Shown piece by piece: positions 1 through 64,000 of a stretch of DNA of 64,000 nucleotides. The position numbers and the translations under genes were made by a program. The stretch is from positions 2,409,332-2,473,331 of the forward strand of contig NZ_CP058215.1 of assembly GCF_013388255.1 (NCBI RefSeq). The letters are read 5' to 3'. This stretch comes from Methanolobus zinderi. Lineage in GTDB: Archaea; Halobacteriota; Methanosarcinia; Methanosarcinales; Methanosarcinaceae. The notes beneath the pieces are model-generated. The model ran no database searches and had not been told where the DNA came from. It was given only the letters and a program-made list of their open reading frames with translations. Positions within the stretch are counted from its first letter, which is position 1; every line of letters begins with the position of its first letter.

Positions 1-156
1 AATTTTACATTTGAGCTGCTTGCAGGCATGAGCCCAAAGGATGAGGTTGCAGGGATGTGCAATATATGCAAGTACGTCCAGAAATCCGGCTGGCTGAACA
101 GGAACGAACCAGATGCTGAGCAATGTATCCTTTGTGGGGAACCGGAGAGCAATTGA
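1..156 (+). CDS. C-terminal end of an unidentified zinc-ribbon protein (5' partial)
   Basis: An open frame runs from the window edge to a TGA at 154-156. The visible 51 residues carry two CxxC pairs (CNIC, and CILC near the end), about 24 residues apart, so the protein very probably ends in a zinc-binding or iron-sulfur-binding ribbon. The remainder lies outside the window and I do not recognise the family from this tail. Its stop codon overlaps the likely TTG start of the next gene, and a GGAG ribosome-binding site for that gene lies inside this coding sequence, so the two are probably co-transcribed and translationally coupled. Confidence 0.6.
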   Translation, partial: NFTFELLAGMSPKDEVAGMCNICKYVQKSGWLNRNEPDAEQCILCGEPESN

Positions 157-1391
157 ACAGCAGCCTATGTGTCAAATGTAAGGGAAAAGGACTTTGCGGA
201 CGTCCTTTTTGCCCAATACTGGAAAAATTCAGGTCAGTAGAATCAGTATTCTCAAAAAGCCCAGGTGCTTCAGGTGAAACATCCATATTCGGAGCATCCC
301 CACCTTCTGTTTTTGTAGGCAGACATAATTATCCGGAGGTACGGGCGGGTCCCATGATACCACCGGAGCTGGAGGGAGATGAAGCAATTCAGCTTGAAGA
401 CCCTAAGTCCCTGCTTAAAATGGGAATCCAGGACGTCATATCATCCCGTTCCAGGCTGGTCAGGGCAAACACCGGAATAAATGTAAAGCATGCCCGCAAA
501 CCTGACAATCCTCTTATAGAAAGATCACAGGAGCTGGCACTATCTAAAAAACCAGTGGATACCGAGGCCTGGTTCAGCAAGCCCATACAGAACAAGCTCA
601 AATTCGATAATGTGCTCACCCCCATGGGACCTTCGGGAGAGTTGAAGAAATTCGATATCACTGAGAACCCGAAGGTTCCGAAAAAAGTAGATTCTCTTGT
701 ATACGATACCGATGCGCTTGCAAAGGATGCGATCTCGGAATTATGGGATAGCAGCGTGCCTGCAGAGCATATCACACGTCTTTTCTCCATTGGCCTGCTG
801 GGACAGGAGAGACGTCTTGTACCTACAAGATGGTCAATAACCGCAGTAGATGACCTTGTGGGAAAGGATCTGCTTGGAAACATAAGAGACTACCAGCAAA
901 TAAGTGATATACAGGTTTTCAGCGGAGGTGTTTTCGGCAACCATTTCGAGGTTCTGCTCATGCCACGTGCATTTAGCTTCGAGCTCATAGAAGTATGGAT
1001 GCCACGTGCAGTCTGGTCAGGACAGAGCACCTGGATAGATTCTGATAATGAGGGTTTTTCAGGGAAAAAAGGGTATTCCAACCTTGCAGGAGGATACTAC
1101 GCCGGCAGATTAGGTGTTCTTGAATATCTGAAAAAGATTCGCAGACAGGCCTCGGTATTTGCAGTCAGGGAGATCAGGCCGGATTACTGGGCACCCCTTG
1201 GTGTATGGGTAGTGCGTGAAGGAATAAGGGATGCCATGAATTCAACACCCAGGGTCTTCGAGTCAGTGGAATCGGCACTGAATGATATGTCCACCCGTAT
1301 CAAAACACCATATGGAAAATGGAAAGAAAAGGCCATGATGCTATCTGATTTACAAGCGCAGCGGACCCTTGACTCTTTTTTCAATATTTGA
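153..1391 (+). CDS. nreA: NreA-family archaeal DNA repair protein
   Basis: This 412-residue protein matches the archaeal Nre family, which acts in DNA damage repair with the PCNA sliding clamp (established for Haloferax NreA). The N-terminus has a four-cysteine zinc motif (C6, C9, C15, C20, with the family pattern KCKGKGLCGRP). The last ten residues hold a clear PCNA-interacting PIP box, Q-x-x-L-x-x-F-F. I prefer the TTG start at 153 because it has GGAG seven bases upstream, overlaps the previous stop, and places the cysteine motif at the very N-terminus as in relatives. An ATG at 123 would add ten residues inside the upstream gene. The fold and role are known from the family; the clamp interaction here is inferred from the motif. 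Confidence 0.9.
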   Translation: MNSSLCVKCKGKGLCGRPFCPILEKFRSVESVFSKSPGASGETSIFGASPPSVFVGRHNYPEVRAGPMIPPELEGDEAIQLEDPKSLLKMGIQDVISSRSRLVRANTGINVKHARKPDNPLIERSQELALSKKPVDTEAWFSKPIQNKLKFDNVLTPMGPSGELKKFDITENPKVPKKVDSLVYDTDALAKDAISELWDSSVPAEHITRLFSIGLLGQERRLVPTRWSITAVDDLVGKDLLGNIRDYQQISDIQVFSGGVFGNHFEVLLMPRAFSFELIEVWMPRAVWSGQSTWIDSDNEGFSGKKGYSNLAGGYYAGRLGVLEYLKKIRRQASVFAVREIRPDYWAPLGVWVVREGIRDAMNSTPRVFESVESALNDMSTRIKTPYGKWKEKAMMLSDLQAQRTLDSFFNI

Positions 1392-1408
1392 TCATATGCG
1401 CATGTGTA

Positions 1409-1420
1409 CCTATATAAAAT
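1409..1420 (+). promoter_or_regulatory. Probable TATA box for the phosphate permease operon
   Basis: A ctatataaaata element lies about 90 bases upstream of the permease ATG, downstream of the nreA stop. Initiation about 25 bases downstream would give a leader of roughly 60 bases carrying the tagagga ribosome-binding site. Inferred from sequence only. Confidence 0.4.
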
Positions 1421-1503
1421 AAATATTGCTATATAGTCTATGCAAGACACATTTATCTATATACGGTCCTTTGCCCTACCTAAAACTAAATAGAGGACAA
1501 TAA

Positions 1504-2541
1504 ATGGTGTTATTCGATCCGCTGGTAATTTTACTTGTGATTGCAGGTTTATATATGGCATGGAATATTGGCGCAAACGATCTTGCCAATGCCATGGGAA
1601 CGTCTGTAGGTAGCGGTGCGCTTTCTATAAAACAGGTTATTATCGTTGCAGCAATCTTTGAGTTCGCAGGTGCTGTCTTTTTTGGAAAACGGGTTACAAC
1701 CACTATTGCCAAAGGCATAGTACCTATCGATTCTATCAGTCTGCTTGACTCGCATCTTGTAGCTATCGGGATGCTTGCTGCTGTTCTTGCTGCCGGTTTC
1801 TGGATCACGCTGGCTACTTTTTATAATCTACCGGTCTCAACGACCCACTCAATTGTCGGAGCAGTTCTTGGTTTTGGTTTAATAGCTGCATATAACGGCA
1901 TTATTGCTTTAGGAGACATACAGTGGGGAGTTCTTATAAAGATCGTCGGAAGCTGGCTGGTATCTCCTCTTCTTGGTGCTTTGCTTGCCTTTTTGATCTT
2001 CTCGCTTATCCGGTATTTCATATTACAGAAAACCGATGATCCGTATAATATAGAGAAGAAATTTGTGGGTCTTCAGATCCTGACCGCATGTTACATAGCA
2101 TTCGCACATGGTTCAAACGATGTGGCAAATGCTGTCGGACCACTCTATGCAGGACTTCATGCTCTGGAACTTGCAGGCTTGACCATCCCGCTCTGGGTCA
2201 TGTTAGTGGGAGGATTTGGTATGATCCTGGGTCTTGCAACCTGGGGATACAGGGTTATTGAAACAATCGGTACCAAGATAACAGAACTTACTCCCACAAG
2301 AGGATTCTCGGCCGAGTTTGCAACGGCTTCTGTGGTAGTTCTGCACAGTTTCAGCTCCCTTCCCATCTCGACCACACACACGCTTGTAGGCTCTGTTATA
2401 GGCGTGGGTCTTGCAGGTGGTCTTGCAGCGGTTGATTTAAGTGTGATATGGAAGATAGTTGTTTCCTGGATAGTAACAGTGCCCGTTGCGGCATTAACAT
2501 CCGCACTCGTATTTACAGCACTAATGGGGATTGGAATATGA
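1504..2541 (+). CDS. pitA: PiT-family inorganic phosphate permease
   Basis: A 345-residue integral membrane protein of the PiT family, which imports inorganic phosphate coupled to H+ or Na+. The family signature occurs twice, as expected from the internal inverted duplication: [19 protein letters not shown] near residues 24-42 and [12 protein letters not shown] near 203-214. About ten hydrophobic segments are visible. It starts at ATG 1504 behind a gagga ribosome-binding site. The stop overlaps the start of the DUF47 gene (ATGA), a standard pairing in which the DUF47 protein is thought to regulate or assist the permease. Na+ versus H+ coupling cannot be read from the sequence. Confidence 0.93.
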
Positions 2542-3230
2542 TCAAAAAAGAATATATCCGCTCGGTATTGAATATATTTGCAAGCTCACCGTTCAAACCA
2601 CTGGGAATGCATGCAAACAAAGGTGGTGAGGCTGTAAGAAAACTCAGTGAAGCCATGCACGCCTATTGTGAAGGAGACATGCAGAGAGTGGAGGAGCTCA
2701 ACCGTGAGATCGATGCAATAGAGCATGAGGCGGATGTCCTGAAGCAGACGATCAGGTCCGAACTGTCATCTTCCATAATGCTACCGGTGCACGCTAATGA
2801 TCTCCTCAGCTTCCTCAAACCACAGGACTCGATCTCCGACGATGCGCAGGAAGCCTCATACTGGCTGACCCTGAGAAGGTTCGAAGCATCCGAGGATATC
2901 CGCAAAGGGTTTATGGAACTGATGGACAAGACACTCAAAACCGTCGAGATGTATGAGAAACTTGTTGACACCCTGAGCGAGCTCCTGGAAACATCTTTCA
3001 GCAAGAGAGATGTTGAAGAAACCCTTGCACTAGTTGTGGAAGTGGAAGAGATGGAACATCAGGTCGATGTTGTGGAAAAGGAACTTATGAAGAAGGTCTT
3101 CATGGAAGAAGAGTCACTTGGAGGGGCAGGTGTCTACCATCTATCGCGGCTCATAACAGAAATTGGTAATATCGCCGACAAGTCAGAGCATGCTGCAGAT
3201 CGGCTCAGGACTATGGTAATGAGAAGGTAA
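2538..3230 (+). CDS. DUF47/PhoU-like phosphate transport accessory protein
   Basis: A 230-residue, largely helical, acidic protein of the DUF47 (TIGR00153) family, related to PhoU. Regularly spaced acidic and heptad-like segments (for example around [17 protein letters not shown]) fit the PhoU helical bundle, which binds metals and docks on phosphate transporters. I place the start at ATG 2538, which overlaps the permease stop by four bases, rather than 30 codons earlier inside the permease gene. Tight coupling to pitA supports a joint function in phosphate uptake control. Confidence 0.88.
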
Positions 3231-3248
3231 GCCTTCTCAAACCTTTTT

Positions 3249-4697
3249 TTATCTGTGCAGATTTCCGTCCTCATTCAGCTTTTTTAATAACTCGATTACA
3301 GAATATGATGCACGTGTGATACCCATACTGCGTCTGTCAGTATCGGTGCCGGCAACATAGAGATTTTTAACAGGTGTCCTGATATCCGCAAAGTATCCGT
3401 CAATGGTAACAGCCGCTTTTTCAGGAACAGTGATCTGTTCGTGTTTCATCTCAACGTGCTCCTCTACGGCAGGTATGGCCCGGTATATGGTCTCATATGC
3501 CTTTTTGATCTCGGAAGCCTCGCTCTTTCCGTCATTGATTATAAAACTAAAACCAATAAGCTGTCTGCCTTTTGGTGCGAGTGAAGCATCATAGTTACTG
3601 ATAGGCATCGCCCAGTAGGGGTTGTCCTTGAACCAGATCTCAGACCCCATATAGCTGAACTCATCCATTACAGTATCCAGCCCGAGCCATGTAGTAAGGC
3701 TCTTTGTATGGACTACACCTTTGAGTTCATCCATGTAAGAGGCAGGCAGGCTTTCCGTCATTTTAGGCAGGTCTGTGACAAAACCCGTATGTATGACGGT
3801 ATCTGCATAATATGTATCATCAGCCTCGACACCAACAGCTTTTCCGTCGGCGGTAAGTATCCGGCTCACCTCACATTCGGTTTTGATCTCAACACTTCTC
3901 GGAAGAGAGAAAAGCAGTGCATTAAGGAGTGCCTTGAGACCCTTACGGGGATAACCCTGGGAATAGCTTACACGGTTGGTGGCCAGCCTTCCAAGGGATG
4001 ACACCGGTCTTGAAACCCTATCCATTCTTGCCTGCAGGGATGTATGCAGGTTCGTAGGTAGTACGGATTTGAGAGCCGGTTCCGTCTGAGGCTTCTCGTT
4101 ATTCTTCATTATGCTTTCCATCTGTTCCTGCGGGACACTGTCCCTGACAAAGCTGCTGCCTGCCAGTATTCTCTGGGCGGATGTCTGTTTCATATCCTTG
4201 CCTGAAAGGAAATAGGAAATAGCATCCATGAAATCATATGTGTCCCTGGAAAGATTCCCTGGCATGGAATCATAGACCGACTGCTTTGAAAGGTCTATCC
4301 CGAAAGTGCATAATGTCAGTGCCTTTGTAATGGCCTGCGTAACCACTATCCTGTCCTTTTTGGGAAGTATGTCAAAAGTAACAAACTCCTTTACATTGGA
4401 CGGTACCTTCACAAAGGAATCTTCTGTACGCACATAATAGTTACCATAATCCTCAAAGATCGGCACATAATCAAAATAGTTATCCATCAGCCTTCTCAGA
4501 GGACCAACTTCAAGATGTGTAATTGCATGGGCACCTGTGTCCACCTGGAAACCATCAACCATATAACTGTTACAGTTTCCACCCACAAATCTGTTCTTTT
4601 CAAGAACCAGCACCCTGTTACCGTGTTTGGACAGCGCCAGGGCCGAGAGCAGGCCGCTTATACCTGCACCCACAACTATTACATCATATTTTTCCAT
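3249..4697 (-). CDS. CrtI-like FAD-dependent oxidoreductase (phytoene desaturase family)
   Basis: A 482-residue flavoprotein. The N-terminus has a dinucleotide-binding Rossmann motif (GAGISG at 10-15, then VLEKNRFVGGN), and the C-terminus has the FAD-contacting segment NLYVAGTDTDRRSMGITRA typical of CrtI/amine-oxidase-like enzymes. Methanogen homologues are often called phytoene desaturase-like, but the substrate is not established; isoprenoid saturation or desaturation is one option and I do not assign it. The gene lies 58 bp downstream of purC on the same strand. Its first 23 bases are repeated in perfect inverted orientation just upstream, so the start codon may be occluded in an mRNA hairpin. 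Confidence 0.82.
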   Translation of the reverse strand: MEKYDVIVVGAGISGLLSALALSKHGNRVLVLEKNRFVGGNCNSYMVDGFQVDTGAHAITHLEVGPLRRLMDNYFDYVPIFEDYGNYYVRTEDSFVKVPSNVKEFVTFDILPKKDRIVVTQAITKALTLCTFGIDLSKQSVYDSMPGNLSRDTYDFMDAISYFLSGKDMKQTSAQRILAGSSFVRDSVPQEQMESIMKNNEKPQTEPALKSVLPTNLHTSLQARMDRVSRPVSSLGRLATNRVSYSQGYPRKGLKALLNALLFSLPRSVEIKTECEVSRILTADGKAVGVEADDTYYADTVIHTGFVTDLPKMTESLPASYMDELKGVVHTKSLTTWLGLDTVMDEFSYMGSEIWFKDNPYWAMPISNYDASLAPKGRQLIGFSFIINDGKSEASEIKKAYETIYRAIPAVEEHVEMKHEQITVPEKAAVTIDGYFADIRTPVKNLYVAGTDTDRRSMGITRASYSVIELLKKLNEDGNLHR

Positions 4698-4743
4698 TTA
4701 ATCCCCTCAAATTTTCTCATATGGAAAAATATGATGTAATAGT
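4675..4743 (-). repeat. Perfect 23-bp inverted repeat covering the flavoprotein start codon
   Basis: Bases 4675-4697 (the first 23 bases of the flavoprotein gene, read on the minus strand) are exactly complementary to 4721-4743, with a 23-base spacer at 4698-4720. In a transcript running from purC the arms would form a 23-bp stem that buries the ATG. The ribosome-binding site (gagggg) would lie in the loop. The outer copy also encodes the same eight codons (MEKYDVIV) on the plus strand, so this is an inverted duplication of coding sequence and not a typical terminator. Confidence 0.9.
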
Positions 4744-4755
4744 ATATATTTGTTT

Positions 4756-5469
4756 TTACTCGAATATCTCGGGTACTATGCGCCTTGCAACTTCTTCGTA
4801 TGCCTTGGAAAGATCACCCTTGTCAAAGCGGAATATATCCTTATCCATGGACTGTCCCGTACTTTTGTCCCAGAGCCTGCAGGTATCACATGATATCTCA
4901 TCGGCCACCACGATCTCCCCGCCCTTTCTTCCGAACTCAAGTTTGAAATCCGGGAGAAGGAATCCTTTTTCATCAAGATATTTTACAAGGATATCGTTGA
5001 TCTTGAGTGCCATTTCACGTATCTGTGCTATCTCCTCGTAAGTTGCTATACCAAGTGCTACTGTAATATCTTCGTTGAGCATCGGGTCACCATACTCATC
5101 GCTCTTGTAGTCCAGAACTATCACAGGTTTGTCAAAAACAGTTCCCTCTTCTATAGGATACTTGCGTGTTATGGAACCTGCTGCGATATTACGTGGTATT
5201 ACTTCAATTGCTATTATCTCCACTGCATCCACAAGCATATCGGTATCGGATTCCATTTCAATATAATGGGTCTTGATACCTTCCTCTTCGAGCATCTCGA
5301 AGATCTTTCTGGATATCTGGGCGTTATAATAGCCTTTCTTTGCAGCCTCACTCTTTTTCTTGCCGTCGAATGCTGTCAGGCTGTCCCTGAACTGGGCAAT
5401 AAGCTTAGCTGGATCATCTGTCTTGTAAATTGTTTTTGCTTTACCTGAATACAATTCTTCTCTTTTCAT
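4756..5469 (-). CDS. purC: Phosphoribosylaminoimidazole-succinocarboxamide synthase
   Basis: A 237-residue SAICAR synthetase, step 8 of de novo IMP synthesis: it joins CAIR and aspartate with ATP hydrolysis. Diagnostic stretches are YSGKAKTIY at the N-terminus, [37 protein letters not shown] and the DTCRLWD segment. Length is normal for the short archaeal/bacterial form. ATG 5469 aligns best with relatives; ATG 5475 and GTG 5478 are also in frame. It faces away from nikR across a divergent, inverted-repeat-rich intergenic region. Confidence 0.95.
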
Positions 5470-5519
5470 CGGCATCACTTCTCGACTAAGGCTTTTTTTG
5501 TTCTAATGCTTTATGCTGA

Positions 5520-5557
5520 TATAGTATAATTATTTATGTTTTAACATATGTACTATA
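5520..5557. promoter_or_regulatory. Nested inverted repeats between purC and nikR (candidate NikR operator)
   Basis: An outer inverted repeat TATAGTA (5520-5526) / TACTATA (5551-5557) encloses an inner palindrome TATGTT-TT-AACATA (5535-5548). Two spaced half-sites flanking the promoter of a ribbon-helix-helix regulator are what autoregulation would look like, but the half-sites do not match the E. coli NikR site, so the assignment is an inference. Confidence 0.4.
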
Positions 5558-5627
5558 AATGCATACGAAATGTTATTATTTCAGTCATATGTGACTATTG
5601 AAGGTGATCTTATTGGACCAGGAACTT

Positions 5628-6032
5628 ATGCGTATAGGTGTGTCACTTCCCGAAAACCTGCTTAGCAAATTTGACGCGATCATTGAGAAAAGAGGCTATT
5701 CTTCAAGATCGGAAGGCATAAGAGATGCTATCCGGAACTACATCACACACTACGAATGGATGAGCGATGTAAAAGGCAGGCGTGTGGGCACGATAACATT
5801 GATCTATGACCACACCAAGCGTGGTCTTTCAAGTGCCCTGACAGACATACAGCATGAATATGCGCACCTTATAAAGTCAGCTATCCACATCCATCTGGAC
5901 CATGATAACTGCCTCGAGGTAGTGATCCTTGACGGAGAGGGTGAGGATGTTAAAGCCGTCGCCGAGAGGATCATGTCATTAAAGGGCGTTACCTACGTAA
6001 AGCTCAATACCGCACTCCCTGCCGAAACCTGA
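5628..6032 (+). CDS. nikR: NikR-type nickel-responsive transcriptional regulator
   Basis: A 134-residue NikR homologue. Residues 1-45 form a ribbon-helix-helix DNA-binding domain ([16 protein letters not shown], then [13 protein letters not shown]). The rest is the ACT-like nickel domain with the expected ligand pattern: a histidine in QHEYAH, then H-x-H and Cys in [13 protein letters not shown]. Start ATG 5628 gives the family N-terminus and usual length; TTG 5598 would add ten residues without support. NikR represses nickel uptake when Ni is replete, and methanogens need Ni for cofactor F430. It converges with the downstream ArsR-type gene with a four-base gap. Confidence 0.92.
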
Positions 6033-6036
6033 AGGA

Positions 6037-6408
6037 CTACAATTGATCCTGTAATTTTTCACTGAAGGACGATTCCATCGTCCTTAAAAGGTTTTTACCA
6101 AAATCCGTTAAGCAGTATACCTGGAAATTCCTCTCTCTTTTTGATTCTACCAGGTTTGCGTCCTTGAGCATCTTCAGATGGTAGGATAGTGCCGAATGCT
6201 TGTAATCGGTAATCTCTACCAGAACACAGACACAGAGGTCGCTTACCTCAAGGGCTTTAAGTATATGTACCCTTACGGGATCAGACAACACTTTAAAAAG
6301 GGATACCAGCGAGCCTACGTCCTCTTGCATGGCTTCATGGACCTTTAAGGCCACATCATCAGGGAGGAAATATGGCTCAGGGCACTCCTGACTTGATTCT
6401 ATTTTCAT
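6037..6408 (-). CDS. ArsR/SmtB-family metal-sensing repressor
   Basis: A 123-residue winged-helix protein. FKVLSDPVRVHILKAL begins the ArsR fold, and the DNA-reading helix region contains DLCVCVL, a version of the ELCVCDL metal-binding box of thiol-metal sensors. HSALSYHLKMLKDANLVESKRE is the recognition helix and wing. The CxC suggests sensing of a soft metal or arsenite; which one cannot be told. A 9-bp inverted repeat 19 bases upstream of its start is a good operator candidate. It sits directly downstream of the bacteriohemerythrin gene on the same strand. Confidence 0.88.
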   Translation of the reverse strand: MKIESSQECPEPYFLPDDVALKVHEAMQEDVGSLVSLFKVLSDPVRVHILKALEVSDLCVCVLVEITDYKHSALSYHLKMLKDANLVESKRERNFQVYCLTDFGKNLLRTMESSFSEKLQDQL

Positions 6409-6426
6409 CTGCTTGACTATTGTCCC

Positions 6427-6454
6427 TGAGGGTTAATAAGTTTTGTAACCCTCA
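6427..6454. promoter_or_regulatory. Inverted repeat upstream of arsR-type gene (operator candidate)
   Basis: TGAGGGTTA (6427-6435) and TAACCCTCA (6446-6454) are perfect 9-bp arms separated by ten bases, just upstream of the repressor start at 6408. Position and symmetry fit an autoregulatory operator for a dimeric winged-helix protein. It could also end transcription of the hemerythrin gene, though no T-run follows. Confidence 0.5.
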
Positions 6455-6480
6455 TGAACATGTAAAAAAAAAGGGATGGA

Positions 6481-6888
6481 TCAGTTCAGACCCTTTTCAT
6501 TGAAGAATGGAGAGTACTTTTTGTCACTTTCCTGTATATGGTTCACAAGCCAGTTCTTGAGGAAATTGAGTAGATCGAAGCTCAGACCGGCCTTCCCGCT
6601 CTCATAATCTTTTTTGAAATCCCCGACCTGCTGGATAAATTTGTCATGTTCTTTTTTATGTGCCGCATATTCCGGATATTTGTACTGTACCATGTACTTT
6701 TCTTCAGTGGAGAAATGATATTGAGTATATTCAGCCATCTCATTAATTATTCCAAGGGCAACCTCCTTGCTCTTGGCATTCAGCATTGCATCATGCAGCT
6801 CATTGATCATGCGCACCAGATTCTTGTGCTGTTCATCGATTTCCTTTATGTTCATGCTGTATTTATCAGACCAGGTTACAAGTGCCAT
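6481..6888 (-). CDS. Bacteriohemerythrin (non-heme diiron O2-binding protein)
   Basis: A 135-residue hemerythrin with the complete ligand set at canonical positions: H21, H58, E62, H77, H81, H117 and D122, within the four-helix fold (WSDKYSMNIKEIDEQH, YHFSTEEKYM, HKKEHDKF, HIQESDKKY). It reversibly binds O2 at a diiron centre. In a strict anaerobe it probably buffers or delivers oxygen to reductases such as the FprA encoded nearby; that link is an inference from genome context. A TATA-like ttatatattttt lies upstream on the minus strand. Confidence 0.94.
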   Translation of the reverse strand: MALVTWSDKYSMNIKEIDEQHKNLVRMINELHDAMLNAKSKEVALGIINEMAEYTQYHFSTEEKYMVQYKYPEYAAHKKEHDKFIQQVGDFKKDYESGKAGLSFDLLNFLKNWLVNHIQESDKKYSPFFNEKGLN

Positions 6889-6933
6889 ATTAAATCACAA
6901 ATAAATATTGATATAAAAATATATAAATAAATT

Positions 6934-6953
6934 GGCAGCAAGTACCTGCTGCC
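6934..6953 (-). terminator. Hairpin terminator after the P-type ATPase
   Basis: GGCAGCA and TGCTGCC form a 7-bp stem with a six-base loop immediately downstream of the ATPase stop on the minus strand, followed in transcription direction by a U-rich stretch (aatttatttatatattttta). A typical intrinsic-type terminator layout. Confidence 0.6.
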
Positions 6954-6977
6954 CTTAGAGCACTGCAACCCGCTATT

Positions 6978-9671
6978 TCATTTAATACCCTTTGTTACAG
7001 CCTTGATCAGCTCGATCACAAGCATTGTGGAGAATGCAATTCCGATCGGCAGTATCCATTGCTGTGCTGTCAGGGGCACCAGCTCGAAAATATTGCTGAG
7101 GAACGGAATATACATTGCAGACAGCGTCAGCAGGAAGCTCACCGTTACACCTACCAGCATGATCTTATTTGTAAGAAAGCCCCTGCTGAATATGGATTTG
7201 TCAAGAGACCTGAACGCAAAGGGTACGAACAATATCATGCTGACCACTGTTGCGAAGGTTACTGTCCTTGCAAACTGCGTATTCTCGGCAGGATCGTTTA
7301 ATACAAATACCAGCAGAGATGCCGAACCCATAACAAGAGCGTTGCTTATCATCAACACAAGGTTGCGTCTGTTGAGTATACTCTCATTCGGGTCCCTAGG
7401 GTCCCGGTCCATTATACCCTCTTCCGGAGGGTCCAGTCCCAGTCCTATGGACGGCATGATCTCACTGAACATATTGATGAACAGAATCTGCAAAGCCAGA
7501 AGCGGTATAAGTTCGTAACCAAGCAGGGTTATACCCAGGATAATCAGTATAACCTCGGTAAAGTTTCTTGAGATCAGATAGGTGGTGAACTTCTCGATGT
7601 TCTCGTAGATAGCCCTGCCTCTTCTTACAGCCTCCACGATTGTGGCGAAATTGTCATCCTGAAGCACCATCACACTGGACTCCTTGGCAACATCAGTACC
7701 CTTAATACCCATTGCAATACCTATATCGGCCTTCTTCAGCGCAGGAGCATCGTTCACACCGTCACCAGTCATGGCAGCTATATGTCCCTGTTTCTGAAGT
7801 GCCCCGACAATCCTGAGTTTCTGCTCGGGCATGGTCCTGGCATATATATTGATGTGGTCCACCAGTGCTTCGAACTCCTCATCATCCAGTTCGTCCAGTT
7901 CCTGCCCCGTAATAGCACAGTCTTCGACAATACGCATGACCTTTTCCCGGTCTTTGACCTCCACATGCTCAGGCAACCCACATTTGGTCTTGTAGTCAAA
8001 AAGACCTATACTACCGGCTATGGCCTTTGCGGTCTCCTGATTGTCACCTGTTATCATAACCACCCTTACCCCGGCCTTATGACTCGTTGCCACAGCTTCC
8101 TTTACTTCTTCGCGGGGAGGGTCTATCATCGCCACAAGTCCCAGGAAGGTCATGTGTTCTTCTATGGTTGCTTCGGAGGAGGTGTCCGGATCTTCCCTGT
8201 AGGCAACCGCCAGCACTCTGTAGGCAGAACTTGCAAACTCCAGGTTCTTATCCATTATCTGCCTGCGCATCTCATCGTCCAGAGAGACGATATCACCATC
8301 GATCTCGATGTCATCGCAGACTTCAATAACACTCTCTGGAGCACCTTTTGTGAACGAGACGGTTTCTCCTTCGTTCTCGTGTACTGTGGTCATCAACTTT
8401 CTTTCGGATGTGAACACGATTTCCTCGACCCTTGGGTAATCATCCTCAAGGTCGTCCTTCCAGAGGTCAGCCTTTGCAGCCACAACGGTGAGTGCTATCT
8501 CGGTAGGATCTCCCACAACGTCCCATTTGTCATCCCTCTTTTCCAGGGATGAGTTATTGCACAGTGCTATGGCCTTGAGCAATTTCAATGCAGTGGGATC
8601 TTGCTTTATTTCCCTATTCTTTTCATTCTCAAGGAACTCACCCTTTGGAGTATACCCGGAACCTGTGACCTCGATTATTTCCTCGTTGACCAGTATCCGT
8701 CCCACTGTCATCTCATTACGGGTCAGCGTCCCGGTCTTATCCGTACAGATGACATCCGTGGAACCAAGCGTCTCCACTCCCAGCATCTTCCGGATGATAG
8801 CGTTATGTTGTGCCAGGCGTCGCATACCAAAGGCAAGGGTCATTGTCATGGTCAGAGGCAGGCCTTCGGGTACTGCTCCCACTGCAAGTGCAATGGCTAT
8901 CAGCAGCATCTCTTCAAGAGGCGCACCCTGGAGAACCCCGATGGCAAGTGCCAGAAGAGAGGCCACAAGTGCAAGACCGGCAAGGGTGCGAGACAACTTT
9001 GCTATCCTTTTCTGAAGGGGAGTCTCCTCTTCCTTCATCTGGATAAGACCTGCGATCTGACCAAGTTTTGTTTCCATACCGGTGTCAGTCACAACGCCCC
9101 TGCACTTTCCGTGAACTATCTGGGTACCGGCAAATATCTTATCTGATATACCTTTACCCACCGGCTGACTCTCACCTGTCAGGGCGGCCTCATCAAGTCT
9201 CAAAGCAACGCTTTCAAAGACCACAGCATCAGCAGGAACCCTGTCCCCGCTCTCCAGCATGAGTATATCACCCGGAACGACCTCTCTGCTCTTCACTTTG
9301 CGAGGTTTGCCTTCCCTTACCACAGTGGTCTCAGGCTGGACTATCCTCTGAAGAGACTCCATGGCTTTCTCAGCACGATACTCCTGGAAGAAACCGAGTA
9401 TCACAACAATAGAAACGATTACCATTATGACCCAGAAGTTGATTATCTCATCAACCAGAAGAGAGAGAAATGCAGCCGCAATGAGTACCCAGATTATGAA
9501 GTTCTTGAACTGTCTTACAAGAATATCCCTTGCGGTGGTCTTTTTTGCCTCTTTGAGCTGGTTCATTCCGTATTTATCAAGACGTTCCCGTACCTGTTCT
9601 TCATTAAGTCCTTTTTCAGAACTGTCTACTTCTGTAAATACTTCATCAAGCTGATTTGAACCTTCGACCAC
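6978..9671 (-). CDS. P-type (P2/Ca2+-type) cation-transporting ATPase
   Basis: An 897-residue P-type ATPase of normal length. Features in order: N-terminal cation-ATPase domain; two membrane spans at about 55-98; actuator TGES at 165-168; VPEGLP at 267-272 in the fourth span, typical of Ca2+ pumps; phosphorylated Asp D311 in DKTGTLT; nucleotide domain; TGDGVNDAPALKKADIGIAMG hinge; and six C-terminal spans. In span 6 the usual NLVTD of Ca2+ pumps is replaced by NMFSE, so the ion specificity is uncertain (Ca2+ most likely, Mn2+ or monovalent possible). It starts at GTG 9671 with GGAGGT upstream. The gene ends in a strong hairpin. Confidence 0.9.
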   Translation of the reverse strand: MVEGSNQLDEVFTEVDSSEKGLNEEQVRERLDKYGMNQLKEAKKTTARDILVRQFKNFIIWVLIAAAFLSLLVDEIINFWVIMVIVSIVVILGFFQEYRAEKAMESLQRIVQPETTVVREGKPRKVKSREVVPGDILMLESGDRVPADAVVFESVALRLDEAALTGESQPVGKGISDKIFAGTQIVHGKCRGVVTDTGMETKLGQIAGLIQMKEEETPLQKRIAKLSRTLAGLALVASLLALAIGVLQGAPLEEMLLIAIALAVGAVPEGLPLTMTMTLAFGMRRLAQHNAIIRKMLGVETLGSTDVICTDKTGTLTRNEMTVGRILVNEEIIEVTGSGYTPKGEFLENEKNREIKQDPTALKLLKAIALCNNSSLEKRDDKWDVVGDPTEIALTVVAAKADLWKDDLEDDYPRVEEIVFTSERKLMTTVHENEGETVSFTKGAPESVIEVCDDIEIDGDIVSLDDEMRRQIMDKNLEFASSAYRVLAVAYREDPDTSSEATIEEHMTFLGLVAMIDPPREEVKEAVATSHKAGVRVVMITGDNQETAKAIAGSIGLFDYKTKCGLPEHVEVKDREKVMRIVEDCAITGQELDELDDEEFEALVDHINIYARTMPEQKLRIVGALQKQGHIAAMTGDGVNDAPALKKADIGIAMGIKGTDVAKESSVMVLQDDNFATIVEAVRRGRAIYENIEKFTTYLISRNFTEVILIILGITLLGYELIPLLALQILFINMFSEIMPSIGLGLDPPEEGIMDRDPRDPNESILNRRNLVLMISNALVMGSASLLVFVLNDPAENTQFARTVTFATVVSMILFVPFAFRSLDKSIFSRGFLTNKIMLVGVTVSFLLTLSAMYIPFLSNIFELVPLTAQQWILPIGIAFSTMLVIELIKAVTKGIK

Positions 9672-9724
9672 CCGGGCTACCTCCCATTAAGCTATACAAG
9701 CTCTTACGTAATAAACTATATCTG

Positions 9725-10660
9725 TCACCCTTTACGTAAACTTTTGATATTTGCGGCAAAGCTGCCGGAGATATAGTTTTCATTTATTCTGCAGACATAA
9801 GAAGCAAATCCCATGCCTCTTTCGATGACCCTGTCCCACACGGATTCGGACATTCTTTGAGCTTTTGAGGGCGAAATATTTTCACATAGAAACTGGTAGA
9901 CAATACCAGCATTGAAGTTGTCACCGGCACCGACGGTACTTGCCGTTTCAATTTCAGGAGTACTGTAATACTTTGATAGCTCCGGTGTGCGCAGACATAC
10001 TCCATCCTTTCCCATGGTGTATATGAGACACATACAACCACTGTCCCGTACATAATCATAGGCATCATCGGCATTAACGAGTCCCTCCAAACTAATCATG
10101 TCCTCATGGGATGCCCTCACGATATCTGCATAAGCGATATTTTCCTGTACCATTTCTGCAGTATCTTCAGATGACATGCCATGAGATGGCCTGATATTGG
10201 GATCATATATTATGGAAGCACCTTTACTTTTTGCTTCATCAAGCAGGGTTTTTAGTTCGGGTCTGATCTCCCTGGAAACCGCGAGTATAGAACTGAACAT
10301 GATGATATCCTCCGAAGAGAGATCACTTATCGTTTTCAGGCTTCTTGAAACGGGAAAGTCCTCATAGAAGCTGTATCTGGCATCATTCTCTACATTGAGA
10401 AAAGCAAGTGCCAGGGGAGATTTTCTGCCATTATAGATAGATATCAGTTCAGTGGAAACACTATTGTCTTTCAGGAACTGGCAGATAAGATGTCCTATAT
10501 CGTCATCTGCAAACTCTGTTAAGAGGAATACTTCTGCCCCTGCTCTTCCCAGGGATACTGTGCTGTTGAGCATGGACCCGCCAGGACAGGCAGAGCGTAC
10601 GCTTCCGGCCTCAAAAAGGATGTCCAGGAATGTCTCACTTATAGCAAAAACCCGGGATAT
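9725..10660 (-). CDS. PfkB-family sugar/nucleoside kinase, apparent ATA start
   Basis: A ribokinase-like kinase. The first conventional start (10573) would delete the family N-terminus. In frame upstream the DNA encodes SRVFAISETFLDILFEAG and a PGGSMLN motif, exactly the PfkB beginning, back to an ATA codon at 10660-10658. GAGGTGA sits just upstream of that ATA, and a TAA follows further upstream with no ATG, GTG or TTG between. From ATA the protein has 311 residues. The C-terminal signature STVGAGDNFNAGIVYQ supplies the anion hole and catalytic Asp. The usual GE in motif 1 is SE here. Substrate unknown. It follows the PAS gene by about 24 bases. Confidence 0.78.
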   Translation of the reverse strand: MSRVFAISETFLDILFEAGSVRSACPGGSMLNSTVSLGRAGAEVFLLTEFADDDIGHLICQFLKDNSVSTELISIYNGRKSPLALAFLNVENDARYSFYEDFPVSRSLKTISDLSSEDIIMFSSILAVSREIRPELKTLLDEAKSKGASIIYDPNIRPSHGMSSEDTAEMVQENIAYADIVRASHEDMISLEGLVNADDAYDYVRDSGCMCLIYTMGKDGVCLRTPELSKYYSTPEIETASTVGAGDNFNAGIVYQFLCENISPSKAQRMSESVWDRVIERGMGFASYVCRINENYISGSFAANIKSLRKG

Positions 10661-10684
10661 GCTCTCACCTCGAACAGCGGCTGG

Positions 10685-11149
10685 TTACTGTTCCTTGATC
10701 TCTTTCAACGTACCTGTATAATAGACCGGTCTTCCCTCATCATTTCTAAAAATGCAGGTATTCTCCTGTACCCATTTAACCTGACCATCACCGGTCCTGA
10801 TCCGGTACGTCTGGACGAAATCATAGGCTCCTTCCCTGGCGTTCTCCTGTAGTTCAAGCAGAGCCCCTGCAGCATCTTCCGGATCGATCATATCACCATA
10901 TGCAAGTTTTCCGGAATGGAAATCCTCTGCACGGTATCCGAATTCAGAGATATTGTCCGAAATGAACTCTACCATTCCTCCCTCCCTGGCCTCACGAACA
11001 AAAGCAACCACAGGCATGTGGTTGACTAGCTTCTCAAGAGCCCTCACATACATTTCAGAGCCACGTATAGTATCCACAGGCTTTACTTTTTCGTCATAAT
11101 TGTCTTCAAGGGATATCTGCTCCTCAAATTCTACCTCGTGCCTTGCCAT
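10685..11149 (-). CDS. Single-PAS-domain protein
   Basis: A 154-residue protein with one PAS fold over about residues 35-150 (MPVVAFVREAREGGMVEFISDNISEFGYRAEDF, ending in the PAC segment TYRIRTGDGQVKWVQENTCIFRNDEGRPVYYTGTL). No output domain is attached, so it probably senses a small molecule, redox state or light, or mediates protein contacts, for the linked antiporter, ATPase or kinase genes; this is an inference. ATG 11149 has a GGGG-type ribosome-binding site; an ATG at 11182 is in frame but poorly placed. Confidence 0.8.
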   Translation of the reverse strand: MARHEVEFEEQISLEDNYDEKVKPVDTIRGSEMYVRALEKLVNHMPVVAFVREAREGGMVEFISDNISEFGYRAEDFHSGKLAYGDMIDPEDAAGALLELQENAREGAYDFVQTYRIRTGDGQVKWVQENTCIFRNDEGRPVYYTGTLKEIKEQ

Positions 11150-11212
11150 ACATCCGTCCCCCAATGGTTGGTAATATTGCACTATTTATTTTTCATGCTA
11201 TAGCTTAAGTAA

Positions 11213-12412
11213 TTACTGACCTGTATCCGCAGATACTGGCTCCTGCATGGAAGACATGATACTTTCCTTGTAACGGATGGCCCTTTCAAGCATGAAAGGA
11301 GACAATATGATCGATACTATCACCATGAGTACAATTGCCGAGAAAATTTCTTCCCGGATAACCCCGAGTTGCCTTCCAATACTGATGATTACAAGTTCCA
11401 CACCTGCCCTTGGCATCATACCCACACCGAATATCAGACTGTCCACATTATCGAAACCTATCAGTTTTGTGCCCACAAAACCACCTATAAGCTTAGCAAG
11501 TAAAGCCATGACAACTACAGAGATAGCGAAAAGAACAGATGTGGCGTTTATAGCCATCTCGACTGAAAAACCGATAAAAGCAAAGAACAGGGGTGTGAAC
11601 AGGCCGTAAGCCAGACCGTTGACCTCTTTCTGTATGACATCTATCTTTGCAAAGGGCAGGTCAGAAAGTATAACGCCTCCCAGAAAAGCCCCGATAGCCG
11701 GATGAAGTCCGAACACCTGGGACAGGTAGGCGCAGAAAAGAGCCACGATGATAACAAAGGAGAACAGGGATTCCCTTGTATGCATCTTCTGGATATAACC
11801 GAAAGCAAACGGCAGTATTTTTAATCCAAGTAACAGCATGATTATTATGAAAACTATGATCCTGAATGAAATACCCATAACAGAAGTTCCCGGAAGTAGC
11901 TGATTTGAGTTTGCCAGCGAAACTACGATGGAGAGAAGAAATATACCGATTATGTCATCGAATATGGTGGATGTAAGCATCAGTGAACCGGCTTTGCTGG
12001 AAAGGTAATCAGAATCTATAAGGGTTCTTATGACCACACTTATACTGGTCGGACTGAAGGCCACGGCCATGAAAAGACTTTCGATATATCCAAAACCAAA
12101 GATCCTTCCGATCAGGAATCCAAAGGAAAAAGATACGAATATCTGAAACACCGTTGGGATCAGGGCTTTTATAGAAGTATCTTCAAGATCCTTTAGATGT
12201 ACTTCCCTGTATCCGGCGGTAAAAAGCAGGAAAATAGCCCCAAGCTCTGCAAAAAAACCAAAGACCTCCGTGTTTGTGGGCCTCAGTAAAAAGGCAAATA
12301 TAAAACCAGCAGAAATTTCTCCTACAATTGAAAGAAGGCCCAGTCTTTCTGTGGCCTCACCGAGTAACCTTGCAAACAGAAGTATCAGCAATATCTGAAA
12401 AAGGACTTCCAT
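11213..12412 (-). CDS. CPA2-family cation:proton antiporter
   Basis: A 399-residue membrane protein with about twelve hydrophobic spans, of the monovalent cation:proton antiporter-2 family (NapA/KefB membrane domain). Landmarks: ERLGLLSIVGEISAGF near the start, FSPTSISVVIRTL with conserved small residues, FDDIIGIFLLS with the paired acidic residues of the ion-binding site (an Asp-Asp pair, usual in electrogenic Na+/H+ members), and GAFLGGVILSDLPF. There is no C-terminal TrkA-N domain. Its start is three bases after the stop of a CBS-domain gene, so the CBS protein may be its regulatory partner. Confidence 0.88.
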   Translation of the reverse strand: MEVLFQILLILLFARLLGEATERLGLLSIVGEISAGFIFAFLLRPTNTEVFGFFAELGAIFLLFTAGYREVHLKDLEDTSIKALIPTVFQIFVSFSFGFLIGRIFGFGYIESLFMAVAFSPTSISVVIRTLIDSDYLSSKAGSLMLTSTIFDDIIGIFLLSIVVSLANSNQLLPGTSVMGISFRIIVFIIIMLLLGLKILPFAFGYIQKMHTRESLFSFVIIVALFCAYLSQVFGLHPAIGAFLGGVILSDLPFAKIDVIQKEVNGLAYGLFTPLFFAFIGFSVEMAINATSVLFAISVVVMALLAKLIGGFVGTKLIGFDNVDSLIFGVGMMPRAGVELVIISIGRQLGVIREEIFSAIVLMVIVSIILSPFMLERAIRYKESIMSSMQEPVSADTGQ

Positions 12413-12415
12413 TCA

Positions 12416-12904
12416 TCAGTTGCTCCGTAAGCTGCATATCTTTTTTATCAGATCCAACCTGGAGACCACTCCCAGGAGCTTGTTGCCGTTGACAACACAT
12501 ATGCGTTCAAGATGGTGTTTCATCATAAGATCTGCAACATCACACAAATCCGTTTTGTGATCGACAGTTAGCGGGTGATCTACCATCATTTTTTCAGCAG
12601 TCTCACTTAAAGATCTTACAGCCATAAGATGAGTGTGGTTGTTTCGGGGGATCCTCTCAAAAAAGAGAAATTCAAGTACATTACCCGGATCTATGGTTCC
12701 AACAAGGTTTCTTCTCTTATCGACAACCGGATAAATATGATATGAGTATTCCAGCATCACTTTGATGATACTTTCAATAGTGTCGTCCTCCCTGAAACTC
12801 ACAGGGTCCCTGGACATGATCTCACTTACGGATATGTTTTTACACTGATCGGAAAGCTTCGAGCTGTCCCGGGAGGAAATTCGTTCTTCAGCATCATCCT
12901 GCAT
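12416..12904 (-). CDS. CBS-domain pair protein
   Basis: A 162-residue protein with two tandem CBS repeats (about residues 25-85 and 95-160: EIMSRDPVSFREDDTIESIIKVMLE and KMMVDHPLTVDHKTDLCDVADLMMKHHLERICVV). CBS pairs bind adenine nucleotides and regulate transporters and enzymes. It has an AAGGTGA ribosome-binding site and ends three bases before the antiporter start, which points to adenylate-dependent control of that antiporter (inferred). Confidence 0.86.
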   Translation of the reverse strand: MQDDAEERISSRDSSKLSDQCKNISVSEIMSRDPVSFREDDTIESIIKVMLEYSYHIYPVVDKRRNLVGTIDPGNVLEFLFFERIPRNNHTHLMAVRSLSETAEKMMVDHPLTVDHKTDLCDVADLMMKHHLERICVVNGNKLLGVVSRLDLIKKICSLRSN

Positions 12905-13011
12905 TTAAATCACCTTTATCTGTTGATCAAATGTTTTCAAGAAAAATATCCGTGAATTGGCTAAAAAAGAAGAAAAAAGGTGTCTGTCCTCACGCAAATG
13001 CGCGGAGGATT

Positions 13012-13287
13012 TTATTTAATATAGAGTCCGCACTTGCAGGCACCACGGTTTTCAACATCTCTTGCCCTTGCGGCACACGGACAGATGATCTTCTTGTCCT
13101 TTTCCTTGTCACCGGTTCTTTTCTGACAGAAGCAGTACCATTCTCCGTATTGTTTCTTATTGTTGGCGATGCCCTTTACCGCTGTGGTGATCACATCCCA
13201 GTCAGTGTTGAGCTTGTACCCTGTTTGCTCTGCATTTTTCTTAGACCTTTCATAGAATTCAGATTCAAGTTCACCTTCGAATTTCAT
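13012..13287 (-). CDS. Ferredoxin:thioredoxin reductase catalytic-subunit-like protein
   Basis: A 91-residue protein with the FTR catalytic-chain cysteine plan: CxC (C52, C54), then CPC (C69-C71), then CxC (C84, C86) followed by GLY. These hold a [4Fe-4S] cluster next to a redox-active disulfide, letting one-electron ferredoxin reduce thioredoxin disulfides. The first pair is CFC, not CPC, and the last CKC, not CHC, and spacings follow the archaeal form. No variable subunit is encoded here. Start ATG 13287 is preferred to GTG 13296. Its place between fprA and ion genes fits a thiol-redox or oxidative-stress role. Confidence 0.83.
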   Translation of the reverse strand: MKFEGELESEFYERSKKNAEQTGYKLNTDWDVITTAVKGIANNKKQYGEWYCFCQKRTGDKEKDKKIICPCAARARDVENRGACKCGLYIK

Positions 13288-13354
13288 TTTTACCACTTCT
13301 GTTTAACTAAACCACGTCTGTTTTATTTACACAAATTAAACTGTTCGCATGGAT

Positions 13355-14569
13355 TTAATATTTTGCCTCTTCCTTAGCTAATTCTGCGAGTTTCTGTCCG
13401 ACAGCCTTGCAGTCCTCAAGATCTTCCTCGAATGGACGGAATTTAACCTGAAGACTTTCCACAGGCATTTCAAATCTTGCGGATTCCAGCTCCTTTTCCA
13501 TACCCTTAACAGCTCCTCCTCCCCATCCGTAGGAACCGAACAGGAAGAACTTCTTGCCCTTTGGCCGGAGTCCCGTCATATATGTGAGAAAACCGGAGAT
13601 CGTATAGAACATCTTATTGTTCATTGTAGGCGATCCGATGGCAATAACGGGAGACTCCATGACCTCTTTCATGGTCATGCTCCAGTCATTCTTTCTAAGA
13701 TGGCGCAGCCTGACCTCCACACCTGCGGAACGTACACCCTCTACTATTTCCTTTGCCATCTTCTCGGTACTGCCCCACATGGTATCATACAGGACCAATA
13801 CCTTCTCCGAAGTTTCTCCCTTTGCCCATCGTCCATAAGCTTCTATAACCTTTGCCGGGTCTTTCCGCCATATGACTCCGTGGGCAGGTGCTATCATTAT
13901 ATCCGTACCGATACCCAGTTCACCCAGCTTGTCAACATACTTCAGGATCTGGGAGCTGAAAGGAAGCAGTATATTGGCATAGTAGATGGCAGCATCTTCC
14001 ATCACATCCTCTACCTCATCATCAAAACGCTTTGATGTGGCGATATGCTGACCGAAGGCATCATTGGAGAATAGGATCTTATCCTCCTTGACATATGTCT
14101 GCATACTGTCCGGCCAGTGAAGCATGGTGGCCTCAATGAACATCAATGTCCGCTTTCCAAGGCTCAGCTCATCTCCCGTGCCTACGACCTGCAGGTCCCA
14201 GTCATCAAATCCTTCTTCCTTATAATACTCATAAAGACCTGTTTTGCCCTTGGATGATGCAAATAATTTCGCATCAGGTGCAATCTCCATTATTCTGGAT
14301 ATGGAACTGGAATGATCCATTTCAACATGGTTCGAGATAACATAGTCGATCTTTGACGGATCAACTATCTGGCTTATGCGCTTTAGCATTTCTTCTGCAA
14401 AGGGCGCCTTTACCGTATCTATCAATGCGATCTTCTCGTCAATCACCAGGTATGCATTGTAGCTTCCACCCTTGGGAGTCTCATAACCATGGAAATCACG
14501 CAGGTTCCAGTCTACAACACCCACCCAGTAGATACCTTCGGCCACTTTCAATGGCTCATAATCGTCCAT
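13355..14569 (-). CDS. fprA: FprA-type flavodiiron protein (F420H2 oxidase)
   Basis: A 404-residue A-type flavoprotein. The N-terminal metallo-beta-lactamase-like domain has the full diiron ligand set: H81-x-E83-x-D85-H86, H151, D170 and H230. The C-terminal flavodoxin domain (about 257-400) has the FMN phosphate loop YDTMWGSTEKMA. In methanogens FprA oxidises F420H2 and reduces O2 to water. The rubrerythrin gene lies 13 bases upstream on the same strand, so the two form an oxygen and peroxide detoxification unit, with the FTR-like gene 67 bases downstream. Confidence 0.94.
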   Translation of the reverse strand: MDDYEPLKVAEGIYWVGVVDWNLRDFHGYETPKGGSYNAYLVIDEKIALIDTVKAPFAEEMLKRISQIVDPSKIDYVISNHVEMDHSSSISRIMEIAPDAKLFASSKGKTGLYEYYKEEGFDDWDLQVVGTGDELSLGKRTLMFIEATMLHWPDSMQTYVKEDKILFSNDAFGQHIATSKRFDDEVEDVMEDAAIYYANILLPFSSQILKYVDKLGELGIGTDIMIAPAHGVIWRKDPAKVIEAYGRWAKGETSEKVLVLYDTMWGSTEKMAKEIVEGVRSAGVEVRLRHLRKNDWSMTMKEVMESPVIAIGSPTMNNKMFYTISGFLTYMTGLRPKGKKFFLFGSYGWGGGAVKGMEKELESARFEMPVESLQVKFRPFEEDLEDCKAVGQKLAELAKEEAKY

Positions 14570-14582
14570 AGGAATCCCCTAC

Positions 14583-15071
14583 TCATGTCTGCATTCTGAA
14601 CTGGGTTGCGTAGTCAAGGAGCTCTTCAATTATCCTGTAATGGCTCCTCTCCACATCTTCCATGTTTTCGAAGAATTCTTTCTGTTCCTGATCGGTGGCT
14701 TTCTTTGCAAGCTCTTCGTAGAAGAATTCGCTCTTGTGTTCGAATCTGAGCGCGCCGAGCAACACTCCCACCTCTTCGAGTGTTTTATCTGAGAACTCCT
14801 CCCTGAAAGAAGCCTTGAAGTCAGGATACTCAAACTCAACAACAGGTGCTTTCTTGCTTTCCCTGTACTGCCTCAGGTATTCGGCATGTTTTTTCTCTTC
14901 GTCAGCAAGGAACTTGTACAGGCTCTTACCAGTCTCATGCTCCATACTTGAAGCCCTTTCGAGGTAGTACTCCCTTCCTTCTTCCTCCAGTTCAATTGCC
15001 ATGGCAATTGCTTCATCTATCGATTCCAGCCTGTCGAGTTTCTCTGCTATTTCATGTAGAACATCTTTCAT
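14583..15071 (-). CDS. Rubrerythrin-type ferritin-like diiron protein
   Basis: A 162-residue four-helix protein with two ExxH-type helices typical of rubrerythrin or the ferritin-like family (AIELEEEGREYYLERA with FLADEEKKHAEYL; RFEHKSEFFYEELAKKA with ENMEDVERSHYRII). It lacks a rubredoxin domain, so a separate electron donor would be needed for peroxide reduction. First gene of the rbr-fprA pair. Peroxidase activity is inferred from family and neighbourhood. Confidence 0.87.
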   Translation of the reverse strand: MKDVLHEIAEKLDRLESIDEAIAMAIELEEEGREYYLERASSMEHETGKSLYKFLADEEKKHAEYLRQYRESKKAPVVEFEYPDFKASFREEFSDKTLEEVGVLLGALRFEHKSEFFYEELAKKATDQEQKEFFENMEDVERSHYRIIEELLDYATQFRMQT

Positions 15072-15189
15072 ATTAATACCCCTGACAAATTATTATCATA
15101 ACTTAACTAGCAATACTGCGTGTTTGTCAGAATTAAGAACAAAACCCACTGTATTTGCCTATCTGACTAAGGCTTAATATATCTTACGA

Positions 15190-15247
15190 AGGTAGCCTCT
15201 GACAAGCGGGTTCACTGATGCTAGCAATATCAGAAATGGGGCTACCT
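15190..15247 (+). other. Structured intergenic element upstream of the inositol-phosphate synthase gene
   Basis: In the 282-base gap between rubrerythrin and ino1, AGGTAGCC (15190-15197) pairs with GGCTACCT (15240-15247). Inside it, CTGAT (15215-15219) pairs with ATCAG (15229-15233). The nested stems resemble a small RNA or 5'-leader structure. The rest of the gap holds an AT-rich promoter zone (around 15293-15310) and the gaggtaatgta ribosome-binding site of ino1. No ORF is supported. Confidence 0.35.
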
Positions 15248-15353
15248 ATACCTTTATTTAGAAACCTTTTTATCTAAAATCGAACATTAAAGAGTTTATA
15301 TTTAATTTGAATCCCAGAATTTTGAAAACTATTATTTTGGCAGAGGTAATGTA

Positions 15354-16457
15354 ATGGACAAGATCAGGATAGCAATTGCAGGTATTGGCAATTGTGCAAG
15401 TTCCCTAATTCAGGGTATCGAATATTATAAATCCAAGGATGAAAACGACGCAATAGGATTAATGCACTGGGATATTGGTGGTTACAAGCCCTTTGATATA
15501 GAAGTGGTCGCAGCCTTTGACATCGATAAGCGCAAGGTAGGAAAGGATGTTTCAGAGGCTATATATGAGCTGCCCAACTGTACTGCTGTTTTTTGCCCTG
15601 ATGTCCCGAAAGCGGATGTAAAGGTCAGAATGGGCTGTGTTCTTGATGGCTTTTCAGAGCACATGAATACTTATGATGAAAAAAGGACATTCTTATTATC
15701 AGACGAACCGGAAGCAACAAAGGAAGAGATCATAAAAGAGTTGCGTGACTCCGGTGCCGAGATACTTCTGAACTACCTCCCGGTAGGTTCCGAGGAAGCA
15801 ACCCGTTTCTATATGGACTGTGCACTGGAAGCAGGAGTCGCATGCATCAACAATATGCCGGTATTTATCGCAAGTGACCCCACATGGGCAAAAAGGTTCG
15901 AGGAAAAGGGCATACCCATCATAGGCGACGATATCAAAGCCCAGCTTGGTGCTACCATCACCCACAGAACCCTTGCAGATCTCTTTAACAAGCGCGGTGT
16001 CAGACTCGACAGGACATACCAGCTCAACACAGGCGGTAACACCGATTTCCTTAACATGCTCAACAGGAGCAGGCTGGCATCAAAGAAGGAGTCAAAGACA
16101 GAGGCCGTACAGTCGGTGGTCGCCCAGAGAATGGATGATGATGACATACACGTCGGACCAAGCGACTACGTACCCTGGCAGAACGACAACAAGGTATGTT
16201 TCCTGAGAATGGAAGGCAGGCTCTTCGGCGATGTACCCATGAACCTTGAGCTGCGTCTTTCAGTGGAGGATTCACCGAATTCCGCAGGTGTTGTCATTGA
16301 CGCCATCAGGTGCTGTAAACTTGCCTTAAACCGTGGCACAGGTGGTATCCTTTATTCACCTTCGTCTTATTTCATGAAGCACCCGCCAAAGCAGTTCACC
16401 GACGATGAAGCCCACAAGATGACACTTGAGTTCATATGTGGGGAACGTCCCAATTAA
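15354..16457 (+). CDS. ino1: Inositol-3-phosphate synthase
   Basis: A 367-residue myo-inositol-1-phosphate synthase of the short archaeal/actinobacterial class. It converts glucose-6-phosphate to inositol-3-phosphate using NAD+, feeding archaeal inositol lipids or solutes. The N-terminal NAD motif is GIGNCAS. The catalytic core includes [33 protein letters not shown] and [15 protein letters not shown] 15354 has GAGGT upstream and stands alone after a long intergenic region with its own promoter. The DUF429 gene follows after 12 bases and is probably co-transcribed. Confidence 0.94.
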
Positions 16458-16469
16458 AGCAGATCGATC

Positions 16470-17291
16470 ATGGACCCTGCTGAAGTAAGACACCGGATAT
16501 ACGGTGTTGACTTCAGTGGCTCGAAGACAGCGTGTAAGAAAATATGGATCAGCGAAGCTTTTGTTCAGGAAGGTAAGCTCAGGATACTTCGGACCTTCCC
16601 GATAGGGGATCTCGTCAACGGAAAGAAAAAGGACAGGGATGCATGTCTCAAAGCCCTGAGAGAGCTGATCAGTGGCAGTGAAAAAAGTGTTTTCGGGATG
16701 GATTTCCCTTTCAGCCTGCCCCGAGAATTGTTATTCACCGATACCTGGGAATCTTTCGTATCAGGATTTGCTGACAGATACAGTTCCCCGGAACAGTTCC
16801 GCAACCAGATGCGGACATACACACAGAACAAAGAGCTCAAACGCCTGACAGATTCCGAGGTAAAGGCTCCTTTTTGCGTATACAACCTCAGACTGTACCG
16901 CCAGACCTATTATGGGATCCGTGACGTACTCGGACCACTGCTGGAAGAGGAGAGTGCCTGCATGATACCAATGCACAGGACTGTTGAAGATAAGCCCTGG
17001 CTCATGGAGATATGTCCGGCATCCACTTTGAAAAATGAAGGACTCTATATTCCATACAAGGGAAAATCCCCTGAGAAAAAAAGAGCAAGGGAATATATCC
17101 TTGCAGAAATGCAAGAACGTGGGATCACCATGGAAGCCCGTATACGGGAGCTTATAATAGGCAATACCGACGGCGATGCACTCGACAGCATGATCGCGGC
17201 ATTTGCCACTTCAAGGGCGATCCCAGGACTTGAAAATACTCTTAAGACGATCCGGTCGATCTATCTTCTGGAAGGATATACTTTCTTTTGA
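16470..17291 (+). CDS. DUF429 family protein
   Basis: A 273-residue protein that starts with the DUF429 hallmark GVDFSGSK and later has GMDFPFSLP, MEICPASTLK and NTDGDALDSMIAAFATSRA. The alternating strands and acidic motifs resemble an RNase H-like nuclease or ATPase fold, but no activity is established. It follows ino1 by 12 bases, which suggests co-transcription and not necessarily shared function. Confidence 0.82.
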   Translation: MDPAEVRHRIYGVDFSGSKTACKKIWISEAFVQEGKLRILRTFPIGDLVNGKKKDRDACLKALRELISGSEKSVFGMDFPFSLPRELLFTDTWESFVSGFADRYSSPEQFRNQMRTYTQNKELKRLTDSEVKAPFCVYNLRLYRQTYYGIRDVLGPLLEEESACMIPMHRTVEDKPWLMEICPASTLKNEGLYIPYKGKSPEKKRAREYILAEMQERGITMEARIRELIIGNTDGDALDSMIAAFATSRAIPGLENTLKTIRSIYLLEGYTFF

Positions 17292-17312
17292 CCACTCTCC
17301 GGAAATAAGAAC

Positions 17313-17858
17313 TTAGCTTTTCTCTATTCCCACGATATCGTAAATATCCTCAGGGCTTGAAAGGATGGTGATATTTTCCATCTGTCCGAGTTTTTCAGTG
17401 TTTGTCACATCGACTTCCCTCATCTTGAGCTCCATCTCCCTTCCTTCGGGTGAGTAGGTCTTGACACTGCCTCGTTCACGATCAACAGCAAGCACATAAA
17501 TAGGCGTTTGCCCCTTTGCTGTCTGTGATACTGCATTGGTGACAAGGGTATCTGCAATACCATGGACTAACTTGGCAACGGTGTTTGCCGTGGCCGGAGC
17601 TATTATCAGGGCATCATAATATCCCACCTGGAGCGGGCCTGCAATGAAAGGTGAGTTGGGACCGCCCTCTGTCTTGAAGTTGGGGAAGTCTCTTTGTATA
17701 CTATCCCACATGCGGTACCATTTCATCACCACTTCACCGTCCTTTGAAAGGAAGACCATCATTTCTATATCGGTCCTGTTCTTGATATCCCTCATTACCT
17801 CGTATGTTTCCTTGATCAGATCTCCGGAACCTGTTATGCCCCATGCTATCCTTTTCAT
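17313..17858 (-). CDS. afpA: Archaeoflavoprotein AfpA
   Basis: A 181-residue FMN protein of the flavoprotein family that includes AfpA and dihydromethanopterin reductase DmrB. It starts AWGITGSGDLIKETYEV and contains the flavin-binding APATANTVAKLVHGIADTLVTNA. In Archaeoglobus, AfpA accepts electrons from ferredoxin and passes them to Isf; finding it last in an operon with a ferredoxin and Isf supports that same chain here. A DmrB-like role is less likely given these partners. Strong ribosome-binding site AGGAGG before ATG 17858. Confidence 0.87.
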   Translation of the reverse strand: MKRIAWGITGSGDLIKETYEVMRDIKNRTDIEMMVFLSKDGEVVMKWYRMWDSIQRDFPNFKTEGGPNSPFIAGPLQVGYYDALIIAPATANTVAKLVHGIADTLVTNAVSQTAKGQTPIYVLAVDRERGSVKTYSPEGREMELKMREVDVTNTEKLGQMENITILSSPEDIYDIVGIEKS

Positions 17859-17907
17859 TCAAATCCTCCTGTTTATTTACTGACTGTTAAAGCTATTAAA
17901 ATGATAT

Positions 17908-18615
17908 TCAATATCCTGTAATAGATTCCTTTTTTATGTTCTCATCAGGTACACCGATCTGACTCAGCATTTCCAGCATGGATTCGACCATGCGTGGAGG
18001 GCCGCAGACAAAGAAGCGCCTTGTCCTGTAATCCGGAACCTGGTCCTCAATTATATTCGCATTTATCCTTTCACGGGAACCTTTCCAGCCCTCAGAGGCT
18101 CTTGTCAGGGTCTGGAACACCAGAAGATTACGATTTTCATGCATCATGTCCTGCAATTCTTTCCAGAATACCATATCATCCTCTGTTCTGTCACTGCATA
18201 TCATTACCACATCAGTGTCCAGCTTCATATCGGTGCAATATTTACAGATACTTCTCATGGGAGTGATACCAATACCACCACTCAGAAGGACTATCCTGTC
18301 ATATTCTCCTTCAAAGGTCATCTTCCCGTAGGGTCCGCTGATACTTGCAGTATCGCCCACACTCATGGAATCAAGAGCATTGGAATATTCATGCCCTGTC
18401 AGTTTTTTTGTGAACTCGATGTGGTCCTCTTCAGTCGGGCTGCTCGAGAGACTGAAAGGTTTGCTGGTCTTCTTTTCGGCTACATTTATTGTAACTATTA
18501 TATACTGTCCTGCCTTGAAATCAAAATCATCAGGTCGTTTGAACCTGAAGCTCTTCACGTTTTTACTGCGCGGTAAAATTTCAATTACCGCTTCCTCAAA
18601 TTTCAAGATACTCAC
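17908..18615 (-). CDS. FNR-like FAD/NAD(P)-binding oxidoreductase
   Basis: A 235-residue ferredoxin-reductase-type protein. Residues 1-100 form the FAD barrel, with a KPFSLSSSP motif equivalent to RxYS. Residues 105-235 form the NAD(P) domain, with GGIGITPMRS and FVCGPPRMVESM. The protein ends in a C-terminal tyrosine, the position that stacks on flavin in plant-type FNRs. No 2Fe-2S domain is fused, so its partner is probably the ferredoxin or Isf made by the same operon. Its GTG start overlaps the isf stop (GTGA). Confidence 0.88.
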   Translation of the reverse strand: MSILKFEEAVIEILPRSKNVKSFRFKRPDDFDFKAGQYIIVTINVAEKKTSKPFSLSSSPTEEDHIEFTKKLTGHEYSNALDSMSVGDTASISGPYGKMTFEGEYDRIVLLSGGIGITPMRSICKYCTDMKLDTDVVMICSDRTEDDMVFWKELQDMMHENRNLLVFQTLTRASEGWKGSRERINANIIEDQVPDYRTRRFFVCGPPRMVESMLEMLSQIGVPDENIKKESITGY

Positions 18616-19238
18616 CCCTGTTGTATCTTTTTCATCAGTTGTGCGGTTTCCATTAGTTTCTTCATTGTCCTTCGAAGGCTTCTCAGACCTTCGGAATCCT
18701 CAGCCACTCCTTCCGCACCCTTATCCTGTGACCAGAATGTTCCTCCGAAGTTAGAGCCAAATGACCCTCCACCTATGGGTATCATTTCACTGATAACATA
18801 AAATGCATGTATATCCTGGATCGCTGGTTCCTGCCCGCCTACCCTGTCACCACCCACAGCAGCGGCAGCACCTACCTTGTTAAGAAAAACCTTGGGATCG
18901 CGTGCAACGACTGCACGGCACCTGTCCAGTATTGTTTTTGTCTGGGCACTCAATGTGCCCTGGTATACCGGAGTGCCGATGATCCAGGCATCGGCCCATA
19001 TCATTTTCTCATAGAGATCCACAATATCATCCTTGTGTACACAACCTTTCTTGGTACGCACACAATAATCACAGTGGATACAGAACTTCAGGTTTTTTCC
19101 GCTGGCCGAGAAGTACTCGGTTTCTGCTCCGAATTTTTCCCTTGCATATCGCAGGGCCTCATTCACTACATAATCCGTGGCCTTTTTCCTAGGACTTCCT
19201 GATATTCCAAGCAAACGGATACCTTGATCTTCTGACAT
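18612..19238 (-). CDS. Iron-sulfur flavoprotein (Isf)
   Basis: A 208-residue flavodoxin-fold protein with the compact cysteine motif that defines Isf: C53-x2-C56-x2-C59-x6-C66, binding one [4Fe-4S] cluster. The FMN-binding GISGSPRKKATDY precedes it and GTPVYQGTLSAQTKTILDR follows. Methanosarcina Isf takes electrons from ferredoxin and can reduce O2 or peroxide. It overlaps the FNR gene by four bases. The position between ferredoxin and AfpA genes supports a shared electron pathway. Confidence 0.9.
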   Translation of the reverse strand: MSEDQGIRLLGISGSPRKKATDYVVNEALRYAREKFGAETEYFSASGKNLKFCIHCDYCVRTKKGCVHKDDIVDLYEKMIWADAWIIGTPVYQGTLSAQTKTILDRCRAVVARDPKVFLNKVGAAAAVGGDRVGGQEPAIQDIHAFYVISEMIPIGGGSFGSNFGGTFWSQDKGAEGVAEDSEGLRSLRRTMKKLMETAQLMKKIQQG

Positions 19239-19260
19239 GATGGCACTCCGATATCAATAT

Positions 19261-19452
19261 TCACTCAAGGCTTATTGCCTCTGTGGGACATGCATCCACA
19301 CAGATTCCGCATTCCACACAATCATCCGGACGTGCGATAACGGATTTGAGGTCTCCACTCTCATTCTCTTCGATATCTATTACATCGGTCGGACATGATT
19401 CGGCACATGCGCCGATTCCTTCACATTTGGTCAAATCTACTTCTGGTGGCAT
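19261..19452 (-). CDS. Dicluster ferredoxin with an altered first cluster motif
   Basis: A 63-residue ferredoxin. The second motif is canonical (C45-x2-C48-x2-C51-x3-C55-P). The first reads C10-E-G-I13-G-A-C16-A-E-S-C20-P: the second cysteine of the usual CxxCxxC is replaced by Ile13. By analogy with 7Fe ferredoxins, cluster I is probably [3Fe-4S], giving a 3Fe/4Fe protein; this is inferred. Strong GGAGG site upstream. It sits 12 bases after the cytochrome gene and 22 before isf, and is the likely soluble carrier of this operon. Confidence 0.92.
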   Translation of the reverse strand: MPPEVDLTKCEGIGACAESCPTDVIDIEENESGDLKSVIARPDDCVECGICVDACPTEAISLE

Positions 19453-19464
19453 ATTTTTCCTCCT

Positions 19465-20859
19465 TTATCTGTTTTTGAATAAATACACGATAAGTAATAC
19501 CACAACTGTTGCAAGAACACCGAATCCTGGTGTTGATTCAGGCGGGACTCTTTCTTCCGGCGGCGTTGCAGGGTCATATATGACAGCTGATACTTCCTTC
19601 ATGTCTATAACCGGAACCTCATGGACACCTTCCCCGAAGAGATGGTCAATTAATTCCTGGGGAGCAGAACGGTATTTAAGCGTTGCATCAACCGTCAGGG
19701 GATATTCCGCATCTTCAGGCAAAAGGAATGTGTGCTCTTCAGTCACTGTTTCTTTCGGGCCGATCCTGTTATCGGAAAGTACCCTGTCCGCAAGCCAGAA
19801 ACTCAATGTCGCATCCCCCTGAGCATCTCCCAGAACATTGTTATATACCGTATGTGCAGAGACAATCTCTCCTCTAGTATCTGTAGCTCCCGCATTATAT
19901 ATCTCTCGGCCTTCGCCATCAGTAACCTTTACTTCAAGCCATATCTGCCTTATCTCGGAGACACCTGTGGGAATATTATGGCCCGCACCGGAATTTGTAA
20001 TTGAAACCTGCACCGTAACGTTTTCACTTCTGTTCGCGATCTCCGGGGAGTCCATATTGAGCGTTGCAGCCTGCTCGAGCCTCTCGATAGCCATCTCCTT
20101 TTCATTATCAGCATTCAGAATTTCGGTCATGAATGCATTTCCTCCCACAATTCTATGCAGGGAGATATGGTCCCGTCGGGGTGCACCTGATGCGGATCTG
20201 CCCGGATTGGCTTCGAATTCCGTGATACCGGGGGTCATATGACAGTCCTGGCATGTCACATCTTCCTCAGCATATGTACTGTTCTTCCATGCAGGATAGG
20301 TATCATCGATCAGAAGCCCGTTTACAGGATGCGATACCTCATGACACATACCACAGAACTCTGCTCTTGTTTCTAGCTCAAGATATTCAGATTCATGGAA
20401 AGCGGATTCAGAATCCTTAAATGGACCCCATTTCACATCGCCAGGAGTAACTATAAACGGTGCGTTACCCGTACCGTTGCTTGCGGAGACTGTATGACAG
20501 AAATCACAGTTCACTCCTTCCTTCGCGATCTCGCTCAGATGCGAGCCGTCTGCCGGAGGAATCTCTCCCGAGACAACCCCGATGGGAGTATGGCATCGGG
20601 AACAGAAGGAATCCACAAGTCCGTCTGTATCATTACTTGCAGCATCAAATTCCTTAAGGTAAAAAGGGTCGATATAGGCATTGGCGTGCATTGTATCGTC
20701 CCACTGTGAATAAGTGATGCCATGGCACTCCGTGCATCTGTCAGATTCGGAAAAATCCGAAGAGGACAATTCGCCTGATGCTGTTGGTTCTGCTGCATTT
20801 GCAAAACCCAGTAACAGCATGACCAATGCAATAAAAATAAAGACTGATACGTGTTTCAT
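19465..20859 (-). CDS. Secreted pentaheme cytochrome c with PGF-CTERM-like anchor
   Basis: A 464-residue protein. Residues 1-22 form a signal peptide (MKHVSVFIFIALVMLLLGFA). Five CxxCH haem-binding motifs lie at 42-46, 86-90, 118-122, 169-173 and 203-207. The region after about 260 is a beta-rich domain (VTVQVSITNSGAGHNIPTG) seen in cytochrome c554-like multihaem proteins. The last residues TPGFGVLATVVVLLIVYLFKNR form a PGF motif, a hydrophobic span and a basic tail, as in archaeosortase substrates. It should therefore sit on the outer face of the membrane, lipid-anchored. It is the first gene of the operon that continues with ferredoxin, Isf, FNR-like protein and AfpA. Electron-transfer partner or substrate is unknown. 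Confidence 0.9.
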   Translation of the reverse strand: MKHVSVFIFIALVMLLLGFANAAEPTASGELSSSDFSESDRCTECHGITYSQWDDTMHANAYIDPFYLKEFDAASNDTDGLVDSFCSRCHTPIGVVSGEIPPADGSHLSEIAKEGVNCDFCHTVSASNGTGNAPFIVTPGDVKWGPFKDSESAFHESEYLELETRAEFCGMCHEVSHPVNGLLIDDTYPAWKNSTYAEEDVTCQDCHMTPGITEFEANPGRSASGAPRRDHISLHRIVGGNAFMTEILNADNEKEMAIERLEQAATLNMDSPEIANRSENVTVQVSITNSGAGHNIPTGVSEIRQIWLEVKVTDGEGREIYNAGATDTRGEIVSAHTVYNNVLGDAQGDATLSFWLADRVLSDNRIGPKETVTEEHTFLLPEDAEYPLTVDATLKYRSAPQELIDHLFGEGVHEVPVIDMKEVSAVIYDPATPPEERVPPESTPGFGVLATVVVLLIVYLFKNR

Positions 20860-20948
20860 TTAGTTTCCTCTGCAGATCCTGAACAATGTGGGTTCAGCGT
20901 GCTCAACACCTGGAAATTTCCCGTTTATCTCAATAAAAATGGTATTTC

Positions 20949-20967
20949 AGGGGACTTGAGATCCCCT
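20949..20967 (-). terminator. Hairpin between the AhpD-like gene and the cytochrome gene
   Basis: AGGGGA (20949-20954) and TCCCCT (20962-20967) form a 6-bp stem with a seven-base loop directly after the AhpD-like stop, followed in transcription direction by a short T-rich run. It probably separates that gene from the cytochrome operon. Confidence 0.45.
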
Positions 20968-20981
20968 TTATTTCCTGCAAC

Positions 20982-21353
20982 TTATTTCAGCATTTTAAGG
21001 GCATCCCTGCATGCTGCAACAGCCGGAGCGCCGGATGTCATGAAAATGACATCCATGGTTTCCATGATCTCGTCCTTTGTTGCGCCATTCTTCAGAGCGC
21101 TCTTCATCTGAGATATGACACAGCGTTCACACTGTTTGGATGCAACAACTGCAAGTGCCATGAGTATCTTTGTTTTGGCCGGAAGCACCCCGTCCTCGAG
21201 GATCTTGTTGTTGCACATATTATACTTCTTCAAGAACTCAGGCTCAAGCTCCCCCAGCGTTTCCAGGATCTGAGGTGTGAAACCCAGTTTATCTGACATG
21301 TCATCGAGTATTTCTTCGTGTCCGCATCCTTTTCCTCTATTTTCTCCACACAT
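20982..21353 (-). CDS. Carboxymuconolactone decarboxylase/AhpD-like protein
   Basis: A 123-residue all-helical protein of the CMD/AhpD family. The redox-active CxxC (CERC) lies in [25 protein letters not shown], the AhpD signature with a nearby glutamate relay. AhpD proteins act as thiol-disulfide reductants or peroxidases. The N-terminus has extra Cys residues ([14 protein letters not shown]) that may bind metal. It lies just upstream of the cytochrome operon on the same strand but is separated by a hairpin. AAGGAGATG ribosome-binding site. Confidence 0.85.
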
Positions 21354-21395
21354 AATTCCATCTCCTTTAAATCTAAATATCTAAAAATCTAATAA

Positions 21396-21614
21396 TCAGT
21401 CAAATCCGTCTACCATGGTCTGATCCAGGCAATACCGGCACATGAGCCTCGGAAGTCCCTTCGGAAGCCTTTCAACATGAGGAGGCTTTCCTACGGATAC
21501 CGGCAGCTCAAATTCATTTGAATGGTCTACGCAAAGACCCTTGCCGCAAACTATACACACGCATGCTGCTTCAGTTTCTTTTCCGTCTTCCATACAATCA
21601 TAGCATTTCATCAT
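21396..21614 (-). CDS. DUF2180 small zinc-binding protein (copy 1)
   Basis: A 72-residue cysteine-rich protein: CYDC at the N-terminus, CVCIVCGKGLC-x-DH in the middle and CRYC near the end. The pattern predicts two zinc sites and matches the archaeal DUF2180 family, whose function is unknown. It lies eight bases downstream of a paralogue (the next entry), and both precede the AhpD-like gene. AGGTGAT ribosome-binding site. Confidence 0.84.
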   Translation of the reverse strand: MMKCYDCMEDGKETEAACVCIVCGKGLCVDHSNEFELPVSVGKPPHVERLPKGLPRLMCRYCLDQTMVDGFD

Positions 21615-21622
21615 GGTATCAC

Positions 21623-21862
21623 CTAGTAGTTCTCCTTCAGAGCTTCATGGCAGGGCATACATAGCACTTTCTTCCAGTGCTGTACATCCTCATATTTGCA
21701 CTCGACTCCCATGCCGCACTTAAGTTTTATACTGTACTCTCCTTCCCACACAGGAGTGTCTTCCCTGACCAGATGATCCTTACACACTCCTCTCCCGCAT
21801 ACGATACATATAGCCACGGTGTCGCTATCTTTTCCATTTTTTGCGCATTCATAACATTTCAT
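21623..21862 (-). CDS. DUF2180 small zinc-binding protein (copy 2)
   Basis: A 79-residue paralogue of the neighbouring DUF2180 protein, with the same order of motifs: CYEC, CIVCGRGVC-x-DH and CMPC, plus an extra Cys pair around GMGVEC. The start is placed at ATG 21862; GTG 21871 would add three residues. First gene of a probable DUF2180-DUF2180-AhpD transcript. Function unknown; possible metal or redox sensing is speculation. Confidence 0.82.
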   Translation of the reverse strand: MKCYECAKNGKDSDTVAICIVCGRGVCKDHLVREDTPVWEGEYSIKLKCGMGVECKYEDVQHWKKVLCMPCHEALKENY

Positions 21863-21871
21863 TGAAATCAC

Positions 21872-23255
<1,384 letters not shown>

Positions 23256-23284
23256 AACAAAAAAATGAACGTCGGAGGCAATTA

Positions 23285-24313
23285 ATGGCCCATCCAAAAA
23301 TATTAGAGGTCATTGAACACGACGTCTGTACTGCTTGCGGGGCATGTGTATCTACATGCCCTGCCGGTGCTATCACCATGAACAAGCATGCAGAAGTCCG
23401 TGACCCTGATAATTTAGAACTATACGTCAAAGGAGCAGCACCCGATGTATGTGAAGGATGTCTCACATGCGGAAGACTTTGCCCCGTAATTGACGGATAT
23501 GTGGAAGACGAATTTGAAAACGTTAAAGAGTTCTTCGGAGCAAAGAGTAAGATAGAAGGTCAGGATGGTGGTGTAACATCCATTCTGGCAAAGACCCTGC
23601 TTGAGACCGGCACTGTAGACTGTATTGTCGGTATCGCCAAGGATGATAAATGGGGTACCGAGCTTATTCTCATGACCGAACCGGAAGACGTTGACAGGAC
23701 AACAGGTACCAAATATACCTATGACTCAGTCCTTTCAGCTCTGAAAGAACCATTTGAGAAATACGATAAGATCGGTGTTATCGGCGTACCATGCCAGGCA
23801 CACGGAGCACGCCTTATTGTAGAGAATGCAAGCGACAAGATAGTCGTGATTCTTGGTCTGCTGTGTATGGAAAGTTTCTACCATGACGTTATGACCGAGA
23901 AGATCGTTCCTGAGATCATGGGACTGAATCTTGATGATGTCGTTAAGATGGACTTCGGCAAGGGTAAATTCTGGAACTACACCAAAGACGGTGAAGCACA
24001 CAGTGTAAAGATCCCTGAAGTCGCTCACCATGCAAGGAATCCGTGCCACCACTGTTGCGACTACACTTCAGTATCAGCAGATATATCACTGGGATCAGTA
24101 GGTGCTCCTGATGGCTGGAACTCTGTTTTTATACGCACCGATGTGGGCAAGGAGATATTCGAGCTTGTCAAGGATAAAGTAGAGATTATGGAAGATCCGA
24201 AGCCCGGAATAGACCTTGTCAAGAAACTTGCAAAAATGAAACACGATAACAACTCAGAACACTACATGGAAGTGTGTGAGAAGTTCACATTCGATGAATG
24301 TGGCATTCACTGA
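23285..24313 (+). CDS. fpoF: F420H2 dehydrogenase input subunit FpoF
   Basis: A 342-residue iron-sulfur flavoprotein. Two [4Fe-4S] motifs lie at the N-terminus (CTACGACVSTCP from C15, and CEGCLTCGRLCP around residue 57). The FrhB-like domain that binds F420 and FAD follows (GVPCQAHGARLIV, CMESFYHDV, HHCCDYTSVSADISLGSVG). FpoF oxidises F420H2 and passes electrons into the Fpo membrane complex or to ferredoxin. The linkage to mer is the arrangement known in Methanosarcina and supports this over other FrhB paralogues. Confidence 0.94.
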   Translation: MAHPKILEVIEHDVCTACGACVSTCPAGAITMNKHAEVRDPDNLELYVKGAAPDVCEGCLTCGRLCPVIDGYVEDEFENVKEFFGAKSKIEGQDGGVTSILAKTLLETGTVDCIVGIAKDDKWGTELILMTEPEDVDRTTGTKYTYDSVLSALKEPFEKYDKIGVIGVPCQAHGARLIVENASDKIVVILGLLCMESFYHDVMTEKIVPEIMGLNLDDVVKMDFGKGKFWNYTKDGEAHSVKIPEVAHHARNPCHHCCDYTSVSADISLGSVGAPDGWNSVFIRTDVGKEIFELVKDKVEIMEDPKPGIDLVKKLAKMKHDNNSEHYMEVCEKFTFDECGIH

Positions 24314-24847
<534 letters not shown>

Positions 24848-24880
24848 ATCCGGAATTCTTTCGAGACTTATTATTTGATT

Positions 24881-25414
24881 TTATTCACCATCCGGTGCTT
24901 TTTTTATGAAGCTATTAAAAGCATTTGTGCAACACTTTCCTGTGGGATTTTTGACATTGCACTGACACTTTGCTTCAGGGTCGTAGTGTTTCCTGATTGC
25001 ATTCATTTCTGTGATTTTCTGCTCCCTTACTGCCCTGATAACATCCTCTTCTGTGATCCTGCTGCAGTAACAGGCGTATCTGGGACTTGCATCCTCCTTG
25101 TACCATAGAGGTACCTTAAGATCCTCTTTTTCAAAAATGATGCTCAAATCCTCACTGTAGTAAGCAACATCACACTTTTCATTCATACAGATCCGGTAGT
25201 CACACTGACCAGCCTTTCCTGCCAGCTCCTTTTTAACAAGGTGCCGCACTGTGACATTTCTAACGTGATTCCCTTCCTTCTGACAGACAGGACACAGGAT
25301 GACCTCATCTGACCTATTCTGCTCACTTCCACCAGAATCACCACATACCATAGGAATGATCATTGGTGCACTTTTCCCGGATTCCGGGCAGCAACAATTA
25401 TCTGACACGATCAT
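24881..25414 (-). CDS. CopZ-type iron-sulfur/zinc metallochaperone-like protein
   Basis: A 177-residue cysteine-rich protein resembling the N-terminal domain of Archaeoglobus CopZ, which binds a [2Fe-2S] cluster and zinc. Motifs in order: CCCP at 7-10, CPVC, CDYRICMNEKCDVAYY, YACYCSRITEEDVIRAV (BFD-like), and CQCNVKNPTGKCC. There is no C-terminal copper-binding HMA domain. It lies 14 bases after the ArsR-ArsM gene, which suggests a role in arsenic or soft-metal handling; that is context only. Confidence 0.82.
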   Translation of the reverse strand: MIVSDNCCCPESGKSAPMIIPMVCGDSGGSEQNRSDEVILCPVCQKEGNHVRNVTVRHLVKKELAGKAGQCDYRICMNEKCDVAYYSEDLSIIFEKEDLKVPLWYKEDASPRYACYCSRITEEDVIRAVREQKITEMNAIRKHYDPEAKCQCNVKNPTGKCCTNAFNSFIKKAPDGE

Positions 25415-25428
25415 CCATCCTTTGAACT

Positions 25429-26460
25429 TTATTTTTTTCTCAATTCAAGTTTAATGCTTTCCAGCGGATATCCTGAGTACTGCCTCTTGCTGATATCCCT
25501 ATCCTCATCGATGATACTTATCTCAAAACCTGCCTCTTTTATCAGATCGAGATAATCCTCTTTCATCAATGCACCACCCACACATGAGCATATCAATTCT
25601 TCGTCATTTCTTTCTTCAGATGTCAGCTCTTTCAGAAGCACAATATCGGAGATATACATCCTGCCACCGCCCCTGAGCACACGGTATGCCTCTCTGAAAA
25701 CCCGGGATTTGTCCGGTACGAGGTTTATCACACAGTTACTTATGATCACATCAACAGAATCTGTTTCAACGGGCAGATCTTCAATGTCCCCCATTCTGAA
25801 TTCCACATTATCAAAACCATATCTTTCAGCATTTTTCCGGGCCCTTGCGATCATGTCCTCCGTCATATCCACACCGATGACCTTTCCGGTATTGCCCACC
25901 TTCCTCGCAGCCAGGAAGCTATCGAACCCCGCGCCCGAACCAAGATCAAGAACAATATCACCTTCTTTGATCTCACCAAATGCCGTGGGATTCCCGCATC
26001 CAAGTCCAAGGTTTGCTTCAGAGAATGATTCTGTGTCCTGTTGCGAATAGCCAATGGAAGCTGCCACCTGCTCACTTGTAAGATCATCGCAGCATCCGCA
26101 GCCCTGTACAAGCCCCAGTGCTATCCTGCCGTAATTCTTCTTCACGACATCCTTTTTTGTATCCGCATCCATTTCACTTCCCGAGCAGCATGAATCCACC
26201 TTTTCAACACCGCATTTCTCAAGAGTCTGTTTCATCTTATCATCCCTGATACTGTAAATTACATATCTTCCGTCTTTCTCATACCGGAGGATCCCCGCCT
26301 CGACAAGTACCTTCAGATGTCTGGAGATAGTTGTCTGATCCTTCCCGGAGATCTTTGAAAAATCACAAGCACAGTGGTCTTGCTTCAAAAGACATCCTAC
26401 GATGGTAAGCCTTGTAGGATCCCCCAGAGCTTTGAAGAATCGGGCTTTATCTTCACCCAT
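25429..26460 (-). CDS. arsM: ArsR-ArsM fusion: As(III)-sensing regulator joined to arsenite methyltransferase
   Basis: A 343-residue fusion. Residues 1-90 are an ArsR winged helix ([18 protein letters not shown], a DHCACDF metal box, [23 protein letters not shown]). After a Cys-rich linker (SCCSGSE), residues about 105-343 are an arsenite S-adenosylmethionine methyltransferase: [19 protein letters not shown] for [14 protein letters not shown] and ICSCVGG. These hold the four cysteines that ArsM uses to bind and methylate As(III). I choose ATG 26460, because ATG 26481 lies inside a palindromic operator. The regulator probably represses its own operon with the CopZ-like gene until arsenite binds (inferred). 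Confidence 0.9.
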
Positions 26461-26474
26461 AATAAATGTATATT

Positions 26475-26488
26475 TGTACATATGTACA
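26475..26488. promoter_or_regulatory. Perfect 14-bp palindrome upstream of arsR-arsM
   Basis: TGTACATATGTACA is a perfect palindrome 15 bases upstream of the preferred start and within the AT-rich promoter. It is the natural operator for the ArsR half of the fusion protein. Inferred from symmetry and position. Confidence 0.6.
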
Positions 26489-26509
26489 TATAATTATTGC
26501 TACGTTATT

Positions 26510-26837
26510 AATCATAGATGAGAACAGGATATGAAAAATCGGCTTCGTAAAAACGTTACAAGGAAAGAACAGCGCGACCATCCGCCGGAGGCGGCGTATT
26601 CCTTCGCTGCAGTACTAAAGATCATTGAATTAATTTTGGCAGTCTATGCGGAATATACAGAAATCCTGTGGAAAAAGAAATCAAGAAGGCAGTTTGCGGA
26701 TTTTGTTCTTTGATCTTGTGGGAAAACGCCGGCTTCGCCGGAACCCTCCGGGACAATTTCAGTAATCCAAAATGCCGACTTTAAAATTGCAATAACAGGA
26801 TTCTACATATCCAAATATTCAGGTTTTGTCACTATAC
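26510..26837. other. Intergenic region with GC-rich hairpins
   Basis: About 330 bases with no supported gene. Two short GC-rich stem-loops stand out against the AT-rich background: CCGCC-GGA-GGCGG (26583-26595) and CCGGC-TTC-GCCGG (26729-26741). They could be terminators or remnants of a repeat element. A 60-residue open frame at 26531-26713 has poor coding signs and is not called. Confidence 0.4.
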
Positions 26838-27626
26838 TCAACCGAATATATTTCCTTCAAGTACGGTCACTGCCTGTCCCGAAAGAATGACACGGTCCCC
26901 TTCAACCTTCACTTTCAGGGACCCTCCTCTGGCAGATGCCTGGTATGCATAAAAACTGTCCTTCCCGAGCTTTTCCATCCAGTAAGGTCCAAGGCAGCAG
27001 TGAGCTGAACCTGTGACCGGGTCCTCCGGTATACCTATTGCCGGAGCAAAGAGCCGGGATACGAAATCATATTCTTCCGATTCGCAAAGTGAAGTAACTA
27101 TCACACCTCTGGTTGTGACCTTTGCAAGCATGGGTAGATCCGGTTCCATTGATCTTAGTTCTTCTTCGGATTCAACTTCGACTATGTAATCGAAGTCATT
27201 CAAACCAAGATATTTTACGTCAACACCCAGCGATTCTATAAGTCCTTCAGGTGCATCCAGGCTATCTTCCGGAAGTACCGGAAAATCAAGCTCGACCCAT
27301 TCACCCTTGAGTCGTGCTGTGAGCAGACCGCTTTTTGTAAAGAACCTGGCAGTCTCATCCTTTTCGAGATAGCCCTTTTCCCATAATATGTGAGCACTTG
27401 CCAGTGTGCCGTGTCCGCAGAGATCGACTTCCGCATCAGGTGCGAACCAGCGTAAATGATACCCTCCGTTTTCAGGATACAGGAAGGAAGTCTCTGAGAC
27501 AGCCATCTCCCGGGCTACATTCTGCATCCATTTTTCATCTGCGGCAGATTCAAGGATGCATACCCCTGCGGGATTTCCTGAAAAAGCTCTGTCCGTAAAA
27601 GAATCAACCTGATATATCCGGGCCAT
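26838..27626 (-). CDS. PhzF-family isomerase/epimerase
   Basis: A 262-residue PhzF-like protein. Landmarks are VDSFTDRAFSGNPAGVCIL, the conserved SETSFLYPENGGYHLRWFAPDAEVDLCGHGTLASAH (with the catalytic-region Glu in SET) and EDPVTGSAHCCLGPYW. The family performs proton shifts on small metabolites, but the substrate of archaeal members is unknown. GGTGAT ribosome-binding site before ATG 27626. It follows cysS by about 60 bases on the same strand. Confidence 0.88.
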   Translation of the reverse strand: MARIYQVDSFTDRAFSGNPAGVCILESAADEKWMQNVAREMAVSETSFLYPENGGYHLRWFAPDAEVDLCGHGTLASAHILWEKGYLEKDETARFFTKSGLLTARLKGEWVELDFPVLPEDSLDAPEGLIESLGVDVKYLGLNDFDYIVEVESEEELRSMEPDLPMLAKVTTRGVIVTSLCESEEYDFVSRLFAPAIGIPEDPVTGSAHCCLGPYWMEKLGKDSFYAYQASARGGSLKVKVEGDRVILSGQAVTVLEGNIFG

Positions 27627-27688
27627 ATTATCACCAAATCCAAAAGCCGATAAGATTTACTGTTTTTTATCAAGAAAAACAGGCAGAG

Positions 27689-29122
27689 TTATGCCCGCCT
27701 CCATCTGACACCATCCTTTCCGTCTTCAATTACAATGCTTTTTTCCTTAAGTTCATCGCGGATGGAATCGGCCCTTGCCCAATCCTTTTCCTGCCGTGCT
27801 TCCTCACGCTGTTTTATCATGTACTCGATATCCTCATCAGAAAGTCCGCCGGCTGTTTCATCAGGTCCTTCAAGCTCCTTGCAGAACACTCCCAGTACTT
27901 CATCCACATCTTTGAAAAAAGCAAATACTTCATTGAGAGATTCCCGACCGGGATTGTTTTCGGATATTATGGCATTGACCTTACGTGAGAATACAAAAAG
28001 ATCCGCAAGGGCTTCCCTTGTATTGAAGTCCTCATCCATCGATCTGATAAATGAATCTCTGGCCCTGTTCACTTCTTCCGGAAGACCGAAATCATCATCT
28101 TCATCAGATGCATCTTCCAGTGCATACTTCACATTGATGATGGCATTTTTTATCCTCTCATGTGCCCTGCCTGCTTCTTCAAGGTGTTTCTCACTGAAAT
28201 CGATAGTATTGCGATAGTGAGTGTGTAGTATAAAGAACCTGACAACCTCCGGAGGGAACTCCTCCAGCACCTGTTTGATGGTGAAGAAGTTGCCCAGGGA
28301 CTTTGACATCTTTTCGCGGTCAATGGTAAGGAAACCATTATGCATCCAGTATTTACTGAAGGGATGCAAACCCGTATAGCCTTCGGACTGCAAAATCTCC
28401 GCTTCATGGTGAGGGAAGATCAGATCGGCACCTCCGCCATGAATATCCAGTTGATCTGAACCATATTTCATAGACATGACCGAACATTCGATATGCCAGC
28501 CCGGACGACCTCTGCTCCAGGGACTGTCCCAGCCGGGCTCATTTTCCGGAGAGGACTTCCAGAGCACAAAGTCCAGTCTGTAGTTCTTATCCTCTTCCAC
28601 TTCCACACGGCTTCCCGAACCTTCCATGAGACCCTCAACGGTCTGGTGGCTCAGTACACCAACACGGTCCAGGGATTTTGTCAGGTCATAGTAGACATTA
28701 CCTTCCCGGGTAGGATAGGCAAAGCCACGGTCAATGAGCACTTTTATCGTTTCGATGATATCAGGGATATGCTCGGTCACTTTTGGTTGCACGTTGGGCT
28801 GTTTTACGTTGAGCCTGTCCATGTCCTCAACAAAAGATTGCGTGAACCTTGATGAAAGTTCAAAAGGATCTTCACCGCTTTCCCCTGCGCGTTCTATGAT
28901 CTTATCATCCACATCGGTTATATTCGAAATGTAGTTGACATCATACCCCCTGTAAGCAAGATAGCGCCTGATCACATCAAAGGAGATATAACTGCGAGCA
29001 TGCCCCAGATGGCAATGATCATACACAGTAGGACCACAAACGTACATATTGACCTTGTTTTCGTGCAGAGGAATAAAATCCTCCATCTGCCTTGTTAAAG
29101 TGTTATAAACTCTGAGCACCAT
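27689..29122 (-). CDS. cysS: Cysteinyl-tRNA synthetase
   Basis: A 477-residue class I synthetase attaching cysteine to tRNA-Cys. Zinc/cysteine recognition begins at CGPTVYDHCHLGHARSY, where HLGH is the HIGH motif. GWHIECSVMSMKY and a KMSKSLGN loop follow, and a DALR-type helical domain ends the protein. Length is normal. The gene for its cognate tRNA-Cys lies 45 bases upstream on the same strand. Methanosarcinales can also make Cys-tRNA by the SepRS/SepCysS route, which is not encoded in this window. Confidence 0.95.
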   Translation of the reverse strand: MVLRVYNTLTRQMEDFIPLHENKVNMYVCGPTVYDHCHLGHARSYISFDVIRRYLAYRGYDVNYISNITDVDDKIIERAGESGEDPFELSSRFTQSFVEDMDRLNVKQPNVQPKVTEHIPDIIETIKVLIDRGFAYPTREGNVYYDLTKSLDRVGVLSHQTVEGLMEGSGSRVEVEEDKNYRLDFVLWKSSPENEPGWDSPWSRGRPGWHIECSVMSMKYGSDQLDIHGGGADLIFPHHEAEILQSEGYTGLHPFSKYWMHNGFLTIDREKMSKSLGNFFTIKQVLEEFPPEVVRFFILHTHYRNTIDFSEKHLEEAGRAHERIKNAIINVKYALEDASDEDDDFGLPEEVNRARDSFIRSMDEDFNTREALADLFVFSRKVNAIISENNPGRESLNEVFAFFKDVDEVLGVFCKELEGPDETAGGLSDEDIEYMIKQREEARQEKDWARADSIRDELKEKSIVIEDGKDGVRWRRA

Positions 29123-29166
29123 GAAAATAATATCTCCATTACTAACAGTAAGAACTATAGAAACAA

Positions 29167-29239
29167 TGCCGAGGGGAAGATTCGAACTCCCGAAAAACCG
29201 CTCTGCAGGCGGTCACATTAGCCACTCTGTCACCTCGGC
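29167..29239 (-). tRNA. tRNA-Cys (anticodon GCA), upstream of cysS
   Basis: Read on the minus strand: acceptor GCCGAGG pairs with CCTCGGC (7 bp). The anticodon stem ACCGC/GCGGT encloses loop CT-GCA-GA, and the T arm GGGAG-TTCGAAT-CTTCC is normal. The D-arm has a short stem (ACA/TGT). The base after the acceptor stem is A, so the discriminator appears to be A73, whereas U73 is the usual tRNA-Cys identity base; a U-1 could pair with it. CCA is not encoded. Confidence 0.93.
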
Positions 29240-29500
29240 AGACTGCAGGAAATCCTGTTCTACTCCAATTCTTACCGGTAGCCTTATCTAGTTTTTGATT
29301 GCGGCAAATTGAAATCATGCAGTTAATAAATTCTTTCTTTAATCTGTCACAGTTTTTATAAATATGACTACAATCACCAAATTACGAACTGCACACTACA
29401 ATACTAAAAATAAAACAGCAAAAGCGAAAATATTTTATTTGTATAATTCTTAATAAATTCACATTCAATATTTTAATAATGAATCAGGTTGGTTTACGGA

Positions 29501-29830
29501 ATGTCAATTATAGATGATAACAGGTGGAGCATAGCTGGAATCATGTTGTTCATTCTTGGAGCAACAATCGCCTTGGCAGGATTCTTTTTGAGCAGAGGCG
29601 ATCATCTGCTTTTGATAGTATTTGTCTCGCTGGTACCACTCATGGCATCCGTGAGGCTCCTGTCAAGGTATAATCTGGCGTTACTGAAATTACTTGCAGG
29701 TGTTTCCCTGACAATTGCACTATTCTCACAGGCATATATTATTGAAAGCCAGTACAGCGCAGCCCTGGGTTTTGTGATGTTCCTGACATCCGCAGCAGAG
29801 TACCGCAAAGACAGTGTCAGCACTGAATGA
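29501..29830 (+). CDS. Small membrane protein of unknown function
   Basis: A 109-residue protein with three to four hydrophobic segments (about residues 9-30, 35-50, 60-80 and 84-98) and a charged tail (AAEYRKDSVSTE). I do not recognise the family. ATG 29501 follows a weak purine stretch; a TTG at 29489 is also in frame. It stands alone between the tRNA-Cys promoter region and the next small gene. Confidence 0.62.
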   Translation: MSIIDDNRWSIAGIMLFILGATIALAGFFLSRGDHLLLIVFVSLVPLMASVRLLSRYNLALLKLLAGVSLTIALFSQAYIIESQYSAALGFVMFLTSAAEYRKDSVSTE

Positions 29831-29958
29831 TGCAACCTCACATTTTTATTTTAGAACATATCGATCCTTTTTTCCTGCATTTTTAATCATTACCTGACCT
29901 TTTCCAGCTCTTCAATTTTCAGGATACAGACAGATATAAAAAAGGATTTATCGAAATA

Positions 29959-29980
29959 ACTTCATTATTAATAATGAAGT
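29959..29980. promoter_or_regulatory. Perfect 22-bp palindrome before a small gene
   Basis: ACTTCATTATT at 29959-29969 is followed immediately by its exact reverse complement at 29970-29980, seven bases before the ATG of the 97-residue gene. With no spacer it suits a dimeric DNA-binding protein better than an RNA stem. A core TATTAATA could overlap a promoter. Confidence 0.7.
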
Positions 29981-29986
29981 ATTCAT

Positions 29987-30280
29987 ATGAGAGTCACATC
30001 AATTGAACAGGTGCTTCCCTGCATAGCAGACCCATGGAAACTCAGGTTGATTGCACAACTGGATGAAAGGCCCGACCTGCACTTACTTGCAAAGCATCTT
30101 CCGGGCCGCTATTCTGAAAATCTTGGTATCGTTATCGCAAAAAGCGGATATCGAGAGATCACTTTTTACAGTAATGGCAAAGTCACGGTTCGGATGGTGG
30201 ACAGCCCGGAAGAGGGACAGAAGTTCATAAACAGTATGCTCGCAATGGCTTATAACAAAGCATTGATTGAAGAACTATAA
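29987..30280 (+). CDS. Conserved-looking small protein of unknown function
   Basis: A 97-residue soluble protein (CIADPWKLRLIAQLDERPDL, ENLGIVIAKSGYREITFYSNGKVTVRMVDSPEEGQKFI). The middle has a beta-rich segment that reads like a TATA-box-binding-like or ferredoxin-like strand pattern, but I do not recognise a family. The ORF is strongly biased as coding sequence and lies directly behind a perfect 22-bp palindrome, so it may be tightly regulated or autoregulated. Confidence 0.65.
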   Translation: MRVTSIEQVLPCIADPWKLRLIAQLDERPDLHLLAKHLPGRYSENLGIVIAKSGYREITFYSNGKVTVRMVDSPEEGQKFINSMLAMAYNKALIEEL

Positions 30281-30580
30281 CAAGCTGTTCATATTTTGCC
30301 CATACTATACCTTATATGCAAACGCGATACTCTAGTAAAAAAATGAGACATTAAAGAATAAATTACGCAAGACTTATGTAATTTTAAAAAATATTACACA
30401 TCTACCTGCAATCATAAAATAAATAATGCGAAAGTTATTCAATACAGTATGAAATAATATACATTCGTATTAAAAAATATGAGGAACTCCAAAAATCCAA
30501 TCCTGCCGAGGCCTGTCAAAAATGAAAGAAGCTGTCATCGAAATCAACACAGAAGATATTCCTGCACAAAAGAGGGCTGA
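30281..30580 (+). other. AT-rich leader region before the sensor kinase
   Basis: Three hundred AT-rich bases with several TATA-like stretches (around 30300-30320 and 30400-30425). Two short overlapping open frames end at the kinase start: one of 33 codons at 30479-30580, whose TGA abuts the ATG, and one of 20 codons at 30522-30584. Nothing else is apparent. Confidence 0.4.
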
Positions 30581-30584
30581 ATGA
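30522..30584 (+). CDS. Possible 20-residue leader peptide coupled to the sensor kinase
   Basis: A short frame starting ATGAAAGAAGCTGTC and ending in a TGA that overlaps the kinase ATG as ATGA. A GAGG lies ten bases before its ATG. The acidic product (MKEAVIEINTEDIPAQKRAE) has no known relatives that I can name. The overlap suggests coupling, but length alone makes it uncertain. Confidence 0.3.
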   Translation: MKEAVIEINTEDIPAQKRAE

Positions 30585-32704
30585 ACAGCGAAGCACTGAT
30601 AGGCATAGTCAACAATGCAGCACTCTTGCTTGCCCTGGGACTGCTATACGATTCTTTTTCCTATAAAGTCAGCAATAAAACTATTTTTGACAAGGTCATT
30701 ACAGGATCGATTATAGGTATTATCGGTGTTGCGCTTATATTTAATTCATGGGAACTTGCTCCTGGCATTGTTTTTGATACCAGGTCTATCCTTCTGAGTA
30801 TAACAGGCCTTTTCTTTGGTTTTATCCCGGTACTGATTGCGGCATTGATCAGTGCCATATACCGGTTGTCCATGGGAGGTTCGGGAGTTCTTACCGGAAT
30901 ATCGGTGATTGCATCTTCCACTATCATCGGTTTACTGTGGAGAATGCATCGCCAGAATCTAAGAAAGACACTTGGAAATTTCGAACTCTACGTTTTCGGT
31001 ATCGCAGTACATGTTTCCATGCTTCTGTTGATGTTCACGCTCCCTTTTGAGACAGCTATCGAAGTTCTAAAGGTCATCACAATACCGGTGATACTGGTGT
31101 ACCCTATAGGAACTGTCCTGCTGGGAACACTTCTGAACCAGCGGACGGCCCGCAACAAAGCACAGCAGGCACTCAAAGAGAGCGAGGCCAGAATCAAGCA
31201 TATCTACAACAATGTCCCGGTTGGAATCTTCCGTACAGATTCGTCTGGTAAAGTTCTCAGCATAAATCCCGAGATGGCGCACATCGTAGGTTGTGATTCT
31301 CCTGAAGAAGCAATAGAACATTACACGGATCTGGGTAAACAACTCTACGTTAACTCCGAGAAGAGAGAAGAATTCGTTAAGATGTTAAAAAAGGAAGGTT
31401 CCGTACAGAATTTCGAATATGAGGCGCAACGAAAGGATGGCAAGCGCCTGTGGCTCCTCATGAATGCAAAAATCAGCGCAGAGGCTGAAAATGGTTTTGT
31501 GATCGATGGATTTACAATGGATATCACTGAGCGTAAGATGGCAGATTTCAGGATACGTGAAAGCGAGGAAAAGTTCCGTGCCATCTTTGAACAGGCTGCC
31601 ACAGGCATCTGTCAGGCAGATCTTGATGGAAAAATAATCCAGTTTAACGACCGCTTCTGTAAAATAACCGGTTATCCCGCTGAAGAGCTTATGAACGTCA
31701 ATTTCCGGGATATCACACACCCGGACGACCTTCCCAAAGAGCTTGAGCTGGTAGAAGAAGTCGTTGCTGGTAAACGCAAGAACTACTCCATTGAAAAGAG
31801 ATACCTCCACAAAAGCGGTAGTTCTGTATGGGTAAGCGTCAATGTATCAATAGTCAGTTCTTCAGAAGGCAGGCCTCTTTATTTCCTCGCGGTTGCCGAG
31901 GATATCGCTGAACGCAAAGAAGCCGAAGAGCAGATGCTGCGCGCCAGGCTGGCTGCTGAAGAGGCGAACCGGTATAAGAATGAATTACTGGCAAATGCAA
32001 ACCATGAACTGAGAACACCACTTAGCTCCATAATAGGCTTTTCGGACATCATCCTCTCGGATATGTCAGACAACCTGAACCAGAGCCAGAAAAAATATCT
32101 GTCTCATGTTAACCAGAGCGGGAAGTTACTCCTCAAGCTAATAAGCAAAATGCTTGACATCTCCAGAATAGAATCAGGCGGCATGGACCTTCATTTTGAA
32201 AAGTTCAAGCCCGGGCCGATGGTCGAGGAAGTGATACGGGGAATAGAATCAATGGCCTCTATCAAGAACATCACCCTGAATGTCGATATGGATACGGATA
32301 TCCAGGAAATGACAGCAGACAAGGGTAAGGTTCAGGCAATCCTCTACAACCTGCTGGAAAACTCCCTGAAATTCACTCCCTCAAAAGGGGAGGTAACATT
32401 AAAAATCAGGGAGAAAGGAGAATTTTTGCAGGTATCGATTACAGATAATGGTATAGGCATACAGGACAAGGATATAGACCGGATATTCGATCCCTTCGTA
32501 CAGGTTGACGGTTCATCTACCCGCAAGCAGGGAGGCACGGGACTCGGACTCATGCTTGTAAAAGAATACGTTTCAATGCATAACGGTGAAGTAAGTGTGA
32601 AAAGCGAATATGGCAGGGGCAGTACATTCACTTTTACAATTCCGATAGCACCCAATATCGAATATGATTCAGAAACAGTCAGGATGCCTGAGGAAGTCAA
32701 CTAA
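30581..32704 (+). CDS. LytS-type 5TM-receptor PAS-PAS sensor histidine kinase
   Basis: A 707-residue membrane kinase. Residues 1-195 form a five- to six-span LytS-like receptor (5TM-5TMR_LYT; NSWELAPGIVFDTRSILLSITGLFFGFIPVLIAALISA), expected to sense a small extracellular or membrane signal. PAS domains lie at about 200-320 and 325-450 (each ending in a PAC-like DITERK or DIAERKE). HisKA is at about 465-530, with phospho-acceptor His in NHELRTPLSSIIGFSD. The HATPase domain (580-695) has NLLENSLKFT, DNGIGIQ and GGTGLGLMLVKEYV. No response regulator is adjacent. It converges with the AK6 gene with no gap. Confidence 0.92.
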   Translation: MNSEALIGIVNNAALLLALGLLYDSFSYKVSNKTIFDKVITGSIIGIIGVALIFNSWELAPGIVFDTRSILLSITGLFFGFIPVLIAALISAIYRLSMGGSGVLTGISVIASSTIIGLLWRMHRQNLRKTLGNFELYVFGIAVHVSMLLLMFTLPFETAIEVLKVITIPVILVYPIGTVLLGTLLNQRTARNKAQQALKESEARIKHIYNNVPVGIFRTDSSGKVLSINPEMAHIVGCDSPEEAIEHYTDLGKQLYVNSEKREEFVKMLKKEGSVQNFEYEAQRKDGKRLWLLMNAKISAEAENGFVIDGFTMDITERKMADFRIRESEEKFRAIFEQAATGICQADLDGKIIQFNDRFCKITGYPAEELMNVNFRDITHPDDLPKELELVEEVVAGKRKNYSIEKRYLHKSGSSVWVSVNVSIVSSSEGRPLYFLAVAEDIAERKEAEEQMLRARLAAEEANRYKNELLANANHELRTPLSSIIGFSDIILSDMSDNLNQSQKKYLSHVNQSGKLLLKLISKMLDISRIESGGMDLHFEKFKPGPMVEEVIRGIESMASIKNITLNVDMDTDIQEMTADKGKVQAILYNLLENSLKFTPSKGEVTLKIREKGEFLQVSITDNGIGIQDKDIDRIFDPFVQVDGSSTRKQGGTGLGLMLVKEYVSMHNGEVSVKSEYGRGSTFTFTIPIAPNIEYDSETVRMPEEVN

Positions 32705-33256
32705 TCAATCTAGAAACCTGTCACTCCAGTCAACAGAGCCGGGACTGTATCGCTGTTGAATCTCCTGATCCCTTTCCCGGAGGATACTTTCCAGTATTTC
32801 CTCCACACTTGCAAGGGTATCTTCTACTGATCCTTTGGTGGTATCAATCTCAAAGACTTCCCCGCACCATTCCACCGATTCGACAAGTATGACATCCAGT
32901 GCTTCAGCATCCAGATTCTCTTCCACTTTTTCCACAGAATAGCCACGTTTTGAAAGTCTTTCCTGCAGTATGTCGGGCCTTGTCCTCAGAACAATGACAG
33001 TATCGGCTATGTAATGAGAAAGGTGGCTGTCGATCAGGGTTAAGGGATATATTCTGTTCACCAGTTCCTTTACCCTTTTTTCCACAAGGTCCATGTCAGC
33101 AACCACGCAGTCCCTCTCACGGTCCATTTCGGAGTAAAGTCTCTCTTTACGGATCAGCTCATTTAGATGAATAACCTGATACTTTCGCTTCTTTTCAAGT
33201 AACTCTGTTACAGCAGTCTTTCCTGTTCCAGGCGTTCCAGTGATTCCCACAAGCAT
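32705..33256 (-). CDS. AK6/Fap7-type adenylate kinase-like NTPase
   Basis: A 183-residue small kinase. The P-loop is GITGTPGTGKT at 4-14 and the lid region is RTRPDILQERLSKRGYS. The archaeal Fap7/AK6 family acts as an adenylate kinase and assists small-subunit ribosome maturation through Rps14. Start ATG 33256 sits 24 bases after trpG, so it is the last gene of the trp transcript by position, without a known link to tryptophan. Confidence 0.87.
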   Translation of the reverse strand: MLVGITGTPGTGKTAVTELLEKKRKYQVIHLNELIRKERLYSEMDRERDCVVADMDLVEKRVKELVNRIYPLTLIDSHLSHYIADTVIVLRTRPDILQERLSKRGYSVEKVEENLDAEALDVILVESVEWCGEVFEIDTTKGSVEDTLASVEEILESILRERDQEIQQRYSPGSVDWSDRFLD

Positions 33257-33280
33257 GGGTTTTAGAATGTGTGAAAAGAC

Positions 33281-33868
33281 TTAATCCTTGTGCATCATTG
33301 CGATCTTCAGGAAGTTCTCTATGATATACATGCCCTCTTTGGTAAGTATTGATTCGGGATGGAACTGGACCCCGTATACAGGGTATTCACTGTGTTCAAT
33401 CGCCATGATAATATCATCTTCTGTTTTCGCGGTTACCCTGAGACAGTCTGCGAGATCTTCTATGGCAAGAGAATGATACCGTCCTCCCTTGAAATTATCC
33501 GGCACCTCCAGGAAAATAGGCGACTTCTCATGACTTATGTCAGATGTCTTCCCGTGAACAGGTCCGCCCTTTGCATGTCCTATACTGCCGCCAAAAGCCG
33601 TGTTTATTGCCTGATGCCCGAGGCATACACCAAGCACCGGCACTTTCGGTCCGAATTCCCTGATAATGTCAAGACATGTACCGATATCCTCGGTCTTGTG
33701 AGGGGTACCGGGTCCCGGAGATACTATTATCGCATCAGGATCGAGTTCTCTTACCTCTTCAAGGGAGATAGTATTCGGAACCACCACTGTGTCAGGTTCG
33801 AATATGGAGACATAGTCCACAAGATTCCATACGAAGGAGTCCTTATTATTGATGAACAATACTTTCAT
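33281..33868 (-). CDS. trpG: Anthranilate synthase component II (glutamine amidotransferase)
   Basis: A 195-residue class I glutaminase that supplies ammonia to TrpE. NNKDSFVWNLVDYV opens the protein; the catalytic Cys is in GVCLGHQAI; His and Glu of the triad lie in VQFHPESI. Its start touches the trpE stop (one-base overlap), so translation is coupled and stoichiometric. A PabA role is possible, but pairing with trpE inside a trp operon argues for TrpG. Confidence 0.94.
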   Translation of the reverse strand: MKVLFINNKDSFVWNLVDYVSIFEPDTVVVPNTISLEEVRELDPDAIIVSPGPGTPHKTEDIGTCLDIIREFGPKVPVLGVCLGHQAINTAFGGSIGHAKGGPVHGKTSDISHEKSPIFLEVPDNFKGGRYHSLAIEDLADCLRVTAKTEDDIIMAIEHSEYPVYGVQFHPESILTKEGMYIIENFLKIAMMHKD

Positions 33869-35442
33869 TATTTGCCCCCTCCTATAGCCTTGATCATTGC
33901 AGCCATTTTCCTCTCGGTCTCCTCGAATTCATATGTGGGGTCGGAATCAGCAACGATCCCGGCACCTGCCTGCACGTATGCAGTGTTCTGTTTGATCAGC
34001 ACGGTCCTGATAACTATGGCAAAGTCGGCATCTCCGTTCCAGGAATAGTAGCCTACACCTCCACCATATATTCCCCTGGACTCCGTTTCAAGGTCATCTA
34101 TGATCTCCATTGCGCGTATCTTGGGAGCACCTGAAAGCGTACCTGCAGGGAAGATCGCCCTTGTGGCATCGAACTGGTCGCACTCCTCCCGCATGTCCCC
34201 GCTTACTGTACTTTCGATATGCTGGACGTGGGAATATTTGATCACGCTCATCAGGTCATCGACCTTGACAGTTCCTCCTTCTGCAACCATCCTCACGTCA
34301 TTGCGCCCGAGATCCACAAGCATCACATGCTCAGCTCGCTCTTTCTCATCGCTGAGCATCTTTGCCGCAAGTTCTTTGTCCTCTTCATCATCCTTTCCAC
34401 GGGGACAGGTGCCAGCAATGGGGTTTGTTATGACCCTGTCGTTGTACATGGTCATCAGTGTTTCAGGACTTGCTCCGACGATACCCACATCCTTGAAATT
34501 GAAAATATACATATAAGGACTCGGATTGATATTCCTGAGCCTGATATAGAGCTGCAGGGGAGTCTGGCTCATATTCACAGTATATCTCCTGGATATGACG
34601 ACCTGGAAGATGTCCCCGTCAATGATATGCTGCTTTGCAGCCAGGACAGCCTTTTCATAGGTCTCCTGATCAGTGTTTGGAACAGGCTCCTCAGATTTGA
34701 CGTTCCCAAGTATGTCCTCACTGATCCCGATAACAGATGACATGTGCAGTGAGCGCTCCATCAACTGGGCATCGGCATGAGCATGTTCATAAACGGCTTC
34801 AAGGTCACTCTCATCACTTATGAATGGTGTGACGACCATATATGTCTCATTGGTGATATGATCGAAGACAAAAGTCCTTGTCATGATTGCAAAATGCATG
34901 TCAGGGGTGTCTGCATCTTCCTTTTTCTCTATACCTAACCAGGAATCATATACGAAGTCATAGCTGTTGTATCCAATAGCCCCTCCAAGGAAAGTCTGCC
35001 TGTCAAAACGTTTCTGGTTCAGCAGGACGGTTTCGTTGCTTGTGGGAAAAATATCACGGAAAGCATCAAGGGCATCTTTTCCCTCTTCAACTTTCACCCT
35101 GATCTTTCCGCCGATCAGTGATTCGGTCTCACCCATAGCTTTGACCTTGCCATAGATATATTTCGTGAGCTCTGAGTTCTGCTGGCACTCTATTGTCAGG
35201 AACCTGTCCTTGATGGACACCACAATTTCCGGATCGGAGCCCACAAAAGAATACCTTGCATGCTTCTTTTCCTTCTCCACTGATTCAAGCAGGTACGAAT
35301 GACCCGCATTCTGCAGGGTCGCGTATAACTGGAGGGGACTGCATATGCTATCAACCTTTGCCATGAGCTGCACGATGGCAGGTTTCTGCGAGCCCTCGAC
35401 CAGTTTTATGAATTCTTCTTTACTAAGATCAAAATCAACCAT
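33868..35442 (-). CDS. trpE: Anthranilate synthase component I
   Basis: A 524-residue chorismate-using enzyme, first committed step of tryptophan synthesis. The N-terminal LLESVEKEKKHARYSFVG holds the LLES tryptophan feedback-binding element. The catalytic core has PSPYMYIFNF, GASPETLMTM, NPIAGTCPRGKD, VDLGRNDV and GTLSGAPKIRAMEI. It overlaps trpF by eight bases and trpG by one. Feedback inhibition by tryptophan is expected from the motif. Confidence 0.95.
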   Translation of the reverse strand: MVDFDLSKEEFIKLVEGSQKPAIVQLMAKVDSICSPLQLYATLQNAGHSYLLESVEKEKKHARYSFVGSDPEIVVSIKDRFLTIECQQNSELTKYIYGKVKAMGETESLIGGKIRVKVEEGKDALDAFRDIFPTSNETVLLNQKRFDRQTFLGGAIGYNSYDFVYDSWLGIEKKEDADTPDMHFAIMTRTFVFDHITNETYMVVTPFISDESDLEAVYEHAHADAQLMERSLHMSSVIGISEDILGNVKSEEPVPNTDQETYEKAVLAAKQHIIDGDIFQVVISRRYTVNMSQTPLQLYIRLRNINPSPYMYIFNFKDVGIVGASPETLMTMYNDRVITNPIAGTCPRGKDDEEDKELAAKMLSDEKERAEHVMLVDLGRNDVRMVAEGGTVKVDDLMSVIKYSHVQHIESTVSGDMREECDQFDATRAIFPAGTLSGAPKIRAMEIIDDLETESRGIYGGGVGYYSWNGDADFAIVIRTVLIKQNTAYVQAGAGIVADSDPTYEFEETERKMAAMIKAIGGGK

Positions 35443-36112
35443 TAATACACCTCGCCTCTCTTACAAACCTGCACACTTTAGCAGGATCTTTCTTTCCTTC
35501 TGTTTCCACACCTGATGCCGTATCGACTGCAAACGGCCTTACCTGTTCCACCGCATCACGGACATTCTCCGGCTTCAGTCCACCGGCAAGTATCACAGGC
35601 ACATCCACCGCATCAACGATCTCTTTGCTTACGGACCAGTCGTGTACTGTTCCTGTTCCGCCAGCCCTGCCGGCTTTACCTGAATCAAGCAGTATTGCAT
35701 CCACCAGATCATTTCCTGCCAGTGAATCAATCTTAGAGAGAAGATTATCAACAACAAATTCTTCCCCCACAGGTATTGTCATTACCTTTACGAGCTTTCG
35801 GTTGGTCTCGTTCCTGATAAGCTCGATATCATCCGTTCCTATGTCATTGTGAAGCTGCACAATATCCGGCCCTACAGCATCTATCAGTCCGAGGGCTTCA
35901 TCTCCGTCTTTCGGCATTATTACAAGTACCGAGCTTACAAAGGCAGGTACCTTCTTCACAAGTTCGGATGCTGTCTGCGCATCTATCTTCCTCGGAGTGT
36001 TCACCGGCACGTCTGTTATAAAGCCAACTGCATCGGCACCACAGTTAACAGCGATCTCGACGTCACTGGCAGTTCGCATACCGCAGATCTTCACCCGGGG
36101 AATTTTACTCAT
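35435..36112 (-). CDS. trpF: Phosphoribosylanthranilate isomerase
   Basis: A 225-residue TIM-barrel isomerase acting after TrpD. It starts RVKICGMRTASDVEIAVNCGADAVGF with the catalytic Cys, contains VQLHNDIG, and ends with the phosphate-binding ILAGGLKPENVRDA and DTASGVETEGKKD. It overlaps trpD by eight bases upstream and trpE by eight downstream, showing a tightly packed operon. Confidence 0.94.
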   Translation of the reverse strand: MSKIPRVKICGMRTASDVEIAVNCGADAVGFITDVPVNTPRKIDAQTASELVKKVPAFVSSVLVIMPKDGDEALGLIDAVGPDIVQLHNDIGTDDIELIRNETNRKLVKVMTIPVGEEFVVDNLLSKIDSLAGNDLVDAILLDSGKAGRAGGTGTVHDWSVSKEIVDAVDVPVILAGGLKPENVRDAVEQVRPFAVDTASGVETEGKKDPAKVCRFVREARCING

Positions 36113-37127
36113 TCAAGGCCTCGCAGACTTTCGGGTCATCACTGAACTCAAGCAGCTTTTCCATTGCCTTGCCACTGTCTATTATTTCCTCAACCAGCGG
36201 GATGGCTTCTTTTATGGACCCCGCCTTGCCTGCAACATAGAGGGCTGCGGCAGAATTTATTACGATCAGATCCCTCTTTGGGCCTTTCACGCCTTTTAAT
36301 ATGGATACGATGTCCCGGGCATTCTCCAGAGGCGTGCCGCCTGTGATATCAGCTACTGTTGCCCTTTCAATTCCAAGCTCTTCAGGAGTGATCGTGTAGG
36401 AGGAAACCTTACCGTCCTTGAGTTCAGATACGTATGTTTCAGAGACGTTTGATATCTCATCCATGCCATCACCATGTACGGCCATTGCCCTTTCAACTCC
36501 GAGCTTCTGCATTACACGGGCAAAAGGTTCGCAGAGTTTTCTGTCAAAGACACCAACAAGCTGTATCTTTGAGTTTGCAGGATTTGTCAATGGCCCGAGT
36601 ATATTGAAAATAGTTCTTATCCCCATTTCCTGTCTTATGGGTCCCACCCTTTTCATGGCCGGGTGGAAGATCGGAGCGAACATGAAGCCAATTCCTGCCT
36701 TTTCAATGGATTCCTTTACTTGATCAGGCTGCTTGTCCACTTTTATGCCCAGCTCTTTCAGTACGTCCGCACTTCCCGAAAGAGAGGTAATTGAGCGGTT
36801 GCCATGTTTTGCAACGGCCACACCGGCTGCTGCGGTTACAATGGCAGATGCCGTTGAGACGTTAATTGTGTTATGCAGGTCTCCGCCTGTGCCGACCACA
36901 TCAACAAGTGCACCATCCACAACAGGCGATATGGTATTGGCAGCCTTTTTCATCCCTATTGCAAAACCCGCTATCTCCTCGGGAGTCTCTCCCTTCATTT
37001 TCAAGGCAATAAGAAGGCCTGCGATCTGCGCATCGGTGGCCTCTGTGAATATCTTTGTGATGGCATCCTCAGATTCTTCCAGGCTGAGGTTCTGCCCTTC
37101 ACTTACTTTTTTAATATAATCTTTCAT
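36105..37127 (-). CDS. trpD: Anthranilate phosphoribosyltransferase
   Basis: A 340-residue enzyme joining anthranilate and PRPP. The signature GTGGDLHNTINVSTASA binds PRPP; KHGNRSITSLSGSADVLKELG and HGDGMDEIS are typical. It is the first gene of trpDFEG. The promoter region upstream has a TGTACA element like the TRP box bound by the archaeal regulator TrpY. trpC, trpB and trpA are not in this window. Confidence 0.95.
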   Translation of the reverse strand: MKDYIKKVSEGQNLSLEESEDAITKIFTEATDAQIAGLLIALKMKGETPEEIAGFAIGMKKAANTISPVVDGALVDVVGTGGDLHNTINVSTASAIVTAAAGVAVAKHGNRSITSLSGSADVLKELGIKVDKQPDQVKESIEKAGIGFMFAPIFHPAMKRVGPIRQEMGIRTIFNILGPLTNPANSKIQLVGVFDRKLCEPFARVMQKLGVERAMAVHGDGMDEISNVSETYVSELKDGKVSSYTITPEELGIERATVADITGGTPLENARDIVSILKGVKGPKRDLIVINSAAALYVAGKAGSIKEAIPLVEEIIDSGKAMEKLLEFSDDPKVCEALNE

Positions 37128-37150
37128 TTTAGCACCTTTGACTGCATCAA

Positions 37151-37166
37151 TGTATAATTATGTACA
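37151..37166 (-). promoter_or_regulatory. TGTACA element upstream of trpD (candidate TRP box)
   Basis: TGTATA (37151-37156) and TGTACA (37161-37166) lie 24-39 bases upstream of the trpD ATG in an AT-rich promoter. TGTACA is the TRP box bound by TrpY in Methanothermobacter. A single exact box plus one near-match is weak, and the same hexamer occurs at the arsM operator, so this is a hypothesis. Confidence 0.4.
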
Positions 37167-37304
37167 ATATTGATTCAAATTGTGCTTATTTTATATATGC
37201 TTTATGGATTTCAAACGATCCATCAAAATGGCAAAAAACAAAAAGTGAAAAATAACAAACAGAGAACTTAACGGAGAAAAGCAGTGTTTACAGGAAAAAT
37301 CAGA

Positions 37305-37601
37305 CTATTTACATAACGACCTCCCTTTCTCAGTCAGCCTGTAGGATTTCATGTTTCTGCCACGGGTAAACTGAGCTGGAGTCCTGCAGGCCTTCGGGCA
37401 GCTTTTACACCCCCCTCCGCATCCGTTCGCATCCTCAACAGTACATTCGATATCTCCTTTTCTTTCCATGATGTTCAGGAGATCCCTGAACTCATCCTGC
37501 CTCAGATTTAGCCTGTCTGCAATCGTCGTGACAGACAGAGTCTCCTTTGAATCCATCATCGTTGCCAGTCTTTTCAGAAAGAACCTGTAACCTACCACCA
37601 T
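37305..37601 (-). CDS. feoC: FeoC-like winged-helix protein with Cys cluster
   Basis: A 98-residue protein: a winged helix (TIADRLNLRQDEFRDLLNIMERKGDIE) followed by GCGGGCKSCPKAC, a four-Cys group like the iron-sulfur or metal site of FeoC. The C-terminal RNMKSYRLTEKGRSL completes the wing. As last gene of the feo cluster it may regulate FeoB or sense iron or redox state. ATG 37601 has GGAGGGG upstream and overlaps the preceding stop. Confidence 0.72.
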   Translation of the reverse strand: MVVGYRFFLKRLATMMDSKETLSVTTIADRLNLRQDEFRDLLNIMERKGDIECTVEDANGCGGGCKSCPKACRTPAQFTRGRNMKSYRLTEKGRSLCK

Positions 37602-38062
37602 CAGTACCCCTCCCTGAAAACAAGTACCTCATGTAGTGAGAAACTATCCTTCCAGTAGAGCATTCCTGCAATTGAAAGCAGTCCCAGGTAAATTCCCGGC
37701 CTGAATGTTTCCATAATGCTCCATCCTTCATAGTCATCGGGAACTATAAAGGAATCCAGCAGGCTTCCGGCCATTATCAGAAGGTATACTGCCATAAACA
37801 CAAGAGACAACAGTATACCCACATAGACAAAAGATACACCGGCATTTATACCCTGACGCATCTCCTTTAATCCATAAAGGAATACAGTACCTATTACCAC
37901 AAGGCAAATTCCTCCAAGGATATCTCCCGGAACAAATAATATTCCTGCCAATCCCGTATTTACTCCGATACCTTCTGCAATGTTGAATATTCCGAACAGA
38001 GAATACAGCACTCCCGCAAGTGCTGCAAATAATACCTCTTTATTACTATAGTTGCATTCCAT
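37601..38062 (-). CDS. Four-span membrane protein in the feo operon
   Basis: A 153-residue integral membrane protein with four hydrophobic segments (about 8-30, 40-60, 72-98 and 125-145). I do not recognise the family. It lies 24 bases after feoB and overlaps feoC by one base, so it is part of the iron-uptake transcript and may be a FeoB accessory subunit (inferred). ATG 38062 is preferred to the GTG nine bases earlier. Confidence 0.72.
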   Translation of the reverse strand: MECNYSNKEVLFAALAGVLYSLFGIFNIAEGIGVNTGLAGILFVPGDILGGICLVVIGTVFLYGLKEMRQGINAGVSFVYVGILLSLVFMAVYLLIMAGSLLDSFIVPDDYEGWSIMETFRPGIYLGLLSIAGMLYWKDSFSLHEVLVFREGY

Positions 38063-38086
38063 CTTTATCACACTCCAATTCTTTGA

Positions 38087-40108
38087 TCATACAAGCAATC
38101 CCATACGGCTGCCAGCCTGGTATACAATGAATGCAAATATCCATGCCAGCGATGTTCCGTACAATAACTGGAACATTGTCCATTTCCAGGACCCTGTCTC
38201 TCTTTTGATAACTCCGATACATGCAAAGCAGGGAGCATACAGAAGAGTGAACACCATTAAACCCAGACCTGCAAGGGGAGTCATTGCTCCGGCTGCAAGA
38301 ATCTGTGATAGATTGTCCTCGTTCTCACCTGCCCCATAGAGTACACCCATGGAGCCAACTACTATTTCTTTTGCAACCACACCAAATAGCAGTGCCACCG
38401 CTATCTTCCAGTCAAAACCAAGTGGGGCGACCAGAGGTTCCATGAACTGTCCGATAACACCGATAACAGACTGCGTGGTACCATATACCGCATCCGAAGC
38501 AAACACCGCATTACTTCCGGGGGCCGGCATTGATGCAAGCAGCCATACACCTACGACACCTATGAGGATGATCGTCCCTGCTTTTTTGAGATATATCCTA
38601 CCCCTCTCCCACATGTGTATAGCACTGCCTTTGAGTGTGGGAACCCTGTAGGAAGGAAGTTCCATGATAAAAGGTGTATCCTCACCTCTGAGGACTGTGC
38701 CCCGCATGAGCTTTGCACTTACGACCGCGATCAGGATACCAAGAGCATACAGACTGAAAATCACCACTCCTGCATCCCTTCCGAAAAACGCCCCTGCCAG
38801 AAGGACATAAACCGGAAGCCTGGCTCCGCAAGACATGAACGGTGTGATCAGTATGGTGATGAGCCTGTCACGTGTATCTTCAATTGTACGGGTTGCCATG
38901 ATCGCCGGCACATTGCATCCAAAACCCATAACCAGAGGGATGAATGATTTGCCGTGAAGCCCTATCCTGCTCATCAGTTTATCCATGATGAAAGCTGCTC
39001 TTGCCATGTATCCGCTGTCTTCCATGAGGGATATCATGAAGAAAAGCAGCAGTATATTGGGAAGGAATATAAGCACAGATCCTACACCTGCTATCATTCC
39101 TTCTCCTACAAGAGAAGCAAGCCAGGGTACGGATATGACGTTTGTAACAGCTTCTGCAAGCCGCCCAAAGAATATGTCGATCATATTCATGAAAGGTGTG
39201 GCAAAGGTGAACGTGACCTCAAACGCTGCCCACATCAGAGACAGGAATACGGGTATTCCGAGATATTTGTTGGTAACCACACGGTCAACCATGTCCGAAC
39301 CACTAAGACTACAGGTGTTGATATTACAAACCTGACGCAGCATGGTCTGTATTGTTTTATAGCGCTGATCAGCGATCTTCGCTTCCAGCAACTCAGCATC
39401 AACTTTGTTCAATATCTTTTCAATGCCATGATAGCTGTCACTCTCCTTTGCTTTTCTGATTATATTCTCGTCACCCTCAAGTAATTTCAAACTGAACCAG
39501 CGTGAAGGATAGTGAATGAAAAACGGATCGGATTCGAGAACGGATTCAAGATCTTGCGATATTTTCTCGATGGCATCATCATAGGTAAATACATTATCGG
39601 TTTCTTGAGGCCTGTGAAACTCTTTCGTGATCTCGTCAAGAAGCCCTTCGATACCATTACCCTTACTTCCGATAGTCGATACAACCGGAACTTCAAGGAA
39701 TTCCTGCATTTTATCTGCGTCAATCCTGTCACCCTTTGCAAGTGAGAGATCAGTCATATTGAGTGCGATTATAAGGTTTACACCAAGTTCCATCAACTGG
39801 GTTGTCAGATAGAGGTTCCTTTCAAGGTTTGTTGCATCCACCACCTGAACCACAATGTCCGGCTTTTCCTCTATTATGAAGTCACGTGCAATTATCTCGT
39901 CAAGAGAATAGGCCGTCAGACTATAGGTACCGGGCAGATCCACAATTTCCATCTCCAGGTCATTGTGAACCCTCTTACCCATCTTTCTCTCCACTGTGAC
40001 ACCCGGCCAGTTACCCACATGCTGCTTGGAACCTGTTATTGCATTGAATATCGAGGTCTTTCCGACATTGGGGTTGCCTGCCAGTGCCACAGTAATTTTT
40101 TCAGTCAT
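38087..40108 (-). CDS. feoB: Ferrous iron transport protein FeoB
   Basis: A 673-residue G-protein-coupled Fe2+ permease. The GTPase domain (1-170) has GNPNVGKTSIFNAITG, DLPGTYSL and NMTD. A helical GDI-like domain follows. The membrane part has two inverted Gate motifs (FMISLMEDSGYMARAAFIMDK and GFGCNVPAIMATR, with the matching PFMSCGARLPVYVLLAGAF), holding the conserved cysteines of the iron path. Length is normal. It follows feoA by 34 bases. Confidence 0.96.
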   Translation of the reverse strand: MTEKITVALAGNPNVGKTSIFNAITGSKQHVGNWPGVTVERKMGKRVHNDLEMEIVDLPGTYSLTAYSLDEIIARDFIIEEKPDIVVQVVDATNLERNLYLTTQLMELGVNLIIALNMTDLSLAKGDRIDADKMQEFLEVPVVSTIGSKGNGIEGLLDEITKEFHRPQETDNVFTYDDAIEKISQDLESVLESDPFFIHYPSRWFSLKLLEGDENIIRKAKESDSYHGIEKILNKVDAELLEAKIADQRYKTIQTMLRQVCNINTCSLSGSDMVDRVVTNKYLGIPVFLSLMWAAFEVTFTFATPFMNMIDIFFGRLAEAVTNVISVPWLASLVGEGMIAGVGSVLIFLPNILLLFFMISLMEDSGYMARAAFIMDKLMSRIGLHGKSFIPLVMGFGCNVPAIMATRTIEDTRDRLITILITPFMSCGARLPVYVLLAGAFFGRDAGVVIFSLYALGILIAVVSAKLMRGTVLRGEDTPFIMELPSYRVPTLKGSAIHMWERGRIYLKKAGTIILIGVVGVWLLASMPAPGSNAVFASDAVYGTTQSVIGVIGQFMEPLVAPLGFDWKIAVALLFGVVAKEIVVGSMGVLYGAGENEDNLSQILAAGAMTPLAGLGLMVFTLLYAPCFACIGVIKRETGSWKWTMFQLLYGTSLAWIFAFIVYQAGSRMGLLV

Positions 40109-40142
40109 TGCGTCACCATTCCTATAATACTCCTTTTTGCAA

Positions 40143-40379
40143 TCACTCTACAATCTCAACAAGGACCGTTTCAGCCTCCCTTTTTCTCAAAGAAAGGTTA
40201 TACCCTTTCAATTTGAATTCCACAGGATCACCAAGTGGTGCCCTGCGGACCACATCCACTCTTGTTCCGGGAGTTAAGCCCATATCCAGAATCCGCTTCC
40301 TTGAGGATTTCTGGCCTGCTACTTTCAGAACCTTTACTGACGTATCAGGTTCAATAAAATCCAGTGTTTTTTCGTTCAT
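40143..40379 (-). CDS. feoA: FeoA small SH3-like iron-transport protein
   Basis: A 78-residue beta-barrel protein, family FeoA (VLKVAGQKSSRKRILDMGLTPGTRVDVVRRAPLGDPVEFKLKGYNLSLRKREAETVLVE). It associates with FeoB and modulates its GTPase or transport activity. First gene of the feo transcript; the upstream region contains a TATA box and a TAGG-CCTA inverted repeat consistent with iron control. Confidence 0.93.
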   Translation of the reverse strand: MNEKTLDFIEPDTSVKVLKVAGQKSSRKRILDMGLTPGTRVDVVRRAPLGDPVEFKLKGYNLSLRKREAETVLVEIVE

Positions 40380-40405
40380 TTCAAAACCTTTGTTTGTTTA
40401 ATGTT

Positions 40406-40448
40406 TGTAGGTACTCCTAAAATGTGTAATTAAGTATATATTATTTTT
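40406..40448 (-). promoter_or_regulatory. feoA promoter with DtxR-like inverted repeat
   Basis: TAGG-TACT-CCTA (40408-40419) lies 28 bases upstream of feoA, and a minus-strand TATA element (ataatatatact) lies about 40431-40445. The repeat would cover the transcription start, as expected for an iron-dependent DtxR/IdeR-type repressor whose sites carry TTAGG/CCTAA halves. The regulator itself is not in the window. Confidence 0.45.
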
Positions 40449-40576
40449 GATTTACACACTATGATAGTATAGTTTACAAAGAGTAAGCGTGCAGAAAATG
40501 CTGTTTATTGGCTTTTTAGTGAAAAGGATCCACTAAAAGACCAGAATCAAAACCAAAAAATGAAAGAAAAACATAA

Positions 40577-40595
40577 TCTGCAATTTTATTGCAGA
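40577..40595 (-). terminator. Hairpin terminator after cobQ
   Basis: TCTGCAA and TTGCAGA form a 7-bp stem with a five-base loop, 14 bases after the cobQ stop on the minus strand, followed by several T-runs (ATGTTTTTCTTTCATTTTTTGG). Good terminator geometry. Confidence 0.65.
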
Positions 40596-40608
40596 CCAAA
40601 AAAGATGA

Positions 40609-42093
40609 TTACTGCGCTTCTATTATTTCGTATATCTTATTCATATCAAGGCAGCTTTCAACAACCTCTGCAAGCTCATCATAGGCTTCTTCCTCGGTTG
40701 TAACCGCTTCTGGATGATACTCCACACCCTTTTTCTCGGCCAGGTAGATCATGAGTGCATGCCTTATATTCTCGTTCTCGAAGAGGCCGTGCAGGTACGT
40801 ACCTACCACGGTACCACTCTCATCGATGCTGCCGTCATCTCCGAAAACAGTCCTCGGGGTTTTTGTATCTCCCATATGGATCTCGTAACCCCAGATCTCA
40901 TCACCTTTGATATTCTTGAATATAGGGCCGTCGGCGATGATCTCCTTCTGGACCTGGATAGTCCTTTTCTTATATTCACCGAAGGTTGTTTCAATATCCA
41001 GCAATCCGAGACCTTCATAATCAGCCTCTTCCCCGTTCTCGATTCCGGAGTCATGGATAACCTTACCAAGCATCTGGTAGCCTCCACAGATTCCGAAAAT
41101 TGCTGCCCTGCCTTTAAGCTTCCGGATCTGAGCATCCATGCCACTCTCTTTCAGGTCAAGCAGGTCACTTACAGTGTTCTTGGTACCCGGTATTATTACA
41201 CAGTCGGGATTTCCGAGATGATCATCAAGGTCCACATACCTGACATGTGCTATCCTCTCAAGTGGCTCGAAATCTGTGAAATTGGAAATCCTTGGCAGCC
41301 TGATGACTGCAATATCAACGTCATTGAGCTGCTCGTCCCCGGCACCGATCTTCTTCTTTTTCCTGATTGCCATGGAGTCCTCGGAAGGGATCTTAAGATT
41401 ATAATAGGGCAGCACTCCAAGTACAGGCACACCTGTCAGATCTTCCAGTTGTTTGAGTCCCGGCTCGAGTATTGCGGGATCACCCCTGAATTTATTTATC
41501 ACAAATCCCTTCAGGTTCCTGCTGATATCCTCGGGCAACAGGGCCTTTGTACCATATAGGCTTGCAAAGACACCACCGGACTCAATATCGCCTACAAGGA
41601 TTATGGGCGCTTCCGTGATACGCGCGGTTCCCACATTCACAATGTCACGATCATAGAGATTGATCTCCGCAGCGCCACCTGCACCTTCCATGACTATAAG
41701 ATCATACTCGGATTCCAGCCTTTCCAGGGCTCCACGGAGTACCTCATGCATTTCCTCGATAGAATCATAGTAATTGCCTGCAGACTTATCGGCATACGGC
41801 TCCCCCATAACGATCACCTGGGAGGTCCTGTCACCCTTGGGTTTAAGCAGGACGGGATTCATCTCGGCTGTCGGCTCCACACCAGCCGCCTTTGCCTGTA
41901 TGGCCTGGGCTATTCCGATCTCCTTGCCATCCTTTGTGATCCATGAGTTCAGGCTCATGTTCTGGGCTTTAAATGGTGCAACCTTGTACTTCCTGGAGAG
42001 AATCCTGCAAAGTCCGGTAACCATTATACTTTTCCCGACGTCCGAGGCGGTACCAAGGACCAATAATTTCTTTGCTTTTTTATTATCTGCCAT
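40609..42093 (-). CDS. cobQ: Cobyric acid synthase
   Basis: A 494-residue ATP- and glutamine-dependent amidase that amidates four side chains of adenosylcobyrinic a,c-diamide (CobQ/CbiP). The N-terminal P-loop is GTASDVGKSIM with FKAQNMSLNS. The C-terminal amidotransferase has nucleophile Cys in IFGICGGYQMLG and His-Glu in the GTYLHGLFEN region. No clear ribosome-binding site precedes ATG 42093, and a TATA-like element about 30 bases upstream suggests a nearly leaderless transcript. It diverges from the cbi operon. Confidence 0.94.
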   Translation of the reverse strand: MADNKKAKKLLVLGTASDVGKSIMVTGLCRILSRKYKVAPFKAQNMSLNSWITKDGKEIGIAQAIQAKAAGVEPTAEMNPVLLKPKGDRTSQVIVMGEPYADKSAGNYYDSIEEMHEVLRGALERLESEYDLIVMEGAGGAAEINLYDRDIVNVGTARITEAPIILVGDIESGGVFASLYGTKALLPEDISRNLKGFVINKFRGDPAILEPGLKQLEDLTGVPVLGVLPYYNLKIPSEDSMAIRKKKKIGAGDEQLNDVDIAVIRLPRISNFTDFEPLERIAHVRYVDLDDHLGNPDCVIIPGTKNTVSDLLDLKESGMDAQIRKLKGRAAIFGICGGYQMLGKVIHDSGIENGEEADYEGLGLLDIETTFGEYKKRTIQVQKEIIADGPIFKNIKGDEIWGYEIHMGDTKTPRTVFGDDGSIDESGTVVGTYLHGLFENENIRHALMIYLAEKKGVEYHPEAVTTEEEAYDELAEVVESCLDMNKIYEIIEAQ

Positions 42094-42118
42094 TTTGAAA
42101 CAACCCTTAAGTCTGAAC

Positions 42119-42133
42119 TGTATAAATCATACA
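42119..42133. promoter_or_regulatory. Inverted repeat between cobQ and cbiT
   Basis: TGTAT-AAATC-ATACA is a 5-bp inverted repeat overlapping the likely cobQ TATA element in the 119-bp divergent promoter region. It could be a shared operator for both cobalamin transcripts. No riboswitch-like structure is visible. Confidence 0.35.
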
Positions 42134-42212
42134 ATAATGCAACAGTTTTATGAGGGACAAGTTATATCTACTTAACTCCAGTAAATCAAATTTATCTTAG
42201 TTAAGGTGGAAC

Positions 42213-42782
42213 ATGACAGAACTTTTGCGAGTAAGTGGCGGACCTACAAAACCAGAGATAATTGCAGTTTCCCTATCTAAACTTGATTTGAAGGATGGCA
42301 GCAATTTCTTTGACATAGGTTGTGGCACAGGAGCGGTGTCGATCGAAGCCAACAAAATGGTGCGTGACCTGAAGATACATGCCATTGATGCCAGGGAAGA
42401 GGCCATAGAGGTTGCAAGGAAGAACTTCGAATCTTTCAATGTTGAAAACGTAAGCATCTATTCGGGAGAATCCTCTGAGATACTTGAGAAGCAGCCGGTG
42501 GGCAGTATTGACTGTGCCTTTATCGGCGGTACCAAGAACATTTCCCGGGTACTTGAGGTCCTTGCTGAGAAAAAGGCAGGCAGCGTGGTGGTCAACGCGG
42601 TCAGGATCGAGACAGTCGTAAATGTAATAAACAAGATGAAAGAACTTGGCTTATTCGATGAGGTACTGCATTTAATTGTTTCACGTGGTGCACCACTTAC
42701 AGGTGAGACCATGTTCAAGCCTGAGAATCCGGTATACATGGTTGTCGGCAGATCAGGTGCTAAAAAAAATAATGGTGATTGA
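42213..42782 (+). CDS. cbiT: Cobalt-precorrin-6B C15-methyltransferase (decarboxylating)
   Basis: A 189-residue SAM-dependent methyltransferase of the class I fold: [14 protein letters not shown] binds SAM, followed by [17 protein letters not shown] and [13 protein letters not shown]. CbiT methylates C15 and decarboxylates the C12 acetate in the anaerobic corrin pathway. First gene of the seven-gene cbi operon; AAGGTGG ribosome-binding site before ATG 42213 and a TATA-like gttatatcta upstream. Confidence 0.92.
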
Positions 42783-42784
42783 AA

Positions 42785-43396
42785 ATGCTTGTTGGAGTAG
42801 GACTTGGACCCGGAGACCCGGAACTTTTGACACTTAAGGCCGTTGAGACCCTGAAAAAAGCAGACAAGGTATACGTACCCGGCAGACTTGCGGCCGATCT
42901 TGTAAAACCCTATGCAGATGCGGAGATCCTCGAGTTTCCCATGCTGACAGATTATGAGGTGCTCAATGAGGTCTGGAAGAAGAACGCTGACATGCTTGCG
43001 GACGAATCAAGGAAAGAGCTTATTGCTTTCGGCCTGATCGGCGATCCCAACTTTTTCTCAACATTCACTCACTTAAAGCGTGTTATGAAAAAATTCTACC
43101 CGGATGTAGAGACAACAACGATCCCGGGAATCAGTTCCATAACATCTTTTGCAGCACAGACCGGATCGGAAGTTGATTCTTCTTTTGAGGTCAGTGATGG
43201 TTCCGACAGCAAGTATAAGATCAGGCTTAAGGCAAGCAGGCCTGTGGAGATCATAGATTCCTTTGAGAAGGAAGGTTTTAACAAGTTTACTTTCTGTGAA
43301 CGTCTTTTCAGCGACAAGGAAGTTATAATCACAGAAAGAGAGAAGATCCCTGAGAAAGGGAACTATTTCAGTATAGTGTTTGCGGAAAAGGAATAA
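42785..43396 (+). CDS. cbiL: Cobalt-precorrin-2 C20-methyltransferase
   Basis: A 203-residue class III (tetrapyrrole) methyltransferase: [20 protein letters not shown] at the start, [15 protein letters not shown] and a [11 protein letters not shown] segment. It adds the C20 methyl early in corrin ring assembly. It starts three bases after the cbiT stop at ATG 42785. Assignment to C20 within the methyltransferase family rests on overall sequence and operon order, fairly secure. Confidence 0.87.
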
Positions 43397-43411
43397 TCCA
43401 AGGTGAATCCA

Positions 43412-44155
43412 ATGACAGAAAGAAAAGTCTACTTTGTGGGGGCTGGCCCCGGAAATGCTAAATTCATAACAGTAATGGGCAAAGAGCTTCTCGAAGGAGC
43501 TGACCTCGTGATATATGCAGGTTCCCTTGTGAATCCCGAAGTACTCGATTACTGCAAGGGTGAAAAGATCGACAGTTACGGGCTTACCCTTGACGAGACC
43601 AACAAGCTCATAGTTGACAATCTCGAAGAAGGCAAAAAGGTCGTCAGACTGCATAGCGGTGACCCTTCACTCTATGGTTCGATTGTTGAGCAGATCGAGG
43701 AGCTCAAGAAGTTCGACGTGGTGGTTGAGATCGTACCTGGAGTATCATCAGTTTTCGCAACCGCAGCAGCACTTCAGACACAGCTTACCTTAAATGATGT
43801 TTCAGAAACACTCATCATCACACGCCCTGCAGGCAAGACACTAGAGAAGGACCAGATAAAGGAACTTTCAAGACACAACGCAACAATGGCAGTCTTCCTG
43901 GGAACCCAGAAGATAGAACAGATAATGGAGAAGGTGGAATACGCACCTGACACCCCTGTTGCGGTGGTCTTCCATGCATCATGGCCTGACCAGAAGATCA
44001 TAAAGGGAACGGTTTCCGATATTGCCGGCAAGGTCAAGGAAGCAGGAATCAAGCGCTCTGCAATGATCCTGATAGGCGGAGTCGTCGAGCCTGTGGAATA
44101 CGGCAATTTCGGGAGGTCTTACCTATACGGAGTAGCACAAGAACCGCTGTCATAA
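43412..44155 (+). CDS. cbiF: Cobalt-precorrin-4 C11-methyltransferase
   Basis: A 247-residue class III methyltransferase: [47 protein letters not shown], and [34 protein letters not shown]. These are the CbiF/CobM hallmarks. ATG 43412 follows AAGGTGA. The 3' end carries a strong GGGAGGT and overlaps the upstream extension of cbiG. Confidence 0.93.
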
Positions 44156-44670
44156 CCTTTGAAAGAAATCTTGGGGTTGCTGAGCGCCTGGCAGGACATC
44201 TCAATGCCGATGTCCTGATGTATGACAAAAGTGCCTTCAAAAAGGCCTTTGATGATTATGATGCCATTGTAGCTGTATTTGCTACAGGCATTGTAGTGCG
44301 TGAGATAGCACCGCTCATAGAGGACAAGTGGGAGGACCCTGCTGTCATAGTGGTGGATTCGAATATGAACTTCGCAATTCCACTGCTGGGAGGACACCAC
44401 GGAGGCAATGAGGTCGTCAGGAAGATCGCGGAGATAGGTCCGATTCCCGTTGTCACGACTGCCACCGAAGTCCATAACAGGAATTCCGTGGAAGGTATAG
44501 CCAAGGCACTCGGATGTGACATTGTCAACAAGCCATCTACCGTGCAGGTGAACTGTGCTCTGCTCGATGAGGACGTTGAGGTTCTTGAAATAAAAGGTCC
44601 TAAAATAGTCATTGTCGGGGATGATGTATCGGTCCTGAAAAGAGATAAGGAAAAGGCCAAAAAATCATGA
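44125..44670 (+). CDS. cbiG: Cobalt-precorrin-5A hydrolase, N-terminal CbiG part, apparent ATA start
   Basis: The N-terminal and central domains of CbiG, which opens the delta-lactone of cobalt-precorrin-5A. The first ATG (44218) would remove the initial strand and helix, encoded in frame upstream as [24 protein letters not shown]. The only plausible initiator giving the family N-terminus is ATA 44125, seven bases after GGAGGT (44112-44117) and inside the cbiF 3' end. From ATA the product has 181 residues. Motifs: [24 protein letters not shown] and [21 protein letters not shown]. The C-terminal domain is a separate gene that overlaps by four bases. Confidence 0.8.
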
Positions 44671-45020
44671 TCATAGGTATCGGAGCCCGCCGGGGTATCG
44701 ACAGTCAGGAAGCCATCGATGCCATAAACAATGCACTTGCGGAGGCAAGCAGAAGTATTGATGAAGTGGAAGGGCTGGCATCTGCAAAATTAAAAGAGAA
44801 CGAAACAGGTCTGCATGAAGCAGCAAAGTCACTCGGGCTCACAATCACATTCATAGATCACGAAGAATTGAATAACTATGATACGCCGTCGGCTTCGCAG
44901 GCAAAACGCTTCGGGCTTACAGGTGTGGCAGAACCTGCTGCGCTGGCGTTGTCGGAAAAAAAGGAATTGATACTAAGGAAGAAAGTATATGGAAGGATCA
45001 CAATCGCAATCGCAGAGTAA
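44667..45020 (+). CDS. CbiG C-terminal domain / CobE-like protein
   Basis: A 117-residue separate gene for the CbiG C-terminal (CobE-like) domain: [23 protein letters not shown], then a TPSASQAKRFGLTGVAEPAALALS signature. In many organisms it is fused to the N-terminal part; here the two overlap by ATGA and are probably translated together to make the CbiG activity. Confidence 0.88.
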   Translation: MIIGIGARRGIDSQEAIDAINNALAEASRSIDEVEGLASAKLKENETGLHEAAKSLGLTITFIDHEELNNYDTPSASQAKRFGLTGVAEPAALALSEKKELILRKKVYGRITIAIAE

Positions 45021-45780
45021 AGGAAAACTTTACATTATCGGCATAGGCCCGGGTTCCGTGGAACAGCTAACAGTTAAGTCAAGGGATGTAATCCTGAACT
45101 CGGACTACATTGTAGGAAACGGTACCTATCTGGACCAGATGGCATCACTCCTGAATGAACAGGAGATCGTTCGCAGCGCCATGGGCAAGGAAGTTGACCG
45201 CTCACGCAAGGCAGTGGAACTCGCACAGGAACACGTTGTATCCATGATTAGCGGAGGGGATGCAAACGTTTACGGCATGGCAGGTCTTGTTCTTGAAGTT
45301 GCAGAACATGAAGGCCTGGATGTCGAGATAGAAGTACTTCCCGGTGTAACGGCCATTACGGCAGCCGCCAGTGTACTTGGTGCACCGATCGTCAATGACA
45401 TGTGCACCGTAAGTCTCAGTGACCTTCTGACACCATGGGAAGTCATCGAGAAAAGGCTGGACGCCGCAGCATCAGCAGATTTTATCATGTCACTCTATAA
45501 TCCCAAGAGTCGCCAGCGCAAGTCCAATTTCGCAAGGGCAATCGAGATTATCAGAAAGCACAAGGATGATTCCGTCCCTGTTGGTCTGGTAAAGAACGCT
45601 CTGAGGGACGAGAACCAGGACTATATTGTTACCACCCTTGGTGAAGTTATGGAATATAATGACTGGGTGGACATGAGCACAACGATCCTTATCACAAGCA
45701 ATGACTCCCGCATATGGGATTCACCTTACGGCAAGAGGATAATCACTCCCAGGGGGTATCACCGCAAATATGACTACTGA
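44989..45780 (+). CDS. cbiH: Cobalt-precorrin-3 C17-methyltransferase
   Basis: A 263-residue class III methyltransferase (CbiH/CobJ) that methylates C17 and drives ring contraction. Signs: LYIIGIGPGSVEQLTVKSRDVI, SGGDANVYGMAGLVLE, LPGVTAITAAASVLGAPIVNDMCTVSLSDLLTPWE and SLYNPKSRQRKSNFARAIEI. It overlaps the previous gene by 32 bases, with an AAGGAAG site inside it. Confidence 0.93.
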   Translation: MEGSQSQSQSKGKLYIIGIGPGSVEQLTVKSRDVILNSDYIVGNGTYLDQMASLLNEQEIVRSAMGKEVDRSRKAVELAQEHVVSMISGGDANVYGMAGLVLEVAEHEGLDVEIEVLPGVTAITAAASVLGAPIVNDMCTVSLSDLLTPWEVIEKRLDAAASADFIMSLYNPKSRQRKSNFARAIEIIRKHKDDSVPVGLVKNALRDENQDYIVTTLGEVMEYNDWVDMSTTILITSNDSRIWDSPYGKRIITPRGYHRKYDY

Positions 45781-46489
45781 ATCCGAAAAGAAGAACACAG
45801 GTATCGAAGAACTTGTGGAAATGACAACCGAGATCGATCCGGATCTTGTTGCCATATGTAATGACCTTGGATCACAGACCGACGAGGCGAAGGCCATCTA
45901 CATGTCCAGCCGCAATATCGCCCGCAAGCTTGTAGGTGATGAGACATTAGAGGATAAAGTTAAACAGCGCTGTGTAACCTCAACAGGTGACCCTGCGGTC
46001 GCAGACCTCATGCGTTTTGTCAACAATCCTATCAAAGCAGGTGTTGAAGCCATCAAAAAAGGTGCTCCTATTCTTGTCGATATAAACATGGTCAAATCAG
46101 GAGTTACCAAAAGAGGACACAACTGCGAGGTAATCTGTGTCCTGGATAAAGATGAAGATGCGGAACTTGCCAGAAAACACGGCATCACCAGGACAGCAGC
46201 AGGTTTTTTGAAATGCAAGGACATCCTTGAGGGTTCGATCGTTGCCATCGGCAATGCACCCTCTGCCGCATTCGCAGTATGCAGGATGATCGAACATGGC
46301 ATCAAGCCGGCAATTGTTGTAGGAACTCCCGTGGGATTTGTCAATGCCGCGGAATCAAAGGAAGCTGTCAGGAAAGAACCGGTACCTTCCATCACCTGTG
46401 AGGGAACACGTGGCGGAACACCAATGGCAGTAGCCTGTGTCAATGAGCTTGTTGCAATAGCAAACGACGATGAATGTGTGATTGACTGA
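45770..46489 (+). CDS. cbiC: Cobalt-precorrin-8 methylmutase
   Basis: A 239-residue CbiC/CobH enzyme that moves a methyl from C11 to C12, giving cobyrinate. Signs: RCVTSTGDPAVADLMRF, VDINMVKSGVTKRGHNC (with catalytic His) and IGNAPSAAFAVCRMIEHGIKPAIVVGTPVGFVNAAESKE. The start overlaps the cbiH end by 11 bases. Last gene of the visible cbi operon. cbiJ, cbiD and cbiE are not in this window. Confidence 0.94.
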   Translation: MTTESEKKNTGIEELVEMTTEIDPDLVAICNDLGSQTDEAKAIYMSSRNIARKLVGDETLEDKVKQRCVTSTGDPAVADLMRFVNNPIKAGVEAIKKGAPILVDINMVKSGVTKRGHNCEVICVLDKDEDAELARKHGITRTAAGFLKCKDILEGSIVAIGNAPSAAFAVCRMIEHGIKPAIVVGTPVGFVNAAESKEAVRKEPVPSITCEGTRGGTPMAVACVNELVAIANDDECVID

Positions 46490-46543
46490 GCACATTCACC
46501 CTATTTCTAACTATTTTTGATTCATTCTATTATTGATCCATCC

Positions 46544-47197
46544 TCACAGGTAGAAAACAAGATGATTGCTATAGATCATCCACAGACCTGCCAGCACAAG
46601 CACAAGACCTGCCAGTTTTTTCAGTTTGACATCAAACCTTGATATATCATTCAGCCTTGCAGATGAAAGGTTGGCAAAATATGCGATCAAAAGCATTGGT
46701 ATGGCAAAACCTATGGAGTAAATTAGAAGATGTGTTGCCCCGTAAACAATATTTCCTTCAATTGCCACTCCCATAAGTATCGCACCAAGAATTGGGCCCA
46801 CACAGGGAATCCATACTATACCCAGTGAAGCGCCGACCAGCAGGCCGCCAAACATTCCTTTTTTTTCCACATGCAGTTTTCCCGTATATTGTGCGAATAC
46901 CCCGAATAGATCATAATCCGCTAGCATTGCCAGTCCGAATATGATAATCAGGATTTCGGCCAGTATTCTGAAGAACTGTATATAGGTCTGAAAAATCGCA
47001 CCAAATGCAGATGCAGCTATTCCCATAATTACGAAGGTAAAGCTGAGTCCCACGACAACGGCAAACGGTCGAAGTCTGCTCTGATCCGTGGAATATGCGA
47101 GGATTACCGGCAGTAAGGGGAGCACACAGGGGGAAAGTATGCTTACCACACCTGCAACAAAAGATGCAATGGGATCCAGTATCAGTGTATCGGACAT
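46544..47197 (-). CDS. ccdA: CcdA-type thiol-electron transporter
   Basis: A 217-residue six-span membrane protein of the CcdA/DsbD family. The redox cysteines lie in SPCVLPLLPV and IPCVGPILGA, placed symmetrically. CcdA carries electrons from cytoplasmic thioredoxin across the membrane, supporting cytochrome c haem-site thiols. The thioredoxin-domain lipoprotein gene lies 24 bases upstream, a natural outer partner. The pair likely helps mature the c-type cytochrome at 19.5 kb (inferred). Confidence 0.91.
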   Translation of the reverse strand: MSDTLILDPIASFVAGVVSILSPCVLPLLPVILAYSTDQSRLRPFAVVVGLSFTFVIMGIAASAFGAIFQTYIQFFRILAEILIIIFGLAMLADYDLFGVFAQYTGKLHVEKKGMFGGLLVGASLGIVWIPCVGPILGAILMGVAIEGNIVYGATHLLIYSIGFAIPMLLIAYFANLSSARLNDISRFDVKLKKLAGLVLVLAGLWMIYSNHLVFYL

Positions 47198-47221
47198 ATC
47201 AGTTCAACATAAGGCTTGGCT

Positions 47222-48142
47222 TTACTGCCGGACTTCTATTGCTTCTTCAAGGGTCTGCACAAGCGAAGCTTTCTCAGCAGGCCCGAGGAATCTGGCAGTA
47301 CTTCTGTCTGTGGTAGTCTGACCGTTAGGTTTCATGTAAACGTACTGTCCATCCTCTATATCCACAATGACAAAAGAGTCAGGAACATAGCCTGCCCCGA
47401 ACCATGCAGCAAGCTCATTACCTCTTCTGTTATCAATATACAGCACACTGGCATCCTGTTGATACTCGGTTGCTATCTCATTCATTATAGGTTTCTGGGC
47501 AGCACAGGCAGAGCAACTCTCAGAACCCACTTCCACCATCACAGGTCCGCTGGCAAGGCTCTGATTTATCTCTTCAAAAGTGGTGACCTCTGTCATCTCA
47601 ACACTTTCCTGTATTTCAACAGGAGCTGCTTCGGCCTCAACCGAGCTGTTTTCCCCCTGGCGCATCTCTACTGCAGGATCAAGAGCCTGCACAAGACTTT
47701 CTTTGTTGGTCAGGCCCACAAATCTTTCATTATTTCTGTCTGTTGTGGTCTGGCCGTCAGCTCCCATATAGACATACTGATCGCCTTCCCTATCCACAAT
47801 TACAAAGGAATCTGGTACATATTCAATACCACCAAAGATCAGAGCTACAGGGGTGGCATCCCTGGTATCAACATACATAACACTTGCCTGACCTTCATAT
47901 TCGGCTGCAATCTCGTCCATTATACCTTTCTGGGCAGCACAGGCAGAACAAGTCTCAGAGCCAACTTCCACAAGTACCGGGCCACTCTCGAGTGCCCGAT
48001 CGATATCCTCAATGTCAGTCACTGCAACCATACCCGTGCCTTGCTGTGATGTGTTCGCATCCGAACCACTATTGTCGACACAACCGCTGAACAGGAGTAT
48101 CAGGGCTACAATAAATATTGATCGCAAGATTATTTTGTTCAT
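47222..48142 (-). CDS. Lipoprotein with two tandem thioredoxin-like domains
   Basis: A 306-residue secreted protein. It has a signal peptide with lipobox LLFSGC (Cys20), then two homologous thioredoxin-like domains (about 38-155 and 182-300). Each has an active-site CSAC in VEVGSETCSACAAQK or VEVGSESCSACAAQK, and a matching VYVDTR/LYIDNR strand and YVPDSFVIVD segment with a cis-Pro-like position. Both domains also share GQTTTDR. Lipid-anchored outside the cell, it would act as a disulfide reductase fed by CcdA. The internal duplication is also visible in DNA. Confidence 0.9.
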   Translation of the reverse strand: MNKIILRSIFIVALILLFSGCVDNSGSDANTSQQGTGMVAVTDIEDIDRALESGPVLVEVGSETCSACAAQKGIMDEIAAEYEGQASVMYVDTRDATPVALIFGGIEYVPDSFVIVDREGDQYVYMGADGQTTTDRNNERFVGLTNKESLVQALDPAVEMRQGENSSVEAEAAPVEIQESVEMTEVTTFEEINQSLASGPVMVEVGSESCSACAAQKPIMNEIATEYQQDASVLYIDNRRGNELAAWFGAGYVPDSFVIVDIEDGQYVYMKPNGQTTTDRSTARFLGPAEKASLVQTLEEAIEVRQ

Positions 48143-48252
48143 AATATTACCATGCTTTTCTTAATTATTATAGACTTCTTTTTACATGTATTTATGCATG
48201 GTTGTGGATACACCTTACAAAAGCTTTTATCAAAAAAATATTGATCAGGTAT

Positions 48253-48930
48253 TCAGGGCAGCAATTTCCATTTCAGAAGAACTCCTTCTTCAATTTTTTC
48301 TGCTTCCATGAGATCAAGTTTTATTGTCTCCTCTTCGGTAAAACCCTCGCCATCGATCAAAGTGGGAGACGTGATTCCCCCCATCAACAGATTGCCCACA
48401 AATGTATATATCTCATCAACAAGGCCACTCGAGACCATACCCCAGTTAAGGGTGGCTCCTCCCTCGACCATCAGTCTTCGGACACCAATGTCCCTAATTT
48501 TGCTCATGGAGGCGACAAGGTCCACTTTGTCCCTACCTGCAACTATCACGGTTGCGATATCCCCAAGTTCTCTGACTTTAGAGGATGGTGCTGATTCGGA
48601 AACAATTACAATCCTTCTTCCCTTACCTTTCTTAAAAATATCGGCATCCGGAGATATTCTTGCTTTACTGTCAATAACAATTCTTATGGGGTTTTCCTCG
48701 AGTCCTGCCTGTTTACGTTCAGCCCGCCTTTTTTCCGATTTGACTGTCAGGCTGGGGTCATCTGCAAGTACAGTTCCGATACCCACCATAATAGCATCCG
48801 AACCTGCCCGAAGAGCATCCATTCTGTCAAAATCAATATCACCGGATATCCGTACCTGTTTTCTTTCCCTTGTGGATATCTTTCCGTCAGCGGACATCGC
48901 AGAATTGATAAATACAAAAGGTCTTCCCAT
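48253..48930 (-). CDS. 2,5-diamino-6-(ribosylamino)pyrimidinone 5'-phosphate reductase
   Basis: A 225-residue NADPH-dependent reductase of the RibD-C/Rib7 type (archaeal ArfC/RibG-like) in riboflavin and F420-side-chain synthesis; it reduces the ribosyl to a ribityl chain. Signs: FVFINSAMSADGKISTRERKQVRIS, RAGSDAIMVGIGTVLADDPSLTV and LMVEGGATLNWGMVSSGLVDEIYTF. Start ATG 48930 is chosen over GTG 48939. Confidence 0.89.
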   Translation of the reverse strand: MGRPFVFINSAMSADGKISTRERKQVRISGDIDFDRMDALRAGSDAIMVGIGTVLADDPSLTVKSEKRRAERKQAGLEENPIRIVIDSKARISPDADIFKKGKGRRIVIVSESAPSSKVRELGDIATVIVAGRDKVDLVASMSKIRDIGVRRLMVEGGATLNWGMVSSGLVDEIYTFVGNLLMGGITSPTLIDGEGFTEEETIKLDLMEAEKIEEGVLLKWKLLP

Positions 48931-48984
48931 GGTAATCACTCAAAATCAAAAAAGAAAAATATGAACCCAAAGGGGGGTTCCATA

Positions 48985-49839
48985 TCAGTTGCCGTTAACG
49001 ATTGCTTTCAGCAGATTACGGTCCTTCAACAGACCGAGGAAACGCTGATTTGCATTAACGATAGGGATCTGGTCAATACGATTGCGCTTCATTTTAAGCG
49101 CACATTCGCTGACACCGGATATATAAGCGGCTTTTACAAGGTCGCTGACCATTACATCCTTTGCGGGGATTGCAGGCACCTGGACCCTTGAAACACTGTA
49201 ATAGATGCTCATGGTGTCTCTCATGGATTCCCATGTCCACTCATCGTCATCTGCTCCGTTTGACATATCTGACATTTCAACTGAATCCTCAATGACGCTT
49301 GCACTGATGACATCACGGTCAGTGATCATACCCACTACCTCAAGGTCACTGTCGATCACAGGGACAGCTTTTGACTTTGCAAGCTCCATTATCCTTGCCA
49401 CAACATTCAGCGGAGTGTTTGTCCATACAGGTACTGAATTAGGATTCATGTACTGTCCAACATGATCGGGAATTTCCATTTCAGCAAGTACTGCCACGAT
49501 ATCCGCCACGGAAATAATTCCCCTGAGTTTACCGTCTTCAACAACCGGCAGTCTTCTGATACCATTATCAAGCAGTGTTTTGGCTGCAACGGTGATATCC
49601 ACATTCGGATCGATGGTCAGTGGATTACGGGTCATCAATAAAGCCAGTTGTTCCTCTTCGGGATTTTTAAGCAGGTTAGCCCTGCTGACAATCCCTACAA
49701 CTTTTCCGTCTTTAAGGACGGGCACACCGGATACCCTTTTCTCTTTGAGCAATGCGTGAACCTCATCCCTTGAACCGGGCAATGTCGCAAAAGCAACATC
49801 CGTTCTCATTATATCCATTACTTTAACATTCTTTGGCAT
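48985..49839 (-). CDS. Four-CBS-domain protein
   Basis: A 284-residue protein with four CBS repeats in two pairs (about 5-115 and 125-284: VMDIMRTDVAFATLPGSRDEV, LLMTRNPLTIDPNVDI, YMNPNSVPVWTNTPLN and KDVMVSDLVKAAYISGVSE). Such proteins bind AMP, ATP or SAM and regulate metabolism; the target is unknown. Strong GGAGG site before ATG 49839, 13 bases after the universal stress protein gene, so the two form a unit. Confidence 0.88.
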   Translation of the reverse strand: MPKNVKVMDIMRTDVAFATLPGSRDEVHALLKEKRVSGVPVLKDGKVVGIVSRANLLKNPEEEQLALLMTRNPLTIDPNVDITVAAKTLLDNGIRRLPVVEDGKLRGIISVADIVAVLAEMEIPDHVGQYMNPNSVPVWTNTPLNVVARIMELAKSKAVPVIDSDLEVVGMITDRDVISASVIEDSVEMSDMSNGADDDEWTWESMRDTMSIYYSVSRVQVPAIPAKDVMVSDLVKAAYISGVSECALKMKRNRIDQIPIVNANQRFLGLLKDRNLLKAIVNGN

Positions 49840-49852
49840 CTTAAGCCTCCAA

Positions 49853-50308
49853 TTATTCTTCGGAGGATTTACCACGTACTACAAGTACTGGCACCTTTGA
49901 ATTTCTGATGACGTTCTCAGCAACGCTACCAAGTAAAAAGTGATCGAGTCCTCTTTTTCCAAGAGTTCCCATAACAACAAGGTCCATGTTCTGTTCCTCT
50001 GCGAACTGGACTATCTCAGGACCAGGGTGTCCTTCAAGGACTACAGATTCAAATGGTACAGACTCTTTTTCCGCCATTTCTCCAACTACACTGGTTGATT
50101 CCTTGGCTTCCTGTTCCAGGAGTTCGTACATCATTTCCCACCCCGCATCCATTGGTATCGAAGCAAAAGCAGCCGTGTCAACCACATATCCTGCATACAG
50201 TTTTGCCCCACATGTCTTTGCAAGCTCCAGTGCATGCTGGACTGCATTTTTATTTTGCTCGGATCCGTCAGTTGCAATAAAAATCTTCTTGTAGAGATCG
50301 CTTTTCAT
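49853..50308 (-). CDS. Universal stress protein (UspA family)
   Basis: A 151-residue Usp domain. The ATP-binding GTLGKRGLDHFLLGSVAENVIRNSKVPVLVV signature at the C-terminus and the FIATDGSEQNKNAVQHALELA start are canonical. ATG 50308 follows GGAGAGGG; the longer frame to 50350 has no support. A tandem repeat TATGTGATAA twice (50321-50340) lies in its promoter region. Its operon partner is a CBS protein. Confidence 0.9.
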   Translation of the reverse strand: MKSDLYKKIFIATDGSEQNKNAVQHALELAKTCGAKLYAGYVVDTAAFASIPMDAGWEMMYELLEQEAKESTSVVGEMAEKESVPFESVVLEGHPGPEIVQFAEEQNMDLVVMGTLGKRGLDHFLLGSVAENVIRNSKVPVLVVRGKSSEE

Positions 50309-50346
50309 AATCCCTCTCCTATGTGATAATATGTGATAATACGGAA

Positions 50347-51450
50347 TCAAAGGATTACAGATAGTATATCGTCAGGTCTCCCCCTTCGAACGATGCTGCT
50401 TACGGGGTTTTTTATTCCTGAGAGATTACTTGAATTTCCATTGAGGATCATCACTTTAGCTCTGTTCCCTTCCATAATAGGACCTATGTTACCAAGTCCT
50501 AATACTGCTGCACCCATAAGTGTACACATAATAAATACTTGTCTGTCCTCGAGACCAAAAACTTTAGATAGTAACTCCATTTCAGAGAACATGTTGACCG
50601 AGTTGAGCATTACATTGTCAGTTCCCACGGCAACATCAATCCCGGCCTTTAGCATTTCCCTTACAGGTGCCATTCCGACCCCGGTTATGAAATTGGACCG
50701 CGGACATACGACAACAGGTATATCCATATCAGCCACTTCTTTCAGGTCAGTATGGTCAGCCTGTGTAAGATGTATAAGAAGATCAGGATCCAGGGAAAGT
50801 GCTTTGTCAATATCATCCCTGCCATTTTCCCCTGCATGGATGGCAAAGGTCTTTTGATTGCTTTTTGTAAGCTGCTCTACGGTTCTAAGGATTCGCATAT
50901 CCATGTCACTGGCTCCACTCATTCCGAGCCCGTCTGCGTCAAGCAGGATGCGCTCGACCTCCTGGCGCAGTTCCTGATTCTCAGTATGAATGTCCCTGGG
51001 TCTTGCAAGTATCCTGCTCGTCACCTCTGAGTCCTGAAGAGCCTCCTGAAGTGCAAGAACTCCATCAAGACCACCTTCTCTGAAGTCAGCAAAGGCACAA
51101 GTTCCCGTCCGGAGCATATCCGTAATAGAGCGCCTCATGCCTTCCACAAGCTCATCGTGCCCGGTACTTTCGAGTACCCTGTGTTTGAGGCCATGAGGAG
51201 GCTGTACCAGTGAACTCAAATCCCTCTCCACATAATAGTCCGCACATTTTCCAAGCGGAGGGTCCTTTACCACCGAGTCACCGATATGAGTATGGGCATT
51301 TACAAAACATGGTGCTATGATATTCTCTGACCTTGTCCTCTCTTCAGCAACTTCGGTAATGATACCGTCTTTTATGGCAATATATCCCTGAATAGGTTCC
51401 AGTTCAGGGCCGTAAAGGATTGTTCCGTGGACTGTCTGCTCGCTAACCAT
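50347..51450 (-). CDS. Amidohydrolase-superfamily deaminase-like protein
   Basis: A 367-residue TIM-barrel hydrolase of the cytosine/adenosine deaminase-like group. Metal ligands are visible: H-T-H in APCFVNAHTHIGD, His in TFAIHAGENG, His in LLIHLTQADH and Asp in AVGTDNVMLN. It is shorter than the methanogen 5'-deoxyadenosine deaminase, so the substrate is undefined. Start ATG 51450. The upstream intergenic region also hosts the candidate RNA on the other strand. Confidence 0.85.
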   Translation of the reverse strand: MVSEQTVHGTILYGPELEPIQGYIAIKDGIITEVAEERTRSENIIAPCFVNAHTHIGDSVVKDPPLGKCADYYVERDLSSLVQPPHGLKHRVLESTGHDELVEGMRRSITDMLRTGTCAFADFREGGLDGVLALQEALQDSEVTSRILARPRDIHTENQELRQEVERILLDADGLGMSGASDMDMRILRTVEQLTKSNQKTFAIHAGENGRDDIDKALSLDPDLLIHLTQADHTDLKEVADMDIPVVVCPRSNFITGVGMAPVREMLKAGIDVAVGTDNVMLNSVNMFSEMELLSKVFGLEDRQVFIMCTLMGAAVLGLGNIGPIMEGNRAKVMILNGNSSNLSGIKNPVSSIVRRGRPDDILSVIL

Positions 51451-51787
51451 AGAATCATCTTTTAGCAGTAGATATTCTACCTTACTACTAATATTAGTTA
51501 TTATACATGCTTTTCATAGCATCGACAGATATATAAACCAATTTCCTCTTTATGGAATTGCGTATTATTAGGTCCTTGCATGAGAAAATGGCAGAGCCTA
51601 TCCGTGATTGTACAGACAACCTCAATACGCTACATCAGGATAGTGCGACACAAGCCTGTCACGAGGGAAACCGGAAGGGACAGCGGGAATCCCAGAGGAT
51701 GAACTTCCGGAGTTAGTGCGTCAGGCGACAGCATTATCTCACTTATTCTTTATGTCTAAGTAATCATATACGGTTACGAGCGTTGTT
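51451..51787 (+). other. Intergenic region holding a candidate promoter-driven RNA
   Basis: About 335 bases between divergent genes. A clear TATA element (gatatataaacc, about 51528-51539) heads a non-protein-like segment ending near a T-rich stretch at about 51745. A 54-codon frame (51552-51716) overlaps it, but its residue mix is unlike neighbouring proteins. Confidence 0.5.
51560..51745 (+). ncRNA. Candidate structured non-coding RNA
   Basis: A segment about 25 bases downstream of a strong TATA box and ending near ttattcttt. Complementary pairs predict structure: CTATCC (51598-51603)/GGATAG (51638-51643), GCCTG (51654-51658)/CAGGC (51722-51726) and CCGGAAG (51671-51677)/CTTCCGG (51704-51710). 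It is GC-richer than the intergenic background. TAGTGCG occurs at 51641 and 51715. A partial likeness to SRP helix 8 and to group II intron 5' ends (GTGCGAC) is noted but not convincing. Family unknown. Confidence 0.5.
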
Positions 51788-52111
51788 ATGTCTTTTGAGG
51801 ATGCGTTAAAACAGGCTGAGAACGGTGTCATCATCCATGTGGAAGTAACACCGGGATCCAGAAACATATGCATTCCCAGCGGATACAATCCCTGGAGAAA
51901 GAGAATAGAGGTCAGGCTCTCGGAAAATGCCCGTAAGGGTAAGGCTAACGAGCAGTTGATCGAGAACATCGCAGCTCTTTTCGACCTGAAACCATCAGAC
52001 GTTGCGATCAGCAGTGGACATAAAAGCACCAGGAAATCAGTTCTTGTAAAAGGTATTGATATTTCCAGGGTCATTTCCGTTCTCAAAGCCAGCCTTGAGG
52101 GAGCCGAATAA
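51788..52111 (+). CDS. DUF167/YggU family protein
   Basis: A 107-residue protein with the DUF167 core: IIHVEVTPGSRNICIP, then RLSENARKGKANEQLIENIAALFDLKPSDVAISSGHKSTRKSVLVKG. The family is widespread and small; function is not known. ATG 51788 has only a weak purine-rich stretch upstream. Acidic N-terminal and GAE tails are ordinary. Confidence 0.87.
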   Translation: MSFEDALKQAENGVIIHVEVTPGSRNICIPSGYNPWRKRIEVRLSENARKGKANEQLIENIAALFDLKPSDVAISSGHKSTRKSVLVKGIDISRVISVLKASLEGAE

Positions 52112-52230
52112 CTGTTTTTACTACGATTTTTTTATACGATCTATAAAGATACTAATTAAAGAATACTTTCACCCCGCTCGGAGTCCCTTAATATATGCGG
52201 GAAGCCATTTTACAGACTGAGGTGAAACAG

Positions 52231-52311
52231 ATGGATGAATATTTTGAAAATCTGGTAGATAGAGCAACTTACTATGAACAGTTCGAAGAATTCGTTCGTT
52301 ATTACAAGTGA
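52231..52311 (+). CDS. 26-residue small protein with its own promoter and terminator
   Basis: ATG 52231 follows GAGGTGA by seven bases (a near-perfect Shine-Dalgarno), and a TATA-like ttaatatatgc lies about 40 bases upstream. The product MDEYFENLVDRATYYEQFEEF (then VRYYK) is 26 residues, amphipathic and rich in Tyr, Phe and Glu. A hairpin with a 9-bp stem follows 14 bases after the TGA. The full promoter, ribosome-binding site and terminator set makes a real gene likely despite its size. No known family comes to mind. Confidence 0.6.
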   Translation: MDEYFENLVDRATYYEQFEEFVRYYK

Positions 52312-52325
52312 TAGTATTCCGGCTT

Positions 52326-52384
52326 CTGCCGCAAATCCCTCCTGATTCCAAACGGTTTGCTTTCGTTGCGGCAGGGAGCCTACT
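52326..52384 (+). terminator. Stem-loop after the 26-residue gene
   Basis: CTGCCGCAA (52326-52334) and TTGCGGCAG (52376-52384) form a perfect 9-bp stem around a 41-base loop that contains a small CAAAC/GTTTG hairpin. T-rich sequence follows (ttcacttgttctccgtttatttctttc). It could end the transcript or be a structured 3' RNA. Confidence 0.5.
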
Positions 52385-52534
52385 TTCACTTGTTCTCCGT
52401 TTATTTCTTTCTTACCCGTATATAATTAAATCAAAATACGTAGCAACTTTTAAGGCCATTGTTTTTTTATTCTTAACCTGACAGAAATATAGGGATATAA
52501 AGTATATCTGAAATCAGAGAAGTTCAGGGAATTC

Positions 52535-52984
52535 ATGTCCAGATATAAAAAAGACCGCAGATCTCTAAAAGCACCATTGCATGTCTATGAAAAAAGACTT
52601 GAGAATATCGAAGAGATCATTGATGAGCTTCTGCACCTGCCAGAGGATACAGTGATCATAGTCGAAGGTAAAAGAGATGTCAGAGCACTTAACAGGCTTG
52701 GTATAAAAGGACATTTTGAAATGGCAACCCATGGCTCAACTTCAAATCTCTGCGAGGATATTGCAAAAACAGGCAAAAATGTGATAATCCTGACAGACTG
52801 GGACCGTCGGGGGAACATGCTCATGTCCGATCTGACAAAGCATTTCCATTCCCTTGGTGTAAACCCCGATGTCAGGATACGTGAACGTCTGATAGCTATT
52901 GTCCAGAAAGAAATAAAAGATGTGGAAGGCCTTCCCACCTACGTCCTGAAATTAAGACATATAACAGGATATTCCACACTTTAA
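52535..52984 (+). CDS. TOPRIM-domain protein
   Basis: A 149-residue protein with a single TOPRIM fold: VIIVEGKRDVRALNRLGI has the catalytic Glu and VIILTDWDRRGNML the DxD. It resembles the small archaeal TOPRIM proteins (UPF0292), related to DnaG and RNase M5, acting on nucleic acid. Substrate unknown. It stands downstream of a 420-bp region that holds the small gene and AT-rich promoter sequence. Confidence 0.87.
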   Translation: MSRYKKDRRSLKAPLHVYEKRLENIEEIIDELLHLPEDTVIIVEGKRDVRALNRLGIKGHFEMATHGSTSNLCEDIAKTGKNVIILTDWDRRGNMLMSDLTKHFHSLGVNPDVRIRERLIAIVQKEIKDVEGLPTYVLKLRHITGYSTL

Positions 52985-53005
52985 GACTAAATTCGTTAAG
53001 ATCGA

Positions 53006-53383
53006 TCAGAAAGTATCGTTATGATGTGGTTCCCACGTCCTTTCAAATTCAGGATAGAGTTCGGACTTATCCATCAGTTCGGTGTATACATCATGCCTCG
53101 GGCTGACTATAACCACATGGGCAGGTGGATGTATCTTCCTAAGCTTGCTTATTGCCGCACCTGCATTGTTGTCAAGTTCAACAAGAGCGGCTGAACTACA
53201 TTTAGCCCTGAGCGGAACGCCGGCAACGCTTACAAGCAGGTTGTCAGCAAAGTTTGGTTCGATCCGTTTTGGTTTGGAGGCGAACCTCATGTGTCCATAA
53301 TGTTCAAGGTCATGTAGTGCAACATTTACTTTATCCGGATTATCGCCCCGGATTACGGCAAAAGATTTTACTTCGATCCCCAT
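53006..53383 (-). CDS. DUF356 family protein of methanogens
   Basis: A 125-residue protein of the DUF356 family, seen in methanogenic archaea (SFAVIRGDNPDKVNVALHDLEHYGHMRF, VSPRHDVYTELMDKSELYPEFERTWEPHH). Function unknown. GGGGGAT ribosome-binding site before ATG 53383. It converges with the TOPRIM gene. It may be phylogenetically restricted, which fits the methanogen assignment. Confidence 0.78.
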   Translation of the reverse strand: MGIEVKSFAVIRGDNPDKVNVALHDLEHYGHMRFASKPKRIEPNFADNLLVSVAGVPLRAKCSSAALVELDNNAGAAISKLRKIHPPAHVVIVSPRHDVYTELMDKSELYPEFERTWEPHHNDTF

Positions 53384-53553
53384 TTTAATTTTATCCCCCT
53401 GTTTTTTTACTTGCTAGTTTATTTCAATCCTTTTTGTTTTTCTACCCTCTCCACGGCAGTATAGAAATACCAGCTTAAATCTTATTAAAACTTTGCGATA
53501 TAATAAGCTTTTCTATTTTGATTCGTATAAAAATAATAAAAGGTAAATATTAA

Positions 53554-54369
53554 TTAATCCCCAAGTTCCTTAGAACGGTTAGAAGATGCTATAACGGCAT
53601 TCATAAAAGCAGCCCTCACACCGCTTTCTTCGAGCACATGAACACCCCTTATGGTCGTTCCTCCCGGGGAGGTGACCATATCCTTTAGTTCTCCGGGATG
53701 CGTACCGGTCTCAAGTGCAATCTTAGCGGCACCAAGTACGGTCTGTGCCGCAAGTACCAGTGCACTGTTCCTGTCAAGACCTTCAAATACAGCCCCATCG
53801 GCCATTGCCTCGATAACAGGAAAAATAAACGCAGGTCCGCTTCCAGAGAGTCCGGTCACTGCGTCCATAAGGTGTTCCGGCACGATCAAAGAGCTACCCA
53901 CCAGTTCGAAGATCTCCAGTACATCATCAGCATCTTCTACGGATGCGTTTTTACCGGGCGATATTGCAGAAGCTGCTTCGGCTACTGTTGCGGCAATATT
54001 GGGCATCACCCGTACAACACGTGTATCCGGCTTGAGCTCTCTCTCAAGTGCTTCCAGTTTGACACCTGCTGCGATAGATACGACCAGTTTGTCAGAGCCG
54101 ATCTCAGCTCTTATATTATGAAGAATGGATTTCAATATCTGTGGTTTTACGGCAAGGATGATAATATCAGAATTTTGTATTGTATCCAGATTATCCGTTG
54201 ATACGTTGATTCCGAGATCATCGTGCAGCTCCTTAAGAGATGCTTCGAAAACATCACTTGCATATATGTCAGAAGCAGGAATGATCCCTGAAGCATGGAT
54301 ACCTCTTATTAAAGAACTTCCCATTTTTCCTGTTCCGATAAAACCAATTTTTTTTCCGTCCAAGCCCAT
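53554..54369 (-). CDS. proC: Pyrroline-5-carboxylate reductase
   Basis: A 271-residue NAD(P)H enzyme for the last step of proline synthesis. The N-terminal Rossmann motif is IGFIGTGKMGSSLIRGI. VVRVMPNIAATV and the C-terminal signature TGLSGSGPAFIFPVIEAMADGAV, then LKDMVTSPGGTTIRGVHVLEESGVRAAFMNAV, are diagnostic. Start ATG 54369, not GTG 54378. Confidence 0.95.
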   Translation of the reverse strand: MGLDGKKIGFIGTGKMGSSLIRGIHASGIIPASDIYASDVFEASLKELHDDLGINVSTDNLDTIQNSDIIILAVKPQILKSILHNIRAEIGSDKLVVSIAAGVKLEALERELKPDTRVVRVMPNIAATVAEAASAISPGKNASVEDADDVLEIFELVGSSLIVPEHLMDAVTGLSGSGPAFIFPVIEAMADGAVFEGLDRNSALVLAAQTVLGAAKIALETGTHPGELKDMVTSPGGTTIRGVHVLEESGVRAAFMNAVIASSNRSKELGD

Positions 54370-54410
54370 TATAACCACTAGATCCTCTTGTCAATAAAAA
54401 TAAAAATAAA

Positions 54411-54893
54411 TCATTTCCTTTTGATCGTTACTATATCGCCGAGCGTAGTACCTTTGTTCAGGCGCTCTCCACTCCAGTCATCCTGGCTGGTCCTTTCCGT
54501 AAGCTTGATGTCCAGTTCCCTTTCCAGCTTTTTACGGACATCCTCTTCCGGTACGATATCTCCCCGTTCAAGCTTTTTGACCAGCGATGACTTCTCTTTT
54601 ATCTTGTGAGCAAGTTCATCGTGTGTAAGCTGCTTTTTCTCCCTTGCTTCCTTGATGATAGAATCGTAATCAGGCACAAGTTCATCAGTAAAGGTCTCAA
54701 AACCTTTTGGTTTAGATTTTTTCCTCCGCTGGGCAGCAGGTGCTGTTGGTGCTATTTTTCGGGATACCGGTGTGCGTTTATCCACGTTTTTACCATATTG
54801 TGAACATCTTCCACAGACAGTGAGTTCACTACCGTCTATACTTACTTTAAAAGAAGGCCCCTTAATATCGGTGCCACATATTTCACATTGCAT
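54411..54893 (-). CDS. Archaeal multiprotein bridging factor aMBF1
   Basis: A 160-residue transcription coactivator: an N-terminal zinc ribbon (CEICG and CGRCS), a basic linker (RRKKSKPKG) and a C-terminal Cro-like helix-turn-helix ([43 protein letters not shown]). Family TIGR00270. It links regulators with TBP or assists translation. ATG 54893 is the start. It diverges from the PAN gene across 81 bp. Confidence 0.92.
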
Positions 54894-54931
54894 AGATCTC
54901 AACTCATACAAGCCAAATCTCGTCTTTACGA

Positions 54932-54970
54932 AAGGGCTATATACCCTTCGGGCTTAAATAATGTTCGGAG
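54932..54970. promoter_or_regulatory. Shared divergent promoter of aMBF1 and PAN
   Basis: The 81-bp gap contains AAGGG-ctatata-CCCTT (54932-54948), an inverted repeat centred on a TATA-like core, and the GGAGG site of PAN (54966-54970). The symmetry would let one TATA element serve both directions. Inferred. Confidence 0.45.
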
Positions 54971-54974
54971 GCAT

Positions 54975-56267
54975 ATGAGCGAAACCACTGACAGTGATGT
55001 AAATAATCACGAAAGATACGATTTCACAGGCGTTAACAAGGCGGAATTCGGTTATGCCGGTGCAGGAAGCGAAGAGGATTTTTCAAAGTACCTTCTTGAC
55101 CGCATGAGGCAACTCGAATCGCGCAACAGCATGCTAAAAGAACAATGCGATCAGATGGAATCTGAGAAGCGCTTTGTTGAAAGCCAGAAATTGAAATATG
55201 AAAGAGAGGTCAGAAGGCTTCAGTCTGAGATCGACCGTCTGAAGACCGTTCCATTGGTAGTTGCCACTATAATGGATGTGATCAGCAATGATAAGATCCT
55301 TGTGAGAAGCTCTACAGGTCCTCAGTTCATGGTCAATGTATCCCAATACATAGACGACGACAGCCTTGTACCCGGTACCAAGGTAGCTTTGAACCAGCAG
55401 ACCCTGGCAATTGTCGATGTAATTCCTGCTACCGAAGATCCGACAGTCTCCGCAATGGAAGTTGTAGAGGCCCAGGATGTCGATTTCAATGATGTTGGTG
55501 GTCTTGACGAGCAGATACAGGAATTGATAGAATCTGTGGAACTGCCGCTCTTAAAGCCGGATTCATTTGCCCGTATAGGTATATCCCCGCCAAAAGGAGT
55601 ATTACTGTACGGTGAGCCGGGAACCGGTAAGACGCTACTTGCAAAAGCCGTTGCCCACAGGACACAGGCTACCTTTGTAAGAGTAGTGGGTTCCGAATTG
55701 ATACAGAAATATATCGGAGACGGTGCCAAGCTTGTAAGGGATCTGTTCGACATGGCCAGAAAGAAATCCCCGAGCATATTATTCATAGATGAACTTGATG
55801 CCATCGCATCAAGACGTCTGAATGACACAAACGGAGCTGACCGTGAGGTACAGAGAACTCTGATGCAATTGCTTGCAGAGATGGATGGTTTTGACAGCAG
55901 GGGAGAGATACGTATCATTGCAGCCACAAACAGGCTGGATGTACTGGATCCTGCAATCCTGAGACCGGGAAGGTTTGACAGGGTAGTTTACGTACCGATG
56001 CCTGATGAAGAGGCAAGGGCAAATATCCTGAAGATCCACTCACGCTACATGAACCTTGGAGAGGATGTTGATTTCAAAAAGCTTGCCCGTATGACCGAAA
56101 CTGCAAGCGGAGCAGACCTGAATGCAATTGCAATGGAAGCAGGTATGCTTGCCGTCAGATTCGACAAGGAATCCATTGGAATGCAAGATTTCCTTGAATC
56201 CACCAGGAAAGTCATGTCAAAACTCGAAAGCAAACAGGAAGAATTACCAACAGGAATGTTCGGCTAA
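54975..56267 (+). CDS. Proteasome-activating nucleotidase PAN
   Basis: A 430-residue AAA ATPase that unfolds substrates for the 20S proteasome. The order is: acidic N-terminus, coiled coil (about 35-95), OB domain (100-170), then AAA module with Walker A GEPGTGKT, pore loop, Walker [12 protein letters not shown] and arginine finger [20 protein letters not shown]. The C-terminus is MFG, so the proteasome-docking HbYX position has Phe, not Tyr. Start ATG 54975 with GGAGG; an earlier frame start lies inside the divergent region and is not used. Confidence 0.94.
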
Positions 56268-56386
56268 TTCAGCCTCATTTTTTATTTTACGGGCTTCGAT
56301 TGATCAGACCAGTAATTATCCTGTATCTGAGTGAAATCTCTGCCAATCGGTAAATTACTTCTGCAATCTTCTGTATAATTGCTTTT

Positions 56387-56977
56387 GTGAGCAGACGTTT
56401 TCATATCAAAGAAGAGATTCGCATACTGGGTATCGATGACTCTGCCCTGATAAGTGAAAAGATACTTGTTGTAGGGGCTTTTTTCAGGGGAGGGCTGTGG
56501 ATGGACGGTGTAATGAGTTCCTACCTTACAAAGGACGGACTGGATGGTACGGATACTCTGATGGAAATGGTCAAAAGCAGTAAACATTATCCTCAGATCC
56601 GCATCATAATGCTGGATGGCATAACATATGGCGGATTCAATACCATAGACATAGTTCAACTATATGAGGAAACCGATATACCTGTAATAGTCCTGATGAG
56701 ACAGCTTCCTGATTTTGAGATGATAGACAGGGCACTGTCATACCTCCCACATAAAGAAATGCGCAGTGAAATAATCAAAAAGGCAGGAAAAATAGTAAAG
56801 GTGAATACAGGAGATGTCAACAACCCGGTCTACATCCAGTGCAGCGGGATAGAAATGAAGGACGCTGCCACAATAGTCCGGATCAGCGCCACAAGAAGTA
56901 ATATACCTGAGCCTCTGCGTGTGGCTCATCTAATTGCCACAGGGATCATTCTCGGTGAATCAAGAGGAAAAGCCTGA
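56387..56977 (+). CDS. DUF99 family protein
   Basis: A 196-residue archaeal DUF99 (UPF0215) protein: EEIRILGIDDSAL, GAFFRGGLWMDGVMSSYLTKDGLDGTD, IRIIMLDGITYGGFNTIDI and a C-terminal RSNIPEPLRVAHLIATGI. The fold may be endonuclease V-like, as seen for the wider group, but activity is unproven. GTG 56387 has no clear ribosome-binding site. Confidence 0.83.
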   Translation: MSRRFHIKEEIRILGIDDSALISEKILVVGAFFRGGLWMDGVMSSYLTKDGLDGTDTLMEMVKSSKHYPQIRIIMLDGITYGGFNTIDIVQLYEETDIPVIVLMRQLPDFEMIDRALSYLPHKEMRSEIIKKAGKIVKVNTGDVNNPVYIQCSGIEMKDAATIVRISATRSNIPEPLRVAHLIATGIILGESRGKA

Positions 56978-56984
56978 AGCATCA

Positions 56985-58328
56985 TCATGCCTTGCATTCT
57001 TCCACAAGCTTTACTCCGTCCTGCATCAATGCTTCTGCTCTGTCCTGTGTCTTCGATTCTGCGAAAATGCGTATGATGGGCTCGGTTCCTGAAGGCCTCA
57101 CGAGTACCCAGCCGTCACTATACCACACTTTAACCCCGTCAATGGTATCCACCTTATTTTCACTGCCTTCAAAAGACTGTTTCACTTTTTCCATGGTATC
57201 TTCAAGATCATCACATTTGATCTTTGTTTTGGAATTATAATATACAGGAACACTTGATGCAAGTTCGGAAAGTTTTTTTCCGTTCGCGATGATTTCCAGG
57301 AATTTCGCACAGGCCATGCCACCGTCACGACAGTACTGGTGTTCAGGGAAGATGAGCCCGCCATTGCCTTCACCACCGAACACAGCATCAATTTCCATCA
57401 TCTTACGGGCAACGTTGATAGAACCCACTGCCGTCCATACAAGATCTACACCTGCATCTTCAGTAATATCCACCATCCTGGAAGAAGAGCTTACAGGCGT
57501 TACCACATGACCTTTTTTCCGCTCAAGTACATACTTTGCCATCATCGCAAGCAGCACGTCTTCCGGTATGAAATTGCCCTTTTCATCAATGAAAACCGCA
57601 CGGTCAGCGTCGCCATCCTGGGCCACTCCCATAACGGCACCTGTTGTTTTCACAAGATCGATCAGCTCCACAAGAACATCAGGAGTTGGCTCGGGATTTC
57701 TCCAGGGGAACGTTCCATCCACCTGTGAATTGATAGTAATCACTTCGCAGCCGAGTTTCTGGAGAAGGAAAGGAAGAGTTACAGAGCCCGCTCCGCAACC
57801 GGTGTCCATTACCACTTTGAACCTTTTGTCACGAATACTTTTACTGTCAACTGAGTTTATTATTCCGTTAAGGTAGTACTCATTGGCATTGAGATCGGTT
57901 CTAAGATCTCCCGTCCTCTCCCATGATACGGCTGAGAATTCCCTGGAATAGTATATTTTCTCAACTTCCTTCTCCCCTTCCCTGGAGAATTCACTACCAT
58001 CCGCAGCCACAAGTTTTACTCCGTTGTACTCACGGGGGTTATGCGAGGCAGTTATCACGATACCTGCGTCGGCATGATCCTTTACATAATATTGAATAGA
58101 AGGCGTGGGGACTATTCCCACATCTATAACTGTCAGTCCTGCAGACAGTGCACCTGCTATAGCAGCAGATTTGAGCATCTCTCCTGAAGCTCTCGTATCC
58201 CTGCCTATGGCCACCGTTCCCTTTGAACCCATATAGGTACCAACACTTCTGGCAACATCGATCACAAGCTGAGGATTAATGTATTCGTTTGCTATTCCCC
58301 TAACACCATTTGTTCCAAAAAACGCCAT
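56985..58328 (-). CDS. glmM: Phosphoglucosamine mutase / phosphohexomutase
   Basis: A 447-residue alpha-D-phosphohexomutase. Motifs: GTNGVRGIANEYI at the start, active-site serine in ITASHNPREYNGVKL, metal-binding DGDADRAV, sugar-binding GGEGNGGLIFPEHQ and the phosphate-binding RPSGTEPIIRIFAES. Archaeal GlmM interconverts glucosamine-6-P and -1-P for UDP-GlcNAc, which feeds N-glycan synthesis; mannose specificity is also possible. GGGTGAT site before ATG 58328. Confidence 0.92.
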   Translation of the reverse strand: MAFFGTNGVRGIANEYINPQLVIDVARSVGTYMGSKGTVAIGRDTRASGEMLKSAAIAGALSAGLTVIDVGIVPTPSIQYYVKDHADAGIVITASHNPREYNGVKLVAADGSEFSREGEKEVEKIYYSREFSAVSWERTGDLRTDLNANEYYLNGIINSVDSKSIRDKRFKVVMDTGCGAGSVTLPFLLQKLGCEVITINSQVDGTFPWRNPEPTPDVLVELIDLVKTTGAVMGVAQDGDADRAVFIDEKGNFIPEDVLLAMMAKYVLERKKGHVVTPVSSSSRMVDITEDAGVDLVWTAVGSINVARKMMEIDAVFGGEGNGGLIFPEHQYCRDGGMACAKFLEIIANGKKLSELASSVPVYYNSKTKIKCDDLEDTMEKVKQSFEGSENKVDTIDGVKVWYSDGWVLVRPSGTEPIIRIFAESKTQDRAEALMQDGVKLVEECKA

Positions 58329-58433
58329 TTAAATATCACCCGTGTACAATAATCAGATATTATCTTAGAACTAAGACTTTATGCTATTCTTAATGTGATT
58401 ATCTTAATAAGGCATTTTCCCATATTCAGTAAT

Positions 58434-59234
58434 ATGATGGAAAAAAAGATCACAGAGCTTGAAACTGCGATCAGGGATAAAGAAAGTGCCATTGTAGCCT
58501 TTTCGGGAGGAGTTGATAGTGCAACCCTGACATATCTGGCTCACAGGGTACTTGGAGACAGGGCAGTGGCCGTCACCGTCAAATTACACTCATTTCCGGA
58601 CAGGGAGCTTGAGCATGCCAGAAATGTCGCCCGGGAGATAGGGATCAGACACCATGTCATATTCTTCAATGAACTGGAAATACCTTCAATAGCCAGCAAC
58701 ACTGCCCAAAGATGCTACCATTGCAAGAAAGAGATACTGCATCTGCTTGATGATGTCAGACAGGAATTCGGGTTCAATGTTATCATGGAAGGCAGTAACG
58801 CTTCAGACAGGAATGTCTACAGACCGGGAAGAAAAGCCATTCAGGAAAGCTCTGAGCCCGTTTACTCCCCTTATCTTGAACTCGATATTACAAAGGAAGA
58901 AATACGTGAGATTGCCAGAAGTGCAGGACTCTCTGTTGCCGGAAGACCTCCATCTCCCTGCCTTGCCTCAAGGTTTCCCTACGGAAATAAATTGACAGAA
59001 GATGCGATCAAAAGAGTTGAACTGGCAGAGAATTTCCTCTCGGATCTGGGGTTTGCGGAGCTGAGAGTTAGGGATCATAACGGAATAGCCCGTATCGAAC
59101 TAAAACCCTTTGATTTCAGGGATATGCTCATGCACAGGAAAAATATCGTTTCTTACTTCAAAGACATTGGTTTTGATTATGTGACACTGGATCTGGAAGG
59201 ATTCAGAAGTGGCAGTATGGATGAGATATTGTGA
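58434..59234 (+). CDS. larE: LarE-type ATP-dependent sulfur transferase
   Basis: A 266-residue PP-loop enzyme: AFSGGVDSATLTYLA binds ATP and PSPCLASRFPYG is the LarE signature. Three cysteines in QRCYHCKKEI and PSPC match the [4Fe-4S]-binding LarE class, which supplies sulfur catalytically and does not sacrifice its own Cys. In lactate racemase maturation LarE thiolates the nickel-pincer precursor; larA, larB and larC are not in this window, so the target may lie elsewhere. Start ATG 58434 (or 58437). The TATA-like ttaataagg about 25-30 bases upstream suggests a short leader. Confidence 0.9.
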   Translation: MMEKKITELETAIRDKESAIVAFSGGVDSATLTYLAHRVLGDRAVAVTVKLHSFPDRELEHARNVAREIGIRHHVIFFNELEIPSIASNTAQRCYHCKKEILHLLDDVRQEFGFNVIMEGSNASDRNVYRPGRKAIQESSEPVYSPYLELDITKEEIREIARSAGLSVAGRPPSPCLASRFPYGNKLTEDAIKRVELAENFLSDLGFAELRVRDHNGIARIELKPFDFRDMLMHRKNIVSYFKDIGFDYVTLDLEGFRSGSMDEIL

Positions 59235-59656
59235 ACCCGGATATATCCATTCGTGACGCAATGGAAGATGATCTCAAAGCCATAAAGATACTGATGTCAA
59301 TATATTTCCTTGACATAGAGGAAATACCAGCGGACAATTTTGCAGTTGCAGAACTCGATGGGAGAATAATAGGTGCGTGTGCCCTTGTGTATGATATTTT
59401 TCCAGAGATCCATTCAATAGCTGTGCATCCCAGTTACCGTGGAAAAGGAATCGGCAAATCCCTTATACAATACCTATTACCAAGAGTCAGGGATGAGAGT
59501 TCTGTTTATGCCAGAACGACATCCCCTGGATTTTTTGAAAAGGCAGGGTTTGTGGAAACGGATCCTTTGAAAAAGACAGAAATATGGGAAGACTGTGCAG
59601 AATGCAACAGGTTAAATACATGTAATCAATCTGTCATGTGCCTTAAACTGGAATAA
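59231..59656 (+). CDS. GNAT-family N-acetyltransferase with C-terminal Cys motif
   Basis: A 141-residue acetyltransferase: IRDAMEDDLKAIKILM, the acetyl-CoA loop HPSYRGKGIGKSLIQYLL and TSPGFFEKAGFVETD. The C-terminus has CAEC, then C and C (C-x2-C-x5-C-x5-C), a probable metal site typical of archaeal ArgA-like GNATs. It overlaps larE by GTGA and is likely co-translated. Substrate not identified; glutamate is possible. Confidence 0.86.
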   Translation: MNPDISIRDAMEDDLKAIKILMSIYFLDIEEIPADNFAVAELDGRIIGACALVYDIFPEIHSIAVHPSYRGKGIGKSLIQYLLPRVRDESSVYARTTSPGFFEKAGFVETDPLKKTEIWEDCAECNRLNTCNQSVMCLKLE

Positions 59657-59675
59657 AAAAGAAAACGGTGAAATT

Positions 59676-60224
59676 ATGCTGACCCTTGGAATAGTGAATA
59701 CATATGATAAAATAAAGGTTCTTGATGCCCATTACAGGGCCATTGCAAGGGCTGCTCCCATATGCCATGCCTTCGGATTCTCTTTGGCTTTGTTTGATTT
59801 TCCCTTTAAGATGACAGCCGATGAACTCGTGGACTATGTGGCCGACAAGACCACCATCGGTGAATCCGGAAAATTCCTTCGCCTGCTGCATGAGAACAGG
59901 AAGCTCTTTGTATTCGACCTCCCAAAAAAAGGATTCCAGGCCCAGTTTGGCTCAGTTGTGGTCACATCCTCAAAACCCGAGGATAAAAATGCCATAAGCC
60001 CGGAAGAACTGGCTAATGAGATCATGAATAACAGATCATTCCTGCTGCTTGTGGGACTGGGGCACAAAGGTCTGCCAAAAAAACTCTTAGGAATGGCACC
60101 ATATCATCTTGATATCACAGGGAATGGTATTTCCCTGGAAACTTGCACCGCCATCGGGTGTATTCCGGCATATCTCATGGGACTTGTGAATTCAAAGGCA
60201 GGTATCCAGGGGAAACCTAATTAA
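59676..60224 (+). CDS. DUF531 family archaeal protein
   Basis: A 182-residue protein (TLGIVNTYDKIKVLDAHYRAIARAAPICHAFGFSLALFDFP, then LLLVGLGHKGLPKKLLGMAPYHLDITGNGISLETCTAIGCIP). I recognise the archaeal DUF531 group; no catalytic motif that I can name is certain. It follows the GNAT gene by 19 bases and the DUF166 gene starts 24 bases later, so the four genes from larE form an operon. Confidence 0.8.
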   Translation: MLTLGIVNTYDKIKVLDAHYRAIARAAPICHAFGFSLALFDFPFKMTADELVDYVADKTTIGESGKFLRLLHENRKLFVFDLPKKGFQAQFGSVVVTSSKPEDKNAISPEELANEIMNNRSFLLLVGLGHKGLPKKLLGMAPYHLDITGNGISLETCTAIGCIPAYLMGLVNSKAGIQGKPN

Positions 60225-60248
60225 GATTTGATACCGAAAAATCCCGAC

Positions 60249-60995
60249 ATGCGTCTTAACGTCTTTTATTCAGGCGATTTCGGAAAAAAAGTGATTGGAA
60301 ACCTCATAAACTCCGACAGATTCTGTGTGTCCTGTGGAGACCTGTGTGACCATTGCAGGGAATCCCGCAAAGGTTTTGCAGATATCATCACAGGAATATT
60401 CGAACTGAGAACCGATCTCCCGGACTTTGTGGAAGAGCCCATGGAATACATGCCGGAAAATATTCCTGATTGTGACCTGATACTTGCAATTGACCTCAAT
60501 CCCGATCTTCTTATGGCAATACCCGAAATTGCTGAAAACTCCGGCGCAAAAGGTGTTATCATCCCGGTGGATGACTCAAGATTAACACCCGCAGGCCTGA
60601 CCGAACAGGTGAAAAAAGAGCTGGAAGCAAAGGGTATTGAATGTGAATGTCCCAAGCCTTTCTGTTCACTGGACATTACAGGAAAAGACCCAATAGACGA
60701 ATTTGTGAAACTTGGATTCGGAAAACCTCTTTTGAAAATCGAGCTGGATAAAAAGAATAATATTTTCACTCATACAGAAGTTCTCAGGGATGCACCATGT
60801 GGGTCCACGTGGTTTGTTGCAAAGAAACTCAAGTGGTCAGATGTTAAAGATTACAAGGAAACAATTTCCGGTGCTCATCATTCGTATCCATGTACTGCAA
60901 GCATGGAAAAGGACCCGCAGATTGGAGATACCATCCTCCATGAAGCAGGCTATATCATCAGGAAAAGTGTGGAAGATGCAATGGAAGAAGAGTAA
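60249..60995 (+). CDS. DUF166 family protein
   Basis: A 248-residue protein (MRLNVFYSGDFGKKVIGNLIN, DIPE-type DCDLILAIDLNPDLLMAIPEIAENSGAKGVIIPVDD, DAPCGSTWFVAKKL, HHSYPCTASMEKDPQIGDTILHEAGYIIRKSV). It has several Cys-rich parts (FCVSCGDLCDHC and ECECPKPFC), so a metal or iron-sulfur site is likely. I place it in archaeal DUF166; function unproven. ATG 60249 aligns to the motif start; TTG 60228 is also in frame. Confidence 0.8.
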   Translation: MRLNVFYSGDFGKKVIGNLINSDRFCVSCGDLCDHCRESRKGFADIITGIFELRTDLPDFVEEPMEYMPENIPDCDLILAIDLNPDLLMAIPEIAENSGAKGVIIPVDDSRLTPAGLTEQVKKELEAKGIECECPKPFCSLDITGKDPIDEFVKLGFGKPLLKIELDKKNNIFTHTEVLRDAPCGSTWFVAKKLKWSDVKDYKETISGAHHSYPCTASMEKDPQIGDTILHEAGYIIRKSVEDAMEEE

Positions 60996-61128
60996 ATTAA
61001 TAAGTGATAATTAAAAACAGCTAGTTAAAAAAAAATAAAATTTGGAAGAATATAGTGGAAATTTAAGATCCTGATAGGAAACAGGAACTCTGTATCTCCA
61101 CTATATCTCAAAATGTTTCTTTTGGCTT

Positions 61129-64000
61129 TTATCCGTTCCCTACTGTAATAGTACCCTGATATGTATCTTCTCCGATCTGAACTGTGTATTCGTATACTCC
61201 GGCAGTTCTGAATAGACGACTGTACATGCTACCAGGTTCGATTGAGCCAGAATCGAATGAATCACCGCTTACAGTAGCAGTCTGGCTACCAGTGTTGGTC
61301 CATGTAATACCTTCATCCACAGGAGCACGGATGTTTTCAGGATTAATGCCAGATTCACTGATTGATACCTCGTCAGTATTCACAATTTCACCCTGAACAG
61401 TGGCCTGAGAATCCTCACTGGTATTCTCAGTTGCATTGTCTGAGGTTCCGTCCTCCATTGTTTCATTGGTCATGTTACCGGTTTCATTTTCCATGGCTGT
61501 GTCATCCGTAGTCGCATTCATGTCCCCGGTCGCATTCTCATCCATAGTGGCAGTGTCATTACATGTTACCCATGCGCTGTCGTCTCCCATCTCTCCGATA
61601 TTGTCGAAATCTACTGCGATACTATATCCTTCGTCATTCGGAGGCAGCATACCATCCCATGAATCATCGAAGTAGATTGTTATCGGACCATTGGACATAT
61701 TACTTTGATTGGACATGATCCTCGTGATCACGGCCCCTTCAGCCTGGTTCAATACCGTCCAGTTACCCTGACTATCGGTCACGTTTGTGATCATGTCCCC
61801 TGGTACGTTCAGGAGAATTGTATTGATCACGACATCCGGGAATGTTGCCATTGTCTGGTTGGTGATCTCTATTTCCGCAGTGTAAGGAGTGGTATCATTG
61901 TTGACCATGAGAGTTGCATTCAGGTCTCCCTGATATTCACTTTTGGACTCTTCCACATTGTTAAGGTAGCATGTGACATTATCTGTAACATTGTCAGTTA
62001 CATTGTCCATACCAGCCGGAGGAGTTACTACTCCATCTTCACCTTCTTCCACTTCTTCACACATTCCGATAGTGATCCAGGCATTATCGTCTCCTGTCTC
62101 TCCGATGTTCCGGACGTCTGTTGCAATCACATAGCCTTCTTCATTCTCAGGCAGTGTGCCATTCCAGCTTTCATCGAAGTTTATGGATATCGGACCTGTT
62201 GCATTATCGGCTGCAGTTTCATTCACTGTGACCATTGTAGTGAAATCACCGAATGGATTGTCCATTAGTTCCTCTGTGGTTATCCTCGTAAGGAAGAAAC
62301 CGAATGGATTCTCAGTATCAAGTGCAGTTACTTCCCACTCATTACCAGATGAATCAGTTACATTCGCTATCTGATCAGCCGGGACATTTAGCAGAAATGT
62401 ATTCACAGTTGCATTAGGGAACGTTTCCATGGTATCATTCGTCAGGTTCATCTCAGCCATGTAAGGACTTGACCTTGTATCTATCAATAGTGTAGCATTA
62501 AGCTGACCATCATACTGGCTCTTTTCATCCTCTACTACGTTAAGATAGCACATTGTAAGGTTGCCTTCTGTAACGTTTCCATCAGTTACGTTACCATCGG
62601 TTACATTACCATCAGTTACGTTTCCATCAGTTACGTTTCCATCAGTTACGTTTCCATCAGTTACGTTTCCATCAGTTACGTTTCCATCAGTCACGTTTCC
62701 ATCAGTCACGTTTCCATCAGTCACGTTACCATCTGTCATGTTGCCTTCGGTCACATTACCCGTAGCATCACCATCAGTAACAGTCACATTTGTGATGTTG
62801 TTGTATGCCCATACAGAGGAATCCTCACCCCAGCGAATATGGATTGCCAGGTCGACTTCTTCCGGACATTCATCGTATTCTACTGTGACACCTGTACTTC
62901 TTTCATTTGCTGCGCTTATCTCATAGTAAGCATCACCATTTTCAAACCTGTCAGAATATGGTCCTGGGAAAGGTGTCTCTGTAGAAACGTCCCACTCAAT
63001 TGAAGAGTTGCTGTCTGTTATATTTTCAGATCCCGGCTTGACAAGTATTGATTTAATACCGGGGTTTGCATCTTCAAGACCACCATAGTCGCTTGCATCT
63101 GTAATGTTCAGCTGCCCATCAGTACATGTAACATTAAAGTCAATCATCACACCTTCGGGCAGTTCATCACTCAGCTCCCATTCACCGGTAACGTTGCTAT
63201 CTGTCATATTTTCAGTCATGTTGTCACAATATCCGGTAATCCATGCACTCTCGTTGCCCATTTCTCCGATGTTCTGGACATCCTGGGCTACGATGTATTC
63301 TTCAGCATTTTCCGGCAGTGTACCATTCCAGGTACCATTCATGTAGATAGTTACCGGACCGGTTACGTTGGTTGCGTTCATACCAGGTTCAACTTCTGTT
63401 GCAAAGGTTCCGAAAGGATAAAGGTCTCCGAGTGCTTCCTCTGTTGTTGGTGGGATAAGTACTCCGTCTATTACATGTATTACACCATTGCTGGCCTCAA
63501 CATCAGCAGTAGTTACTGTGGCATTGTTTACCATAATAGTGCCATTTTCTTCAGTTACATTGAGCACTTCTCCCTGAACCGTGGTCAGGTTGTCAGTCTC
63601 AGCAAGAGTAGTAGCGTTGTATTCTCCTTCAACTACGTGATAGGTCAGAACACCGGTTAATGCAGCTTCATCTTCAAGAAGCATATCAAGCGTATTTCCT
63701 GGCAGTCTGTCAAAGGACTTGTTTGTTGGTGCAAACACAGTGTATGGTCCCTCTCCGGCCAGTGTATCTGTAAGATTGGCTGCATCAAGGGCTATGACAA
63801 GTGTCTCGAGTGAGTCAGCACTCGCAGCTACCTCGGCGATTGTTACATTCTCGCCTCCAAGCTCAGCACTTACGTTATCGTCAGGTTCGTCATCAACATT
63901 ATTTACAACCCACTCATTACCAGCTGAGTCTGTTGCATTCATGATCTGGTCAGCAGGAACATTCAGCATGAAACTGCCGAGTGCAGCATCCGGGAAGGTT
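61129..64000 (-). CDS. Giant secreted FAS1-domain surface protein (5' end beyond window)
   Basis: At least 956 residues are visible; the frame continues upstream past 64000. One FAS1 fasciclin domain lies at about residues 45-180 (VTIAEVAASADSLETLVIALDAANLTDTLAGEGPYTVFAPTNKSFDRL). There are four related blocks, the first partial, with LNVPADQI(A/M)NVTDSSGNEW and (W)NGTLPENEEGYVIATDVRNIGE. Between them is a tandem pentapeptide tract. The C-terminal 90 residues form a plastocyanin/cupredoxin-like domain that lacks the copper ligands. NxT/S sequons are abundant, so heavy N-glycosylation is expected. No C-terminal membrane anchor is visible. Likely S-layer-associated or adhesive. Confidence 0.88.
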   Translation of the reverse strand, partial: TFPDAALGSFMLNVPADQIMNATDSAGNEWVVNNVDDEPDDNVSAELGGENVTIAEVAASADSLETLVIALDAANLTDTLAGEGPYTVFAPTNKSFDRLPGNTLDMLLEDEAALTGVLTYHVVEGEYNATTLAETDNLTTVQGEVLNVTEENGTIMVNNATVTTADVEASNGVIHVIDGVLIPPTTEEALGDLYPFGTFATEVEPGMNATNVTGPVTIYMNGTWNGTLPENAEEYIVAQDVQNIGEMGNESAWITGYCDNMTENMTDSNVTGEWELSDELPEGVMIDFNVTCTDGQLNITDASDYGGLEDANPGIKSILVKPGSENITDSNSSIEWDVSTETPFPGPYSDRFENGDAYYEISAANERSTGVTVEYDECPEEVDLAIHIRWGEDSSVWAYNNITNVTVTDGDATGNVTEGNMTDGNVTDGNVTDGNVTDGNVTDGNVTDGNVTDGNVTDGNVTDGNVTDGNVTDGNVTEGNLTMCYLNVVEDEKSQYDGQLNATLLIDTRSSPYMAEMNLTNDTMETFPNATVNTFLLNVPADQIANVTDSSGNEWEVTALDTENPFGFFLTRITTEELMDNPFGDFTTMVTVNETAADNATGPISINFDESWNGTLPENEEGYVIATDVRNIGETGDDNAWITIGMCEEVEEGEDGVVTPPAGMDNVTDNVTDNVTCYLNNVEESKSEYQGDLNATLMVNNDTTPYTAEIEITNQTMATFPDVVINTILLNVPGDMITNVTDSQGNWTVLNQAEGAVITRIMSNQSNMSNGPITIYFDDSWDGMLPPNDEGYSIAVDFDNIGEMGDDSAWVTCNDTATMDENATGDMNATTDDTAMENETGNMTNETMEDGTSDNATENTSEDSQATVQGEIVNTDEVSISESGINPENIRAPVDEGITWTNTGSQTATVSGDSFDSGSIEPGSMYSRLFRTAGVYEYTVQIGEDTYQGTITVGNG
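62566..62760 (-). repeat. Thirteen tandem 15-bp repeats encoding GNVTD sequons
   Basis: Thirteen contiguous 15-bp units encode GNVTD (with one GNMTD and GNVTE variants), giving an N-x-T glycosylation sequon every five residues. Unit sequences differ slightly (atcagttacgtttcc, atcggttacattacc, atcagtcacgtttcc on the plus strand), and identical units are adjacent, a sign of recent slippage or unequal crossover. It is coding and in frame, so it is not a CRISPR. Confidence 0.95.

Follow-up and report, generated by a model that had tools for sequence, protein, structure and literature searches.

The heptahaem cytochrome MmcA (M. acetivorans MA0658), encoded beside rnf, is required for extracellular electron transfer, and an electron chain running from ferredoxin to AfpA and on to Isf (iron-sulfur flavoprotein) has reportedly been worked out in the Ferry laboratory. 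The reaction of Isf with O2/H2O2 gave its title to Cruz and Ferry 2006, as cited in PMC4338226. M. acetivorans MA4664/MA3734-3743, named a putative oxidative-stress operon in the passage of PMC3729527 that cites Lessner and Ferry 2007, includes MA3736 (MdrA), MA3739 (a pentahaem cytochrome) and MA3743 (a flavodiiron homologue). We found a five-gene redox block in the window (the whole 64,000-nucleotide stretch of Methanolobus zinderi DNA analysed here) that we take, with a probability of roughly 0.7, to be the Methanolobus form of this Methanosarcinaceae cluster, serving O2/ROS defence through co-regulated inner and outer branches and not through one wire. Its five genes most likely help the anaerobe to clear oxygen and its toxic by-products rather than to exchange current with the outside.

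All five genes are present on the minus strand between 17313 and 20859 in the ORF listing of the window (Table 1). The earlier note gave their order correctly as cytochrome, ferredoxin, isf, fnr and afpA, and its gaps proved exact when re-measured (12 bases for cyt-fd, 22 for fd-isf, -4, i.e., an overlap, for isf-fnr and 49 for fnr-afpA). This interval cuts a longer same-strand cluster, the neighbours of which are syntenic with the five genes in relatives. The myo-inositol-1-phosphate synthase and DUF429 genes are outside the system and split the cluster here, which they do not do in Methanosarcina. Sigma-70 and terminator scans, which fit archaea poorly, gave no excess over shuffles, and a phage origin was rejected, there being only a single weak, partial phage match.

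Table 1. Genes of the cluster and its immediate surroundings, in window coordinates
Feature	Position	Strand	Remarks
Exported pentahaem c-type cytochrome, 464 aa	19465..20859	-	Signal-like helix, five CxxCH, C-terminal beta-sandwich, hydrophobic helix after PGFG
Ferredoxin, 63 aa	19261..19452	-	Cluster I motif CX5CX3CP, cluster II complete
Isf (iron-sulfur flavoprotein)	18612..19238	-	FMN_red domain and CX2CX2CX6C motif
FNR-like FAD/NAD(P) reductase, 235 aa	17908..18615	-	FAD and NAD domains, without its own iron-sulfur domain
AfpA archaeoflavoprotein	17313..17858	-	TIGR02699
MdrA-like disulfide reductase (carboxymuconolactone decarboxylase/AhpD fold, CERC motif)	20982..21353	-	Upstream; syntenic with MA3736
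DUF2180 small Cys-rich protein 1	21396..21614	-	Upstream
DUF2180 small Cys-rich protein 2	21623..21871	-	Upstream
Rubrerythrin-family (ferritin-like) protein	14583..15071	-	Downstream; member of the same cluster in Methanosarcina
Flavodiiron protein (ODP beta-lactamase and flavodoxin domains), F420H2-oxidase type	13355..14569	-	Downstream; syntenic with MA3743
Myo-inositol-1-phosphate synthase and DUF429 genes	15354..17291	+	Opposite strand

The identity proposed for the first gene, a pentahaem cytochrome, holds on its five CxxCH motifs, which contain all ten of its cysteines, a Cytochrome_C554 match and the signal-like N-terminal helix. As to the PGF-type anchor also claimed for it, a hydrophobic helix follows PGFG at the C-terminus, and the TIGR04126 (PGF-CTERM) score of 19.8 bits falls below the curated cut-off of 24.5. 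Archaeosortase A (ArtA) is encoded in the same genome (274.6 bits). Judged from conservation alone, there are enough ligand candidates for mostly bis-His haems, a predicted arrangement that would suit an electron carrier no less than an enzyme. The pentahaem cytochrome c552 of Thermochromatium tepidum (PDB 5ze8) matches it both in structure (VIA Z 31.2, rmsd 2.8 A, 339 residues) and by profile (E 2.6e-28), the pentahaem domain and beta-sandwich forming one fold across residues 34-427, whereas 5ze8 is bacterial, only about 20% identical and its alignment stops ahead of the C-terminal anchor helix. Foldseek matches below rank 1 were mostly generic beta-sandwiches. The haem region and the GH-xx-P loop of the beta-sandwich further align with the multihaem cytochrome c selenoprotein MccSep (PDB 9wt8), the selenocysteine position of which is Val300 in the Methanolobus protein, and with the ExtKL model NF040886, to which the score of 71.7 is far below the cut-off of 250.

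The remaining four assignments of the earlier note stand as well. The variant ferredoxin is genuine, with the CX5CX3CP pattern and its missing second cysteine shared by nearly all orthologues, and its cluster I is probably 3Fe-4S. Isf combines an FMN_red domain (E 2e-32) with the compact motif CIHCDYCVRTKKGC, and so fits the family pattern of an FMN-binding flavodoxin-like domain plus a compact CX2CX2CX4-7C motif; the FNR-like protein has both FAD and NAD domains; and AfpA matches TIGR02699 at E 1e-78 (262.9 against a curated cut-off of 192.45 bits). These include the three protein families of the ferredoxin-AfpA-Isf chain ascribed to the Ferry laboratory, here with adjacent genes, and beyond that chain the Methanolobus operon adds a ferredoxin of its own, altered in cluster I, and an NAD(P)H-type reductase. 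If the defence reading is true, this suggests that Methanolobus has equipped the AfpA-Isf pair with an exclusive source of NAD(P)H and ferredoxin.

Conservation of the gene order, which the earlier note had proposed as a check, is seen in dozens of genomes with cytochrome identity down to about 50%, and the block is therefore far beyond chance. The family-wide order is DUF2180-DUF2180-mdrA-cyt-(fd)-isf-(fnr)-afpA-rubrerythrin-flavodiiron, with mdrA-cyt-isf-afpA kept in every complete cytochrome locus of the family (47/47, hand count) and the ferredoxin and FNR-like genes being lineage-specific gains or losses. Some lineages have an extra rubrerythrin inserted between fnr and afpA, and some a superoxide reductase placed before cyt. 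AfpA is found in 112/112 family genomes; the cytochrome has been lost repeatedly, with isf/afpA retained, in several lineages.

Synteny and an identity of about 50% make the Methanolobus cytochrome the orthologue of MA3739/MM_0633. One family locus, presumably that of M. acetivorans C2A, carries mdrA, superoxide reductase, cytochrome, Isf, AfpA, rubrerythrin and flavodiiron genes and matches MA4664/MA3734-3743. Against this arrangement, the Methanolobus cluster has the mdrA, cytochrome, Isf, AfpA, rubrerythrin-like and flavodiiron genes in identical order, but with the ferredoxin and FNR-like gene inserted, the rubrerythrin-flavodiiron pair set apart by the opposite-strand genes and no superoxide reductase inside it: the mdrA-cyt spacing is only 122 bases, and the one Desulfoferrodox gene of the genome lies at about 1.86 Mb. 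Given this absence, the locus is a variant of the MA4664/MA3734-3743 type and not an exact copy. The earlier statement that this exact set had no description is true only of its additions: the core (cytochrome, Isf and AfpA beside oxidative-stress genes) has already been described in Methanosarcina, whereas for the inserted ferredoxin and FNR-like genes the openly accessible literature yielded no description. The suggestion that one detoxification unit is divided between the two sides of the membrane is backed by the conserved MdrA, rubrerythrin, flavodiiron and superoxide reductase neighbours, together with the naming in PMC3729527.

Outside the family, relatives of the cytochrome in ANME-1, Methanoperedens-type archaea and some bacteria are often found beside superoxide reductase, catalase, peroxiredoxin, rubrerythrin or flavodiiron genes. 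The Methanolliviera locus (L104) reads ferritin/rubrerythrin-like gene, cyt (4-base overlap), superoxide reductase (13 bases), catalase, peroxiredoxin, ferritin, flavodoxin and flavodiiron; superoxide reductase also adjoins cyt in L106 and L108, and a flavodiiron gene does so in L044-L046 and L107.

Gene order, protein families, conservation, separability of the cytochrome and recurrent ROS-gene neighbours are direct results of this analysis; each electron-transfer step, the reductant and the cytochrome substrate we infer. On the inner side, the FNR-like protein would take electrons from NAD(P)H and pass them to the dedicated ferredoxin, which may then supply AfpA and Isf, and these would dispose of O2 and H2O2; the adjoining flavodiiron protein would reduce O2 with F420H2, with rubrerythrin and MdrA predicted to handle peroxide and disulfide damage. 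On the outer side, the cytochrome, predicted to be membrane-anchored, to face the S-layer space and to be fed by the methanophenazine chain or another membrane donor, could reduce or scavenge incoming O2, superoxide or peroxide, or hand electrons to something that does. Shared regulation, and not a single wire, would join the two branches. If true, the MA3739/MM_0633 cytochrome, recurrent on lists of electron-exchange candidates, belongs to oxygen defence, which would be why its deletion is without effect on extracellular electron transfer, and offers a testable case of strict anaerobes defending the outer face of their membrane. The openly accessible literature reports no cytochrome mutant with altered sensitivity to oxidants; beyond that literature, a 2011 thesis (Kratzer) on oxygen-radical protection in M. 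mazei describes the MM_0633 mutant.

The earlier note had alternatively proposed extracellular electron exchange, with the surface cytochrome linking minerals or partners to the inner ferredoxin/flavoprotein chain via a putative membrane link. This would suit an exported multihaem protein whose MA3739 transcript is 4.1-fold up in AQDS-respiring cells (PMC6703419) and higher during DIET (PMC8546582), and whose M. mazei counterpart was detected at protein level in the surface/membrane fraction (PMC6962339); for MA3739 and genes like it, PMC8546582 describes the encoded proteins as unverified in M. acetivorans. However, deletion of MA3739 (PMC6703419, PMC8546582) or MM_0633 (PMC6962339) left AQDS reduction, DIET/Geobacter uptake and cathodic uptake unimpaired, in M. 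mazei zm-15 the homologue goes down with ferrihydrite (PMC11921357), and several lineages retain the flavoprotein genes in the absence of the cytochrome. The Methanolobus genome also carries, upstream of rnf, an MmcA-like multihaem gene distinct from cyt (rnfB, with this multihaem gene of its own, lies near 0.50 Mb and the window at 2.43 Mb), and while MmcA is likewise an exported multihaem c-type cytochrome of the Methanosarcinaceae, it has seven haems and stands beside rnf, as against five CxxCH and no linkage to rnf here. On the published knockouts and the separate MmcA-like gene we reject extracellular electron exchange as the main role, and we regard the proposal as a whole as improbable. 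The responses to AQDS and DIET, together with the rise of the M. mazei cluster transcripts on acetate (PMC4350412), indicate that regulation is not simply by oxygen, a point that tells against the defence reading.

Detoxification might instead run along one transmembrane wire, from cytosolic NAD(P)H, ferredoxin, AfpA and Isf through a putative membrane protein to the outer cytochrome, which would reduce oxidants outside. The tight gene spacing and conserved order favour such a wire, as do the isf-afpA-cyt grouping at the ANME-1 locus L105 and a suggestion, cited in PMC6962339, that the M. mazei cytochrome is in a membrane-bound complex with flavoproteins and iron-sulfur flavoproteins; yet no membrane protein was seen in the cluster among the lineages examined, the cytochrome alone is repeatedly lost, and the stretches examined around cyt at the ANME-1-type L104 and Methanoperedens-type loci have no isf/afpA match, making the wire unlikely. 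Still on the outer side, we consider it very improbable that reactive nitrogen species (nitrite, hydroxylamine, NO), in place of oxygen species, are what the cytochrome detoxifies, beside a flavodiiron protein that is also NO-reductase-like. The best NCBIfam models for the latter are indeed NO-reductase flavorubredoxins (with scores below cut-off), and the cytochrome distantly resembles cytochrome c554 and, weakly and locally, NrfA, but it has no CxxCK active-site haem, the reason for rejecting a classical NrfA-type nitrite reductase, and its recurrent partners (superoxide reductase, catalase, peroxiredoxin and rubrerythrin) indicate oxygen species.

Extending oxygen defence beyond the family, we tentatively raise the possibility, itself rather doubtful, that the pentahaem cytochrome typifies a family, so far unrecognised yet widespread in anaerobic archaea and some bacteria, whose members would face outward and scavenge oxidants as O2, superoxide or peroxide reductases. 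Such proteins would work alongside superoxide reductase, rubrerythrin, peroxiredoxin and flavodiiron systems, and would until now have been taken for extracellular-electron-transfer cytochromes. Around the bacterial homologues, and in favour of the defence reading itself, rubrerythrin/peroxiredoxin genes occur within 1 kb at 10.6x their density farther out, a ratio uncorrected for kinship and with 6/10 cases actinobacterial. Most bacterial homologues are without a rubrerythrin or peroxiredoxin neighbour, and the Pfam tally of 90 immediate bacterial neighbours (HtrA-type proteases 7, cbb3-type cytochromes 6, rubrerythrin 4, AhpC 2) marks the ROS link as a minority pattern in bacteria.

The five genes that the earlier note read as a redox operon, encoding a pentahaem cytochrome, a ferredoxin, Isf, an FNR-like protein and AfpA, are all present on the minus strand, exactly as described, with measured gaps of the same 12, 22, −4 and 49 bases and with AGGAGG or GGAG, resembling ribosome-binding sites, upstream of fd, isf and afpA. 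Domain searches recover a Cytochrome_C554-type pentahaem protein, a dicluster ferredoxin, an FMN_red flavoprotein with the Isf cysteine motif, an FAD/NAD reductase (FNR-like) and AfpA above the model cut-off. The genes are thus real, but the cluster extends beyond them both ways on the same strand: upstream of cyt lie two DUF2180 genes and a carboxymuconolactone-decarboxylase/AhpD-type gene matching the disulfide reductase MdrA, and downstream of afpA, after two opposite-strand genes, rubrerythrin-family and flavodiiron genes (rbr-fdi). These two intervening genes split the cluster in Methanolobus and its relatives; in Methanosarcina, rbr-fdi directly follows afpA. The genome is a single 2.70 Mb contig, and the cytochrome's closest named relatives are from Methanolobus.

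Of 186 genomes from the order, 104 carry the cytochrome. Among the 47 family loci with the whole region present, a hand count found the order mdrA-cyt-isf-afpA in every one; the exact five-gene order is kept in about 21 of them, from the genus of the query and two others. Ferredoxin is absent in several genera, and Methanosarcina-type loci and near relatives lack both ferredoxin and FNR, which makes these two the variable part of the cluster; some genomes whose cluster has no FNR gene encode a distant orthologue of it at another place. Nearly all ferredoxin orthologues lack the second cysteine of cluster I (CX5CX3CP), and hence a conserved 3Fe-4S/4Fe-4S ferredoxin is likely, with cluster I the predicted 3Fe-4S centre. 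The ferredoxin copy of one locus (L067) appears degraded; in two others (L072, L075) about 3.3 kb is inserted between the cytochrome and ferredoxin genes, and the L072 insert includes genes for a cysteine desulfurase and a scaffold-like protein (NifS/IscU).

A relative's locus (L090), whose genome we take to be M. acetivorans C2A, carries mdrA, superoxide reductase, cytochrome, Isf, AfpA, rubrerythrin-like and flavodiiron genes. In that species, the genes MA4664/MA3734-3743 have been put forward as an oxidative-stress operon; among them, MA3743 is a homologue of the F420H2 oxidase FpaA (PMC3729527), and MA3739 encodes the cytochrome with five haems (PMC6703419). The M. mazei cluster with the counterpart MM_0633 is elevated on acetate (PMC4350412), and an MM_0633 deletion was made in a thesis on oxygen-radical protection, as cited in PMC6962339. 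We conclude that the five-gene set is real, conserved and mostly explained, as the Methanolobus version of an oxygen-defence cluster that is already known. Extracellular electron exchange, which the earlier note offered as one of two readings, fares poorly. Deleting MA3739 or MM_0633 did not alter AQDS reduction, DIET or electron uptake from a cathode (PMC6703419, PMC8546582, PMC6962339), and in M. mazei zm-15 expression of the five-haem gene is lower with ferrihydrite (PMC11921357). The present genome also encodes, upstream of rnfB, another exported protein with several haem motifs (five CxxCH, CASTCH and CDSAGCH), placed like MmcA in M. acetivorans.

Within the oxygen-defence reading, the flavoprotein branch can do without the cytochrome, since isf and afpA persist where the latter is lost and AfpA occurs in 112 of 112 family genomes (with weak matches in a few incomplete ones). 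Two loci of the same genus (L068, L069) retain fd-isf-fnr-afpA beside a cytochrome remnant, and isf-afpA or isf-fnr-afpA occurs without cytochrome in six Methanosarcina-type loci (L174-L178, L187), a Methanohalophilus-type one (L179), and L180 and L181, the genus labels being inferred. Electrons would pass from NAD(P)H through the FNR-like protein to ferredoxin, from which, as Ding and Ferry reportedly found in 2004, they are transferred to AfpA. For Isf, a reaction with O2 and with H2O2 is reported (Cruz and Ferry 2006, as cited in PMC4338226), and flavodiiron proteins of the F420H2-oxidase type reduce O2 (PMC4338226 and its references).

The cytochrome itself may be an outer oxidant scavenger fed by the membrane chain. 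In a Methanolliviera contig (L104), its gene and a ferritin/rubrerythrin-like one share 4 bases; a superoxide reductase gene begins 13 bases beyond the cytochrome gene, and after it come genes for catalase, peroxiredoxin, ferritin, flavodoxin and a flavodiiron protein. Elsewhere it adjoins superoxide reductase (L106, L108), flavodiiron (L107, L044-L046), mdrA (L039, L040, L102) or isf-afpA (L105). Across 63 bacterial loci, the density of rubrerythrin and peroxiredoxin matches within 1 kb of the cytochrome is 10.6 times that farther out (10 in 118 kb versus 5 in 628 kb; nominal p 1.4e-5, which overstates the support because the ten near cases are confined to few clades). This cross-phylum company of reactive-oxygen enzymes, of which we found no statement in the openly accessible literature, is the most useful new observation bearing on the outer cytochrome's work.

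An AlphaFold2 model of the cytochrome (pLDDT 91) matches the Thermochromatium tepidum pentahaem cytochrome c552 over residues 34-427 (Z 31.2). Conservation marks His58, His155, His235, His294 and His177 as candidate distal ligands, invariant or nearly so (His177 in 35 of 39 sequences; His235 replaced by Met in four actinobacterial ones). The related selenoprotein MccSep has selenocysteine in the loop just past the residue aligned with His294, where this cytochrome has Val300; that placement is a hint that the loop borders a reactive haem.

Features of the cluster and its surroundings (window coordinates)
Feature	Position	Strand	Remark
Rubrerythrin-family and flavodiiron genes	13355-15071	minus	
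Myo-inositol-1-phosphate synthase (IPS) and DUF429 genes	15354-17291	opposite to cluster	
Five-gene set	17313-20859	minus	
Ferredoxin	19261-19452	minus	
DUF2180 pair	21396-21871	minus	small Cys-rich proteins
mer (methylene-H4MPT reductase) and fpoF (F420H2 dehydrogenase subunit)	22275-24313	divergent from cluster	
350-aa protein	25429-26481		
946-aa surface protein	61129-63969		long DGNVT/TDGN tandem repeat, fasciclin-like region

In almost all family loci, the cluster starts with the DUF2180 genes, whose products are perhaps redox or metal sensors. The mer/fpoF neighbourhood is likewise kept in nearly all of these loci, and F420H2 links both genes to the flavodiiron protein. The 350-aa protein is seemingly an ArsR-type regulator fused to a SAM methyltransferase (arsenite methyltransferase-like), and several relatives have kept it close to the cluster.

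Follow-up and report, generated by a model that had tools for sequence, protein, structure and literature searches.

The window analysed here is a stretch of 64,000 nucleotides from the genome of Methanolobus zinderi, which carries on its forward strand a very short protein-coding gene with its own expression signals. A TATA element (TTAATATAT, 52188-52196), whose position is unchanged in 28 aligned loci, is followed by a Shine-Dalgarno sequence (GAGGTGA, 52219-52225) that is kept in the loci of the genus, and by a 26-codon open reading frame (MDEYFENLVDRATYYEQFEEFVRYYK, 52231-52311) that runs from the ATG at 52231 to the TGA at 52309-52311. The first-pass annotation of this region had listed these three elements together with a 9-bp stem-loop after the stop codon, and all four are indeed present, position for position. 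What it overlooked is a promoter box on the same strand at 52164-52181, just outside the interval that it covered, which reads TACTTTCAC-CCC-GCTCGG and departs by one mismatch from the consensus TACTTTCACnnnGCTTGG; we call it the repair-regulon box. An in-frame ATG further upstream, at 52195, offers a 38-residue alternative for the small ORF; since this codon overlaps the TATA element, the 38-codon version is not credible, and 52231 was taken as the start.

The small ORF is a real gene. A translated search found matches to the peptide in 36 of 60 relatives, and within Methanolobus the ORF is present at full length in all 27 genomes, with 73-100% identity and a length of exactly 26 codons in every sequence (24 of them distinct). 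The genus assignment agrees with named sequence records: one locus of G012 matches Methanolobus halotolerans SY-01 at 100% identity along 4086 bases, and one of G000 matches Methanolobus sp. UBA118 at 95%. The recurrence of ORF length, start, Shine-Dalgarno sequence and TATA element across these 27 genomes lies far above chance. Neither the lack of peptide conservation nor the frameshifts in relatives that the first-pass annotation had named as signs against a gene are seen. Selection across the homologues, which it had proposed to gauge as Ka/Ks, is purifying, with a median dN/dS of 0.13 (237 of 276 pairs usable) and a pooled pN/pS of 0.20. Its proposal of a compact, independent small-protein gene is thus borne out by conservation, by codon-level selection and by the kept signals.

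Homologues extend beyond the genus. Other genera of the same family carry the small protein in 8 of 10 genomes; the translated search gave no match in the remaining two (G029 and G034), in which box sites are present. In Methanoperedens and related records, the ORFs behind the box sites have 41-45 residues and start with MDLFWSGLxxRAS; one such ORF, used as a query, matched in 46 of 119 genomes of the order (27 from family f5, 15 from f2, three weak matches from f3 and a weak one from f1). Among 20 loci inspected, partly by eye, a variant of the box precedes the family members at 8/8 f2 and 9/10 f5 loci, about 66-70 bases ahead of the start; it begins with TACTTTC, its second half is mostly two bases longer, and it differs from the Methanolobus form by 3-5 mismatches. 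Several further matches were taken as chance: those in f3 (three genomes), which at the two loci inspected (L220 and L221) are unlike the gene, the weak f1 match (G132), and a match in G043 (family f4) with 29% identity inside a 332-residue frame. The small protein belongs to a family not described before that extends to Methanoperedens. No family or chain in Pfam, NCBIfam or the PDB matches it, and among phages and plasmids no known family was found for it.

The conserved core of the protein reads (F/W)xxL(V/I)xRAxxY. From one family to the next, L8, R11 and for the most part A12 are conserved, and the C-terminal half varies, being unconserved outside the genus. AlphaFold folds a 38-residue sequence that includes the window peptide into one helix (mean pLDDT 93, run without an alignment) and does likewise for a 45-residue relative (pLDDT 83), although helices predicted on such short chains are weak evidence. 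Two motifs, the PCNA-binding (PIP) motif and the FxxA motif that binds RadA, were sought by eye and are unconserved in the family. Gene copy number and protein length also vary: one genome (G030) holds five copies (L032-L036), whose flanks are shared only in part and four of which have a box, G036 holds two copies, one without an evident box, and a homologue in G035 (L038) has an N-terminal extension of about 40 residues ahead of the conserved core.

The box upstream of the gene is an asymmetric, non-palindromic element of 18 bp that lies upstream of TATA and ends 8 bp ahead of a 6-bp TATA motif (TAWAWA-type). It precedes the small gene in 28/28 aligned loci, at position -66 or -67 and with 0-3 mismatches. 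A search of the 64-kb window for box plus TATA at up to three mismatches returned this single match (0.03 expected by chance), and the source genome as a whole has 10 such sites versus one for a reversed control; in a set of 17 genomes, 97 sites compare with seven for the reversed pattern. The box is rarer in G036 (a 4.2-Mb genome), G032 and G027, with 2-4 sites. A draw of 196 genomes from the phylum gave matches with no more than two mismatches in 33, namely in all 26 genomes of the order and in 7 of the 170 from elsewhere; for the reversed control, each row listed shows zero. Exact box-plus-TATA matches in 257 Gb of prokaryotic genomes amount to 65 sites in 63 stretches, of which 60 are labelled as Methanosarcinales taxa, two as uncultured archaeon (loci with a Methanoperedens-type small gene) and one as a Marine Group IV archaeon. 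A mobile element was considered and set aside: the viral contigs of IMG/VR contain no exact box-plus-TATA match. The copies of the small gene in G030 share limited flanks. Outside the order, in family f14 of the same phylum, a box was seen by eye before RPA-like ORFs at 3/4 sites (L312, L314 and L315, in G143, G170 and G161).

The genes behind the box give it a functional context. Of the 10 sites in the source genome, two precede a structured RNA and the others radA, hef, recQ, rpa, a radical-SAM repair gene, the small gene, a GyrI-like gene and a 57-aa ORF; in other genomes, uvrA, rmuC and xpf join the list. Profile searches name RadA (TIGR02236), Hef (NF010337), RecQ (TIGR01389), RPA (NF005553), UvrA (NF001503, in G001), RmuC (PF02646) and the GyrI-like protein (PF06445). 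The radical-SAM protein scores 281 bits against rSAM_link_UDG, below the 343.5 cut-off of that profile, and the ERCC4/Xpf nuclease behind the box in Methanoperedens is above the cut-off of PF02732 and, at 115 bits, below that of the NCBIfam Xpf profile. Automatic classing of the 65 exact sites yielded 32 repair or recombination genes, 13 structured RNAs, six small genes and 14 unclassed sites; inspection of the latter by eye added five structured RNAs (L100, L101, L122, L127 and L130) and the start of a radical-SAM gene (L155). Thus, the small gene shares its promoter box with recombination and repair genes.

The same association emerges when the genes, and not the pattern, are the starting point and their upstream regions are then scored for the box. 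All 26 genus genomes with a radA gene above the cut-off carry the box at up to four mismatches, versus 2/26 for the reversed box at the same threshold; in each of them it lies 114-118 bases ahead of the profile match. For the radical-SAM gene, the box is found at up to three mismatches in 25/25 near-complete loci, a count that leaves out two truncated ones (L307 and L308), and the control at up to four mismatches in 0/25. The upstream regions of recQ contain it in 20 of 26 cases at up to three mismatches and in 24 of 26 at up to four (one of these with an unusual spacing, on a truncated contig); the reversed control reaches 1/26 and 2/26, respectively. In the negative set, the upstream regions of orc1/cdc6, the box was found in 0/17 at up to three mismatches, and one region has it with four.

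Other elements recur under the box. A structured RNA not described before lies behind it at L073 (G000:C1:212550-212683, minus strand), at L098:7565-7644 and at 18 of the 65 exact-site loci. Its hairpin, aligned from 17 of these 18 (L118 was left out because its hairpin is incomplete), shows compensatory changes in 8/18 pairs and leaves CAUCCCCUC unpaired; Rfam has no match for it in the loci scanned, and its distance from orc1/cdc6 is about 2 kb in G000, G005 and G028. A second small protein, likewise encoded behind the box and without a Pfam match, comprises 57 aa at L158:841-1011 (G000) and 72 aa at L189 (G026), the two being alike by eye around (I/A)xDRYxxLLK. The leaders of radA and rpa (L078, L157 and orthologues), finally, contain inverted repeats that are conserved by eye, GTGCAC..GTGCAC for radA and GCCTCT..AGAGGC for rpa, which possibly serve translational autoregulation.

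The conserved ORF, the promoter box that it shares with repair genes and the predicted helix make it reasonably probable that the small gene is a member of a DNA-repair regulon, probably damage-induced, and that its product, as one helix, binds a partner in repair or the cell cycle. A regulator would bind the box upon DNA damage or stalled replication; we read the signal from the gene content behind the box, and the asymmetry of the box, its single orientation and its fixed spacing upstream of TATA lead us to favour an activator. It would co-induce radA, rpa, recQ, hef, the radical-SAM repair gene, the structured RNA and the small gene, and in some species uvrA or rmuC likewise. The damage induction of the box genes is read from gene content alone. 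To judge from its predicted fold and its conserved core, the small protein would be a partner-binding, single amphipathic helix carrying (F/W)xxL(V/I)xRAxxY, which most likely docks on one repair, replication or cell-division protein and modulates it during the response, much like the small proteins of the bacterial SOS response. Several observations weigh against this reading: orc1/cdc6, to which type of gene the Sulfolobus damage regulator belongs, lacks the box, the C-terminal half of the protein varies outside the genus, G029 and G034 have box sites but gave no match to the protein, and boxes are scarce in G036, G032 and G027, one copy of the gene in G036 having no evident one.

The box might instead be a constitutive promoter element of DNA-metabolism genes, or one linked to replication or growth, and the peptide a housekeeping accessory of replication or recombination. 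Both rpa and radA are also housekeeping genes of these processes, the structured RNA with the same box sits close to orc1/cdc6 in the three genomes named above, and a fixed box-TATA spacing would fit a basal promoter element too. However, the targets are heavy in repair functions (hef, recQ, uvrA, rmuC, xpf and rSAM-UDG), the orc1/cdc6 initiator genes themselves lack the box (0/17), and a box with only about 10 sites in the source genome is rare, unlike a basal element. We therefore regard this explanation as unlikely, and retain the repair regulon as the preferred one.

The 3' region of the small-gene transcript bears on a different possibility. The 9-bp stem seen by the first-pass annotation is present as the inner helix, P2, but the structure is larger than had been described, an outer helix, P1, having been missed. 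On the forward strand, the 5' arm of P1 (ACAAGTGA, 52304-52311) includes the stop codon; it is followed by the 5' arm of P2 (CTGCCGCAA, 52326-52334), a loop of 31 nt (CCCTCC..ATTCC plus GCTTTC, 52335-52365) that is CCCTCCnAATCCC-like in relatives, the 3' arm of P2 (TTGCGGCAG, 52366-52374) and the 3' arm of P1 (TCACTTGT, 52386-52393), after which comes a T-rich tail. The two helices are stacked, P1 pairing the region of the stop codon with the tail, and its pairing partner is kept in most relatives by eye. The fold of this region has a z-score of -5.1 against dinucleotide shuffles, with 0/200 shuffles equally stable. Pairs of P2 were counted by script, as one subclade has its stem in the wrong place in the MAFFT alignment: in a set of 17 distinct arm pairs, the fourth pair is C-G in 10 and T-A in 7, and the seventh is C-G, T-A or T-G in 15. 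These compensatory changes support the inner stem. The loop sequence CCCTCCnAATCCC...GCTTTC is kept by eye in 25/27 loci of the genus (it is lost in L012 and L027), and similar loops occur in three other genera (G028, G031 and G033). The T-rich tail after P1 is probably the 3' end of the transcript, and the structure as a whole fits a terminator and stabiliser while leaving room for an RNA function.

Thus, the structured 3' end would terminate and stabilise the mRNA, and the conserved CCUCC loop may lend the transcript a second, RNA-level role. In a stronger form of this idea, the transcript would be mainly a regulatory, dual-function RNA whose CCUCC/AUCCC loop binds the ribosome-binding sites of target mRNAs, with the ORF secondary or a ribosome-protection device. 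The stable fold, the compensatory pairs and the kept loop are in line with it, as is the unpaired CAUCCCCUC in the separate structured RNA of the regulon, and loops directed against ribosome-binding sites are known from sRNA154 of Methanosarcina (PMC5867862). Yet the ORF is under strong protein-level selection, and G036, G027, G032 and Methanoperedens keep the protein core without an evident comparable loop, which makes a mainly regulatory RNA improbable. The spRNAs and dual-function RNAs of M. mazei, sRNA154 for example, do resemble the gene in combining a short mRNA, a structured and possibly regulatory part and a tiny ORF (PMC11456600, PMC5867862); sRNA154 is nitrogen-responsive, whereas the small gene has a repair box and its ORF is conserved more widely than the loop. 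The anti-SD-like loop also brought the nitrogen-regulated M. mazei sRNA41, sRNA154 and sP26 into consideration, but nothing was found that links them to the small gene.

A role in regulating membrane or enzyme complexes, put forward in the first-pass annotation, gained no support. Precedents do exist in the same order: sP26 and sP36 (PMC11456600, PMC11957540) and MtrR (PMC13370731) of Methanosarcina mazei are small-protein regulators of a metabolic enzyme or membrane complex. One of them, sP26, is an independent small gene of similar size whose 23-aa product interacts with the glutamine synthetase GlnA1 (PMC11957540); the comparison is one of descriptions and not of sequences, and sP26 is reported in nitrogen metabolism and not with repair genes. 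Here, by contrast, the box is common to repair genes and not metabolic ones, no hydrophobic span or transmembrane helix is evident by eye, with D, E, K or R at 8 of the first 20 positions. A metabolic or membrane function is accordingly quite doubtful. It is very improbable that the ORF serves the Toprim-domain gene further downstream (52535-52984) as a leader peptide or attenuator, for although a Toprim-gene motif comes next in 26/27 genus loci, the motif search finds no such gene behind the small gene in L028-L030 (G109 nonetheless has one), the Toprim gene has, by eye, a TATA-like sequence ahead of it, and the small protein contains no attenuation-type codon run.

The repair regulon invites comparison with known damage responses. 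The bacterial SOS regulon includes small induced proteins such as SidA, TisB and DinI; its repressor, LexA, is cleaved with RecA, and the LexA box is palindromic and overlaps the promoter. The likeness is that one operator-like box unites a recombinase, a ssDNA-binding protein, excision repair, RmuC, RecQ and a tiny-protein gene. Genes of the SidA/TisB type lie in a damage regulon, and the small gene is placed here in a repair regulon that would probably be induced by damage. In contrast to the LexA-type palindrome, the box is asymmetric and located upstream of TATA, as for an activator; the small protein matches no known family in sequence and, by eye, lacks the transmembrane helix of SidA/TisB-type proteins.

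In archaea, the damage regulators found in the open-licence literature are those of the Sulfolobales, in which Orc1-2 acts through a hexanucleotide, the DDRE (ANTTTC), in target promoters and binds its own promoter (PMC9738581). Both systems would regulate a damage response via a short promoter element, and our box contains ACTTTC, which fits ANTTTC, six loose bases that are not diagnostic. The box differs in its 18 bp, its second half and its fixed spacing, and the orc1/cdc6 promoters do not carry it at up to three mismatches, so the Orc1-2 model is unsupported here, and with it orc1/cdc6 as a box-bearing regulator gene. The main texts of the open-licence literature gave no description of the box, its regulator or the peptide family; the Ribo-seq tables of M. 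mazei may include a member.

More tentatively, and as a proposal short of being probable, the Methanosarcinales may possess an SOS-like damage system of their own, in which an activator reads TACTTTCACnnnGCTTGG and switches on RadA, RPA, RecQ, Hef, in some lineages UvrA or RmuC, a structured RNA close to the origin and, as a checkpoint protein, a 26-aa helix that would hold replication or division until repair is done. The question is directly testable, as the box defines which genes are targets and how their promoters are laid out, and supplies both a reporter (the small gene) and a bait DNA for the regulator. RPA-like genes behind the box outside the order, in f14, would make the switch older than the order. 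Archaea would then have, in the small protein, a counterpart of the SOS-induced micro-proteins. The box shared by core DNA-repair genes points to an SOS-like response not described so far in these methane-producing archaea.
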